DNA of 64,000 nucleotides, taken from positions 1,612,001 through 1,676,000 of the forward strand of contig NC_092329.1 in the NCBI RefSeq assembly GCF_036785885.1, written 5' to 3'. Both the position numbers and the translations under genes were made by a program. The DNA comes from Coffea arabica. Lineage: Eukaryota; Streptophyta; Magnoliopsida; Gentianales; Rubiaceae. Positions 1 to 64,000 of the stretch are shown here, piece by piece (positions within the stretch are counted from its first letter, which is position 1; every line of letters begins with the position of its first letter). The notes beneath the pieces were generated by a model. The model worked only from the letters and a program-made list of their open reading frames with translations. It did not search any database and had not been told where the DNA came from.

Positions 1-59
1 AGTACATCCCCAGCACTAAAATTTATTAACCTCCAGTTACACAATAATTGCCATACATT

Positions 60-432
60 CTATCAACTAATACTCAAATATCAATATTACAGCATCAACT
101 CAACTACATTGCTATTGAAGAAGCTATTGAAAGCACCATTCTGACTTGCTTTGTGAAAAAAATGATGGGAAACCGTGGATCTGGGGACACAGAAAAATAC
201 ACAACCATAATAGTGCACAAAGCAAATGCTGCAGAAAATCATATCAAAGACTTCTACAACTCCAGCATCAGTTGGTACTTCCTCTACATGCCCTTCCTCG
301 ACTCCAGGACCATCAACTGCAGAGGCTGTCCCAAAACCCACAACTTTCGACAGCAACTTATTCACAGCGCTCAAAATTACAGAGAGTCCAACTAAGAGAC
401 AGCGCACTGACGTGACTGATATGGAGCAGTAG
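60..432 (+). CDS. Replication protein A-like C-terminal fragment of a Helitron (partial)
   Basis: Two short open stretches on the plus strand resemble the end of an RPA70-like protein of the kind carried by plant Helitrons. One, about 93-240, reads as a structured segment with a GNRGSGDTEKY stretch. The second, 226-432, is a Ser/Thr/Pro-rich tail ending in PTKRQRTDVTDMEQ and a stop. They lie in different frames, so an intron or a frame break separates them; I did not resolve which. Low-complexity tails with a basic KRQR patch are usual at the C-terminus of these proteins. The assignment rests mainly on the Helitron context and is tentative. Confidence 0.35.
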
Positions 433-1223
433 AATGTAATATCTCTACTTAAACTTTTGATACACCTTTTGAACGTTTGATCATCAGCAATCTCCATCAT
501 TGTATATAACGTTGATGTAGCTAGATAGCTAAAGATCTGAACCAGATCATTCGCTCAGGTTGCCTACGCTTTTGAATATTTTGTTTATCACAAAAAACTG
601 TAGGCTATGCTTTTTGAAGTACAAGTCTGTAAATTACATCCACGCTATGTTTATAAAATGTACTTTTATCCAGGCTACATGCCATAGCTTCACAAAATCT
701 CCTTCTTTGTAGACTTCTATTTTTTTCTTCTGATCTCCAACATTTAAATCCCCAAATAAGTCTTCTATATTTTTCATCTACTATTTTTTCATGCCGTAAA
801 TTTATTCATAAAACCATTTGACTGCAAGAAACAACAACTGCTTATTAGTTTGAACATATATTTTTTAGTTTGAGTAGTGAGTTGCAACACAGAACTCCAG
901 AATATGAACATATGATTTTTGTCAGCAGTAGGAATATTTTACCCCAATTGCTTCTGTTTTTCCTTTACCCTTTTCTCTCTGTTTCATGTAGTATACTTAT
1001 TCGACAAACCTCAACCTTGGAATGATCACGATAGAAACTGATGAAAAATCTACATTCTTTATTCTTCAAAATAGATGCATTAAGCAACACCATACAAAAA
1101 CCTAATACACACTAAACCCAATAGAACAAATACATAAAAAAAACAGAACATAAACACACTAAACCATCGCACTTCTAACAGCTTTCTTCTGCTCTTCAAC
1201 CTCAAGCTCCATGCGTTGAGCAA

Positions 1224-1562
1224 TTATTGAAGAAACGGAAACTCGCCAATATCTCCCAAAACTTCATCCAACACAGCAACTCTACCAGATTTCCGATAAA
1301 ACTTCTTAAACAAATCATATATCTCATTCCGCAGCAAAATATTATTCGCTAAAGCCCTATCAGAACCAGCCAAAGAAGCATTCTGTCCATCAGATCCACC
1401 CACACTCCCCACAACACCAGCTAATGACAATCTATTAAACAAGACTTCAATATCTGGATGCAAATCACGTAACACTCCAAAATGATTATGACAATAATCC
1501 ATTTCCAAAGAATAATGCTCAACCATAAGAAAAAAACACCTACACACTCTACTTATAGACAA
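1224..1562 (-). CDS. Unrecognised 112-aa reading frame, paralogue of the frame at 2003-2374
   Basis: Family not recognised. The protein has a central region resembling PDIEVLFNRLSLAG and a later block LLRNEIYDLFKKFYRK. The frame at 2003-2374 has matching blocks, PELDEELSRLSIGS and LMLKNEICDLFRVLYRE, in the same order. The similarity between two neighbouring minus-strand frames suggests a real protein family duplicated in tandem. A short Gly/Ser/Ala-rich linker separates the two blocks in both. No signal peptide or membrane segment is convincing. Both lie within the presumed Helitron, antisense to its transposition direction. They could be captured host fragments or an element-borne accessory gene. 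Confidence 0.35.
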   Translation of the reverse strand: MSISRVCRCFFLMVEHYSLEMDYCHNHFGVLRDLHPDIEVLFNRLSLAGVVGSVGGSDGQNASLAGSDRALANNILLRNEIYDLFKKFYRKSGRVAVLDEVLGDIGEFPFLQ

Positions 1563-2002
1563 TAAAGCACAATATCACCTATATAATCCCACAAAGCTCC
1601 AAAACTCCTGCGCAAAATCACATGCACACAGGATCACAAAGATTCCACAAAGAAAAAACAAACCAATTCACTGCACACTACACACACGTCATGTAGGAAC
1701 AAACCTTATCCATATTGTACACAAAACTTGCACACACGTACAAAAAAGGAAACACAAAAAATAACTAAATCAAAACAGCATCATAAAATAATTAATAATA
1801 AAAAAACAATTCATTCCCACTTATTTACAAAAATTCACACTATTTTATTACTCAATTTAATAATACATAAAAACAAAGCATTACTGCTTTATTTAATTAC
1901 ACTAAAAACAAAGCCAAACCAAGTGAAATTACATAACACAACGCTAACAAACACATAAAACAACACTCAACTTACTAAACACATTACTAAAACAACACTC
2001 TC

Positions 2003-2374
2003 TCAGTCATTGTTACTACCGGTGCTGTCAAAAGAGGGCGATCGGGGCAAGAACAACAGTTCCTCAGCTACATCAAACTTGATTCTCGAAGCTATAAGTT
2101 CTAACATCGGCAACCTCCTCCCAGCAACCAATCCGCTGTCTAGCACAAGTCCCCACTCTCGCTCCCTATACAAAACCCTAAACAAATCACAAATCTCGTT
2201 CTTCAGCATCAAATGAGTAACTTGAGACTGAGCTACAGGTTCAGCAGGACGATTTCGAGAAGAATTTCGCATAGGATAAGCACTAGCAGAACCAATACTC
2301 AACCTACTGAGCTCCTCATCCAGCTCTGGACATAGATCTTGGACTGTAGAAAATACTCGATCATTATGTGCCAT
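2003..2374 (-). CDS. Unrecognised 123-aa reading frame, paralogue of the frame at 1224-1562
   Basis: A complete frame beginning MAHNDRVFSTVQDLCPELDE and ending in a stop at 2003. It shares with the 1224-1562 frame an acidic Leu-rich block followed, after a Ser/Asn/Arg linker, by LKNEICDLFRVLYRE. After this it has a C-terminal extension (GLVAGRRLPMLELIASRI...) rich in Leu and Arg that the other frame lacks or has in shortened form. The conserved blocks look helical. No known domain was recognised. TATA-like AT-rich DNA precedes it on the minus strand (about 2440-2460). Expression is unknown. Confidence 0.4.
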   Translation of the reverse strand: MAHNDRVFSTVQDLCPELDEELSRLSIGSASAYPMRNSSRNRPAEPVAQSQVTHLMLKNEICDLFRVLYREREWGLVLDSGLVAGRRLPMLELIASRIKFDVAEELLFLPRSPSFDSTGSNND

Positions 2375-2944
2375 ATATCCACCTGCAAATCAACCAAGAC
2401 TCAAAAATATTCACTCACCAAACAAAGTTAAACTAACTAGCCCACATTTATATACCATGGAACCACATACTTCCTCAACAGTAGACCCCACACGTGTTTC
2501 TTATGTGTCAATTGCAAAAAAAGCATAAACAATATCTCACTTCCAAAAAACCACCAACTATGCACATTATATCATATAATATAAAAAATACAAATGCTAT
2601 CCAAACATTGAACAAACAACAAATTCAAAATACCACAAAATTCAAAATAAAAAACCACATAAAAAATTAAAAAAACTATATATAAATACATTAAAAAATA
2701 AAATAACGCTAAAACAACCATAAGAACAAATAAAAAATACCAAACAATCTGAAAATAAAATATGCATAAAAAACTTTAAAAATTTCACTAACAAATATAA
2801 AAACTAGGATAATACTAAAGGAACCATATTCCATAAACAAACTTTTTGAAAAAATCCCGAAAACATACTAACACATCAAATAATCCATCAATTTTTAAAC
2901 ACACCAACCTGGCGCCCGCGCATTGCGCGGGATAGCTTGCCTAG

Positions 2945-3432
2945 TAGTAGTAGTAGTAGTATTTGGTATGGATGCATGGTACTGATGGATCAATAAACGG
3001 ACAAAAAGTGGACCAGGAATATTTCTTTCTTTTGATTTAGAACTAGAAGTGTATTGGTCCCTTGCTCAAAAAGAGGAAAGAAAGAAAATACAAATAAATA
3101 AATTAAAAAAAAAAGACGGTAGTCCATTTGCCCTTCATAAAACTTTGCTTTGTTCTCAAGTTTGATGGGTCAGATTAAGTGGAGGGAGTAGTAAAGCTAA
3201 AAAGGAAGAGCTTGACTTTTGCGACCATTATTAGTTGTCTCCCATTCCTTTTTTCACGCGATTTAACCATTGCAGTGCAGCAGATTTATTCCATCTCTTG
3301 CTTAAGGATCCAGTCTCGACATGTATTTGTTCGTTTTGGGCCCCCTCCCCTTCAGGCAGGGGCCTTCTTCCCTGATCCATCCCTCTCTACTTTTTTTCGT
3401 TCAAGATTTGAAACCAAGAAATGATTTGTGCT

Positions 3433-3463
<31 letters not shown>

Positions 3464-3923
3464 AGTAGTAATTGTTAATTAGTGGCACGCACATACGCGT
3501 GTCCAAATCATTGCCTATGTACACGTATTAATTAATTAACTCCTCCTTAATGATTCTACCGGCTGTGAGTCACTTAGAATTTGGTTTCTCCGCTTTAGAC
3601 AAATGGATTACTACCAAAAACACAAAAGAGAATAGACAATGAGCGGATGCTGTTATTGACTTTCTGGCTAGCAAGAATATAGCATAAATAGAGAGAGTTT
3701 TGGCCCAAAAAATTTGCAGTAGTACGAGTTGGGCGATAAATTATACAGTATATGATTGTCCGGGGGGGCGAGAGGAGAGGAGAGGAGGGTAGGAACTCAC
3801 AATCAGTCTGAAGGGGGAAGTTTTTAAGATTTCGATGCGCATGCATGCAGAGAGAAAACTTTAGGTCTTGGTGTGTTGTTGTTGTTAAGGAAGTCGTCGT
3901 CGTATTATATTATCCCGATCATC
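2945..3923. other. Intergenic and probable promoter of the C1-domain gene
   Basis: No gene is supported here. It contains a short (TAG)n run directly after the Helitron end (2944-2960), a (TA)n microsatellite at about 3439-3464, and a purine-rich GAGAGGAGAGG stretch near 3765-3790. The last few hundred bases precede the C1-domain start codon at 3924 and probably hold its promoter and 5' UTR, but no specific site can be assigned. Confidence 0.4.
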
Positions 3924-4987
3924 ATGAAAAGCAGGGCTAGCAGTAGTAGTATTTCAATGCAAGCAGCGATCCTGTCCACCTCTCCGCCAAATTATTCGCC
4001 AGCCGGCCACGGCGGTAATGGTAATACACCACAACCACCCTCCATTGAGTTTCCCACCTCGCCTCAAGGTTGTACGAGTATTAGCAGCGATGCAGCAGTA
4101 CTAGTAACTCATTACAGTCACCCAAAGCACCCGCTGGCCCAGCTGACGCTGCCTGAGCTGTTCGCATGCGCAGGCTGCAAGGAGTACGGAGCAGGCAAGA
4201 GGTTCGCGTGCCAAGAGTGCGATTATCAGCTGCATGAGTTCTGCGTCCTGTCTCCCCCGCTTCTGAGGAGCCATCCCCTCCATCCCCAACACCAACTGGT
4301 TTTCCACTCCAGACCTAAACAAGGTACATAGCTGCGTGCGTGATTAACATATAATACTACTACTAGCATCAGCATGTATGATGTATTTACGTGCGTAATG
4401 GTAAAGCATTCCAAAATTATTATTGATTGTGGGTCGCAGGTGGAATAAAGTGGCCCAAGTGCGATATCTGTGGCAAGTCCTGCAGAGGCTTCACCTTCAG
4501 ATGCAGAGCCTGCAGTTTTCAGATGCATCCTTGCTGCGCTATGCTTTCCACTGAGATCACATTTCCGGAGCTACATCCCCACCCTCTGAAGCTCCTACCT
4601 CCGCGGCAGCTGCAGCTGAGCAATGCTGGCGAGTCTTTGGTGTCGTGTGACCGGTGCAAGAAGAGAAGATCGGGAGGGCGAGTATACCGGTGCGCTGTGT
4701 GCAACAATTACCATTTGCATGCCCTCTGTGCAAAGCCCCTCATTAACGGCCTCCAAGAAAATGGCTTCCAAACAGCTCCGGATCACGACAAGCCCAGCAA
4801 CACCGTGCTCGGCACCGCCGCTCGTCTTGCTTCTCAAGTGGTTATCGAATTTATCGGAGGCCTGATTGAAGGCTTTGGAGAAGGCTTCGGACAGGCGTTG
4901 GTTCAGAGTATTAATCCAAGAGGCCGCCCCCGCCGCCGCAGCCCCACGAGGCCGAGTGCTGAGGCCACCACTGCTGCATCTAACTAA
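3924..4987 (+). CDS. Cysteine/histidine-rich C1 (DC1) domain protein
   Basis: Two exons, 3924-4323 and 4440-4987, join across a GT-AG intron (phase 1) and give 315 aa. Three DC1-type zinc-binding modules are visible. The first spans residues about 66-107 (His66, Cys82, Cys85, Cys96, Cys99, His104, Cys107). The second has CDICGKSCRGFTFRCRAC then MHPCC. The third has CDRCKKRRSGGRVYRCAVC then LHALC. The C-terminal 70 residues carry a Gly-rich hydrophobic stretch (IEFIGGLIEGFGEGFGQA) and a basic, Arg/Pro-rich tail. DC1 proteins are plant-specific; roles in stress and hormone signalling are described for some, but the ligand here is unknown. ATG 3924 is the first in frame after upstream non-ATG codons; ATG 3957 is an alternative. 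An Arabidopsis C1 gene (At1g20990, from memory) also neighbours SPL14. Confidence 0.85.
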
Positions 4988-6387
4988 GCCACCTGCTACT
5001 GATGGTCTACGGGGGCTTCGGGACTCCACTCTGCTCTTTTAAGTACTGTCCAGGTTATACTAGTATTAATTAATTATTGCTCCAGTGTCTAGGAGCACCT
5101 CTGCTATATAGGAATATCATCATCATCATTTTATCCAATATTCTCGCAACTGCATATATTACTACTCATGCTAGATTGAAGATTTCTATCTCCCAAGTAG
5201 ACAACTTATAACCGTTACTATACAAGTTACAACCAACCACCATGACCGTCCGCCTGAAACCAAGGGCAAAAAAAATAAAAAAATACCTGCAAATTCGGAT
5301 AAAATAAAGCAAGGAACGTAGAACATGGCCAGTCCAAATTCTTACTCCTGTCCTCGACATAGGACACGCCACGCCAGCCCGTGCAAGGCCCACTTCTTTA
5401 TTAAAAGAGAGAAGCTCCATTACAACGAACGAGTATCGTACTTCTTTTGTTCAGAAAATCTAGAAATGCATTTGTCTCTCTAATTCAGAGGTTCATTTTC
5501 AATCCCATACAAAGCCTGGTTAAGCTCCTTCTCCATTACAGTATAGGAATAGTGTATATTTTTACCATTAGAGGGAAAAAGGTATCAATCAATGTCCCCA
5601 GTAACAAACTTAACAGTTTAGGACAATATGTAAGGGAAGGGTAAAAAAAAAACACCAATGACGAAGACGGCTCAATAGAAACAATAAATATGCACTACAA
5701 CTCAATCATCTTCCGTGATCATACACCATTTTTTACTTTCTTCCGCCAAATACACCCAGTTACTTCACAAAATATAGGAAACATTAAAAAGTTACCAGGA
5801 CCACCAAACTTGTTCTAACAGCCTTGTAAAAAAAAAATATATATATATATATATATATTTCACTATAGAACTATAAAAACACTGTAAATCCTAATCACCT
5901 ACCCATTCTTTACAATGACAAAATCAACTCCAGTCGGAATTTATCAACTCCAGATTTAAACAGAAGATTTATAGGTAAAGACCACCAGAATAGTGTTATG
6001 TTAATATTAAATTCGGACTCGGTGCAATTGCTTACGCTGCCATTACTCTTTTCGACAGCCTCATCATGCGTCAAAACAGGCTCTTCATCTTGCATGTTCC
6101 AACTCGTAGCTCATCAGATGCCATGTGGAAATTAGATTAGTTGATCAGCAATATCTACTCCTTCGAGGACAATGAACTCAAAAGCAACTGAACCCCGTCA
6201 CAATCCATATCTAAGCTCTGAAAAAAATTTATATCCACCTTATAGTTTCAGACACCACAAGCAGCGTGTAGAGAACAGTAACCTCCTTGTAGCCAAAAAA
6301 ACCACGAGTTCTTGCTGCAAATTAAGTTAACCAAGTCCAGCACTCCATTTCATCAGGAGATAAATATCTCCTGTTTATAATCTCCAA
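4988..6387. other. Convergent intergenic region between the C1 gene and the SPL gene
   Basis: This stretch lies between the stop of the plus-strand C1 gene and the stop of the minus-strand SPL gene, so it must contain both 3' UTRs. No further coding region is supported; short open frames at 5166-5420 and 5910-6095 have no recognisable content. A poly-A/(TA)n tract lies at 5828-5860. Confidence 0.4.
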
Positions 6388-9300
6388 CTAAATAGGACCG
6401 TAACACAAGTTCTCCCACTTGAAAGGTTCGACCAAACCAATATCAGGGGCACCACGGAGGAACAGGCAGACACAAACACACACGGCAGCAATAGCAAGCA
6501 TTGAGTGAATGTAGGGTCGGTGAAGCAAGCCTTGCAAACCTGGAATCCTCCTGTATCTCATCGCTACAGCTGCACACTTAGAACAAGGTTTTTGGCTCCG
6601 CTTTATATGAAATGAAGGCCCATGATCCTGATTCACCTCCAACCATAATTGCTCAATCTCATTCCCAACTGATACCGAGACTTGACCAGTTTCCTTATCA
6701 GCCAGCTTCTGCGCCACTAGCCTGTTATAAGAGTGATTGTTCCTCATTGCAGCATATGCGTAAGGGGACAGTCCATTTGCATCATGAAGGGACTTCCAGC
6801 AGTGCAGCCCAATCTACATCAGGGGAAATAATAAATACACTGAAGAATCAACTCAAATTTGAAATACCAGTGAACAAGGTAAAAATATGGAACTTTTATA
6901 TGACAAAAATCGGAAAGTATGCAATACATTATAATCAACATATTATATGATCAAATTAAGTGAGATCACCTCTAACATGGTTATTTGCAGGTGTAGAACC
7001 ATAACCTTTATAAATCAAAAAGGATACTGACGCACCAGTTCAAATGCATCCATCAAATAGACATTCAAATAATATCCCAATGAACAAAAACATGTTTTAT
7101 TAATAAAACAGTAATCTGTTATTCTGAAACCAAGTGATGTTTACAGATTGTATTCATCCAAATTCCAAGAAAGTAATAAATCGCGCCATCAAGAGTTTAC
7201 TATAAGTACCTCCTGTGGATCACTTGTCAGGGCATCAACCAAATCATCTGATCTGAATGCACAAGCAGCCAGATGCAAAGGTGTAACACCACCAGGTCCC
7301 ACATGATTTGGTGTGAAGATGTAATGCTTGGAGGTATCACTAGAGTCATCTATGGAATAATTTAGGAGTAAATCAATCATGTTCTTGCACCTCCTCTTAA
7401 CAGCTCTGTTTAAGAGGTGAATTTCGGATAGCATCTCCAAAGACACTCTCTTCAACCCTTCTTTACCCAAGTTAATTTCAAGTAAGATGTCCAGAAGACT
7501 TTTCACCAAAGAACAGAAGTCGTGCTCTACTGAAAAAATAAACAGAAATTTGAAACGACTGATCTTGTAATCTGGACCCTCAAGTAAGGAAGAGTTGCAT
7601 TTCCTTTGAAATAGCCACCCAAGTTCATTCAAGAAGTGGAGAACCTCTTCCCTCGATCCAGGCCTTCCAGGACCATGCTGATAATAGGCTGACATACTAT
7701 CCTCCATTTTTGCACCCTCGCTAAAGTCATACTCAAGGAGCCTCAGTTCTTGACAGATGGGCTTATCGGCTATAATAACTGGAAAACTGGTGATTCTGAA
7801 GCCATTCTCAATCTGTTTATAGAAACAATAGATTTTCCTTTTATATGTATCAAATTCAAATTGTTCAAAATATGCCATTCAGTTTGAGATGCAAACTGCA
7901 AATATAAGGTACCTCAATGAAACAACGCCCAAGTACAGATGCTGTAGTAGAAACTTTGAAATTGCACAAGTTTATCTCATTGTATTCAGGTTCCTGACAT
8001 GCTGGTCCTGAAACATCTTCAACTGTGTAGTCTCCTGTGTGCGAGCAATTAAACCTGCAAGGTAACCAAAGAATTTTCTGAGGAAACAGCAGCCTGAGGT
8101 ACATGAAAGCACTGAATCCATTTCCCTATAGGCTACATACTTTATGCCTGACACGTTCAAGTTGCGCCCCCTAAGCAAAAGAGAGGTCTCTTGGCCGTGT
8201 ACAACTGCCAAAGGTGAGACAGACAGCAATTCTGGGGAACGCCATGCTCTCTTGGTCTTGTAGATCCGAAGCTTCCCTAGAGATCAATGGAGTATAGTGA
8301 ACATCAAATATCAAAGTAAATACAAATCCCTAGAACTAAATACACCAAAAAATCTAACAGGAGAGAAGGCCAGCCTCGAGGTGCCTATGGTAAAAGTCAA
8401 GCCATTTCACTAACCCTGCTCTAGGGTGACTGCAAGTCCTTTCCTCTCCATGTTTGAAATAAGAGTTACCTCACCTCAAGCTTCATATCATGTTAACATT
8501 AAACTCCCCAATATGTTGATATTTCCAAAAGTTCATTTCTCATTTGAAATTGTTAATACCTATTAAAAGGCAGAAAGCAAATTGGAATAACCTCAATGAA
8601 GAAAAAATTGTGAGTAAAGATAAATAAAACTAAAAATGAAAGTGGTGATGAATGAATTAAACAACTTAACACAAATGGTCAATATAATTGAAAAAACTAC
8701 TTGGAGGTCTATGGACCGACAACAAACCTGACCAGAGTTCAATGTCATTTAAAATTGTGCTAAGAAACATATAATCCTAAAGCTTGCAATTAGTTGGTGA
8801 TATCATCAAACTCAAGAAATACTAACCATCCACATGGGAAGCTAATTGTTTTCCAGTGTAGAGTAAAAACCTCCCGCTCCCCCAGAAGTCGGTGTTGAAA
8901 TCTCTGATCAGAGACTTGACATAGTGAAGCAACTTATCCTCAAACTGCAACCCAAAAAAAGGGCATCATTCCAATAGTCAGCACAAAAAAAAGGGAAAGA
9001 AGAAGAAGAAGATAAGAAGTAACATCTCTAGCATCTCTTCACTCACTTGCTCCCATGAAAATAATGGCATTGATACATAAACTGTCAAAACCACACAACC
9101 AGGCCTAATATAGCTTTCCATTTCTGACGGGCTGTTGAGAAGCCAATTGTGAATCTGAAAAAAATACCATATATACAATCAGCTCTCAAAACTTAACCAG
9201 GGTACGATAACCAAGGAGCGACAATTAAACACCAGACCTGCGTTCTCAATGTTCCAGGCAAATGACTGGGATCCTTGTCAAAAAGTTTGAAGATAATCCG

Positions 9301-11767
9301 ACCAGTACGATCCTGAGGATTTGATAAATGTCATTATCATTTCCACTGTGCATTCTAAGCTCATGAAACAGAAAATAGAAACTAAAAACCAAAGCCAGGG
9401 ATTAACTCCAAAAAAAAAAAAAAAAAACTTGTGTCATCAATACCTGGGTGTCCGAATTCATGCTAGATGGTGAATGATCGGAGCCAGAAGACGATGTGTA
9501 ACCTGCTTGGAAAGGAAAACTTTGAATTGAACCGACATCATTTCCCACACTCGAACCAGCAAAGAGCTGGAGTGATGTATTGCAACCAGCATCTCGAATA
9601 GCTCTAGAATTTGCATCACCATCTCCATCACTCAATGTGTTCCCCTGCTTCAAGGTTCCTCTCTTCACCGGGAACAGCTTCTGCACAACAGTCGGTGAAT
9701 ATGAAGGTGATCTTTCTTCAGAGGGATTACTGCTGTCAGAAGAGAAGTATTTTCGACTAGCAGGCAGTTTTGGTGGGCAATTATCCTCAGGTGAAGAGCT
9801 GAAGAGCTGTAGCGGTAGATGTGGATGTATTTCTTCAACACAACAATCTGAATCATCAACAGGAGATTGTGTGCTTGAACAGCTTCTCTCTCCTCCGATG
9901 CAAGGGAATTCCATAGCAGGCCCACTGTTCAAATTGAGGCATGCAGCTTGATCAGAGCAAGCAGAGTTGGTTTTCTCAGAGTCACTCCCCTGGCTGCTTC
10001 TTTCAGGTTCACTCTCCATCTTATTAGGAGCACACACAGGGGGAGTTCCTGATAGAAGCGTAAGCAAGTCCATAGTTGATGGAGAACTATTTTCATCCAA
10101 GTGGCTCTGATTTTGAGGGGGTACTTGATTAGGTACACTCCTGCCCAAATTGCTGAAAATGGGCAACTTTGCTGCTAAATTTGCTGGTAAAGGCAATGCA
10201 TTTATTTTTGCAAGAATTTGCAGAAGCTGATCTTTGTCAGGTAATGTAGAACCCCTGTCCTCAGTGTTTCCTGGAACATCAACAAAGAGAAGAATAAGTG
10301 ACTCTGCTAAAAGTTGAAATGTACCCTCCAAGCAGTCCTATTGCATCTTAAGGCAAGGCACCAATCATCAAACAGGTTATTGCATCAATGTATTTGGGAA
10401 GTAAAGATAAGAGTAATCATGACAGTCATCTTTGAATCCTAGATTGGAGGGATGGCAACAAAGTTGAAAAAATAAATAAGACATCCATCCAAAACGATAA
10501 TTTTCTCCTTCACAAATGGAAGCAATAGTAATCAAGTCAAGAAAATAAATAAGGTATTTTATTTGAGACGAAGATTTTCCGCCATCAACGTGCTAGTTAG
10601 CAGTTAAAGGTGGTTAATGGGAACACCACATGGAAAAAATAGACCATAAAAGATGCCCGCCCCCCCCCCCCCCCAACAACACCACACACACAGTCAAAAG
10701 TCAAAGAGTTTAAACCTTGTGCACGAGCCAGAACAGCAAGCAGATTAACAATGTCCAAGTCACTATTGATGCCTTTCTCACTGCTCCCAGGGAGTAATAC
10801 TCGTGAAGCAGCATCCTCTGGCTGAGTTTTCCTCCTCCTACGGTTATGCCCAGCAAGTCTACGCCTACAACTTCGCTTACCCTCGTCAAATTCTGGAAGC
10901 GGGTGGAACCTGAGGCATAAAAAAAAGTATTAATTTGATGGTCAGCTCCAGAAATTAGTGATGATCAGTGACAAGCCGAAGTTGGGAGAAAAAAGAAGAA
11001 ACAGAGGGGGGGGGGGGGGGGGGGGGGGGAAGAGAGAGAGAGAGGGAATGAGAAAGAAGAGGTTGGTGTAAAATGGGAGTTTTTTTTTTTACAAACCTGC
11101 TGCACTGCTGGCAAAACCTTTGCATCTGCTTAGAGACCAAGGCCTTAGTAGCTTTGCTGTGAAACTCACACACCTTATGGCGTCGGTGATAGTCTTTGGC
11201 ATGAGATAGATCTTCCTCGCAATTATCAACTTGGCACATAGGGTAGGTAGCACTTCCAGGAGATCCAGATCGGACTCTTTTGTTGGGCCTTGACACAGGT
11301 TCGTCAGTTGAATTAAAGCTGGTGCTGGTGCCAGCGGCGTCACCAGCTTTACCGCCACTTCCACTATCACTTCCAAGCTTTAGCCGAAGATGATCAGAGC
11401 CTTCACCCGCATGACATGACTTGGAGGTGTTGTTCAAACCACTCGTGGTGGGGGCAGTATTAAGTTCCTGCTCCTCCTGCATTACTCTCGCATGATGACG
11501 ATGCTGCATCACGGGAGGAGGCGGCGGTACATGACATTCATGCGGTTTGGCAATAAACCTCATGCTATCCCATTCCCATTGCTTTGAAGTCCAGGCGTCG
11601 GAGGGTTTTTGCTGGTGCTGTTGCTGTTGCGTGAAGGGAAGGCTGCGCTTTCTGGGCGCGGGATGCTGACTGCAGAAGCGGGCGCTGCCACCTCCACCAG
11701 CACCGACGGCAAATGATGCCTGGCGGATGAAAATTGGAGACGCTACATGGGTGCCAATCTCTTCCAT
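6388..11767 (-). CDS. SPL14-like: Squamosa promoter-binding-like transcription factor, large SPL14/SPL16/SPL1 type
   Basis: Ten coding exons on the minus strand: 11767-11097, 10909-10716, 10270-9444, 9312-9238, 9154-9047, 8944-8827, 8276-8141, 8054-7913, 7812-7210, 6813-6388. All have GT-AG borders and phases agree, giving 1099 aa (Arabidopsis SPL14 is about 1035). The SBP DNA-binding domain is at residues about 178-253, with both zinc-binding sets ([34 protein letters not shown]) and the bipartite basic nuclear signal. It is split by intron 1 at the position usual for this family. An ankyrin-like region follows near residues 925-1000 (GVTPLHLAA). The C-terminus has a hydrophobic segment (about 1061-1076, [16 protein letters not shown]) and ends [10 protein letters not shown], typical of the SPL1/12/14/16 clade. 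Family members bind GTAC-core sites; SPL14 affects fumonisin response and plant architecture. Confidence 0.95.
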
Positions 11768-12268
11768 ATTACCCCCAAAAAAATTCCTCTACTACAAAAT
11801 ACAACCTCCACACAGAACTCCTTGGATTCCCAAAAAATCAAAATCAAAATCAGAGGTGGAAGACAGATTTGCACCATACACATAGATTTAGAAAAAAGGA
11901 AAAAAGAAAAAAAGCTGCAGGGAAATAAAATACAGGGAGTAAATTTAGTTACTGAAGAATCCCCAGATTAGCAGGCATCAAAAGACTAATAATTATTCAA
12001 GGATGCTGCTAATCTATTCAGAATATGCATAGAAGAAACTGGATTTATCACCAACAAAAAAGTAATCATTTTGACAGATAAAAGGTAGCACTACTTAGGG
12101 GGTGTCAGGTGTAGTGTTTATGGACAATTTAAGGTTTAGAAGGGTACAATTATGCAGAGAGACTACGCAATCAAAATCAAACTGACCATCAAAAACATTT
12201 TTCATTTAAAACAAAAAAAAAAACAAAATGAAAATAGGAGATAGTAGTAAAGAATCAAGACACGCACC
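11768..12268 (-). promoter_or_regulatory. 5' UTR and probable 5' UTR intron of the SPL gene
   Basis: On the minus strand a good donor follows 12268 (CAG then GTGCGTG). A pyrimidine-rich acceptor ends at 11915 (CCCTGCAG), leaving an untranslated exon part 11914-11768 before the start codon at 11767. Upstream of 12268, simple GAAGAA and CT-rich runs are typical of plant 5' UTRs. Splice choice is inferred from sequence only. Confidence 0.5.
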
Positions 12269-12499
12269 TGTTTCAAGGGTTACTAGAAGATGAAGAAGAA
12301 GCCATCTATATCCCAGCCGTCAACTCTCGAATTCAAAAGCAATTCTTGGGAGAACAAAAAATTTCTGAGTAGGTGCGTTTGAATGATGGTGTTTATGGTC
12401 AGATCTTGGCAGAAGTCAAAACTCAAACACACACACACTGGGGGAATTGAATTGATTCAAGAGAGAGGAATAATAGCAGTAGATCTGAATGGATTCTGG

Positions 12500-15400
12500 C
12501 ACTAATCCTAGTTTTATTAGTATTATTGTTACAACCTACCTAGTAAATATCGGAAGAGGAGGAGGAGGAAGAAGACGGAGAAAGAAAATAATCTTACTCC
12601 GACCGACCGACCAGTTGTTCTTACCCAACAAATAAAGAAAGAAAGAAGACGAAGAAGAAGAAAGAAAAATATAGAAAAAATTACTAGTAGTAGTACTATA
12701 ACAGAGAGATATCCTCCGCAGATGTCAATTAAAAATAAAAATTTAAAAAAAAAAAAGAGAGAGTGGGTGTTAAATTTTTTTTTTTTTTAAAAGGAAAGAA
12801 ATAGTACTGTTAGAATGCTAGTAGCAGTAGCAGAAAGTAAGATGGCAGTGAAAGTACGAAATTCTGCTCTCCTCACCAGCTGACCAGCTGCATTCCTTAA
12901 TGTTCAATTACCACTTACCGTCTCTTTCTTCCTCCCCTCCCTTCCCTTCCCTTCCCCACCCTTTCGCTATTTCTTTTGTTCTTTCCTCCCACAAACCTCT
13001 GCTTTTTCCCTCTTCTCTTCTTCTTTTTTCTTTTTTTTCCCTTCTCTTTCTCTCCCCACCCCGACCCGGGGTTGGTATTTTTTAGTTTATTGCTCCTATT
13101 AGAATCTATTTTTTAAAAAAAAAAAAAAAAAGAGAGTGAAGGTGCAGCAAAACCCAAACAATTTATTGCTGCTGAGCTGCTGCTACCGGAGATACTCTTT
13201 CACATTTGGCCACATCCAAATCCATATGTGTAAATTCAATACATCAACAACACCACGCCTACAACTATGTACATCTTTATCCCGACCCCAACCCCTCACC
13301 ACCTCATCCTTTCCAACATCACTATCTTCTTTTCTCTCTTCTCTTTTTAAAAAAAAAGAAAAAATTAACCGTAAAATCAGTAGTGTAACACTAGTTACTA
13401 AAAAACAGTTACCCAAGAATGCAACAACTACTATTCACCTCTTGTATCTTGTTTATTTTCCTTAATCCCTTCAGAGTGAAAAAGCGATGAAAGGTAATTG
13501 AAATTGGGTGGGAGTATCCAGCTGTTGTTGTTGCTGTTGCTCAACGTGTTTCAAATGTTTTGGTTTGACGCAACGCTACCGTCTGTACTGTACGGATTCT
13601 TCCCCTCTTTTCTTTTATTTTTGTTTTAAGTGTGCAGCGTACTACTACTACAGGCTACATACAGCATATGTCGTAGTAATTAATTTGCAGGAAGCACCCA
13701 AACGAGGAGCAGTAGTCATAGAAGAAATAGAAGAAGTAGGCACATTTTGAGATTTCACAGCCGTAAATGCAAATTTTTTATTTGCGCAAGTCTTCCTGAC
13801 TAATTCCCCCGACTCTACTACTACAAGTACAATATTAAATATTAATATTAATATCTCCATCAAACGAACGATAGAGGTATTATTTATGGTATAGTAGTAC
13901 TAGTACTGGTACTACTTACTGTACTAGTACTACTTACCGGTGCTTCCTTCCTTCCTTCCTAGTTGTATTGAATTTATGTCACGTCAAAGTCACAACTCAC
14001 ATGGGGATAATTTTGATTCCCACTGCTACACTCTCCCAGCACCAAATCAACCCCACCAATTTAATTTAAAAAAAAAAAAAAAAAACCTCCCGGTTCTACT
14101 AACAGTAAGAGAGGAAGGAGACAGAGACAGAGACAGAGACGGGCAGAGAGAGGAGTACGACGACCAACCCAAACTTGAAACTTTCGTCCCCCACTTCCGT
14201 ACCCATTTCCACATCACCTCGCAACCGCCTTCTCTCTCTCTCTCTCTCTTCTCACGAATTACAATTGCTTTCGTTTCCTTTTCCTCCGTACACCTCCAAA
14301 TTCTCAAAATCTTTACTCACGTTTTTCCTCTCTCTGTTTGTTCTAATAATTTGTGGGAAAAATCGTGCCTCACACTTTCGGATTGGGTAAAACAAAAAAA
14401 AAAAACCTTGTCACCCACAAAATTACCCCTCACGTTTTCGAATTGGGTTAAAAAAAAATCTTGTCAACCACCAAATTATTCCAATCCTATACTTTTAGCT
14501 ATTCAAATGAGTGGGGGAAGAGATAAGAAATGAATTAAATAACACGAAAGAAAGAAGTTTAGGTGAAAGGTTTCGAATTCAAAATCTACCACTTACATAA
14601 AAAAAAAAAAAGTGAGTCAATAAAAATCAACCGTTCTTAGGCGAACTGATCACTAAGTGAACCAGTAAGGTCGTGCCTCTTTGATTTAGATGTGAGATCC
14701 TTTGCCTTTAACCCTTGTTGGCCATGTCGGGCAATTAACATAAAAAAAAATTTTTTTTTGCGGCAAAAGCCTAATTTCTTTCTTCCGTTGCAAAAATAAG
14801 TGATTATTTGGATAGCAGATTATTCTAGATAATTTTTTTTTAAAAAAATATTATAGCACTTTTTTAATGTGATATATATAAGATAATAAAGTGATTGAAA
14901 AATGTGATGATGATACAAACAAATCAGTGTGTAAATAAGACGTAGATAATGTGCAAACCAAAATACACTCTTAAAAAAGGTTTTTTTGCCTAATTTCTCT
15001 CTTAATATATGTTTTCTCTTCGTCAAGTTCTGAACCAGTGTGGGCTAGATTTGGGTGTTGTATTTTATTTCAAGAGATGTTACGGGCTATATCGTGTTAA
15101 AATAAATACACTTTTACTCAACAAATTAATAATGTCTCACCAGATGTGAGTGTGTCATATAAGCATGGTTAATTTTTGAGGACCACAGTCAACGTTTTAA
15201 AAATTGACTAACTGCAAGGGGTCAATTATTTAAACCATAACGAGATAAATAAACCAAAGGCCTTGTTTGGATTGTGATTTTTCTAAATTATAAAGAGATA
15301 AGAAGGGACCAACTTATAGGTTTCTAATCCATAAAGGGACCAAATTATAGGTTTCTTATTAACCATAATAGGGTTTTTCGTATTAGGGGTACAACATGCA

Positions 15401-15962
15401 AATCAAGTCACATTTTGGTGTTAAACATAGTAGTGTTTGTATATGGAATTTTTTTCAAATATTATTTTACTTGCATCAGAAATACATTCTTTAATTACTT
15501 TTTTAATTCCCAATAACTTTTTTTTTAATTTTATATACATCACTTCACTTCACAAAAAAAAAAAAAAGTGTTACAACGGAATTCGAAAATTACCTAGCCT
15601 ATAGTCCAAATATCCTGTTCAAACAATATTTTTCACAAACACAACATGCATTAGAGGCACATTACTCACAAACATGGTTTGGTTTTAACATTTTCCATCT
15701 AAATTTTAAAACACTTGAAAGCACAAGAGGTGAATTTATAGGTTTCTAAATCATAGAGAGATTTGTTAAACGTTCGCTAAAACACGCCTGGGGGAGGGGG
15801 GCTTTTTTTTTTTAAAATGTTTAATCCATTAAAGGGGATTGTACATTGACAGTTGTCTCGCTGCACCGCTCGTTGCAGTAAGTAAAAGGTTGAAGAGCGC
15901 AGGTGCAGGCGTGAGGTAAATGCCGCTTGCCTGCAGGTGATAGTCAGGCAATTCTCTCCATG
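12500..15962. other. Intergenic DNA upstream of SPL, low-complexity rich
   Basis: No gene supported. The part next to SPL (12500-13100) is full of purine- and pyrimidine-rich runs (GAAGAAGAA, CCCTTCCCTTCC), followed by TAGTACTAGTAC motifs at about 13890-13940 and CT repeats near 14228-14250. The part 14790-15800 is AT-rich and has several fragments beginning with a 'TTTGGATTG'-like motif, common in decayed plant MITEs, but no clean terminal repeats could be paired. Confidence 0.35.
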
Positions 15963-15970
15963 GAATGTAC

Positions 15971-16346
15971 TAGTGGTGCTATCGAGTCGAGTCGAGTTCG
16001 AGTAGCACCATACTCGAGCTCGAACTCGATCAAAATTTGTGCTACTCGAGCTTGACTCGATGAAATAAAACTAAACTCGAGCTCGAGTAAATATCAAGCC
16101 CGAGCTACTCGAACTCGAGCTCGAGTTTTGAAATAAATATATATTTTTTAAAAAAATATATAATATATAATATAATATAAATATATAATATAAATAAAAT
16201 ATGAAAACTCGATTAAATTCGACGAGCACTCGAGTACTTATTTCTTGAGCTCGAATTCGACTCATTAAATTTAACGAGTAGCTCGAGCTCGATTTTACCG
16301 AGTTCGAGTTCGAATCAAGCTTTTGATCAAGCTGCTCGCACCCCTA
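15971..16346. mobile_element. hAT-like MITE made of CTCGAG-type palindromes
   Basis: The left end TAGTGGTGC and right end GCACCCCTA form short inverted termini (reverse complement of the right end: TAGGGGTGC). Between them are many copies of GAGCTCGAACTCGAG-like motifs on both strands around an AT-rich core (16135-16205), so the unit can fold on itself. Flanking octamers GAATGTAC and GAATGGAT match at only 5 of 8 positions, so a target-site duplication is not established. There is no coding capacity. Confidence 0.5.
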
Positions 16347-17171
16347 GAATGGATAACAGGGGCGAACGCTAGATGGAGCACTACGTACATCAACGCCCAA
16401 AGTTAGATTTGATTAAATTAGACTTAGTAATAGTATGTATATAAAGAAGTAGGTAATGTAAAGAGTTTGGGCTCAAAAAGTTAGCCAGGTGTGTCATGTT
16501 AACGAGTGGATGCATCTGCCATCTTCTAATCTCTTTCTGTTGCCCACTTCTGTCTCAATTCTTGAGCCTTTAGCATCCTATCAAGAAGACTGACCCCCGT
16601 CCATCTATACTCATCATCACTCGCCATTCCACTTTACCCCTGTCCATTTCATCAACAGCTTTTTTGAAGGAACTTCATCAAGAGTTTTACCCGCCTATTC
16701 ATTTGCCCTCTACGTATCTTCCAATTCACTCTAATCAACGTGCAACTTCAATGCACCGTGATCCCTTGACCAAGTAAGTACTTGAAGGCCAACTTGTTGG
16801 TTGTTTGCTGTCCAGGCCTTTTTGAGCACAAGAAAAGTAGGGATCACGGAGGCTTCTAATTGCTTTTCTATTTTTACATTTTGAATAGACAAGCTTCAGA
16901 AAAAGCAGGTACACACCCTCATTTCTACCAGGTTAAACTGCTGTATATCGTTAATATCTTAGATGGAAAACCAATGGAACTTGTTTCCTGTTGTTCATAC
17001 ATATCAAATATAACATAACAAAATAATGTGTAAGACATAAGCAAGAATATGCCATCACAAGATCCAAACTAAAGAAATTGAAAGAAAAATTAAAGAGTAA
17101 AGAATCGCCTATTGGTCTCTAAAATATCCAACATAAAGTCGGAGATTATTTAAAAAAAAAAAAAAAAAGCT
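16347..17171. other. Intergenic DNA downstream of the proton-pump-interactor-like gene
   Basis: This holds the presumed 3' UTR of the minus-strand gene ending at 17172 and otherwise nothing I can identify. A poly-A tract lies at 17150-17168, just after the stop codon on the minus strand. Confidence 0.35.
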
Positions 17172-20100
17172 TCAGAAACTATGGCTCCGCGGCCTAAAAT
17201 TTGATAGACTGGAGAAGAAGCCAATGTTTCCCAGCAAGAACAGAGCAATAACAACCACGCATGTCAAAATTATCCACATCCACTGCTGCATTTTTCTTTT
17301 ACCTCTGTTCCTAAGTGGCGGAGGGATAGATTTTGGCTTGCTTTGCTTCACCACAACTGATGGATTTTGAGATCTTTTGGTAACTGTAGGAAAACAGTAC
17401 TTAACCTCAGATTCCTTCATTGTTCCAGGTACGATTTCAGATTTTGGAGTGCATTCCCCAATATTGTTACCATCGGGAACTTCGGCTCCGCCGGCCTTCT
17501 TTCTCTCCTTCTTCCTCAACCTCTTCTCCCTTTCCTAGACAAATCAAATGGACGTCATTGATGGAAAGCCAGGTGAAGAAGAGCACACTTACTCAGGCAC
17601 ATGAATTGGAATTCAAAATTTCTTACCTTCTCTCTCAGTTCAGCTTCTTTCTGTGCTCGTAATTCAGCTCTCATTTGCGCTTTCTCTGCTATCCTCTTTT
17701 TTCTCTCCAATGCCTCCAGAGCCTTAGCTTTCTCCTCTAGTCGCCGTTGCTCCCTCAACTTGGCTTCTGCCTCTGCCTTCGTTAACTCCTCAGCCTTCCT
17801 TGCCAACTCCTGCTCCTCCATCGTTGGTATACGCTCCTTCTCTGTGATCTCGACATCACTTATCGTCCTGCCCGAAATCGTCGCAAGCCCATTCCTCAAA
17901 AATGGTTTCACAGCTTCTCTACTTTCTGCTTTCTCACTATTCACTCTTACTTCTTGGATCTTAGACCTATCACCCGGGCAAACATCCTCTACATATTTCA
18001 ATTGGTTTTCTTGTTTCAGATCTTGGGTTTGCAACACAACACTAGTGTTGCTTGGGTTTAAAACCAACCTATCGATCCTTTCTACCCTGTAACTCATCAT
18101 TTCAGGAGGTTCCTCATCTGGGCCAAGTGAGCGACCATCCAATGTTCCTAATCTCCTCAGTGTGCTCCTCATGTTGCACTTAACGTATTCTTTACGGAAA
18201 GCATCATCCTTGTTCCACAAATCCATTACTGTCTCCACCTAAATAAAAAGAAAATAGAAACTAATGCCAATCTTGTTAAGACCCAAAATAAGGAAGGAAA
18301 CACAGACAAGCATAAAAGAAACCTGATTAACACAGAGGTGATGGAGTGCTTCTCTATCTTTTCTTGCTGCATAATCACTAGCTGCAGCTGCATTGTCCTT
18401 GTATGTTCGAAATTGTTTATTCTGCAGTATCAGGCAAGCTAGATTTAGTCTACAACACATTTGTTTTGCTTCAAGGTTCTATTCTATGTTTCCTTGCATG
18501 ATTTAAATTTATAAATCTATAGAAAATTTCTTCACATTAGCCTACATTTCCATGATTTCCTGAAGAAACTAAAGCACAAGAATCATAATAGAACACAGCA
18601 TAGAAATTGATCATACTAAATTACTAGTAATTATACAGCAATAATGCTGTAGATAAAAAATAATACACGCCACAACAACTACTGTTCAAGTTATCAAATA
18701 CCATAGAACACATAACAAGAAAACAAACTGGCACAAAAGCTCCCCGAGGAACAGAAGACAAATTTAGTTACAGTAAACAAAATGTTCAAGGGCTGTGTTA
18801 ATGACCAATTATATTCTCCTTAAGTAAATGAATTATTTTGAAGCCTACAACATTTAACAAGCACGAACATATTTCCACAAGCAACAAAACAAAAATGATT
18901 CCAACAACTACAGAACATTAAATAAGGCAGGGAAAAGTATAATTCACGCAGAAGGAAATCAGTACCATAGACTCAGATCTCTCGCAACAGATATTACTTT
19001 GATGCCAATATTTACCAACTATTTTAACCTACCTAAAATAGGTACAGTCATTCGGATTCTCATAGTCATCACAAAATCTAATCATTCTACATCCCATATC
19101 ATGAAAAATAGTCATCCAGCCATTCTCTCTCTCCTAGTTGAGTACCTCTTGGAAATGTAATACTCCGTAACCTTATTAATGGAGAAAAGAAAGGGAAGCA
19201 GGAGCATCTGGAAGCATAACATTCTAACTGGAGAATATTGCTTAATCTTTATTAAGCCCATCTTCTCAAATCAATATAAGAAAAAAATTCACTAATTTCT
19301 GTGTCAAATTACCAATGAAATTTATCAAAGACCTATATGCTGGCAGCAAATCATAATGCTGCATAAATTTATGTAAAGAAATAATTTCAAATAGCAAACT
19401 GCCAGCAGTTTTTTTTTTTTTTGTGTCCAGATAAATATATTAAAAGGTCTTGTTGTACATAAAAGGAAAGTGTTCAGCCTTCAAAAAACATAGTCATGTA
19501 AGAACAAACCTTCTCAAACAATTCTTTCTTCAAACTTTGCAAATGATGATACGCTGCCTGGCGAATGTCATTTGCATCTTCAACCTGAGAGATCAATTCC
19601 TTGAGCTTTAGACTCTCATCTTCATACTTCTTCTGTGCTGCTCGGGCAACTGTTTCAGCTTTCAGGACACCATCCTTGAGATTATCCAGTTCCTTCTTTA
19701 ATATCTGAAACACTTGAATTAGTTTAGTGGTTGGTACTTAACACATAATCAACAAAGGAATGCCCCAGCTTTTCAAATATGGCTGTTCTCCTAAGTCCAT
19801 ATATTAAGCAAAGACAAAGGATACAAAAAGCAAAGTCAAAAGCTTATACTAAAAAACAATTTCTTGTCTCTAGACCATGAGACCTGGCACAACAATTAGC
19901 ACTAGATACACATGGAAACGAGGAAAGAGGGTATGAGATAAGACGTCGTGATATCATATGCAGACCTTCAAACGCTCTTCAAATTCGTCTCTCTTTTTCA
20001 AAGCCTGCTGAACCTCATCCTGGCTTCCAATGTTTGAGGATAATTGTTCTCGAAGCTGCTTCAATTGCTTGATTTCGCGAATAAACTGCTTTTCCTCCTT

Positions 20101-23014
20101 TAACGGTAGAGTTTCATGTTGAATCATGTGTTCCATGCTGTAGATCTGCAGGATCAAATGTATAGCTTAAAGTAACTCTATACACCAGGAAAACAATTGA
20201 TCAATTTTGAATGATGCTTTCTGTTATGTTTATCTGCTTGCTACTAGTGCATAGGCGCATGCCCCTGTGTGAGAGAGAGAGAATGAAACAAGCAAATGCA
20301 TACCCGGGCATCAATATCCTCCACAGAAATTGCATTCTTGACTTTATTAATCACAGATTGGATAGAATCTATCTCTGCGCGCTTAGACTTCACAGACCTT
20401 TTTGAAGCCCTTGCCTTGGACAATGCATCCTCATATTCGGCAGCATGACCGTGGCAGTTTGCCTGTTCATAGGAGTGTTGATTAAGCTGTATAAGAAGGA
20501 TAACTATTCAGGAGAATATGTCAAAAGTAAAAGAATTTTGGGATTGGGTCTTACTTTGTGCTTTTGGATTTCAAGTCGAAATGCATCCCTATGCTTTGTC
20601 TTCTCTTCAACCTGTAGTTGAGCAAGTTGGATCTGTTCTCTGATCTTCAGATCGTCAATTCTTGGCATCCTAATCAGATAACAAAATGACCTAGTCAAGG
20701 GTCCAAAACCAACATTCTGTCCAGCCAAAGCATCAGGATTGGAATTCTCCGACAAAGAAGTAGATATCTCATTTTCATGAGATTTCTCCATGTTCTTCCT
20801 TTCTTGGCATATTAGCTTATTATCAATTTTTACATCTAAAAGAGATAACTTATCTTCCTGGGCTTCAACATCCTTAAATTCAGGACCTAAGTTTGGGGCA
20901 CTCTCGCTAATAACAACAGAACTATCAGAAACCTCGGCGTTGGATGCAACACTGTTACTGTAGGCCATATCTGCACCATCCGTGCCAGAAGAATTCTCAA
21001 CTTCATCCTTTACTTCTTCAACAGATGAAACAGAGCGCATATCGCCACATTCATCATCCAGAATGCCAACTTCAGGTTTCAAGTGCATGTTCTCAACCTG
21101 AAATGACTGCATTTTTTCCTTGGAATTGTCAGTTCCAAGCTGAAATTCAGCTCCAGAGATTGTGGTATTGGGGAGGATGCTCACAACACCAACAAGGTCA
21201 TCATTGTTTACACCTTTGGATTGTATGATCTCTGATATTGAGTCACTAATAGGAAGGGAAATGGCACTTGCAACTTCAGTTTCTGATTTAATAACCTTAT
21301 CCTCACCAACAACATGTTCACTTGAAGAACAAGCTACTTTTTCAATTTCATGCTGTCTAGAGATGTCTGGAACTTCGGCAATGCTTTGAGCCCCAGCATT
21401 ATCAATGTCTTCAGTCTCTGGTTTGCATACCCCATCATCACGAGAAGTAACATTTTCTGTAGAAGGAAATATCTCATGCTGAACTTCCTGTTCTTTAGCA
21501 GCGTCTTGCACATTTTCAATACTTTCAACTGGATTGCCCACAGTATCAGTTTTCACACAACTGGTTGCAGGAACTAAAGTATCAGCATCAGTAGCAAATT
21601 GGAGCAGTTCAAGGGATTTCTCGCCGTCAACTGCACGGTTGTTAGATTCTTTGCTATGTATTTCACTGTCATCTGTGGATTCATAAGATTCTTTGTTATC
21701 GGGAACAGAACAATTGGAAGAAGAAACAGGAAAATGGTCTTTACTTTCATTGGAAACAGGACCACTTGCAGTTACCGATAGTAAATCAACATCATTAGGA
21801 GAGCTTACAGCTTCAAGCTCCTGATCAAAACTAGGCTCACCATTTTTACCAGGTCCAACGATGGATTCTGGATTTTGGTTATCTTCTGAAAGAAGTTCCA
21901 TCTTTGTTTCCTCTCCTTCATCCCTTTGTCCACTCTTATGAAATTCAGAGGTTTCAGAATTCTCTTTGGATTTCACCAGCACTCCACTTTGCACCCTTTC
22001 CTCTATGACATTAGTGGAATCTATGCCAATTTGGTCTTCCAAGTTCGCCTCCTGCAACTCAGTCTGATGGGATACAAATTGACTAGCATCACTTTGTCCA
22101 TTTTCAGGGTCCTGGGCACCACTAACCCTGTCAGATGACTCTGAATGGAATTGGTTAGTGGGGATGGGCTTGCTGACTTCAAATTCTGGTGATTTAGGTG
22201 GGGAAGACTCCAAACTACCATGCTGGAACTCTTGGATCTCCTCTTGCAATGGACTGATTAGATCAAAATCATTTCCCTCAGATTTCTGACAACCATCGGT
22301 GGGCTTGGCAACGTGCAATGAAGGATATTGAGCTTGGCGACTCTCAACTAAATCTACATCTGCCTGCAGGTGGAAGACTGCAACATCAGATTCCTGATTC
22401 TCTCTTGGAGCAGGAGAGGGCAGCTTGGAGTCAATTTGACAGTCAGCAAGCTGGCATGGCTCAGCATCTGCCTTAGCACCTCCGGCACCACCCCCATTTT
22501 GCAGAACGACTTCACTGGCAGCTGTGCTGGAGCCACCAACCAGGAAGGCATCCCCAACAACAGAGGCAACCACAGAACCCTCTTGGTGCAGAACACTAAC
22601 ACCATTGATGGAAGAGGCTACCTGGTTGGCATCAGTTTCTGCAGCAAGTTTCGCAATTTGGAGGTCTATGAGGTTGGAATGGCAAGACTGCACGTGGGCA
22701 GTTCCATTTAGATGGTGATCCATATCAAGAGGAAGGAGTGATTCATCATTGCGGGTGACAAAGGTGTAGGAGTTGTCGCCAGCATCATACTTGGGAATGG
22801 CATCATCATCATGATCATCACCATCATGGTGGTGGTGGTGGATCCCATTGGCACCATTGCAATTGGGGAATGGAGCAGATTCGGGGTCGGCTTGGATGTG
22901 GAGAGAGGGGACTTTAGAAGGACTGCTAGTAGCAATAGTAGTAGCAGAAGTAGGAGAATTGTTGTGAGATAGGTCAGGGAGTTCCAAGGGAACTAGGTGG
23001 GTCTCTGCCGTCAT
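17172..23014 (-). CDS. Proton pump interactor 1-like protein with very long acidic N-terminal extension
   Basis: Seven coding exons: 23014-20555, 20462-20304, 20145-19966, 19704-19510, 18421-18323, 18238-17627, 17534-17172. All introns are phase 0 with GT-AG borders; the product is 1355 aa. Residues about 769-1240 match the plant proton pump interactor (PPI) family: RMPRIDD, long coiled-coil stretches, and an Arg/Lys/Glu/Ala-rich helix (exon 6) before the end. A single C-terminal membrane segment (about 1320-1342, WMWIILTCVVVIALFLL) fits a tail-anchored protein. PPI1 binds the C-terminal regulatory region of plasma-membrane H+-ATPase and is about 610 aa. Here exon 1 adds roughly 770 acidic, Ser/Glu/Asp-rich, probably disordered residues. 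ATG 23014 is the first in-frame ATG; upstream codons in frame are not ATG. A 5' UTR intron is likely (donor after 23488). I recall a similarly long PPI-like gene, At1g20970, beside SPL14. Confidence 0.88.
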
Positions 23015-23488
23015 TATTACTTGGCTTTCCAAAGTAAAGCCAAAACCCACGAGATCAAGGAAGAAATCAACCAATTAATCAAATTGAACCCTCCCTACAA
23101 AGTTTGGCAACAATGGAAAAAGCAATTAGAAGTCCATACATATAATCAGAACATCATTATGCATGATGAAAAGTTACATACAGATACATGGTGGCGGTGG
23201 TGGTGGAGAACAACAGGAAAACGGGCAGAGGCTTCAGAAAGGAAAGGCAGCGACCCTATTACACATGCAAGTCCCTCTAATCAACTAAACTTTCTTCGGT
23301 AAAGTTTTTTGGCATGAATTACATACATTTGTAGCAAAATTCGATTTTATACAATCCCGTGCTCCTAATGTTGTAACATCTTCGCAAAGGAAAGGAGAGA
23401 GAGAAGGAATATGGAAAGCATAGAACGAAACAGTAACAACTAAAGTAGAACATCTTAGAAAAATGGAGATAGGTTTGGGAGACTTACA
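23015..23488 (-). promoter_or_regulatory. Probable 5' UTR intron of the proton-pump-interactor-like gene
   Basis: A strong donor (CTGTT then GTAAGTC on the minus strand) follows position 23488. Candidate acceptors lie between about 23020 and 23070, shortly before the start codon. The untranslated exon would run from about 23600 to 23488. The acceptor was not fixed. Confidence 0.4.
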
Positions 23489-23975
23489 ACAGGCGATCGG
23501 GATCTGGAGATCGGGGAGGTGGATGCCAGATCAGGACTCAGGAGAACCCCCCCAAACGCCTGAGGGGCCTGAGTCGGTGGTGAAACAGTAGCCAAAATTT
23601 GAGATTTTGGTTTTTAATTCACATTCATCTACCGCTCCCCATTTATATACCTGTATAATATTTTATACATATATACATATATATATATGTACACACACAA
23701 ATCTATGTAGAGATATATTTGGATTGGGAAAAAAGGTTTTTTTTTTTTTTTGAAGGAGAAAAAAGGTTAAGTTAGTCCGAGTGGTAGTTATGTAGAGATA
23801 CATTTGGATTAGGAAAAATGGTTAAGTGAGTCCTAGTAGTAGGACAGAAGTGGAAGAAGACGTGCATAAGTAGACAGAGTCAGGTGGGTATCTTTAAGTG
23901 GGCCCAACTGGACAGAAGGTTCGGGGTGCACTGTACGCCCGAACCTTGACCTCTCAACCTACCAAATTTAAAAAA

Positions 23976-25392
23976 TTGAAAATCGTTTAAAACATTTCTC
24001 ACATTTTACAATATAACTTTTTGCGTCCCTCACTTTTAAAAATATAATTTTACGTCCCTTACAAATTTACATTGGTCAAATTTGAACCCTACTTAAATTT
24101 TCGACTAGTTTTTCGTCGGAATTCATCACGTGCCTTACACGTGATCATATTTTAAAAGCAAAATTATCAAATTAAATTTTATATAATTCAATTCATAATC
24201 TCTCACATTTCATAAAATAAATTTTTTCGTCCCTTACATTTCACAAAATGAATTTTTTCATCCTTCACATTTTTCAAAATGAATTTTTTCATCCTTATCA
24301 TTTTTCAAAATGAATTTTTTCATCTTTTATTGATCATGTATGTGAATATTTTTTTTAATCCATATATATATCTATTTGATTTCACCTGAACAGTACGAAT
24401 AGCATGTGAAATCAAATAGAGATATATTACATACTATTCGTACTGCTCAAGTGAAATCAAATAGATATATACATGAGTTTAAAAAAAATTGTTAGTTTTT
24501 CACTTATATTCGTTTTCTTTTACTCGAAATTTTAAAATAAAGAAGACATTTAATCCTAAATATTATCAAGTGTTTATATCGAATTAAATTTGGACAGAAA
24601 AAATAAACAAAAGAAAAGTATGACAAAAAGAAATAAATAAATGGTACTTTCAAATTTTAAAACAATTACAATGCAAGTAATTCAATTGTTAGTTTTAAAA
24701 GTGTCCAGTAAAAATTTCAGATGTAAACTGAAATTTGTTAACACAATTATAGAATTCGAGTTATGACCCATTAATTAGATGATCTTATTATACAACTCAA
24801 TAAATAAATTATTACCAAAAGAGAAAAGTCACAAATATTGAATAGATTCAAATGGTGAAATCATATAAATATATACATGGGTTTCAAAAAAAATTATTAG
24901 TTTTAAACCCCTATATATATCTATTGAAGAGCATGTGTATAACTACGATTAGCATGTTTAGATGAAATCCAATAGAAATAAATTATATGATATTCGTAGT
25001 GTTCAGATAAAATCAAATAAACATATACGTGGGTTTATAGAAAAAAAAACTATTCATACACATGATCAATAAGGGATGAAAAAATTCATTTTAAAAAATG
25101 TGAGAGATGAAAAAATTTATTTTTTGAAATGTGAGGAATGAAACAATTCATTTTGTAAAATGTGAGGGACTATAAATCAGATTATGTAAAAATTTGATTT
25201 GATAATTTTGCCCTTAAAAATGATCACATGTAAGTCACGTGGTGAATTATGGCAAAAAACTAATCGGAAACCTAGGTAGGGAACAAATTTGGTCAATGTG
25301 AATTTGTAAGGGATGTAAAATTACACTTTTAAAAGTGAGGGACGAAAAAAGTCATCTTGTAAAATGTGAGGGATGTTTTGAACGATTTTTCC
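23976..25392. mobile_element. Non-autonomous Mutator-like element (copy A)
   Basis: Long imperfect terminal inverted repeats of over 200 bp. The left part reads GAAAATCGTTTAAAACAT then 'CTCACATTTTACAA' and 'GTCCCTCACTTTTAAAA'; the right part is the reverse complement of a very similar sequence. Flanking nonamers TTTAAAAAA (23967-23975) and TTTTAAAAA (25393-25401) agree at 8 of 9 positions. The core contains a local palindrome (about 24356-24413 against 24427-24472) and an inverted relative of it near 24890-25040. There is no transposase or captured gene. It belongs to the same family as the element at 54129-55233. Confidence 0.75.
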
Positions 25393-25523
25393 TTTTAAAA
25401 ACTATGGTGGTGGCTAACAGTTTAAATGGTTGTTGTTTAGTACTAATTTTTATTGTTTAGTACTAATGTAAAAGATATCTCTACTAGTAGTAATCTTGAC
25501 TTGGAACTCGAATTGGACTCTAA

Positions 25524-25786
25524 GGGTGCGTTAATAAAATTGATGTTTGAAAATTGAAATCTAAAATGCGAGATTTGAACCCATTAAATCTAATACATTT
25601 GAGTATATATCACATTTAATGATAAGTGAATAACGTATTACTTAATTTTTGAGGCAAGTTTTGCCTAGAAAATTTATTGGCACTTAATTAATTCGAATGT
25701 TTTATTTTTTGTTATCAAACACATTTAAACATATTAAAATCTGAATCTATTAAGTTTAAATGTTGAATTGAATTATCAAACGGGTT
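25524..25786. mobile_element. Tourist-like MITE, copy 1
   Basis: Starts GGGTGCGTTAATAA and ends TTATCAAACGGGTT, an imperfect inverted repeat, with TAA on both sides as expected for PIF/Harbinger-type elements. Noncoding. It is similar along its length to the copy at 26887-27298. Confidence 0.5.
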
Positions 25787-26886
25787 TAAGTTCAAATGAC
25801 ATTAATATTGCTTTTTGCTAAAGATAATACTACAAATTTTGGTTAATCCCAATTTGTGCTCATCAACAAATGAGATAATCGCATTTTACAATTGACTTTG
25901 GCCTCTCCCATTAACACAAATAAGGGTGCTATTTAGTATTAACCATACATTATTCCCCTAATATATGTCCTAGTTATCCTAATTCTTAGTTTGCCTTCTA
26001 ACTTTAGTTGTCAGCATTCTGACCTTTGTCTCTTTTATTTTTTTGAAATTAGTTATCATTTTTATTTTTATTTTGAGCAAATAAAGTAATCATCTATCCA
26101 TTAGTTTCTTTTCTAAAGTTTCTATTTGTCAAAGAATTAAGCTTTATGTGTACTTATGTTTTATTATTATTTCATCACATGTAGAGATTCTACGTTAACT
26201 TGTTTATCTTTTATTTGTTATAATTCATAGTTGGGAAGGTTGGATGGGGAAGTGAAGGGGTGGTTGGTAGTGGCAGTGGTAAAGGGGAAGGGAGAGGTAA
26301 TTATACAGTGTTGGCATGTTTTTTGATGTTATTTTTTGGTGTGTTTTTTGGGAGATTACTCTAGTTTTTGGCATTTTATTAGGAAAAAAAGGACTAGTTG
26401 TTAAAAAAAATTTTCAATCCAAATACACCCACAATCAAAACCAGTTTTCCGAACATGAGATGGAAAATGGTGCTGTAATAGCTTCCATCTCCATTTTGTA
26501 CTCAGCAATTCACTTTATAGATAAAAGTACTACGCCACCATGAATGAATGACATATAATCAGTCGTCCTGCTATCGTATAAATTCCTGCCTGGTATTGGT
26601 TTTATATATTCACATGGATTTAAGACTTGTATTTGTTTTATATATTTACCAGGAATCTATGCACCTTAGCTTGTAAGTTCTGGGAGGTAAAGGAGACTAA
26701 GGAAGGATGGCAAAGAATTGACAATTTCATCTGGACTTAAACGAGGCAGTTTTATCCAAACTTAACCCAACTTAAACGAGGCAGTTTTATTCAGACTTAA
26801 CCAGATTAATCATTAACAACAATAGGATAGTGATTGTTTTTTTTTTTTTTGAATTTTTCTAGTTGGTGCACATATTTGTTAATTTA

Positions 26887-27298
26887 GGGTGCATTTGATA
26901 AATTGAAGTGTAAATACTAAAATATGAAATCTGACATTTGAACTATGAATTCAATAAGTAACTGAATTATTGAGTGATGAGTGAATTACTTACCACTTAT
27001 TTCTTGAAACAAGTTTTGTCTACAAATTTTAGTGCCATAATCAATTCAACTGTTCTATTTGTCATCAAATGCGTCTAAGCATGTTGAGATTCAAACGCAT
27101 TAAATTTTGAGTAAATCTTATACATAATGACGGTGTATACACTATCACAGTTGGATATACGACACATATGCAAAATTTGAGTTTTAAATTCAAATTCGAA
27201 TTACGTGTTATGTATCTAATGAGGAAAGTATATATACTGTCAGTGTATAGATGATTAAATCTTAAATTTTAGTACTGAATTATATTATCAAACAGGAT
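26887..27298. mobile_element. Tourist-like MITE, copy 2, interrupted by another element
   Basis: Begins GGGTGCATTTGATAA and ends TTATCAAACAGG, alignable with the copy at 25524-25786 (shared internal phrases such as CAAGTTTTG and TATCAAAC). The right third is split by a 153-bp insertion at 27109-27261. Noncoding. Confidence 0.5.
27109..27261. mobile_element. Small MITE nested in Tourist-like copy 2
   Basis: A 153-bp unit with imperfect inverted ends (GAGTAAATC at the left; the reverse complement of the right end is GATTTAATC) and related inner sequence (GTATACAC, CTATACAC). It is flanked by a perfect 9-bp duplication, TTAAATTTT, at 27100-27108 and 27262-27270. The nonamer and its absence as a duplicate in the uninterrupted copy support insertion. 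A 9-bp duplication suggests a Mutator-type element. Confidence 0.6.
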
Positions 27299-28287
27299 TT
27301 TATACTAAATTTATTATATATGAATGCACCTACTCGCACTTATTATACCTTATATTGAGATACTTAACCAAATTAACAATGTTCTCACCAAAAAATTAAC
27401 ATCCAATCCCCTATTCACAAGTGCTATGTGCTAACCCATTAGCCAAATCCTTTATTTATTTATTTATTTTTTAACAAAGATTGTTAGCACTTATTGTCTT
27501 TTTATTAGTTGCACACACTTCTCTATAACCACTCCACATTGTCAATTGTTGAATTAACCGTCACTTTCTCTAAAATAAACGGTCATTTTAAAACACTTTT
27601 TTGGCACAGGATGACTTTCTAACAAAAATAATTATTCTAGCAACTTTAATATCTTTTCATTAGTTGGTACACACATTGGACGTGTACCTCAAGCACTAGT
27701 ATGATTAATTGTTAATCACATTAATTGCACCTCCTTATATTTAGACACATTATCAAAATAACAACGTTGTCATTAAAAATTAGTTTGGAAAGTAAAATTT
27801 ATTTAATTTTTTTTTATATTTTTTGTAAACACATTTTTTAATCATCTATTTACACCATATACATTAAATTGTTACAATATAATTTTTGTCATAAAAATTC
27901 TAAAAAAATAGCAATCCAAATCAGTGTCCGATAACACTCGATAGTCAAACCCGTTATCTTTTTTAGCAAAGATTATTAGCACTTAATTATTAGTTAGTAA
28001 TTGACCAATATTTGATTTTTTGACTTTTCAAAGACCGAACTAAAAATAGGTTGATTTTTTGAACCGCGACGGTATGCACGCCGTCACCTCATCATAAAAT
28101 CGACTTGAAAAAATTTGCAATAGAGGGCCCCCGCTTTCCCGAATGCCAATCCCATCACCACTCTTGTCCTAATGCGGGTTCACCAGTCGGTCCATGATGA
28201 TATGAAACCGAACCAGTAGGCCCCCGGTCCCCGTAAACTTTTCCTTTTTAGTGTCATACTGAGACTTAATTTGAGAAGTTGCGTACC

Positions 28288-29126
28288 TAGACCTGTCAAA
28301 TGGTCAAATTCGGGCCGAAATTCATTATTCCGGACCTGAACCCGTCACACTATACCGGTTCCGTATCCGGCTCGTCTATCCGACGGATATTCTACTATAT
28401 GTTCCGGATTTGGGTTCGGGTTCGGGTCCGGGTCCAGGTCTACTCGAAAAAATGACTGAAACCTGTTTTACAACAAAATTAAAAACGAAACCTATTTTGA
28501 CAAAAATTAAAAACAAAACATGTTTTGTAGCAAATTTGACATTCAAGTATAAATCATAAATTACAAAGCCAATCACAAAGTTGTAACGGAAGAGGTGCAG
28601 CTTAACAATGGATCTCCAAGTTGCAACGGAAGAGGTGCGGCTGTTTGGTTAGCTATGGATCTCCAACTCCTAGTTGCAACGATTGCTGATCTCCAAGTTG
28701 CAATGGATCTCCAAGAGGTGTGGCTTGGTCAGTGATGGATCTCCAAGAGTTGTGGCTTGGTCAATCATCAATTTGTCACTGGAGTCTGGAGGTGAAGCTG
28801 TGGAGGAGCAAAAGAAAAGTAAAGACTAAAGACTAAAGAGAGTAAAGAGAGACTGAGAGGTGCGGCGGCTTAAGAGTAAAGAGTGTATTAGGGTTTGGAT
28901 AATATTTAATTGTTTGGGCCTTTGGGGTATAGAAGTAAATTTGGGATATATTATTGGTATATATATATTAATCTATTTTATATATGGATACGGGTCGGAA
29001 TGCTATATTCCGTATCCGACCCGTTATTGTTTGATAAAACGGATCCGGGAAACGGAATTATATTCCTACCCAGACTTGTAAAAAATTGACGGATCCGAGT
29101 CTAGACCCGGACCGTTGACAGGCCTA
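28288..29126. mobile_element. Non-autonomous hAT element
   Basis: Terminal inverted repeats TAGACCTGTCAA at the left and TTGACAGGCCTA at the right (one mismatch). The 8-bp target-site duplication is TGCGTACC (28280-28287) and TGCGTATC (29127-29134), with 7 of 8 matching. Subterminal regions contain inverted GGGTCCGG/CGGATCCG-like motifs. The centre has a degenerate tandem repeat of GGATCTCCAAGTTGCAACG units at about 28570-28775. No transposase is present. Confidence 0.8.
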
Positions 29127-29344
29127 TGCGTATCCAGACGACGCAGATCCCAATCCTAATTGCCTAGGCGGTTAACATGAGTTCTATGATGAGGCAAGTT
29201 CATTCGCTGGCTAACCTCTACAAACCTGCAATTTTAGCCCTCAGGCCATTTATTTTACTCAAATAGGTCTCAAAAAAAAAATCATATAGGAGTGAGTGGG
29301 TATCAAAATTTTAATGAAATTAAATTTGATCCATAATATGTTAA

Positions 29345-29480
29345 GGCCCCGTTTGGATTGCATTTTCTATGAAAAAATTACCGTAGCGATTCGATGTATG
29401 TGAGGAAAAAAATGAAATAGAAAAATGTGATCACGAAAAACGACGCAATTTTCCGGCAGAAAATGACAATCCAAACAGGG
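29345..29480. mobile_element. Short Tourist-like MITE (136 bp)
   Basis: Left end GGCCCCGTTTGGATTG and right end CAATCCAAACAGGG are inverted copies of each other apart from the outermost bases. TAA occurs on both sides. Noncoding. Confidence 0.7.
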
Positions 29481-30103
29481 TAAAGTTTTGGACAAAAAGG
29501 CCAACTAACAGAATTCGACCAATTGGAACGCTATGAGATTCATTTTGTTGTTTTGACTAATGCATACGTGACCGTCACTTCGCTCCTTTTAATGGTTTCC
29601 CCAAAATTTTATAAATTGTTTGTTTTACAACATTTGAAGCAACCTTTTTTTAGTTTTTTTTTTTTGGGTAGAAATTTGAAGCACCAGGGAATTCTAGAGT
29701 TATTTAAATGTAGAAATCTTAAGACCGACGTTGCCGCAATTACGATCATCCGCAGGAGCTAAAATGTATCTTTATCCTGATAACGGTCATACCGTGCCTT
29801 ACCTAGCCAGTGGGCAGTAGCCCCAACGGCCCTACCCTATCCTTAAGATTTTTGGGAAGTTTGACTTTCAATTTTCCAACGAGCCAAAAGAAAACAAGCA
29901 AGAAAACCAGCAATTAAGGAGGTCCCATTTGGAATGTTATTATTTTTTGAATTTTTTTTTAAAATACATTATTGTTATAAGTGAAATAAAAAGTGATTGA
30001 TAAATTTATTTATAAAAAGCATAAAAATTTTCTCATTAGACGCCCGTGGCCTCTCCAGTGATACTTCTCTGCTACCATTGACAGATACTACGAGCAAGTC
30101 TTA

Positions 30104-30432
30104 TTAACACATATGTACTAAATGTGTAGAGGTGTGCCAAGAGAGTTCCTTTTTTTGTGATGTGGCAAAATATTATTGGACAATTTGTGGTCGTCCTTGT
30201 CCGTGAGAATTGAACGTGTTTGTGCAAAAAAAAATTCCGAATAGGAATGTTATTATTGTATTTTTAATTAACACATATGTACTAAATGTGTAGAGGTATG
30301 CCAAAAGAGTTCCTTTTTTAGTGAGATGGCAAAATATTATTGGACAATTTGTGGTCGTCCTTGTCCGTGAGAATTGAACGTGTTTGTGCAAAAAAAAAAT
30401 TCCGAATGGGAATGTTATTATTGTATTTTTAA
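30104..30432. repeat. Two-copy tandem repeat, period 164 bp
   Basis: Units 30104-30267 and 30268-about 30432 are nearly identical. Each includes TTAACACATATGTACTAAAT, a central 'GGACAATTTGTGGTCGTCC' and a TGTTATTATTGTATTTTT tail. The centre of each unit contains the short palindrome GGACAATTTGTGGTCGTCC/TTGTCCGTGAG. No coding potential is evident. Confidence 0.75.
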
Positions 30433-32418
30433 ATGAATGCTACATGCCATCACTTTCCTTGCATCCGATTGGACCCCTTTAGTATTTCTATTTTGGCTTT
30501 CCCAAGATGTATTGGAAGTTGATTGTCATCATCGTAATAATTGTTCAGTTGACTATAAGGGCAATTGTATTACAATTTTGCCCTCCCATCATATCTTTCT
30601 TGCTGATGACAACAAATTCATTTTGGTTTTACCGTTGTCTTCATCTTTTTTGTGGTCAGATCAAGAGGTAAAATTCTATTTACCTTTGGGTTGTATTTGT
30701 AAAAAACACATCCATTACTGTTGACGGCTATTGAAACTTGAAAGGATCTATCGGATCTGACTGTAGCACTTTCTTTGTTCTGTCCAAAAACTCACCGCTG
30801 CAGCTAAAGCTATGCATTCTTGCCCGGATTTTCTGCTCACACTCATGGTTAGTGATGTGTTTAGTTTTTGCATCCCTTTTTTCTATTATTGTTTATAGCA
30901 CGATAGTCTATCTTCCCTCTTACATGATTGTGTGTTTGCCAGTTGCTTTGGTTAGTTCTTATTTTCTGCTCTGTTTCTTCGAAGCGTCTTCTTCGTTTTG
31001 CTCTTGTTGACACAGATTCGTCAAGTGAGCTTTTTCTTTTAGTGAACTATTTTGTCTATAATCCTGTTTATTCCAATATGTTTTTTGGTCCGTCATTCAT
31101 CGACTAATTCAGGTTTACTTTCTCTGTTTATGGGTGTTTTCTATTTTGCCGTTGCATTAAGGTAAGGCTATTTTAAATTTTCTGTCTTCTTTGATTCTTT
31201 GTTCTACCTTTCATTTGTCCATTGGTCGTTCTTATTTGTGTTCTGCCTTTTTCTCCTCTTTTCCCTTTACATTTTGCATGCAGCTTTCTTCATATGTGGT
31301 TGCTGTAACGAGCTTTTTTTTCTTTGTCATCTTGTGTTATATATTTGGAGCCTGTATTGATTCAGGTTAGCTGATCATTCTCTCTCTTTTTTTTTAGCTT
31401 TTTGTTCTAACAGTTTTTTGTTTCTTGTATTGATAAACTGCTACAAGAACATAGAATCTACTGTTAAAAATAAGAACTTTAATTATGAGACTTGAAACCC
31501 TTCAAGACTTCAATTTGATTAACGTTTATTGATTATCATATCTAAAATCGTACTTGATCTTCACATAAGAAGATGTTATCCTTTTTTCCTTTCTTTTAAA
31601 GCAACATTTTTTCAGCTTGATAATAAGACTGGAAGAAGGAGGGGTTCATTAATAATAGCTGGGACAAGTGATAAGAAATGTACCATGAATGATTGATAAA
31701 AGTTAGGGAAAGTTATAATCAAGAAATTAAGAAGATAATGAAAGATGTGAAGCTTTTTATTATTTTCTGAGGAGCAAAAATGTTAAGTGTTATCCTTGGA
31801 AAATTGGCCATTTGGAGCAGTCAATTTGAACCAAGAACAAAGCTCGTATTGAGCCAACTCCCCAATTCATGGGAGACATTGTGAGCACTCTTCTCTCACA
31901 AAATTGTAGCAAATGTTGCTTAATCAAGAATCATTACAATTGATTACTTAGAAACATATATGAATTCAAGAGTCCTTTATGCCTTGTAGAAGTATATACT
32001 CTATCTTTCCTTCCATTTGGTTCTGTACTGGTCTCCAGGTCTTCCGACTTTCACTGGAAATCAGAAACTGCTCTACAAAGTCTTACCCACTCCAATTTCC
32101 AGGCGTCCCCCTCTCTCCTTTGTTTTCCCTTTTCCTTTTCTCAATCAATCAATCTTACTCTGCTCTTTTGCTCCTCTTCGCTATTTTTTTAACACAAGTC
32201 AATATTCTTCTCTCCATCTCTCTCTTTTTTTGTTTTTTGTTTGTCTCTCAAGTCCACTGCATTCTCCATTTTAATTTTGTGTATGCTGTTTTTGTCCCTT
32301 GATTAAATTTTCTTTTATTCTCTATTAAATTTTATTTGCTGTTCTAGATTTCCAGTTGATCTCATCTCAAGCGAACTCTTAGGCAGACAGACACCCAAAA
32401 ATACTCCAACTTTCACTA
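30433..32418. other. T-rich DNA upstream of the TatD-like exons
   Basis: No protein homology seen. The composition is strongly T-rich with CTTTTTTC-type runs, like plant introns or 5' leaders. The part 31990-32418 may be promoter and 5' leader carried along with the TatD fragment, since it runs directly into its start codon at 32419. The left boundary of the linked Helitron probably lies somewhere here or further left, but no convincing 5' terminus was found. Confidence 0.3.
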
Positions 32419-33763
32419 ATGGCGACTATCCGAATGATTGGCAAGTAACCCTTTTCTGTATTTGTCATGAATAAGGCACCGAGTTATTTTAATCATGTTT
32501 AATGATATAGTATTTGTGGGGTTTTAACTTGAACAGATATAGCAGTCAATCTCACTGGTATGTCAAATCTTAAATCTTTCTAAAACGCTTTCCGTGAAAC
32601 ATAGTTTTTTCAGTAAACCTACTTTTAATGCATAAATGAATTTCAATTACAGATGGTATGTTCAAAGGAATATACAACGGCAAGAAATACCATGTGGCAG
32701 ATATTGTTGCAGTACTCAGCAGGGCTTGGAGTGCCGGTGTTGATCGAATTATTGTAAGTATATATCCCTTAACAAAACTTTGATCTTTTTCATATGGATA
32801 TGTCTCGTGCGACTATTTTTCTGGTTGATATTACTATTAGTTTGTTGCAAAGGATAAGTTTGCAGCCTATTAGTAGGGTTTTTTTTTCAGGGGTTGGGAA
32901 AGGAGTATCAGCGGTCCCACAAAATGAAACTCTACTTGTAGTTAGATAGATGGTATTATTAACTCAGGCTGTTTGATAGTTTGGCTTGCTCAATAAATTG
33001 AGAGAATATGAACTTTGGGTCTTTTGAAGTTTCATTTTTGGAGAAGTTCAACCTCTTGTTTTAATATCATAGAGGATGGATGAGCTTGTAAAATTTGCTG
33101 ATTTGTAATTCATTCCGTTTTATTGGAGTAACAGAACTGAGAGGTTTATTTCTTGTTGGTAAGGTTGGTTATTTGCCTTCTGTAATTGGGATTAATCATG
33201 CTAAATGATTCTTTAGTTGTCTTGCATTTTCTGTCCTAGGTTACTGGTGGATTTCTAGAGGAATCAAAAGAAGCTCTTGCTATTGCTGAAACTGATGGTT
33301 AGCCAGACACGTTTTCCTTCGTTAGATTTTTTATCTTTCTCTGCCATTTGTCTCTCGCTTGGCGCCTTATACCCTATAGTCTTAGCAATCCATTTTCCCT
33401 TGCAGCAAGACTTTTTTGCATGGTTGATGTGCACCCAACAAGATGCAAAGTGACTGTTGATACTCTTCTGAATGCCATCCTTAAGTTATTGAACGTGTGA
33501 GAATAAGGATGAATGGATACATTTGTGATCGATTCAGGAATTTGATGAGAGTGGGGATCCCGAAAAGCATTTTCAGTCTCTTCTCTCATTGACTAAAGAG
33601 GGGGTTGAGAAAGGAAAGGTAAACTAAAGTGCTGCATTTAGAAGAACATAGAAAAGATTACTTTAGATACATGTATCTTCCTCAATTTTCTTAATGCGAC
33701 AATTTAATTTTTGTAAGGTGGCAGCAATTGGTGAATGTGGACTGGACTATGACAGGCTTCATT
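32419..33763 (+). pseudogene. TatD-type DNase/hydrolase gene, 5' half only
   Basis: Exons at 32419-32440, 32537-32557, 32653-32753, 33240-33297, 33406-33449, 33538-33618 and 33718-about 33763 read as MATIRMIG, DIAVNLTDGMFKG..., VTGGFLEESKEALAIAETD, RLFCMVDVHPTRCK, EFDESGDPEKHFQ and VAAIGECGLDYDRLH. This is the N-terminal half of a TatD-family metal-dependent nuclease (TIM-barrel). The usual continuation after GLDYDR is absent: the sequence leaves TatD at about 33763 and becomes MutS2-like. The first intron has GC rather than GT at its donor (ATTG then GCAAGT). The remaining catalytic half is missing, so it cannot be an active TatD enzyme. Introns are retained, so this is a DNA-level copy, not a retrocopy. 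Confidence 0.85.
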
Positions 33764-33794
33764 GCTAAAAGAATCCAATGCCAGATGATTTGGG

Positions 33795-34985
33795 GAAGCG
33801 TAGGGGAATCCAATGCCATAAACAATGCTAAAAGAATTGGCTTTGATGAGAAGATAATTAACTGTGCCCAAGCATGGATAAACAAGTTGACCTCACAGAA
33901 GGTACAGATGCAGAAAGATTTGCTGCACCAGTAACTAATGGAAGAAAGAAGTAGATTAGAAATTCAAGCAAATAAAGCTGCATCTCTTCACTCGGATATT
34001 ATGAGCATTTATTATGAGGTATGCATAAGTTGCATGATTGTAAATATTTAATCTTTGAGGAAAGAGATACTTGTTATGAGACAATATGCAATGAAAATGT
34101 TTTTCTCCTATTTTATTGTAGTCCCGGATTACCATATCTAGCCTGCTTCCTTCATTTATGTTTATCGTCACATAAGTTGCACAGAAAGCTGAAGCAGTTG
34201 CATACAGCACTAGTGTAACGTGTTTGCTCGTATTGGTAGGCAAGGAATGGCTTTTCTCTCTTCTTGGCAACTTCTGTTGCCCATGATATCTATCATTTTT
34301 TATTTTAATTTCTTAACCTATACATGTATCCATTTATATAAGTGTATTTTATTTATACACTACATGCTATTACATATAGGTGAGTACATCATATAATGTA
34401 CAAGCGTATTTTTCCCCTTTTGTTTCACTTCAACTTTTAAAAGAGGTGAAAAGTGGTGAATACTCTTCTTTGTTACCTTACAGTTTGCACCCTCTTTTGC
34501 TTCATAACTTTCTGTTTACTCCATTTTTCCTTCCTAAATTGAAGATAATAAATGCGGCAGATGACTTTGAAGGGCGTGAGACAGCTCTTGAGACCAAGGA
34601 GAGCCAACAGATCCAACAGGAATTGAAGGCTGTGAAGAGGGAAATTTAAGATATAGTGCATGAATTTGAGAACCAACTTAAAAATGCTGATGCAGATAAG
34701 TACAATCTGCTGCTGAAGAAAGCAGAGTCTGCAATTGCATCCCTTGTTGAAGCTCATCAGCCTACTGATGGTCTTTCTATTGGGAATACGGACAGTAGGT
34801 TGTATGTACCACAGCCTGGTGAGCAAATATATGTCAAGGGATTTGGGAAAAAGTTGGCTACTGTAATTGAAGCACCTGGAGATGATGACATGGTCCTTCT
34901 CCAACATGGAAAAGTCTGAGTACATGTGAATAAACACAGTGTAGGAGCTCTTGCAAATACTGGTATTAGTGGTGGAACAGCTTCT
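33795..34985 (+). pseudogene. MutS2-like (chloroplast-type MutS homologue) gene, 3' part
   Basis: In-frame stretches read ESNAINNAKRIGFDEKIINC, LEIQANKAASLHSDIMSIYY, NAADDFEGRETALETKESQQ, HEFENQLKNADADKYNLLLK, VYVKGFGKK-like and VLLQHGKV. This matches the region downstream of the ATPase in plant MutS2 proteins. An intron remains between 34018 and about 34545. The frame is broken by stops near 33934, 34647 and 34917, and the N-terminal core and ATPase of MutS2 are absent. Directly before it, GAATCCAATGCCA occurs twice within 60 bp, marking the junction with the TatD part. It cannot be functional as MutS2. Confidence 0.8.
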
Positions 34986-36057
34986 AATCAGGCATGAGGA
35001 GTAATATCAAATTTTTTAATTATTGGCGATTATTCCAAAGTTCTTAATATATTGTCCCTACGCATGATGCTATGAATTGTTCAGCATTTTTTAATAATGC
35101 TACTCTATTAAATGATTATCCTTTTTTTTTTGTCAGCCAACTTTTGGGAACACACATTATTCATCAACTTCTCAATTTGGACATATCATGTACAGTTGTT
35201 CTGAAATTGGATATTAATTGCGAGAGGAAACTAGTACTGCATGTGGACATTAGCTCTCGGCATCAGTTAAACAGAAGACAATGGGCATTTTTTCTGCACA
35301 ATTGCCTAAATGTTTTTCGTATATTTCATAGCACAATGCTCTCTATTTGAGAAGCAATGTGATATATAGGTATCAACAGACAACCTGCTATTGCTTTGTG
35401 GAAAGGCTTCTACATTGCATAGATCAGCTGATGCTTTTAACCATTGACTGGAACATATGTTGCCCTGTAATGTTTGTTTACCTCCTAATCCAACAGTTAA
35501 ACATCCTTGCGTGCTTCACCTAATTATGATTAGCTTGCTTTATGTCAATTAATCGTTCTATAGTGGAAAGTTAAGACACTAAATGTGTTTCTTATGGAAC
35601 CCGAGGGACTGAATTGGTGCAAACTCCAACTATTAGGTACTAAAGTTATTAGACATTTAAAGAATTGTCTTTTGGTTTGAGGATTTTCATTCTGAATATA
35701 ACTTTCATTTATATCATCTTCCATCAGGTGTAATTGATTGATCTGCATTGTACTTATTAGTTGAATGTTGTGATTCTCTATACTACATCAATTTTGAGAT
35801 TAAAATGATCAACTATTTGTTGGAGCATACGCTACTAAATCTGATGGCAGCGGATGTACCTGTTAGCATTGTAGGGAGTTATGAGAACTCTCAGGAGCCT
35901 TAGAAGCTTCTCCAGAACGAGCAATAGTGAGGAGGTTTCCTATGGATCTGTGTTTCAAACATCCAACAATACAGTTTCTTATTAGCTTACTCAGCAACAC
36001 TGGGCATGTCAGTCTTTGAAATTTACACTGCGCGTAGGCGCGGTGAGCACCTCCTAG

Positions 36058-37519
36058 TATATTGAATAAGCTCCTGTACCATTCTCATTGCTTCCTTTTG
36101 AGATCAACAATCTTTTAATTGGCCATTAAAAGGTTGAGATATTAATTTTACTTCTCCGGCGTCATGTTTTGTGCTAATACAAAAGGCCAGTCGGTTTTGT
36201 ACCACTGTGGGTAGTTGGTGCTAAAAAGTTCCAAAAAAAAGGACTCGATACCGCCGCGTGTGCTATTGAACTGATAAATTTTTATTTTTTTTTTACATAT
36301 TTTGTGAATACATTTTAAATTTTCATACATCAAATCGTTACAATATATTTTTTTTATAAAAATTTTTAAGATATGTAGGACTTTATTAAGTCCTTAAATA
36401 GAGGCATAAACATGATATCTATTCTAATTCTAATTCCCAAACACAGCTCAATCACGTCTCCTAAACCAACTTTGACATCCAATTTTAATCTAGTCATCAA
36501 ATAAAAAATATAACTCTAAAACTACTAAACCTCTGAAAAGACTTTTGGTTTTTTAAAATATGCCTAACATTTTGCAACCTCCCTTCTCGCAGGCATGATT
36601 CACTTTCTTCAACCTTCTTACTAGAAACTCCTTGCTCCAAAGTTTTCATTTACGCTATTGTAGGCGTCAAAAATCCTAAACAATAACAATCAGAAACGCC
36701 CTTGTGTGTTTTGCAAAAGGAACCCTTCTTTTTAGAGTTGAACTAGGGACCCATGATTATTTCATTTGGCCAATTTCTCTCTTAGCTAAACTATCTTGTG
36801 GACGAAGCACTTTTTCAATGTTCTTAAGAAACACTAAAATCTACTACTACAACCGTAACGAGCACACCAAAATCAACCAATCCAAACAGCAGCTTCCTTA
36901 GCCTTAAAAATCCACCCACAAAAAGGAATTTTAAAGAAAATAAAAAAGAAACCAGAAAAAGAACAAAACTTGCAAAATCAACCTTGACTTGACAATCAAA
37001 ACGTGCCTTCGAAGATGTACCAGTTCGTTCGCGTGATAAAAGCAATTCCAATGAGGACCGGCAATGACATGACATGCACGATCGGCACCGGACGTGACCT
37101 GTGCACTATTATATCCTATCCTTTGATGAAAGCACCACCTCCCATGCTCAGCGTGTGCCCAAGTCCGGAATTACCACTTTCAAAATGACTATCGAATGTG
37201 GTACCAAAACTCTTAACAAAAAAATCAGCGATGGGTCCTAACTTTTAAGCAACACGACAGACTAATTTACATGGTCCGTCCTAGATAACTGATAACACAC
37301 AGCAGCTGCACGGTCCCAATTCCAAAGTCTAATCCCTTCCTACATCATTTTGAACTACCAAAATGAATTATCAACACAAACACCCAACACAATCATCAGT
37401 TTTACAATGGTCGCGGAACTAAGATCAGCAGCTTATTGAGCATATATTATATGGAGGCCAGTACTGAAAAGTTAGTTGCTATATTTTCTTCTCCTCTACG
37501 AGTTTGCCACCCCTAGCTC
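36058..37519. other. Intergenic DNA with MITE-like debris
   Basis: No gene supported. The stretch 36280-36375 resembles 27820-27910 (AT-rich, ATCAAATCGTTACAATATAT and TTATAAAAATTTT motifs), suggesting two decayed copies of one repeat. The rest shows nothing recognisable. Confidence 0.3.
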
Positions 37520-37900
37520 ATAGTTGTCAAAATCGCGATTAGATCCTACGATCCGGATAACCAAAATCGATCCGGATCGTATTCAGAATCGCAAATCATA
37601 TTAATCTCTTATTCAGAATCGCAAATCATATTAATCTCTGTAGGATCGCATAGAATCGTAGCAGGATCGGTAGGATCGTACGATCCTACAATTTTTTTGT
37701 AAATTTGTGAAATACGAATCTCCATTTTGCAAGTAAATGAAAATATTTGTGATATATTTGTAATTTATCAAAGAATTGCAACCTTTAATTGCAATTAGGA
37801 GCTTTTGGTAGGATCTTACGATTCTCCGATCCGATCCTACGATCCGATCCTGTGAAACTAAAATCGATCCTACGTAGGATTCCGATTTTACAAACCTTGC
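37520..37900. mobile_element. hAT-like MITE with GATCC/GGATC-rich interior
   Basis: Inverted termini GTTGTCAAAATCG and CGATTTTACAAACC. Flanking octamers CCTAGCTC (37512-37519) and CCTAGCTA (37901-37908) match at 7 of 8 positions, as a hAT target-site duplication would. The interior is made of GGATCGTA/TACGATCC motifs on both strands, and a 26-bp unit starting ATTCAGAATCGCAAATC is repeated directly near 37580-37640. Confidence 0.6.
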
Positions 37901-39398
37901 CCTAGCTATGGTCTTGAACTCGAACTATTTTTCAAATAAAAAACATAGACGGGCTTGATACTCGTACCTCATCTTATTTCTTGAACTATCCAGTATATCC
38001 TGGTTGTTTTCTAAGTTCCATGAAAGGAAGAGAGGATGGAGTTTCATATCTTCTGTCCCTTGAACTTGAGGAGGGGGAGCAATAGATTCCATTGCCGCCT
38101 CTTATTTGAACATCATCGAGGGGAAGCAATAGAGTTCATCCTATTGCTGGCTCTTATTTGACCTATATCTCCCTCTGCTTCAGGTAATTGGGCAAAAAGT
38201 TGGTGATTGTTAGAAAGGCGGTTTGATGTCAAAATTGATAGCATCGACAGATAACATCTGCCACAAGGTTCTAGTCCAAGCAGACATTAAAAACAAAAAT
38301 AAAGCCATAGTCCAACTGTGGAAAAAAAAAAAACCCCAACTGCATAATACAAGCTGGCCCATTCCAAGATCCTTCAGTTCACAAGTCTTGTTTAATACAT
38401 TGGACGAATGCCCATAGGAAAGAACCCCCTTCCAGAAAGTAAGGTCCACTAACAGCCAGTCTCACCTCCTAGAAGAGATCATAAAATCAGAGCTATCATA
38501 TGAACAGTAGATTAAACATATATATATATCCATTGATTTACCCCAATCATATTTCTTACAAATTATTCATCTTCACGGGCAGCTCACTGTAATACCTCGT
38601 TTTTATATAGATTTTTTTTTTTATTTGCAATTCTTGAAATACAAAATCAAACAATCTTGAAATCTTAATTTACTCCAGAATCCGAAAGGAGATATGAGAT
38701 CAAGGTGTGAACTAGTTGTAATGGTCACCCTTCAAAAAACAAAGTCTGGGTCATCTCTCACAATGCCTCCTTCCCCCAATCTACCCCTCCTCCTCCCTGA
38801 GGGCAGGAATCTCAAATCACAATTCCTTCCCTTCCCCCAGTCTCCACAAGGCAAAACAGTAAAACTAAAATTTGAAACACAACTATTCGTCAGCATGAAT
38901 GCAAAGATTGTTTCTCTGTTTTTATTTCATTCCATCATTCTCAAAAGATTCGGGGAAAGAAAAGCATAAAAAAGTATACCATGAAACAAGGACATTTAAC
39001 AAGAATTTAATTATCAATATCTAATTGATTTCATATGTACCTATGCTCTAAAAGATAATGCTAGCATCCCTACAATGTGAAGCCAACTTACCCATCAAAC
39101 TGAAGTAGTATGGTATCAGTTGGTGGTCTCACCAGAATTGTTTATTATTTGTTTACGGCAAGCTTGTTTATAGCATCCATATTTATTGCTTCTCGCATAT
39201 GGTAAAACAGTTAATGAGTTATTATTCAAAAAGAGAAGGCAGATTGACAAACAGATAAAGAGTATACTTTTACTTTCACAAAGTAATCGGAATTTAAAGA
39301 TTAATAATGTCGTTCATTTGATATAGACAGCATCAAAGTATTTACAGTAAAAAGAGTTTATATGCTTAAACTTTACAGTATACAAATCATTGATTACA
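37901..39398. other. Intergenic DNA downstream of the LHCB7 gene
   Basis: No gene supported. Short unrecognised open frames only. The last few hundred bases must include the 3' UTR of the minus-strand gene ending at 39399. A (TA)n tract lies near 38517-38530. Confidence 0.3.
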
Positions 39399-42300
39399 TT
39401 ATGTAGATTTCAGAAAGGAAACGATATTATTGTGAATGGGATCTGAGATGTGGTCAAGGAGGTTCTGTACAGGGCCTTTACCTGTCACAGCTGCTTGAAC
39501 ATAAAAACCTAACCAGGCGACCATAGCTAGGCGGCCATTTTTTATTTCTTTTACTTTCAGTTCCTCCAAAGCTACAGGATCTTCAGAAAGATTCAAAGGG
39601 TCAAAAAGCACACCTCCAGGATAATTAATGTCACCAGGTAAGTAAATACCTAAAGGCTCCAATGCCTCAATCCCACAATATCTAGCATACTCTGGCCCAA
39701 CCTACACAAAGTAGCCCAGAAAAATGTTATTTTCCTTCTATTCTTCTGCTGAACAAACAAATATATTGATTTGATGTGGTTTTAATTGCCCTTCTAGTCT
39801 GCAGTTATCAGTTTACAACCACGTTTAGACGTCAGATAAGCATGTCTGCCATTTAATCCTGTCAGTTGATTACATGTTAAAGAACATATGTTTGAAAGGT
39901 ACTCCAAGTTTCTATAGAAGGACCAACCATTTATATAAAACATACTACATCAAGGGGTGTTTTATATGCAACAGCTACTATCACCAAATTCTACCACCAA
40001 CTTAATTTTATTCAACCAAGAAATGAATTGACAAGTTAAAGAGTCAAAAAGGTTAAAGAACTCAACAAGTACAACCCCACCAGGAACCAGAGCTGGGGAT
40101 TTTAAGGGCAAGATTTATGAAGGTGTATACTTAGTGGCATTCTTATACCTTTGTAAGAAATTTGGGGGACAAAGGATAACATTCACAAGGATATAAGTGA
40201 AAACTTTTAGTATTTTGAAGGATATAAGAGGACTTTTAAAATCTTGGGGTATCAAAACCTAATTTCTACAATGATATATGTGAAACATTTACAATTTTCT
40301 GGTGGATATAGAAGACTTTCTAAAATCTTGGAGGCAGGCAGGTGCCCATCCCACCGCCCCTTGCATCCTCCAATGAATGCAGGACAGATCCCAGTATGGT
40401 GAGATTCCAAACTTATCAAGGCAGCAGTCAAATAATAGGACAGTGGACAATAGTTGCAATGAGCAGAAATAAAATCAAGGCTTAAGCTTGGAGGCCATAA
40501 TAAAGAAAATGGAGATCAAAGCCAAAGCTAATGAGCCCCAGGTGAGTTTTTCTTTACATCACCTTGAAAACTTTTGCGAGGGCAACTTCAAATCATTGAG
40601 ATGGTCCTTTAGCTTCAACAATTTAGTTATGGTAAGCTATACTAAGCACATTCTGAATCAATGGAGCAGTAACACATTACCAGCATCAGTTAACAGATTA
40701 CTCCAATTCCATGAACAATCAACACAAACTCATCAAATAAAAGATTAGTTACCATTAGAAGAGCCTGGCAGATGGCTATAACTATCACTCCTTGACTTCC
40801 AGCCAAATGAAGTCCGGGTATGCCCAGGTAGTCTAGTGTATCTCCCTTAAAATGATCAAGATTAGAAAAGAAATGAAAGTGAATAACCAATAATTTGCAG
40901 ATGTAAACCACACACCTGTGTAAAAAATGATCAAGAAGGAGAGATCAGTAGCTCCTCCAAGATTTCTTATATTACTTTACGCTGTATTAGTTGAGCATTA
41001 CTAGAACTATAACTAATGAGCTTCTAATAATAAACATACTCGATAAACATATAAAAACAATTCATCCAAGTGATTGAAAAGAGCCTATTTGCAAATGACA
41101 TGCAACAACCATCTATAAAGAAAATCAAAAATTCAGAAGCAATTAGTAACAGTAATGTATGTCAGTATCTAAAAAACCAGACCAAGTGCACAAGGCTTTT
41201 CCGTAAGGTGAAATGCAGCAGCACTTTGATGTGTACAGATAATTCCAAGACATGTAATAGAATCCATCAAGTTCTGGTAACACGCGCATTATGAAGGCAT
41301 ATACATGACTGAACAATCAATATTTCAAACCCTAGGCAAGAAAGCTTGTTTTCTTGAGTGATTAATCATGGTTCATTGGCATATCCATGGATTGCTAATA
41401 GCGGAATGAACTAAATTAATTTTTCTTGGTGCCTTCTCCTGTCAACACGCATGAGAGCCATCAGCCCATCTTCAAGTGTGGCCACATGGGATAGTGGGAG
41501 GAACCCCAATATTAACATAACTAGACACTACCTTCGAATATGTGCAACATTTTGCACATAGACAAAAGGAAACAGGGAACAACAGAGAAAAGAAATACAT
41601 CCAAAGGTTTGTCTGGAATTTTCAAGAAATCATAAAAGAATCAGATATTATTTAGCATCCTAGTAGATTGCGCCACTAAGAAAAATTATCACGTCACGTG
41701 GTGAGGACACAATTGGGGAACTTTAACTGATCAAGAAACCACTGACGATATCGGACAGCAATAGAGAAGCTATTCAGCTTATAATTCTGATACATCTCAC
41801 AGGGACGGAAGATACTAACCTTAAGTTTTGAATAGCCAACAAGCCACCAGACAGATTCAGTAAAGTGAAAGGTTCCCAACATATCCAACGATTCTGGAAC
41901 CAAAGCACCAAGGAAAACAAGCATAGCCCAGCGGGCATGCAGTACTTCATAACTGGAAAAAAGCCAGATTCAAGTGTTCAAACACTTAAGGAAAGAAAAT
42001 AACAAAAGAAGGAAGGCCTTCATGTGCTAGGTATTAGGGAATGCCCAATCTCAAGATTCCTAGACAAAGTGGCTTGAATGAACAACACAAAGTACTTAGG
42101 ATTTAGATATTGTGACTATTATAGAGACCGTGCCGTGTCCTTGTTGACTATTCAGTTGAAGAATGGTTTTGAAATTGTCACTGAGACAACAATCAAAATC
42201 CATGTGAAACATTTTCAACCAATGCGATTTCCTGCCTTGAAACGCTTTAAATACAAACAAATAGAGGCCAAGTCCCATTTATATCTGAAACTAGCATATT

Positions 42301-43347
42301 CATAATCCAAACCATCAAAAAATGGCCAAATGGAAATGGGATGTTTAAGGGTGAAAAAGTTGCAAGGTAACTTGAGCTTGCAGAAATAACTTTAACTATC
42401 TACCTCAGCATGAAAGTTTCAAATGGTTATACCAGTAATAAATATGTGAAAACATGCGGATTTAAGGAATGATTTATATACTTAAAGTATTTCTGGAAGG
42501 CAACAGGATCCTTGCTGAGACCAGCAATGTCAAAGCCATAATCCCCGGGAAGGTCTCCAGTCAGATAGGCAGGATACTGATATGGGATTGGACCAAGCCA
42601 ACGAGGTCGATCTTCTCCATACCACATGCTGTTCATGTCATTAAGCGAATGTTATATAATGAATTGGTGAAGCGTTTTCTCATGAAAACTTGTAAGAGTG
42701 GCAAAACGTCAGAAATGAAAAATGATGCAACCACTTTCTGGTGGAAGTGCAATTAAGGTCCAAACATTGTTGATCACTCAATTGAGATAAGAGGAGTAAG
42801 AACGTGAGAGAGAGAGAGAGAATCTTCCAGCATTAGGCTTTTTCACTACTAAGTCATCTTAATTGAAGCAAAAATGGAGGTCCATTCATCACCTGTCCTT
42901 TCTAGCGAGTTGGGCGAGGGCTTTAAGCTTGGAAGAATTCTGGAGCTCAGCCTGCTTCCTTTCCTCCATTTGCCTGCGAAGGGAGTCGCCAAGAGAACTA
43001 TTGGCGATGGCTTTGACGGCGGTGAAAGGGATGGCGGAGAGGACCAAAACGCCAGCAAGCTTCAGAAGTCATGCATACAAACGCAAATATACAATACCAG
43101 TCTAATTTATCAAAAAAATAAAATAAAACAGAGCATAAAAACTAGTACCAGTGAGTGACTGGTGCCTAGTAATAGTAAAAGGAGAGGGGAGGGGAGGGAG
43201 TACCTCTTGCCATGAAGCTTTGAAGCGGGAAAAGGGAAGCCTCGGTCTCACGAAATTTCCCCGTGTCGAGAAACCACAGGGCAGTAGCGACCGTGCGGAT
43301 GAAGATGACGAGGACCAAGGGTGGAACTGGAGGAGGAGAAGGGACAT
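39399..43347 (-). CDS. LHCB7: Light-harvesting chlorophyll a/b-binding protein, LHCB7 type
   Basis: Six exons: 43347-43204, 43059-42893, 42628-42482, 41952-41820, 40845-40753, 39701-39399; total 328 aa, close to the about 327 aa of Arabidopsis LHCB7 (At1g76570, from memory). Residues 1 to about 45 are Ser/Arg-rich and fit a chloroplast transit peptide. Two chlorophyll-binding helices are clear: [10 protein letters not shown] (Glu155, His158, Arg160) and EIKNGRLAM (Glu280, Asn283, Arg285). A middle helix ([14 protein letters not shown]) lies between them. The phrase [19 protein letters not shown] and the C-terminal [20 protein letters not shown] distinguish it from standard LHCII. The protein is expected in thylakoids as a rarely expressed photosystem II-related antenna. 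No broken frame was seen. CP12 lies about 800 bp upstream in the same orientation. Confidence 0.93.
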
Positions 43348-44140
43348 TTCGTTCGTAAGTTTCTCCTTTCCCTGTATCAGTCGAGTTTCTCAAATGCGCT
43401 CTTTCCTTCCTTTTCGGGTTTCTACTTTCTCCCACCAGTGGCAAGTAAAGTGGCAAAAAGGCTTTTTTTTTTTTCTTCTCTTCCGAAGCGATATGGTTTG
43501 TATCGATGTACAAAAAATGTACACTTAATAAGCAAAGGCTAGGCTCAAGTGATTTTTTCTGTAGAAAAGTGCGCGCTAATCATACTGAGGATGAAGAATG
43601 CCCCTAAGGTATAATTAATTACTAATCAATCTATTATCATCAGTACCCCTAACCGAAGGTATTCTTTTTTTAGTTTTGTAGTATTAAAGAACAATTTAGG
43701 ATGTGAGAGAAAATCAGAAAATCTAACTCGGCGGATGGATGGACCATAAATAGTTTTTAAAACTCGAGGGTGCTTGCTGCCATTATAAAAAATTACTTAC
43801 ATATTTTAAGCATTGTAGTACACAGTACTGTAGTAGTTTGTGTTGAGATCTTGAAGGAGGAGGAGGAGGAGGAGGAGGAGGAGGAAACGTCACAGAGAGG
43901 AGAGGGAAGCCAAACAAAAAGATCCGAGAGTAGTATTAGCATTTAGCAAGCAAAATACTCTACTCGTACTTGGCTGAACCATTCATTTTATTAATTATAC
44001 TCTACCAGTACAGTACATAATAGGGTAGCTGAACCATTTGTAATGGTAGTAGGAAATTTAACGAAAGACCAAACGGAAAAAAAAAAATAATAATAAAATC
44101 AGTAGCTGTAATCTTCAATCCATACACGCCTTTCTCTCTC

Positions 44141-44644
44141 TCAATCTTCATACATACGGCATTCGTCAGTTTCGGGATTGTCCTGGCAGAAGGATTCAAG
44201 TGGATCCTGGTGCATGATCTCCAGCTTGAGACGCAGATCTGCCTTGGCCTGACTCACTTCTTCAACTTCGTCCCATGCCACCTTGCACTCGTCGCTCTTC
44301 CCGTCCTCCCCGCACACCTCCTTCGCTTCCCTCACCTTCTTCTCTATCATCTCCGTCAGCTGCTTCTCCCTCATCTGGGTGCCTTTGTACTTCCCCATCA
44401 TCATTATCGTCGCTCTTGCCCCCGATCTCCTCATCCTCCTCGCCTTGGGCCCAACCTCAGTAACCATCCCGGAAGGAGAAGATCCCCTCATCTGTTTCCT
44501 GTTTTCCCGACCAGCTGTGACTGCTCCTGATGCACACCAACTGAATCTGAAACTGAAACTGAAAGGAGGGGCACCTGCTGCTGCAAGTACTGGGTGGTTT
44601 TTCAGGGTTGTCAAATTCGCCATGACCAATGTATCTATACTCAT
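44141..44644 (-). CDS. CP12: Chloroplast CP12 protein, CP12-3-like
   Basis: Single exon, 167 aa. The C-terminal 57 residues form the CP12 domain. It has a first cysteine pair Cys111/Cys120 (CGEDGKSDEC), the core AWDEVEE (123-129), and a second pair Cys153/Cys162 (CQDNPETDEC), ending CRMYED. CP12 is a redox-switched, intrinsically disordered protein. When oxidised it bridges GAPDH and phosphoribulokinase into an inactive complex in the stroma, shutting down the Calvin cycle in the dark. The N-terminal ~80 residues are Ser/Arg-rich and act as a presumed transit peptide. ATG 44644 is the first; a second in-frame ATG (MANLTTLKNH, codon 8) is an equally good start. Its place next to LHCB7 matches my memory of At1g76560 (CP12-3). 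Confidence 0.92.
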   Translation of the reverse strand: MSIDTLVMANLTTLKNHPVLAAAGAPPFSFSFRFSWCASGAVTAGRENRKQMRGSSPSGMVTEVGPKARRMRRSGARATIMMMGKYKGTQMREKQLTEMIEKKVREAKEVCGEDGKSDECKVAWDEVEEVSQAKADLRLKLEIMHQDPLESFCQDNPETDECRMYED

Positions 44645-45475
44645 TTTGTTACCTGTAGTTTTAATACTAGCAGTGTACTTTTCGAAATAGAAAGAAAAAA
44701 CAAAAAAAAAAAAAGTAGTTGACCAGTTTGTTCAATGAATCTATCTATTTAAAGAACGATCCGATCCGATCCGATCGGGGGGTGTGTCTGATTGATCTCT
44801 TTCTGTTTTTCATTCACGGGACAGGAAGGAGAAGTTTTGAGAAGAAGACTACTGTTTAGTTTGGACTTTAGATTAGTGGCAATTTTAGTTTAGACTTTAG
44901 AGAGAAGAAGACGGTGACGGTGTGGTGCATCCATGTTGTTCAGTTGGGTAGGGTATGATTTAACTCGTTAAAGCTGTTTGGTTGGGGCCATGGGACAGCT
45001 GTGATGCGGCACTCCTCACGTAATAGCCTAAGTGGAAGAGTTGGTTGGTTTCCTCTTTCTTCCGCCACTAGTGACGGGACTTATCCAGCTATGAGCTCAT
45101 TGCTAATGCCAACGGAGGTCACACACAAGTTTCATTAATGGGTCAAATCTTCATCTTAAGCCATTATGGTGGAGGCCGACGATGTTGTGATTCAAAGCCA
45201 TTATAATTTTTAATCTAGTTCATTATGCTTTTTTTTAGTTACACATCCCATCGAACTTCTAAAATGCTGCTTTAATCAAGCCATTCTGCCTATTCTTCCC
45301 GTTAATAGTGAAGCAGGATTATTTGTCTCCAAAGTTTTCAATTTTTTTTTCAAAAAAAAAAAAGTTTTAGAAAATTTCGGAGAGATTTACGGTGTATTTC
45401 CCAAAGTTTCTTCAATGGAAGAGACTCTAGAAATTTTGGGGGCAAATAATCCCGCTTCACCGTTACGGTGACTAA
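44645..45475. other. Promoter region of CP12 and intergenic DNA
   Basis: Upstream of the minus-strand CP12 start. It contains a short GATCCGATCCGATCCGATC repeat near 44758-44777. No other gene or element seen up to the Helitron 5' end at 45476. Confidence 0.35.
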
Positions 45476-45899
45476 TCTATATCTATCTATATCTATATAA
45501 ATTTGAGAAGGAATTTTTAGCAACAAGCATTCACAAACCTTCCCACTCTCAACTCTATTTTCTAGCATTTTGCATTTAATTTATTTCATAAAAAAAATCA
45601 TGGGTACGTTACACCCCCACCTTTCCCTCAAACACGAAATTAACTCCAACTAACACTCCCACGTTTTCCTCAGCCAAGAAGTTAACTCCCACTAACACTC
45701 CTTACATACCTTACTCCAACTAACACTCCTCACCCACCTTCCTACTACAATAAATATTTTCGCAGATCATCTCCATGAAGGTAAGGTATACTAGTTTCAA
45801 AATATATATGTAATTCCGGCAGATCTTAAATATCGGCTTGCACCACATTAGTACCAATTATCATTTGGAAACTATACGAATATAGTGAATATTTTAGAT

Positions 45900-46740
45900 G
45901 ATTGTGGAACCATACCCCGTTCCAAGTTTAATCTGGTCAAACTAAGAGATACAGAACAATACACGGACAATGATTTGCAATTGATAGGTATTTCATTCTT
46001 AATTAACCATACTTCTATTTAGGTTGTATATTTGAACTGGTATTACTTATACTATTTGATCTTTTGCAGATGTAATTGGTTTAGTTGAATCTGTTGGTTC
46101 ACACTATCAAACATCTATCAATGATAAAACTAAGTGTGATATACTTTTACTTGACAAAAGGTTAGTTAATAGATTCAATATCTTTAAAATATTTTATATT
46201 CTGCAAATTTTGATTTATACTTACCAAAATTCTCTAAATGAAATTTGACAGTAGTTCGGTTGATTTTATGTGATAAATTTGCAACTGATGATGGTGAACA
46301 CTTGCCTCAAACTGTTACAAAACACAATGTTTTGCTAGCCTATGGTATTTGTGTGATAAATTATAAAGGTAATTCAATTTTTTTTTCACTTTATTTTATT
46401 TAATTTTTATAGTTTATCAATAATATAGCACATTGTGCAGGAACGTCACTTAATACTATTCGAGCAAGCAAATTGTATGTCAATTACTACTTGGATTTTG
46501 CTCAATACCTACACAGTTGGTAAGTTTTACAAATATCAAAATATTAAATTATTAATAATATTTCATACCCTTACGAATATGTATTTGAAAAATTTGCAGG
46601 TTTGAGAATGATAAATGTGCTCAGAAATTAGTGACGTGGTTGCGGTCATGCAATTTTACAATGTCCCAAGCATTGTTGATATTAAATGCTAAGAGAATAT
46701 CGATATCCGAATATGCAGTTCTACCTACGGTACAATCCCT
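45900..46740 (+). pseudogene. RPA70-like (DUF223/OB-fold) gene fragment in the Helitron
   Basis: Exon-like stretches flanked by GT and AG read FNLVKLRDTEQYTDNDLQLI, DVIGLVESVGSHYQTS, LCDKFATDDGEHLPQ, VLLAYGICVINYKGTSLN and RASKLYVNYYLDFAQYLHSW. These correspond to the single-stranded-DNA-binding OB folds of plant replication protein A large subunit, a frequent passenger of plant Helitrons. The start is not obvious. A following frame (46907-47152) is basic and coiled, with no recognised family. Whether the set is still translatable was not determined. Confidence 0.6.
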
Positions 46741-47529
46741 CTCAATTAATTAAGTAATGAATAAGTATCTACATGTAGTTTAGAATTAATAATTGTAATC
46801 TATACATTCGTTGGATCGTTTTAGGTTAAATATTTTCGGATACTTGCTTACATTCAAAGTATCAACATAGATAATATGTAGGAAACCCATCTAAAGTTTC
46901 CTCACCATGGAATATGCTCGCCTACAAGTATTTCAACAACAACTAGATTTCAAACTCGCAAGATTACAAAGGAAGAAACATTTGCTTAGAAAACGAAACA
47001 TACACCGCAACGATTCCACACACCAGTTGGAAAAGCTTCAACAAGTTTGCGCTGACGAAAGAGAAATCTCAAATCAAGTCCAAAGGACAAAATCCAGGCT
47101 ACACCGATTAAAACGTCGTTCGCACCAAATTCCGGTACCGTGTTTTCTTTAAATATTGGCATTTCCATTGTAATTTCAAATATTATTCCCAATACTGTAA
47201 ATTTTTTTTTTATTTTCGATTATTTCCAATAATATAATATGTCTATAATTTTTTTCCAACCATTTTACTAATCGACTTAATTAACTTATCGAATTAATTC
47301 CCTCACCCTCTCTCTCAGTTTCTTATTTGTTTTTGGTTTTCTATTGATTTTATAAATGTATTGATTTTGTTTCTTTTGTGAGCAGTAATGGAAGATATTA
47401 TGTGCAAAGATTTCAACAGAAATCAACCTTCTTGCGAAGAACTGGAAGTATATTCTTGCCGGCTTAATTTTCCAGCGGCTTAATTTTCCAGGTTGGTCCC
47501 CTCTGCCTTTTAAGCATGTTTTGCTTTTG

Positions 47530-49381
47530 CTTTGCTTTTTGTTATGAATGATATTGCATTATTTTCTGATCATCCATTATTTCTGAAATTTTTTTACAAA
47601 ATCCTATGAACGGTTGTTTGCTTATTGTTACACCGTAAAGCAAAGATACTCAATAGTGGTATTAGATTTAAAGTTAAATATTGGACAAAAAAAGTTAATG
47701 GTATTTGATCATTTAATAAAATGATAGATGCTCTGCTCTTCAGTATTATTTTAGTTCTAAGATTTCATTAGCTATAAATTATTTATGAATATTAATTACT
47801 ACATGGATTTTCAATGTTTTACTTGCTTTTTATTTGGACAACAACCCTCACCACCGAATGACTAGGAAAATGGGAACATGATATGTCTGTTGCTGCTAAA
47901 AAGTAATAAGACTTTAGATTCAGGGTCTTATTGTTGAGGGAAGGAAGGCTTACACGAAGGCAAATGGTATGGTTTGGTTTGGTTCAAGGGACGATGACAA
48001 CTTGGGTATTGCGCTGAGCCACTTCAGTTGGTGGTCGATTAATTAAGGAGCTAGAAAACAATGTGTGGTTGGAACAAATCAGTTTCTTTTTAAAGAACAG
48101 AGTAAATTATAGTAACTACGTCTGCATGCATGCTTCTCACTCAGTCGAATGAATACATCGTCTCAAAATGGGATGCCTAAAATTTCAGTTCAAAAGGCAA
48201 ATACCAGTTTCTAACTTAAAAAGTGACGGACAAAAATGGGTTAGCTCTCCATGCATTACTCAATTCAATTGTCTACTGCTTCTTGAACTAGACATCCGCA
48301 GCCCAACCAGAAAAGAGGCTGTCATCATCTTATGAGGTGACTTAAAAACATGGGAATTCCTTGGCAGAGGTTCCAGACTACGTCTATGGCATAAGGAAAT
48401 CATTTTACTTCACAAGCTGTTGGCACTCTATATAACACCAGCTGTGACTTATGATGCTAATTGGCTGTTGGGCAATAATCACAAAGGACCTACGAAAAAG
48501 TTAATCATTTAATTTAATTTAATAGACATTAAGTTATATGGTATTTGATCCCATTAATCCAATATGTCCATATTTGACTTCTTTAGTATATCAAGCAGCA
48601 TGCCAATTGTAACGTAATAGTAAGAAAAAAAATAGCAGATGCTGAAAATGAAGTTTTGAAATTACTTTGGAATTTTTCAGAACTTTTAACAAGGTCAAAT
48701 ATATTAAAATTAAAACGCAAAGATACTCAAATACTATGAACGGTGTAACAATAAGCAAACAACCGTTCATAAGAACTGGGCTATGAGTATCTTCCTATGA
48801 ACGGTTGTTTGCTTAGTGGAGGATCGATGTTCTTTTAAAAAAAAAAAAAAATAGTACAAGAGGTAAGATGTTTAGTCATTATCTTTGTAGCATCTCTATT
48901 AAATAGGAAAATTCCGAATACTAATTGATGAGAGGAATGTTGAAGTTGATTTTCTTCCTTTTGCTAAATAAAATACGTCAGTGTCTAACTAATAACTACC
49001 ATGTTGAAAAAGGACTGTTTAATTTTCTCAAAGCATAGAATTCTGCTATTGGGTGGCAAAATACTACTTATGTTAAAAAGGGAACGTGTTGCAAGAAATA
49101 TTTGAAAGTTTTGTAAGAAAATACCAATTTATTCAAAGTTATTAACTTTGCACGTGAAAACTATGCGAGTTTTAAGTATCTCCATGACATAAAGCCTTGC
49201 CATTACAAAAAAAAAAAAAAAAGGACAAAAAAAAATCTAAAACATATGACTCCCTATTGCTTTAAATACAAGGAATGAAATTTATATGACCAATAATAAA
49301 AAAAAGAATTTGCTTTTTGTCATGAATGATATTGCATTGATTTTCTGATCATCCATTATTTCTGAAAATTTTTTACAAAAT
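47530..49381. repeat. 76-bp direct repeats bracketing a block with internal inverted repeats
   Basis: GATATTGCATTATTTTCTGA and flanking sequence occur at 47530-47605 and again at 49306-49381 with few changes. Inside, a 31-bp sequence at 47607-47637 (starting TATGAACGGTTGTTTGCTTA) is present in inverted form at about 48744-48774. Its start appears a third time, direct, near 48807. No coding sequence is recognised in the block. Confidence 0.6.
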
Positions 49382-49864
49382 CCCTTTTTTAATATAAATT
49401 TTAATTTTTTTTTCAGGATTCATCTTCCGAAAAAAGACAGTTCTTAAATGATATACACATTTTATTATATTTCAAACTATTGTTAAACAGATGTTACATT
49501 TAAATTTTGTTGATTCAATTTTTTCACCTTTATTTGTTCACCATTTTATTTTTTTCAATAATATCAGCACCATGCGTAGCACGAGTATTCACACTAGTAG
49601 CTAACTAACTGGAGAGTGGGATTTCACGGAAAAAGACATATATCTCCCTATACATGAGGAATGCGCATCACATGAAAGTTTGTACGGTTCAACTTGACTG
49701 CCGACCAGAGGGAATGGCCTAGTTGAAGCATTTTTTAGAAGTTTACTGGGTTGGATGACACAAAAATAAAATATATATATATATATATATAGTGGCCCAA
49801 TTAAAGCATTTGTAGATGTTGAGTGAGTAAAAAGAAAAGTATAGTAGGATAATGAAACTTTTTA

Positions 49865-51804
49865 GGGAAAATCGCCAATTTAGTCCTCAAACTATTTTAC
49901 TAAAGCCGATTTGGTCCCTAAAAGTTTTATCGCACCAATTAAATTCCTTAACTAAAATGCTTGTGCCAATTGAGGACTTATACGGCGTCGCCACCCAAAA
50001 CTCATATATTTGTACAGAAAACAACGGCCAGGCAGGGGTCTTTTTGAAAGTTCGCATCCTAATTTCTACGGAAAGCAAGACAGAGCCCATTTTGCATCCG
50101 AATTGGGGGAAACCGTGAAATTAGGGGTTTTCCAAGACAGAAACCCATTTTGCATGCAAATAGCGGAAGAAATTGGGGGTTTGCCCCTACTTGCTTGTAG
50201 AAATCTTGAAATTATTTGAAAATCGCGAAGTCTCATTTGCATTTTTCAAGTTGGTCTTCTGTGATGCTTCGGAATTCATAGTCCAGTCGTGTTGTATTGT
50301 CGCACATGTCTTGGCTGCTGAGGGGTTGAGGTTGATGGCACATGATGTTCTCTCTTGTGTAATTAGTAGAATTGGTGAATGTAGGAGTAATGAGTTGGTA
50401 GAGTTTATGTGGAGAGAGCATAGCAAGTATGAGTCAGATTTCTCGGTTCTTGATTCTTTGATGAGGGCGTTTGTGAATGCAGATATGGGTTCCCAAGCAT
50501 TGAAAATCTGGGATAGAATGAGGGAGGTCAGAATTAGACCAAGTTTATCAGCTGTTAGCATTTTCTTTGCGCTGCTAATTAGAGTTGGTGATTATGGTAG
50601 TGTATGGAAGTTATTTAGAGATATGATCCAAAGGGGACCTTGCCCGAATATTTTTGTGTATAATGTGATGATTCTTGGCTTTTGTAGAAAAGGGTGTGTT
50701 AGAACAGGAGAAAACTTGTTGTTTTTGATGAGGAAGTATGGTTGTGAACCTGATGTTATTGCACATAATTTGCTAATAAGTGCATATTGTGTGAGAGGCT
50801 GGACATCTCATGCTCTGAATTGGGCGCATTTTATGGCGGAAAGCGGTTGTGAACCAAGCACTGCCACATTTGTTACAATTATTAATGCACTCTGCAAGGA
50901 GGGCAACATTGTAGAAGCAAGGAAAATATTTGAAGAAATGCAAGAAATGGGTGTTTCACCAGGCACTGTGACATACAATGCTTTGATGGATGGCCATGTA
51001 AAGGCAAGAGAAATTGGTGAGGCTAATATGCTCTATGAGGAAATGCGGAATATGAGAGTTGCTCCTGATGGTATAACTTTTAACATTTTGGTTGCAGGAA
51101 ACTACAAATATGGGAGGGAAGATGATGGCAACAGGTTCTTAAGGGAATTATCTATGATGGCTTTGATTCCTGATTGTTCAATATCTGACATGTCCATTTC
51201 AGGATTGTGTTGGGCAGGAAGGTTAGATGAGGCTTTGCACTTACTGAAGACTATGCTTGAGAAGGGCATACCTGTTAGCATAATTGCCATCAATTTGCTC
51301 ATTTGTGCTTACAGCAGAGCAGGACTGCATGAGAAAGCTTTTGAAGTGTATAACATAATGACAAAATTTGGTCTTACTCCTCCTGCTTCCACATCTACTT
51401 CTCTGCTGATAGGTCTAACTAAAGTAGGGAAGCTTCAAATTGGATTGGATATTTTCACTGGAAAAATGCATCAAAATGGTAGAACGTAGATGAACTATTT
51501 ATTACCACTGATGCTAGCAGCTATATTCTGTCTTGGAAAACCCCTAATTTCATAGGTTTCCCCCAATTCGGATGCAAAATGGGCTCTGTCTTGCTTCCTG
51601 TAGAAATTAGGATGCGAACTTCTAAAAAGGCCCCTGCCTGGCCGTTGTTTTCTGTACAGATATATGAGTTTTGGGTGGTGACGCCGTATAAGTCCTCAAT
51701 TGGCACAAGTATTTTAGTTAAGGAACTTAATTGGTGCGATAAAACTCTTAGGGACCAAATCGGCTTTAGTAAAATAGCTTGAGGACTAAATTGGCGATTT
51801 TCCC
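49865..51804. mobile_element. Pack-MULE (Mutator-like element carrying a PPR gene fragment)
   Basis: Terminal inverted repeats 49865-50142 and 51526-51804, about 278 bp, differ at only a handful of positions; both end GGGAAAATCGCC at the outer edge. A perfect 9-bp target-site duplication, AACTTTTTA, flanks them at 49856-49864 and 51805-51813. No transposase is present. The 1.38-kb interior is almost wholly a pentatricopeptide-repeat coding sequence. High TIR identity and the exact duplication point to a recent insertion. These are the defining features of a Pack-MULE. Confidence 0.93.
50335..51489 (+). CDS. P-type pentatricopeptide repeat protein fragment inside the Pack-MULE
   Basis: An uninterrupted frame runs from 50164 to the stop at 51487-51489. 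Its first in-frame ATG is 50335, giving 384 aa. About nine PPR units are visible, with typical phrases: NIFVYNVMILGFCRKG, DVIAHNLLISAYCVRG, STATFVTIINALCKEG, GTVTYNALMDGHVKAR and DGITFNILVAG. The upstream frame also reads as PPR-like helices, so the copy begins inside a parent gene and lacks the organelle-targeting N-terminus. The stop lies 36 bp before the right TIR. PPR proteins bind organellar RNA, one repeat per base. Without a transit peptide this product would not be expected to reach an organelle unless a new leader were supplied. The lack of any stop or frameshift over 1.3 kb is notable; whether it is expressed is unknown. Confidence 0.85.
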   Translation: MAHDVLSCVISRIGECRSNELVEFMWREHSKYESDFSVLDSLMRAFVNADMGSQALKIWDRMREVRIRPSLSAVSIFFALLIRVGDYGSVWKLFRDMIQRGPCPNIFVYNVMILGFCRKGCVRTGENLLFLMRKYGCEPDVIAHNLLISAYCVRGWTSHALNWAHFMAESGCEPSTATFVTIINALCKEGNIVEARKIFEEMQEMGVSPGTVTYNALMDGHVKAREIGEANMLYEEMRNMRVAPDGITFNILVAGNYKYGREDDGNRFLRELSMMALIPDCSISDMSISGLCWAGRLDEALHLLKTMLEKGIPVSIIAINLLICAYSRAGLHEKAFEVYNIMTKFGLTPPASTSTSLLIGLTKVGKLQIGLDIFTGKMHQNGRT

Positions 51805-52508
51805 AACTTTTTAAATATTTTGGTTACTTGTACTTTGCTTATTTATTTATTTATTTATATATGTTAAAAGAAATAATTGCAAAATAGGTAGGGGTGGGTC
51901 CCAATCAATATAATTATTAAATTCAGCCCAACCCGATAATTGAATCAATTGGCCTGGTGATATGTGTTTGACCGGACAAGAAATTGATCCACTCAAATCT
52001 GAACAAACTTGTTTGACCTAGCGGTTCAACAAAAAATTTGGCCGATTTTTTAATTGACACAATTTACTTCTTTTTTTTTAACAATCGTGAATCTTTTATT
52101 TTCGAAACAACACGTGTATAGTATATGTTTTTGATAAGATTTGTATATTTGATCTTCATTTAAATGTGCATAAGATTTTACCACTTGCTTAGTTTTTATT
52201 TGATAACTACATATATTTTTATAAATTTGTTTACTTTTTTATTGTATAATTAATTCTTTTAACTTTTAAAGTTTAAACTGACAATATTTAAATAGTGAAA
52301 AAATTAAATTGTTCTTAAAAAAATAATGAAGAAATGATGCTATATTTTTTTAAACAAGTGATATGATTTTTTTATACTTAACTATATTATTTATTTATGT
52401 AAAAGTACGCTAAAATGAAATTAAATCTTCTATTAACATGTATATATTCATTATATATCATTCTAAGTACAATAATTAGTTTTTAAAAGCACTTTGTTAT
52501 ATATTTTA

Positions 52509-53978
52509 GGGATAATTGCAGAAACCTCCCCTGAGGTTTCTGACATTTGCACTAACCTCCCATGTGGTTTGAAAAATTACACTGACCTCCCCTGAGGTTA
52601 CTAATCCTTTGCAAATTTAGTCCAAACGATTAAAATATTATTTTAGGGAGTGAAATTAGACTTTTATACCAGATTTGCCCTTTGTGCTACATATCCACTG
52701 AATGACAAAGTACTATAAATCAATTAATAATTAATAAATTTTAATGAGTATAATTTATGGGCAAACACGCATTACTCATTTAAAGTACCAGCTCTTTACG
52801 AGTATTTTACTTTCAAATATTTAATTTATGATAAATATATCAATATTTGTAAGTAAAATTCAAAAATTGTTATAGTAATATTCTTGCAAAAAGGAAATCA
52901 ATAGGTTATTTATTTAATATAAATTAAATATTTTTTTAAAAAAAATAAATGGCCCATAAAGTATTAATTTTTTATGGCTTTCATCCATTACACGAGTAAA
53001 GTATTCGCTCTTTATGTGTATTTTATTCTGAATCATTTAATTTATGTTAAATACATAAATGTTTGTAACTAAAATTGAAAAAGTGTTATATTAATATTTT
53101 TACGGAAGAGAGATTGGTAGGTTTTGTCTTTAACAAAAATTAAATATTTGAAAGTAAATACAAATCTGTATTTGAGGGTAAATATTTTTATTAAATTAAA
53201 TGTTTAAAAGTAAAATACCCTTAAAGAACCGGTACTTTAAATAATTACCGGCTCTTTATAGGCAAACATGCATTACTCATTTAAAGTGCCTGCTTTTTAC
53301 GGATATTTTACTTTCAAACATTTAATTTACGATAAATATATCAATGTTTGTTAGTAAAATTCAAAAAGTGTTACAGTAATATTCTTGCAAAAAAGAAATC
53401 GGTAGGCTATTTATTTAATATAAATTAAATATTTTTTTAAAAAAATGACCCATAAAGTATTAATTCTTTATGGCTTTCATCCATTACATGAGTAAAGTAT
53501 TGGCTCTTTATGGGTATTTTATCCTGAATCATTTAATTTATGTTAAATACATAAATGTTTGTAACTCAAAATTGAAAAAGTGTTATATTAATATTTTTAC
53601 GGATGAGAGATTGGTAGTTTTTGTATTTAACAAAAATTAAATATTTGAAAGTAAATACAAATATGTATTTGAGCGTAAATATTTGTATTAAATTAAATGT
53701 TTGAAAGTAAAATACCCATAAAGAGTCAGTACTTTAAATAGATAATGCATATTTGCCTATAAACTATACTTCTTAAAGTTTATTAATTGTTAATTAATTT
53801 GTAATATTTTGTCATTCATTGAACATGTAGTACAAAGGACAAATTTGGTAAAAAATTATAATTTCACTCCCTAAAACAATATTTTAATCGTTTGGACTGA
53901 ATTTGCAAATGATTAGTAACCTCAGGGGAGGTCAGTGTAAATGTCACAAACCTCAAGGGAGGTTTCTGCAATTATCCC
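52509..53978. mobile_element. Mutator-like non-autonomous element (copy C), internally duplicated
   Basis: Outer ends GGGATAATTGCAGAAACCTC and its reverse complement form TIRs of roughly 190 bp. A perfect 9-bp target-site duplication, TATATTTTA, lies at 52500-52508 and 53979-53987. The interior is a two-copy tandem repeat (period 501 bp; units from 52761 and 53262). Each unit has inverted arms sharing TTTACTTTCAAA-type sequence, so the core can form long hairpins. No protein is encoded. Confidence 0.85.
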
Positions 53979-54128
53979 TATATTTTATGTATGTTAAATT
54001 AGTAATTTATATTTATAAATATTAAATTTATACTCGCTGATTTAATTAGTGATTCACTAATTGAACCACACCACTGGTCCATTGATTCAGTCCCTTGTCG
54101 AGTTCTTTTTCCAGGCGGGTTTTAATAA

Positions 54129-55233
54129 GGGGAAATCGTCCAAAACGTCCCTCACATTTTGTAAAATAATTTTTTTCGTCCCTCACTTTTAAAAGTGTAA
54201 TTTTATGTCCCTTACATATTCACATCTGTCAAATTTAGTCCCTAACTAGGTTTCTGATCATTTTTTTGCCGGAATCCATCACGTGCAAGGCACGTGATCA
54301 TTTTTTAAGGGTAAATTTGTCAAATTATATTTTACATAATCTAATATATAGTCCTCCACATTTTATAAAACAAATTTTTCGTCTTTCACATTTTATAAAA
54401 TGATTTTTTCATCCCTCACATTTCACAAAATGAATTTCTTCATCCCTCATATTTCAAAAAATGAATATTTCCATCCCTCACTAATTATGTGTGTGAGGGA
54501 AACCCTAAAAAAAAAAGTGTGTGAATACATTTTGTTTAAACACATGTATATGTCTATTAGATTTTGCTTAATAATACGAATAGCATAACTATATGCATGT
54601 GTCTATTTGATTTCACTTAACAATACGAATACCATATATTATACGTGATCATTTAATTTCATCTAGTATTAGATAGTAAAAAATCTTGCATTCATTGTCA
54701 AGTTGGCCAATAAAACTATTTTCGGTCAAAATACAATAAGAATATGCAAATTAAGGTTCTATTGGTAACTATTAGTCATAATCATACAAAAAGAGAAGAT
54801 AGTCCACAAGTTGGGCCCAATTACATACATGTGTTTATTTTATTATTATTAAGCAAAATCAAATAGACATATACATGTGTTTAAAAAAAATGTATTCACA
54901 CACATAATTAGTGAGAAATGAAAAATTCATTTTTTGAAATGTGAAGGATGGAGAAATTCATTTTGTGAAATGTAAGGGATGAAAAAAATTATTTTATAAA
55001 ATATGAATGACTATAGATTAGATTATGTAAAATATAATATGACAAATTTACCCTTCAAAAATGATCACGTGCCTTGCACATGATGGATTTCGGCCAAAAA
55101 ATGATTGAAAATCTAGTTAGGGACTAAATTTGACCGATGTGAATATGTAAGGAACATAAAATTACACTTTTAAAAGTGAGGGATGAAAAAAGTTATTTTA
55201 TAAAATGCGAGGGACGTTTTAGACGATTTTCCC
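54129..55233. mobile_element. Non-autonomous Mutator-like element (copy B)
   Basis: TIRs of about 400 bp beginning GGGGAAATCGTCCAAAACGT on the left and ending ACGATTTTCCC on the right. A perfect 9-bp duplication, TTTTAATAA, lies at 54120-54128 and 55234-55242. The TIRs carry the same GTCCCTCACTTTTAAAAG and ATCACGTGC motifs as the element at 23976-25392, so both belong to one family. No coding capacity. Confidence 0.88.
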
Positions 55234-55639
55234 TTTTAATAACTATTATGCCAATCGGGGTTTCAACGGCTATGTTGATTGATGGATGAACGTTGAGAGA
55301 GCGGGATGGAGAGCACTTCACTGCTTAAGGGAGGGAGCAATTGCCAATTTGCCATATAAAGAGAGAGAAGAAAAGGTAAAGTGGGGCCTAGCCGCTAGTG
55401 CTCGTGGGCCGGTGCATTTCGAAATTCAAACAAAACAAAAAGGAACCCCTCACTCTCCTTCTTCTTCAATCTACAAGTTGAAAAGAAGAGGAAAGAAGAA
55501 GAAGAAAAAAAAAGCCCCTCTCCCTCCGTGACCGGCGATTCAAGATTAGCTTACATTTGTTATTGCTTCTTCATTTTTTTCCAATAAAATTAATTCCCAA
55601 TCCAAGTAGTACTACTGTAGTTTTTGTTTTAACAATTGT

Positions 55640-58600
55640 ATGGATACGGAGAAGAAGGCGATGGCGTCCGATTGCACCTTGAATAAGCAGGAGTCAGAGT
55701 CGGAGTGGTTGTCGTTGGACCCAGAAATGGAGTTTTTGGCATCGAAACAAGAAACTGGGAACGAGTGGGAGCTGTTCAAGGAAAATGTGAGGCCTTTGAA
55801 GCGGGGCCGCAACGTCGCTCTTCTCAACACTGCTCTCAAATCCCACTCATCCTCCTCCACCCTCAGGACTCAACTTCTTCACCATCGCAGGTTTTACGCC
55901 ATTTTCTTTCCATCCTCTCCTCATCAGATTCTCTTCTACTAGTACATTTTTTCAAGACCTTTTTCCCCCTTCTCTTCCTCTATTTCTGTTATTCTTTTTA
56001 TTTAGGTTCTTTTTTTTTTTTTTCTCTTTCAAAAAGATGGGAAAAAAAAATTACCAACTACTACTCCTTATATGCATAACCAGGAGGTTGATTGAAGCCA
56101 TAGATGAATATGAAGGTGACGATCCTCTCCAACCTTGGCTTCGGTAAGTACTCTCACCTGCTACTTTCTACTTGTCTCATTCTTTCCTTATTTTTCTACT
56201 TATAGTTATTCCGGAGTTCCAGTCTAGTAGTGCGTGTGCGCTTTTTTCTTTTTCTTTTCTTGCAGAAATACTACGCACCATACCTCTGCTCGTTCCTGTT
56301 TGTTCCTTTCATGTCGCAGGAGCACCATGCATCATAGGGTCATGTTTTCTTCAATTGTTCATTAGCATTTAACTAGTCTGTCTCGCATGTATTGTATGTT
56401 CAACCAATCCCTATCCGCATCCCATATTCATCATCAACAGTAATACCTTCCAATCCAATTCCAACAGGTGCGTTAAGTGGGTTCAGGAGGCTTTTCCTGC
56501 TGGTGGAGACTCCTCCGGCTTAGTAGTCATCTATGAGCAGTGTGTCCGCTCTTTTTGGCACCAGGACCGCTACAAGGATGATCTTCGCTATCTCAATGTT
56601 TGGTTGGAATATGTGCGAGGGTTTTGCCTTCCCTTTTTATTACTGCTCTCTATCTTTTCCTTCTTCATGTTCCCTACATGTATGTCTTCTGATTTTGTTT
56701 TCCTATTTTTCGATTTCAAATGCATCCTTAGGCGGCAAATTGTATTGATGCTCAAGTCATCTATAGTTTTCTCGAGGCAAACAAAATTGGCCTCACACAT
56801 GCTTCCTTCTATATATCCTTTGCTCTTCACATGGAATCCAAGAACAAAACTAGAACTGCTAATGAAATCTTCAATCGAGGCATATCTATGTAAGTTTTTG
56901 TCTCTTTAGAATTTGCCTCTCTCTTCCCCCAGCCCCCCAATGGCTGAATAGATTGGTCGTTAAACAAGATCAAGTATCTTGAGTATGTTCGGGTTAACCA
57001 AAAGGAGGAATTTCTGTACATTAATTGTCTGTTCATATTCTGTGCTTCAGGTTAACCTAGAGAAAGAGTTTCTTGTTCAGAAATGTATCTTCTTTGATCC
57101 CGTATTTGTTTTATCAAATATCTGCCTTTATGTTCTGAGTTATTTTCTAATGAACGAGCACTATTGAGTTGTTGTCAGGCTTTAAGCTTACTCATAACCG
57201 TTAATTACCTAGTAATGCCCAATGTATATGCAGAAAACACACTTCTTCGTCCCTACCTGTATAAATAGTGCTTACTGATCTTTTGTATTTGCACGACTAC
57301 ATTTGTCTGTGTTCCTGACTAGTGTTGCTTTGGCATCACGGTTGATATTACTGAGTAGCTGACTTGCAACATTATAGTCTGATTTCAATTGGTATTCCCC
57401 TAATCGTTAGCTTCTTATTTTTCTCTTTCTACCCTATAAAATGGTGCCAATCTCTCCCTCTTTGCAATTTGCTTCTTAATATAACGGGCAGCAAAAAGCA
57501 TAAACAAAGCATAAAATGTGAGAGCCTCCTCCCTCCAGTTTAGTGAAGTATGTTTCCCCCCTATTATTTTAATTGCTTCCTTCTGACCAGAGTGACCTTC
57601 TCCTTCACTGTAAAAGCTTTTATGGTGGACTGGTTTCTGTATGGGTATGGTCTGCTTGTCATATAACTCCAGTTTAGCTGGCGGTTGCAGTGGATGAACT
57701 CTAGTTCTGGAATTTCGCAATCCCTTCCCTTTTATACAAGCATCCTGCATCTTATTTGGATTCACTCTGAATTTCTCATACCGACCATATCTTTCTCAGT
57801 AGATTGGTATATCATGCCAAGCTGAACAGGAATATTTTTGTGATTGTTGTTGTTGTCTGATCTCAAGTGTTGCTATAGATTCTTGAATGTTGATTGTTTA
57901 CAATGGCAATTGATCGTGTTATTGTTGGGGCGTATATGATTTTTGCAAAATACATTTATTGATTTTCCTTTCCTCTCTTCTATTTTTTAAAATATTTTCC
58001 CCAAAATTTTCCAGTTGATTGGTTAGCTTCCATCTGGTTGTTTGAAATGTCAACTGCCAAGCTATATTCTTGTTTACTGTTCTAGGAATGCACGACCAAT
58101 TGAAAAATTGAAGGCAGCCTATAAAAAGTTTCTGAATCGGTCAATGAGAAGGTCAATAGCTGTAGAGGTATGCAAATTCATATGTCACCTTGTTCTTCCA
58201 TTTACACTTGTCTTAGTTTCTACTCTGAATTTTTTTAAATTGTCAGGAGGACAGAACAGAGAATCAGTTCCCACTTAGAAGTTTTGGGACTGTACTGGCT
58301 ACGGGAGAACGCCGTAAGTCTGATAACTGTATTTTCTTTTTCCTTCGAAGTTACACTTGTGTATATAACTGTTTTTTCACCTGCAGGAAACCAGGCAGAT
58401 GATTCTGATTTTGCTATGAAAAAGTTGAAAACAGATAGGTAAGATGATAGAATGTCTGAAGGTCTTCCTGCCCCTTATTTTACTCAACATTTATATCCAA
58501 GTATCCTTTGTAGTATTACTGTTGTGAATTTCACGTTTGCCAGCACTAGTGTGTATATCAGAGTTATGGGTTTTAAAGCTGCAAACTTTCAGCTCTTTGT

Positions 58601-59567
58601 GGAATAACATATTTTTCTAGGTCCCGTGGAAGTCTAGTTAACTGGTTTTTCCTTGTGGACTCTGGAGATCTCTAATGTGATTTACCTGAATCGGCTTTAT
58701 TGTAATAAAGCGTATATCAAGCCATGCTGCTTAACAAGATTAGAAAGTAATTAATCAAAGATGACATGCAAAATTCTTGGGAAATTTAATTTATGATTCA
58801 ATTTGATTTTTCAGGATTCAAGGGACTGCAATACCTATCTATGAAGATTCTGGTAGGAATATGATATCGGACCTACAATCACAAACTTCAAAGTTGGAGT
58901 CAAAACCATGGCAGAGTCTCGGTGTTCGCGCAGAGAGAAATAAGGAGAACAACTCAGTTCCTTCTAAATGGGCCTCAAATAAGGTTAGGCATGCACTTGA
59001 CACTCTGAAGTGTGCTTCTTACTTAGAATGAGCCAGTGGCATATTTGACTGCCTAACCGTTGCTCCCAGATTCCCCAGAGATTTGGGCATAGATTTGGAG
59101 GAACAATTACAACTCCGTCTATTGAGATCTTTGTGGATGACGATTGTGCCGAGTAAGAACACATGCTCTTAGTGAATCCTGGTTCTTGAGAAAACATTTT
59201 TGTGGAAACAACTTTCTACTGGATCCTTCATTTTGTTCAGCTTCCAGTGTGCATGTGCTGCTTATATCTGCATAGACGTAAGCTGCAAAATTCATTCTCA
59301 ATTTAAACCTGGACTTTGTTATTTAATCTGTTAGAGCACAGAAGATGGATAAGGAGACTGGAAAATCATCAACTCTACAACTCAGACACGGGGATGGTAG
59401 AGACCTTAAGAAGTAAGTGGCTGTTATACGTGCTATAATACTAGAATTCCCCTTCAAATTGTTCACTGAATGCGCTGCGCTGCATTGTTGTTCCAATTGA
59501 CAGGGAAACGGAGCTATTGAGAGAGAATCCCTTGCGCAATTTTCCCCCAAGTTCTTTGCCTAGATAA
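55640..59567 (+). CDS. BUBR1: BUBR1/MAD3-like mitotic spindle checkpoint protein
   Basis: Eleven exons: 55640-55890, 56084-56143, 56468-56612, 56732-56889, 58086-58167, 58247-58313, 58387-58438, 58815-58983, 59070-59152, 59335-59412, 59504-59567. All have GT-AG borders and phases agree, giving 402 aa (Arabidopsis BUBR1 is about 395). An N-terminal KEN box (residues 47-49, ELFKENVRPLKRGRN) precedes the Mad3/BUB1 TPR-like domain (about 80-235: RLIEAIDEYEGDDPLQPWLR, YEQCVRSFWHQDRYKDD, RYLNVWLEY, ANEIFNRGI, YKKFLNRSM). A second KEN motif is at 315-317. There is no kinase domain, as usual in plant BUBR1. The protein inhibits APC/C-Cdc20 at kinetochores until chromosomes attach. Intron 4 is about 1.2 kb. 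Confidence 0.93.
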
Positions 59568-60199
59568 TCCGAGGAAGGACATTATTTCATCTCTGTTGTT
59601 GTATCCGAGTAAAGCAGACTTGATCCAGTCTGCCATTTCTCTTTTTGATGAACGAAATTGCAAATTTATTAACATCCAGAAAATTTTAGAACATATATCC
59701 AACTGTTTTCAAGAAAATGAGTGTAGGTGTACATTTAATGGAGCATATTTTTAGTCTTTTTAAAAGTCTGACAATCAATATTTGTTAGGACAGATCCTGC
59801 TGTGTCTGCTTCGAAATTCCACAGTCCAGAATGCGGTGCTTATTGGCATGTTCTCAACTAATTTTGATTTTTGTAAAATTTTTTTTGAAAAGCCAAAATA
59901 AGAATCCAAAACCCAGATATCTTGTAGCTCTTGATTTTGGCTTTTTTCTTTTGAGCTCTAAAAATAAATCCAAAGGCTCCATCATTTTGTGTAAAATTAG
60001 AAGCTATAAGCAGATCTACAAAAATCAATTGAGAAGAGATCTATATCACTTTCTTGCAGGACGCGCAGAGCTGTAAATGAGTCTAGTTGAGCATGTTTGA
60101 TGTGTTCTTGTAATGCTCAAAATTCTTTCTAAAATCGGTGTTCAAACTTGACATTTTAAGTTCTTTGTTTTTTTTTTTTTTTAATATTGATCAAACTAA
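59568..60199. other. 3' UTR of the BUBR1-like gene and intergenic DNA
   Basis: Downstream of the stop at 59565-59567. No further gene supported. A T-run lies at about 60168-60182, just left of the MITE. Confidence 0.4.
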
Positions 60200-60735
60200 G
60201 AGCAACCACAATGCGGGTGTAATGGGGAGCCATTACACCGCTCCATGACACGGCTTCCCATTGGAGCAGTGTCATGGAGATTACACGCATCATGGATATG
60301 ATGCGTGTAATTCATTGAAGGTGGGCCCTATGGCATTTGAAGTATCAAATATTTGTTTAATTTCCTACATAATTATTTTTAAAAAAATAACAATATATTA
60401 TTTTTGAAACATAGAAAAAGATATATTATTCAAACTTAAAAATTAATAATATTATTTTTACAAAATAAAAAAATTCAAAATGTACAAAATTTAACGAAAG
60501 TTAGTACTTTATTTTTTAAAAATAACAAAATTAGTTTTAAAAATTACTTTATTTATTTATGGGATATGAGTTATGCATTATTAAAATAAATATTTGATTA
60601 ATTGTGGACCCATGTTATTACACCTTGTGGAGTGTAATCCATTGTGAGTGAAAGTGTAATAAAAGAGGAGAAAGTGGAATGCTGACGTGGCATGTGGATT
60701 ACACTCCACAAAGTGTAATAGCATTGTGAATGCTC
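60200..60735. mobile_element. Tourist-like MITE (PIF/Harbinger type), 536 bp
   Basis: Inverted ends GAGCAACCACAATGC on the left; the reverse complement of the right end is GAGCATTCACAATGC (two mismatches). TAA on both sides (60197-60199 and 60736-60738) is the 3-bp duplication of PIF/Harbinger elements. Inner repeats GTGTAATG/CATTACAC extend the terminal symmetry. Core AT-rich, noncoding. Confidence 0.85.
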
Positions 60736-61499
60736 TAAGCACAAATAAAAGGAATATAGATAACTACGTACCGAATTTAATCAATCAATTTAATGTCAGT
60801 CATTGTTCATGATTCAAACTCGATTAGTGTAGTACAATAGACAACACCAGTCGTGCTTTATTTACGAAGCTACCAATTTGTTAACATCTCTAGGCATGCA
60901 TGGCGACTCTTCATACTTTTCGCATCAGCCTTCTCCCGTGATTTATGCAAATTATAAATGACCAAGTCTCCTCCGGCGGTAAAAACTAAAAACCATCTTG
61001 GATGACATTTTGTATTTTTTATAACCTAATCTATCCCTTCCCTATTCTAGGGGAAGGGGAGTCTAAAGTAAAGAAATGGTATTATTGCCGTATGGAAGAG
61101 TAGAGACGCATTACACTTGGACTAGTCTTGGCTCAGTGATGCCTTTTGCCAACAATGTTAAGCAAGAAGCAACTAAATTCACCTCACGGGGAAATACCAA
61201 AAGGCTAGCTGACTTTTGGCACCCCTATGGAATTTAACTACAACTCACACACACCACTCACAAATGATGTGGGACTCGGGATGGGGAACAAGGGGACTAA
61301 CCCACTCACTCTGTTTTTACATCTCGCCACTGATCAATTTTCTTTTGCCAACAATGTTAAGTAAGAAGCAACTAAATTCACCCCACGACCGAATTCCCCT
61401 AAGTGATCTGCACATTTGTTACCCTCTCCCCGCTGATGTTGCCACTTACAATTTCATTACTTCCGGAGCTGATTCCTAATTTGTAAAGTGAGATTGAAG
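60736..61499. repeat. Intergenic DNA with a 50-bp direct repeat
   Basis: The sequence TTTTGCCAACAATGTTAAGC and about 30 following bases at 61144-61192 recur at 61343-61390 with few changes, 200 bp away. Otherwise no gene or element is recognised. Confidence 0.5.
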
Positions 61500-61770
61500 T
61501 GTGGGCTCTCTCTTGCGTACCTCTTCGTATCAATTCCATGCTTGTTTTAGCATCTGTTTCAACTATATAAGCTTGCGTATCCCTTTATTCCATGCTAACT
61601 TTAACCCTATTAAAATTGCCTGAAGTTCTGCTACCACATCAGTTGTAGAATCCAAATTAATCGAGAAACCCCTTTACTGGCAGCCTGTCGTATCTCTAAT
61701 TAATCCTCCACATTCAGCTACTCCCGGACTCTCGCTCGCAGCCCCATCTACATTCATTTTGGACCAACCC
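61500..61770 (-). mobile_element. RNase H-like domain remnant of a non-LTR retrotransposon
   Basis: On the minus strand the sequence reads as the beginning of an RVT_3-type RNase H domain: WSKMNVDGAASESPGVAECG, GLIRDTTG, RGFSINLDSTTDVVAELQAI, LIGLKLAWNKGIRKLI. This resembles the C-terminal RNase H of plant LINEs. The catalytic Asp (in VDGAA) and Glu (in AELQA) are visible, but the frame is broken and the rest of the element is absent. A host RNase H-like pseudogene is a less likely alternative. Confidence 0.6.
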
Positions 61771-63066
61771 TTTGGTTGGTGGTTTGTGCCAACTTACTAG
61801 ATGTTCTTCTCTTCTTCTGTTATACTGGTCCTTGTGCAAGACTTGTTGGATATACAAGATTTGCGTTACAAGATGATCGACTCCCACCTCCAACCTTCAT
61901 TTATGCCCTTTGCAACAAAATGCAACAAAAGACATATTATTATTGTATTTTAGTCAGGCATTTTAGGTTCTTCATATGGTGAAAGTAGTTTGGAACATAG
62001 TAGCTAAAGCCCACAAGCTCGCTAATGGATGATTTTTTTTTCAAAAGATGGACCTCAAAATGTCAAACTGCAAAATGTGTGTGATTTCTTGCAATTTTTT
62101 GGAGCGTAGTAGGAGTATCATCTAGACTACATATAAAGAGAGGGAAGGAGGTTTGAGTGGTTTGACGTAAATATTTTGCTATTACTTTTTGTACTTTCAT
62201 ATTTATCTTCATACAAGTTAATTTTAATAATTATATTAACCATCCAAACGCGCATTATCAATATAACTATCTATACGCCATTTTTTAATTTACTACTTAA
62301 ACATATTTTTCAATATAACTAACTGCCAACATAACAAAAAAGCATTAATTAGTCAAACCAATTTAAAAGATCACAGATTGGATTAATAATAAAAAATTTA
62401 TATAAAACTCAATCGCTATAAATATAAATATGGACATTATGCATTTCTTTGTCGCACGCCCAACCTGAGTGTGCATTTATAACTGGTTTGGATTGCGCGC
62501 GTACACGTAGATGTTTGACCCTTCAGTGGCGACCGGCGAGGAAGGGGAGGGGAGGGGAGCTTGAATCCATATCCGTCGAGACAGAGCGAGAGAGATCGAT
62601 CTCTTTTCTCTCTCCTCTTTTTTTTCGCCCCCATTGGTATTCATATTGGTAACTGGTAAGAGACAGAGAGATCGATTACCGAGTGGCCCATTGATTTTGT
62701 AAAGCACAATTGGGGGTCTTTAAACCCTAAATTATTACTGAAGTGAGCGAGCACACAAGTTCCACCGCTGATTTAGAGTCCCTTCCCGGCGTAGAAGCGA
62801 AACTTATCCTGCTGTCCGGCACTGCATGGACTGATCCGATTCACCCCCAGAACACAACACAACACCCCCAAGTATCTTAAATTCTTAATCCACAGAAGAG
62901 TAAGTAAACAATTAGTTGAGGAGGGCTCTCCCTCCATTCTCCCCCCGCCCCCAATTTCGCATGCCTAGCAGAGCTAGTCGAGCTATTTCGTGTTCAGATT
63001 TTTATAACCCTAAAACCCTGCAAGTTAAAATCAGTTCTCTGCTTCCCACGTCCATCCATTCATCCC
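61771..63066 (+). promoter_or_regulatory. Intergenic DNA and probable promoter/5' UTR of U2AF35
   Basis: 61771-62440 is AT-rich with no gene recognised. From about 62480 the base composition becomes mixed and pyrimidine-rich (CTCTTTTCTCTCTCCTC), with ATG-poor stretches leading to the start codon at 63067. This is likely the 5' UTR, possibly with an intron; no splice pair was fixed. Confidence 0.4.
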
Positions 63067-63918
63067 ATGGCGGAGCACTTAGCTTCCATCTTCGGCACCG
63101 AGAAGGACCGTGTCAACTGCCCTTTCTACTTCAAGATCGGCGCTTGCCGCCACGGCGACCGCTGCTCCCGCCTCCATAACCGTCCTACCATCTCCCCCAC
63201 CCTTTTGCTGTCCAACATGTACCAGCGCCCCGACATGATCACCCCCGGAGTCGACCCCCAGGGCGAGCCCATTGATCCCCGCAAGATTCAGGAGCATTTC
63301 GAGGACTTCTACGAGGACATTTTCGAGGAACTCGGCAAGTTCGGCGAGATCGAGAGCCTCAACGTCTGCGACAACCTTGCCGACCACATGATCGGCAACG
63401 TCTACGTCCAGTTCAAGGAGGAGGACCACGCTGCCGCCGCCCTCCAGGCTTTGCAGGGCCGCTTCTACTCCGGCCGCCCCATCATTGCCGACTTCTCCCC
63501 CGTCACCGACTTCCGCGAGGCCACCTGCCGCCAGTTCGAGGAGAACAGTTGCAACCGTGGCGGATATTGCAATTTTATGCACGTCAAGATGATTGGGAGG
63601 GACCTCAGGAGGAAGCTCTTTGGGAGGTATCGTAGGTACCGGAGGAGCAGGAGTCGCAGTAGAAGTGCCAGTCCCCATCCGCACCACCATCACCGGAGGG
63701 AAAGGGACTACGATAGGAGCCGTGGCGGTGAAAGGGATTTTCGTGCAAGTGGTAGGAGGAGCGGAGGAGACCGGCACGCCAGGCATGAGAGCGACAGCAG
63801 CGGAGGAAGGAGGAGACATCCAACGAGTCCCAGGCGGAGCAAAAGTCCTGTGAGGGAAGGGAGCGAGGAGCGAAGAGCTAGGATTGAGCAGTGGAACCGA
63901 GAGAGGGAGGAGAATTAG
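63067..63918 (+). CDS. U2AF35: U2AF35, small subunit of the U2 snRNP auxiliary factor
   Basis: Single coding exon, 283 aa; the coding region is also intronless in Arabidopsis, as far as I recall. It starts [20 protein letters not shown]. The first CCCH zinc finger is Cys18, Cys27, Cys33, His37. A central RRM-like (UHM) domain follows (about 45-150, with [20 protein letters not shown] and GRFYSGRPI). The second CCCH finger reads [19 protein letters not shown]. The C-terminal third is an Arg/Ser-rich domain with GGER and SPRR motifs. The protein recognises the AG of 3' splice sites as a heterodimer with U2AF65. The coding region is GC-rich against its flanks, as usual for conserved plant genes. 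The stop is TAG at 63916-63918. Confidence 0.97.
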
Positions 63919-64000
63919 GAGGCACGCTCATCTGATTATTAGGTTGTTTTTCGCTGATTTGATGTTCCATCCTTCTATCCTTCTCTGGAGCTAGCTTTGC

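Follow-up and report, generated by a model that had tools for sequence, protein, structure and literature searches.

Pack-MULEs, for which Jiang et al. 2004 is cited, are known from rice and other plants. In rice, 36% of the Pack-MULEs (481/1337) are multicopy and 40% are transcribed, the protein-coding ones being rare, and template-switch gap filling is discussed for Pack-TIRs (PMC8277862). Other papers report Pack-TYPE elements with DNA from several loci (PMC8903248), captured fragments that are usually non-functional and in many cases expressed (PMC13317346), TIR promoters responsible for the expression of Pack-MULE interiors, with a TSD of 9–11 bp (PMC3310237), and a PPR fragment in grapevine CACTA elements (PMC2528002). 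Among the open-licence papers listed by a literature search, none could be recognised by its title or the start of its abstract as describing a PPR-carrying Pack-MULE.

The window analysed here is a stretch of 64,000 nucleotides of Coffea arabica DNA, and its positions 49865–51804 are a non-autonomous Mutator-like element (Table 1). Of the features by which a Pack-MULE is recognised, the following were observed: long TIRs, a TSD in the range of 9–11 bp, homology of the TIRs to those of transposase-bearing elements, a host gene fragment inside, no transposase inside, and a parent elsewhere with no TIR match in the 9 kb around it. The locus shares with published Pack-MULEs (PMC8277862, PMC8903248) the long TIRs, the 9-bp TSD, the host gene fragment, the lack of an internal transposase, the presence in the genome of transposase-bearing elements with related TIRs, and several copies with distinct TSDs. 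It may differ from other Pack-MULEs in the length of its fragment, 1,266 bp, and it differs in that this fragment has stayed open in two copies of the family and that a single assembly contains the earlier cargo, both donors and the empty alleles. Tomato PM-ZIBP is likewise a multicopy plant Pack-MULE with an identified parental gene, whereas its copies mostly have tandem TIRs, where the coffee family has single ones, and its cargo is different (PMC3310237). Grapevine Cactavine-5 is also a class II transposon with a PPR-gene fragment, but it belongs to CACTA and not to Mutator, and its PPR piece lies downstream of the transposase frame in the opposite orientation (PMC2528002).

Table 1. Features of the element, in positions of the 64,000-nucleotide window.
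Feature	Position	Strand	Remark
Left 9-bp TSD, AACTTTTTA	49856–49864	.	Single copy in the empty allele on C19
Left TIR, 278 bp	49865–50142	+	Related TIRs, 88–96% identity, flank MuDR-type transposase elements
MULE subterminal DNA, 41 bp	50143–50183	+	Common to transposase-bearing elements
In-frame stop TAG, last of three in the interval from the TIR to the PPR frame	50161–50163	+	
Open frame, stop to stop, 441 codons + stop	50164–51489	+	First in-frame ATG 50335 (384 aa)
Captured middle part of a PPR gene	50177–51442	+	99.05% to C4:23.75M, 98.1% to C3:23.49M; parent residues ~126–544 of 915
Remnant of segment X (earlier cargo), 84 bp	51442–51525	+	Last codons and TAG stop of the frame
Right TIR, 279 bp	51526–51804	-	
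Right 9-bp TSD, AACTTTTTA	51805–51813	.	

An earlier note, made from the letters of the window, had described long TIRs, a perfect 9-bp duplication, and a frame of about nine PPR repeats that ends 36 bp before the right TIR, and each of these points held. The two arms are 95.3% identical over 279 columns, with 12 mismatches and one indel. The duplication of AACTTTTTA is perfect, and the stop of the frame (TAG, 51487–51489) is 36 bp away from the right TIR. Nine repeats in register were recognised by an ad hoc 35-residue scan, in which the weakest of the nine scores below the best shuffled window. The PPR identity of the frame is given by Pfam PPR_2 (E 2.1e-65) and NCBIfam TIGR00756 (E 2.3e-61). 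A transposase inside the element, which the note had taken as an argument against its reading, was not found in the interior: each of the five Pfam families that match the main frame is a PPR family, and the interior outside this frame consists of MULE terminal DNA and segment X (see below).

The TIR search listed 40 matches, 40 of 399 candidates having been scored, and many of them form inverted pairs. Five longer elements with related TIRs (L037–L041) carry MuDR-type transposase domains, named DBD_Tnp_Mut, MULE and/or SWIM. PF03108 and PF10551 were found in L038, L040 and L041, PF03108 in L037, and PF04434 in L037, L039, L040 and L041, so that L040 and L041 have all three; the scan covered 10 frames of the five elements and then 3 more, which is a part of their frames. 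Several transposase frames in L037–L039 are interrupted, the transposase being identified by its domains. Immediately inward of its left TIR, the window element has 41 bp that are the MULE family's own subterminal DNA. Two further TIR arrangements were observed. A 20-kb TIR pair (L046/L047, C21:8.12–8.14M) encloses pieces of MuDR-type transposase together with copia-type gag/integrase frames, apparently nested insertions. At C12:17035800–17038100 (L048), TIRs at 367–645 and 1617–1895 lie 1.25 kb apart in the same, not inverted, orientation.

Comparison of the interior with the genome, which the earlier note had proposed as a way to find the parent, identified the donor as an intact PPR gene at C4:23.75M. 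The parental frame is intact on C4 and on C3, with 929 codons from stop to stop; counted from the first Met, the C4 copy has 915. The 1,266-bp cargo omits the first 125 residues (1–125) and the last 371 (545–915). No TIR match was present in the 9 kb examined around the parent on C4 or C3. The reconstructed common state of the element copies differs from the C4 allele at 3 sites and from the C3 allele at 15, and the donor was therefore a C4-like allele. The GC content is 0.402 in the captured segment, 0.400 in the parental frame and 0.37 in the window, a difference too small to argue for a GC preference in capture. Across a 5.6-kb stretch that contains the gene, the C4 and C3 loci are 97.9% alike; on the other flank the similarity drops to 73–89% in broken pieces.

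Genome-wide, at least 44 matches to the interior exist, and of those listed, 8 represent five copies of the composite element (the C4 copy in two pieces) and the two parental alleles. The other 36 are confined to ~40 bp of the MULE subterminal DNA (30 matches) or to the end of segment X (6 matches). The five copies, located in the window and at C20:2.31M, C8:42.19M, C21:41.39M and C4:20.51M, each have a distinct perfect 9-bp TSD, which means that they arose by transposition.

The flanks adjoining the window element match only repeats and the window itself, and the homologous chromosome was located through a gene-containing piece further to the right (window 55300–58000). This piece has one strong homologue, C19:181741–184419, at 97%; the third match in the list covers 38 bp. 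At the corresponding site, C19 has the left flank, a single AACTTTTTA and 16 matching bases of the right flank, and the element is absent; beyond these 16 bases, ~58 bases are missing before the alignment resumes. Since the homologous site is empty and has a single AACTTTTTA, the insertion is heterozygous. The earlier note would have counted it against its reading if a related allele had a full-length PPR gene at this site but no TIRs; the C19 allele has neither PPR nor TIRs, so the comparison favours an insertion. Empty alleles were seen for three of the five copies, namely those in the window, on C21 and at C20:2.31M. The empty allele of the C21 copy, on C22, can be aligned for ~130 bp at one flank and 60 bp at the other, the alignment having a 3-bp gap next to the insertion site; that of the C20:2.31M copy, on C19, matches for ~130 bp at one flank and for only ~16 bp at the other. 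Near the C8 copy, the C7 sequence diverges some 40–50 bp short of the insertion point, and the search for an allele of the C4 copy returned none. The pairing of homologous contigs is apparent and was checked locally for C3/C4, C19/C20, C21/C22 and partly C7/C8. With its parent gene, transposase-bearing relatives, sister copies and empty allele, the locus is a recent Pack-MULE with PPR cargo, as the earlier note had proposed.

Other parts of the window also differ from the homologous chromosome or are rich in repeats. To the left of the element, window 45393–49592 has no equivalent at the corresponding position of C19, whereas the sequence to either side of it aligns, and is probably one or more other haplotype-specific insertions; window 30105–36284 is likewise without a match at its C19 place. 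Window 52500–55240 contains inverted and tandem copies of a ~300-bp unit with many 91–96% matches across the genome, and is probably another transposon family.

The interior of the element also preserves part of an earlier cargo. Four sister elements (L015–L018) have the same ends and carry a segment of ~809–829 bp, here called X, which occurs without TIRs at C19:48.68M (L020, 97.6–98.9%) and C20:1.25M (L019, 95.4–96.5%). The window element retains only the last 84 bp of X, with homology extending to ~51533, and PPR DNA takes the place of the rest. Because the stop and the last 84 interior bp are segment X, the PPR piece replaced part of the cargo of an earlier Pack-MULE. The last ~15 codons and the stop of the PPR frame derive from X, so the frame is chimeric at its 3′ end, which the earlier note had not envisaged; the 5′ end supplied by the TIR that the note thought possible finds no support. 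Stop-to-stop frames at L020 have at most 115 codons, none longer than 88 overlaps X, and the GC content is 0.332; X was therefore rejected as a gene and called non-coding, and may still hold short exons. L019 and L020 show 96.8% similarity across 4.4 kb. Because they sit near the opposite ends of C20 and C19, out of keeping with the collinearity observed elsewhere, we call them related loci and not alleles. A translocation, a duplication or an assembly error could have put them out of line.

At the 5′ switch, the resident element and the donor share TTTG, the 3′ end of the 41-bp subterminal DNA, whereas the 3′ switch contains two bases (TT) that correspond to neither side. The join of the older cargo to the right TIR has the short shared sequence TTCT. 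The TTTG microhomology and the two unexplained 3′ bases suggest template switching in gap repair, and the junctions resemble the template-switch gap filling of Pack-TIRs (PMC8277862). We propose that a MuDR-type element with TIRs of ~278–338 bp would first have lost its transposase interior and gained the ~809 bp of the apparently non-coding segment X. In one element of this kind, most of the interior would then have given way to 1,266 bp copied from the middle of the intact C4 PPR gene, so that 41 bp of MULE subterminal DNA remained at the left end of the interior and 84 bp of X at the right end. The new element would finally have moved to five or more sites, one of them in the window, presumably by the transposase of related elements acting in trans. 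The order of the two captures is suggested by the 84-bp remnant of X.

The five copies are in different states of decay. The window copy and the C20:2.31M copy have an open frame; that of the C8 copy is shifted by 5 extra bases, that of the C21 copy is shifted by one extra base and interrupted by a Trp-to-stop change, and that of the C4 copy is split by a 4.9-kb insertion and has two 6-bp deletions. The left TIR of the C20:2.31M copy (L009, C20:2303600–2310000) holds an insertion of ~370 bp. The insertion in the C4 copy (L014, 3783–8700) has 4,918 bp, the ends TGTGA...TCACA and a 5-bp duplication, CTTTG; it was considered as an LTR element, but self-comparison gave no LTR pair and we leave it unnamed. 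The shared substitutions at 50995 and 51382 group the copies in conflicting ways, so that the tree of copies is not clean, through recurrent change or exchange. The left and right TIRs of the window copy differ at 12 positions, whereas only 6 separate its left TIR from the left TIR of the C4 copy; part of the left/right difference therefore predates the insertion. The few TIR differences that the earlier note had read as a sign of youth are real, but for the same reason they are an unreliable sign, and we rejected dating by left/right divergence.

Selection was assessed by a scripted count of unique derived changes among the five copies over 50182–51438, with six changes at 51063–51069 (five in the C8 copy, one in the C21 copy) excluded because they lie beside the C8 indel. 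Pooled over the copies, 30 amino-acid-changing changes and 1 stop were found versus 12 silent ones, a count dominated by the C21 copy, to which 21 of the 43 are private. Changing and stop changes make up 72%, against neutral expectations of 73–79% under three mutation models (binomial p 0.27–0.87). The two parental alleles, in contrast, differ across their whole frame by 12 changing and 16 silent changes, a departure from neutrality (p 3e-5 to 8e-4, with expectations computed on the captured segment); inside the segment the numbers are 6 and 10 (p 4e-4 to 3e-3). The difference between copies and parental alleles has a Fisher p of 0.024 for the whole frame and 0.032 for the 6:10 within the segment. 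The copy-to-parent comparison suggested by the earlier note sets copies compatible with neutrality (31:12) against parental alleles at 12:16. Private to the window copy are only 3 changing and 2 silent changes, so few that selection on this copy would be compatible with them. The positions by which the window copy can be distinguished from its sisters and the parent are 50190, 50223, 50343, 50714 and 51296. In simulated neutral decay of a frame of this length, counting stops and leaving indels aside, 86% of the frames were stop-free after 5 substitutions and 79% after 8. An open frame is therefore weak evidence of function; it is expected at this age, and is probably open because the element is young.

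The earlier note had also considered a young chimeric gene with its 5′ end from the TIR. Transcription would start in the left TIR and a useful 384-aa PPR protein would be made from ATG 50335, a reading that we regard as very unlikely, although the frame is open in two copies, all nine recognised repeats lie downstream of this ATG, and TIR promoters are reported to drive Pack-MULE interiors (PMC3310237). An ATG in the TIR, 49957, is in the PPR frame, but three in-frame stops follow, and translation from the TIR into the PPR frame would consequently need splicing. The first in-frame ATG past these stops is 50335 itself, inside the PPR piece, and three out-of-frame ATGs (50154, 50264, 50306) precede it. 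Moreover, three of the five copies have a broken frame, the pooled substitutions show a neutral pattern, the homologous chromosome lacks the element, and an open frame is the usual outcome of the simulation. A functional PPR gene is expected to have a full-length frame with its N-terminal region and to be under purifying selection; here the N-terminal 125 and C-terminal 371 parental residues are missing, and purifying selection is not seen in the pooled copies (31:12). The organelle-targeting signal of a PPR protein would be expected in the missing N-terminal region.

A regulatory role is also very unlikely. Read-through from one or both TIRs would yield sense and antisense RNA and, from these, small RNAs that damp the parental PPR gene, for which the window copy offers 1,266 bp at 99% identity to that gene, and the family several copies with TIRs on both sides; captured pieces are described as siRNA reservoirs for donor genes in maize (PMC13317346). 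On the other hand, the sequence gives no sign of transcription, and a literature search listed no paper that joins Pack-MULEs, siRNA, parental genes and antisense. A wider version, in which the five copies would form a very young, still polymorphic regulatory family whose TIR-driven sense and antisense RNA, nearly identical in sequence, would adjust the single parental gene, and in which the window copy would add an untargeted PPR protein of 384 aa, seems very improbable. Finally, a PPR gene, full-length or partial, might have lain here first and been bracketed by two MULE ends by chance. This is conceivable only when the PPR frame and the TIRs are viewed in isolation, and we give it almost no credence: the homologous chromosome has a single target site with neither PPR nor TIR, four further copies of the composite have distinct TSDs, and the distinct TSDs together with the empty C19 site refute it.

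We therefore hold, with a probability of about 0.9, that the element is a multicopy Pack-MULE formed in at least two capture steps, whose cargo most likely has no function as a protein and is open through its youth. In kind it is ordinary, a young multicopy Pack-MULE whose cargo is long and whose origin is recorded with unusual completeness. As a gene, it is probably of no importance. As a case it is instructive, since one assembly holds the transposase-bearing relatives, the earlier Pack-MULE with its first cargo, both donor loci, the re-packed element, sister copies that have decayed to different degrees, and empty alleles. The family shows the replacement of cargo inside an existing Pack-MULE with junctions that can be read, and it is a caution that age alone can account for a long open frame in such an element.
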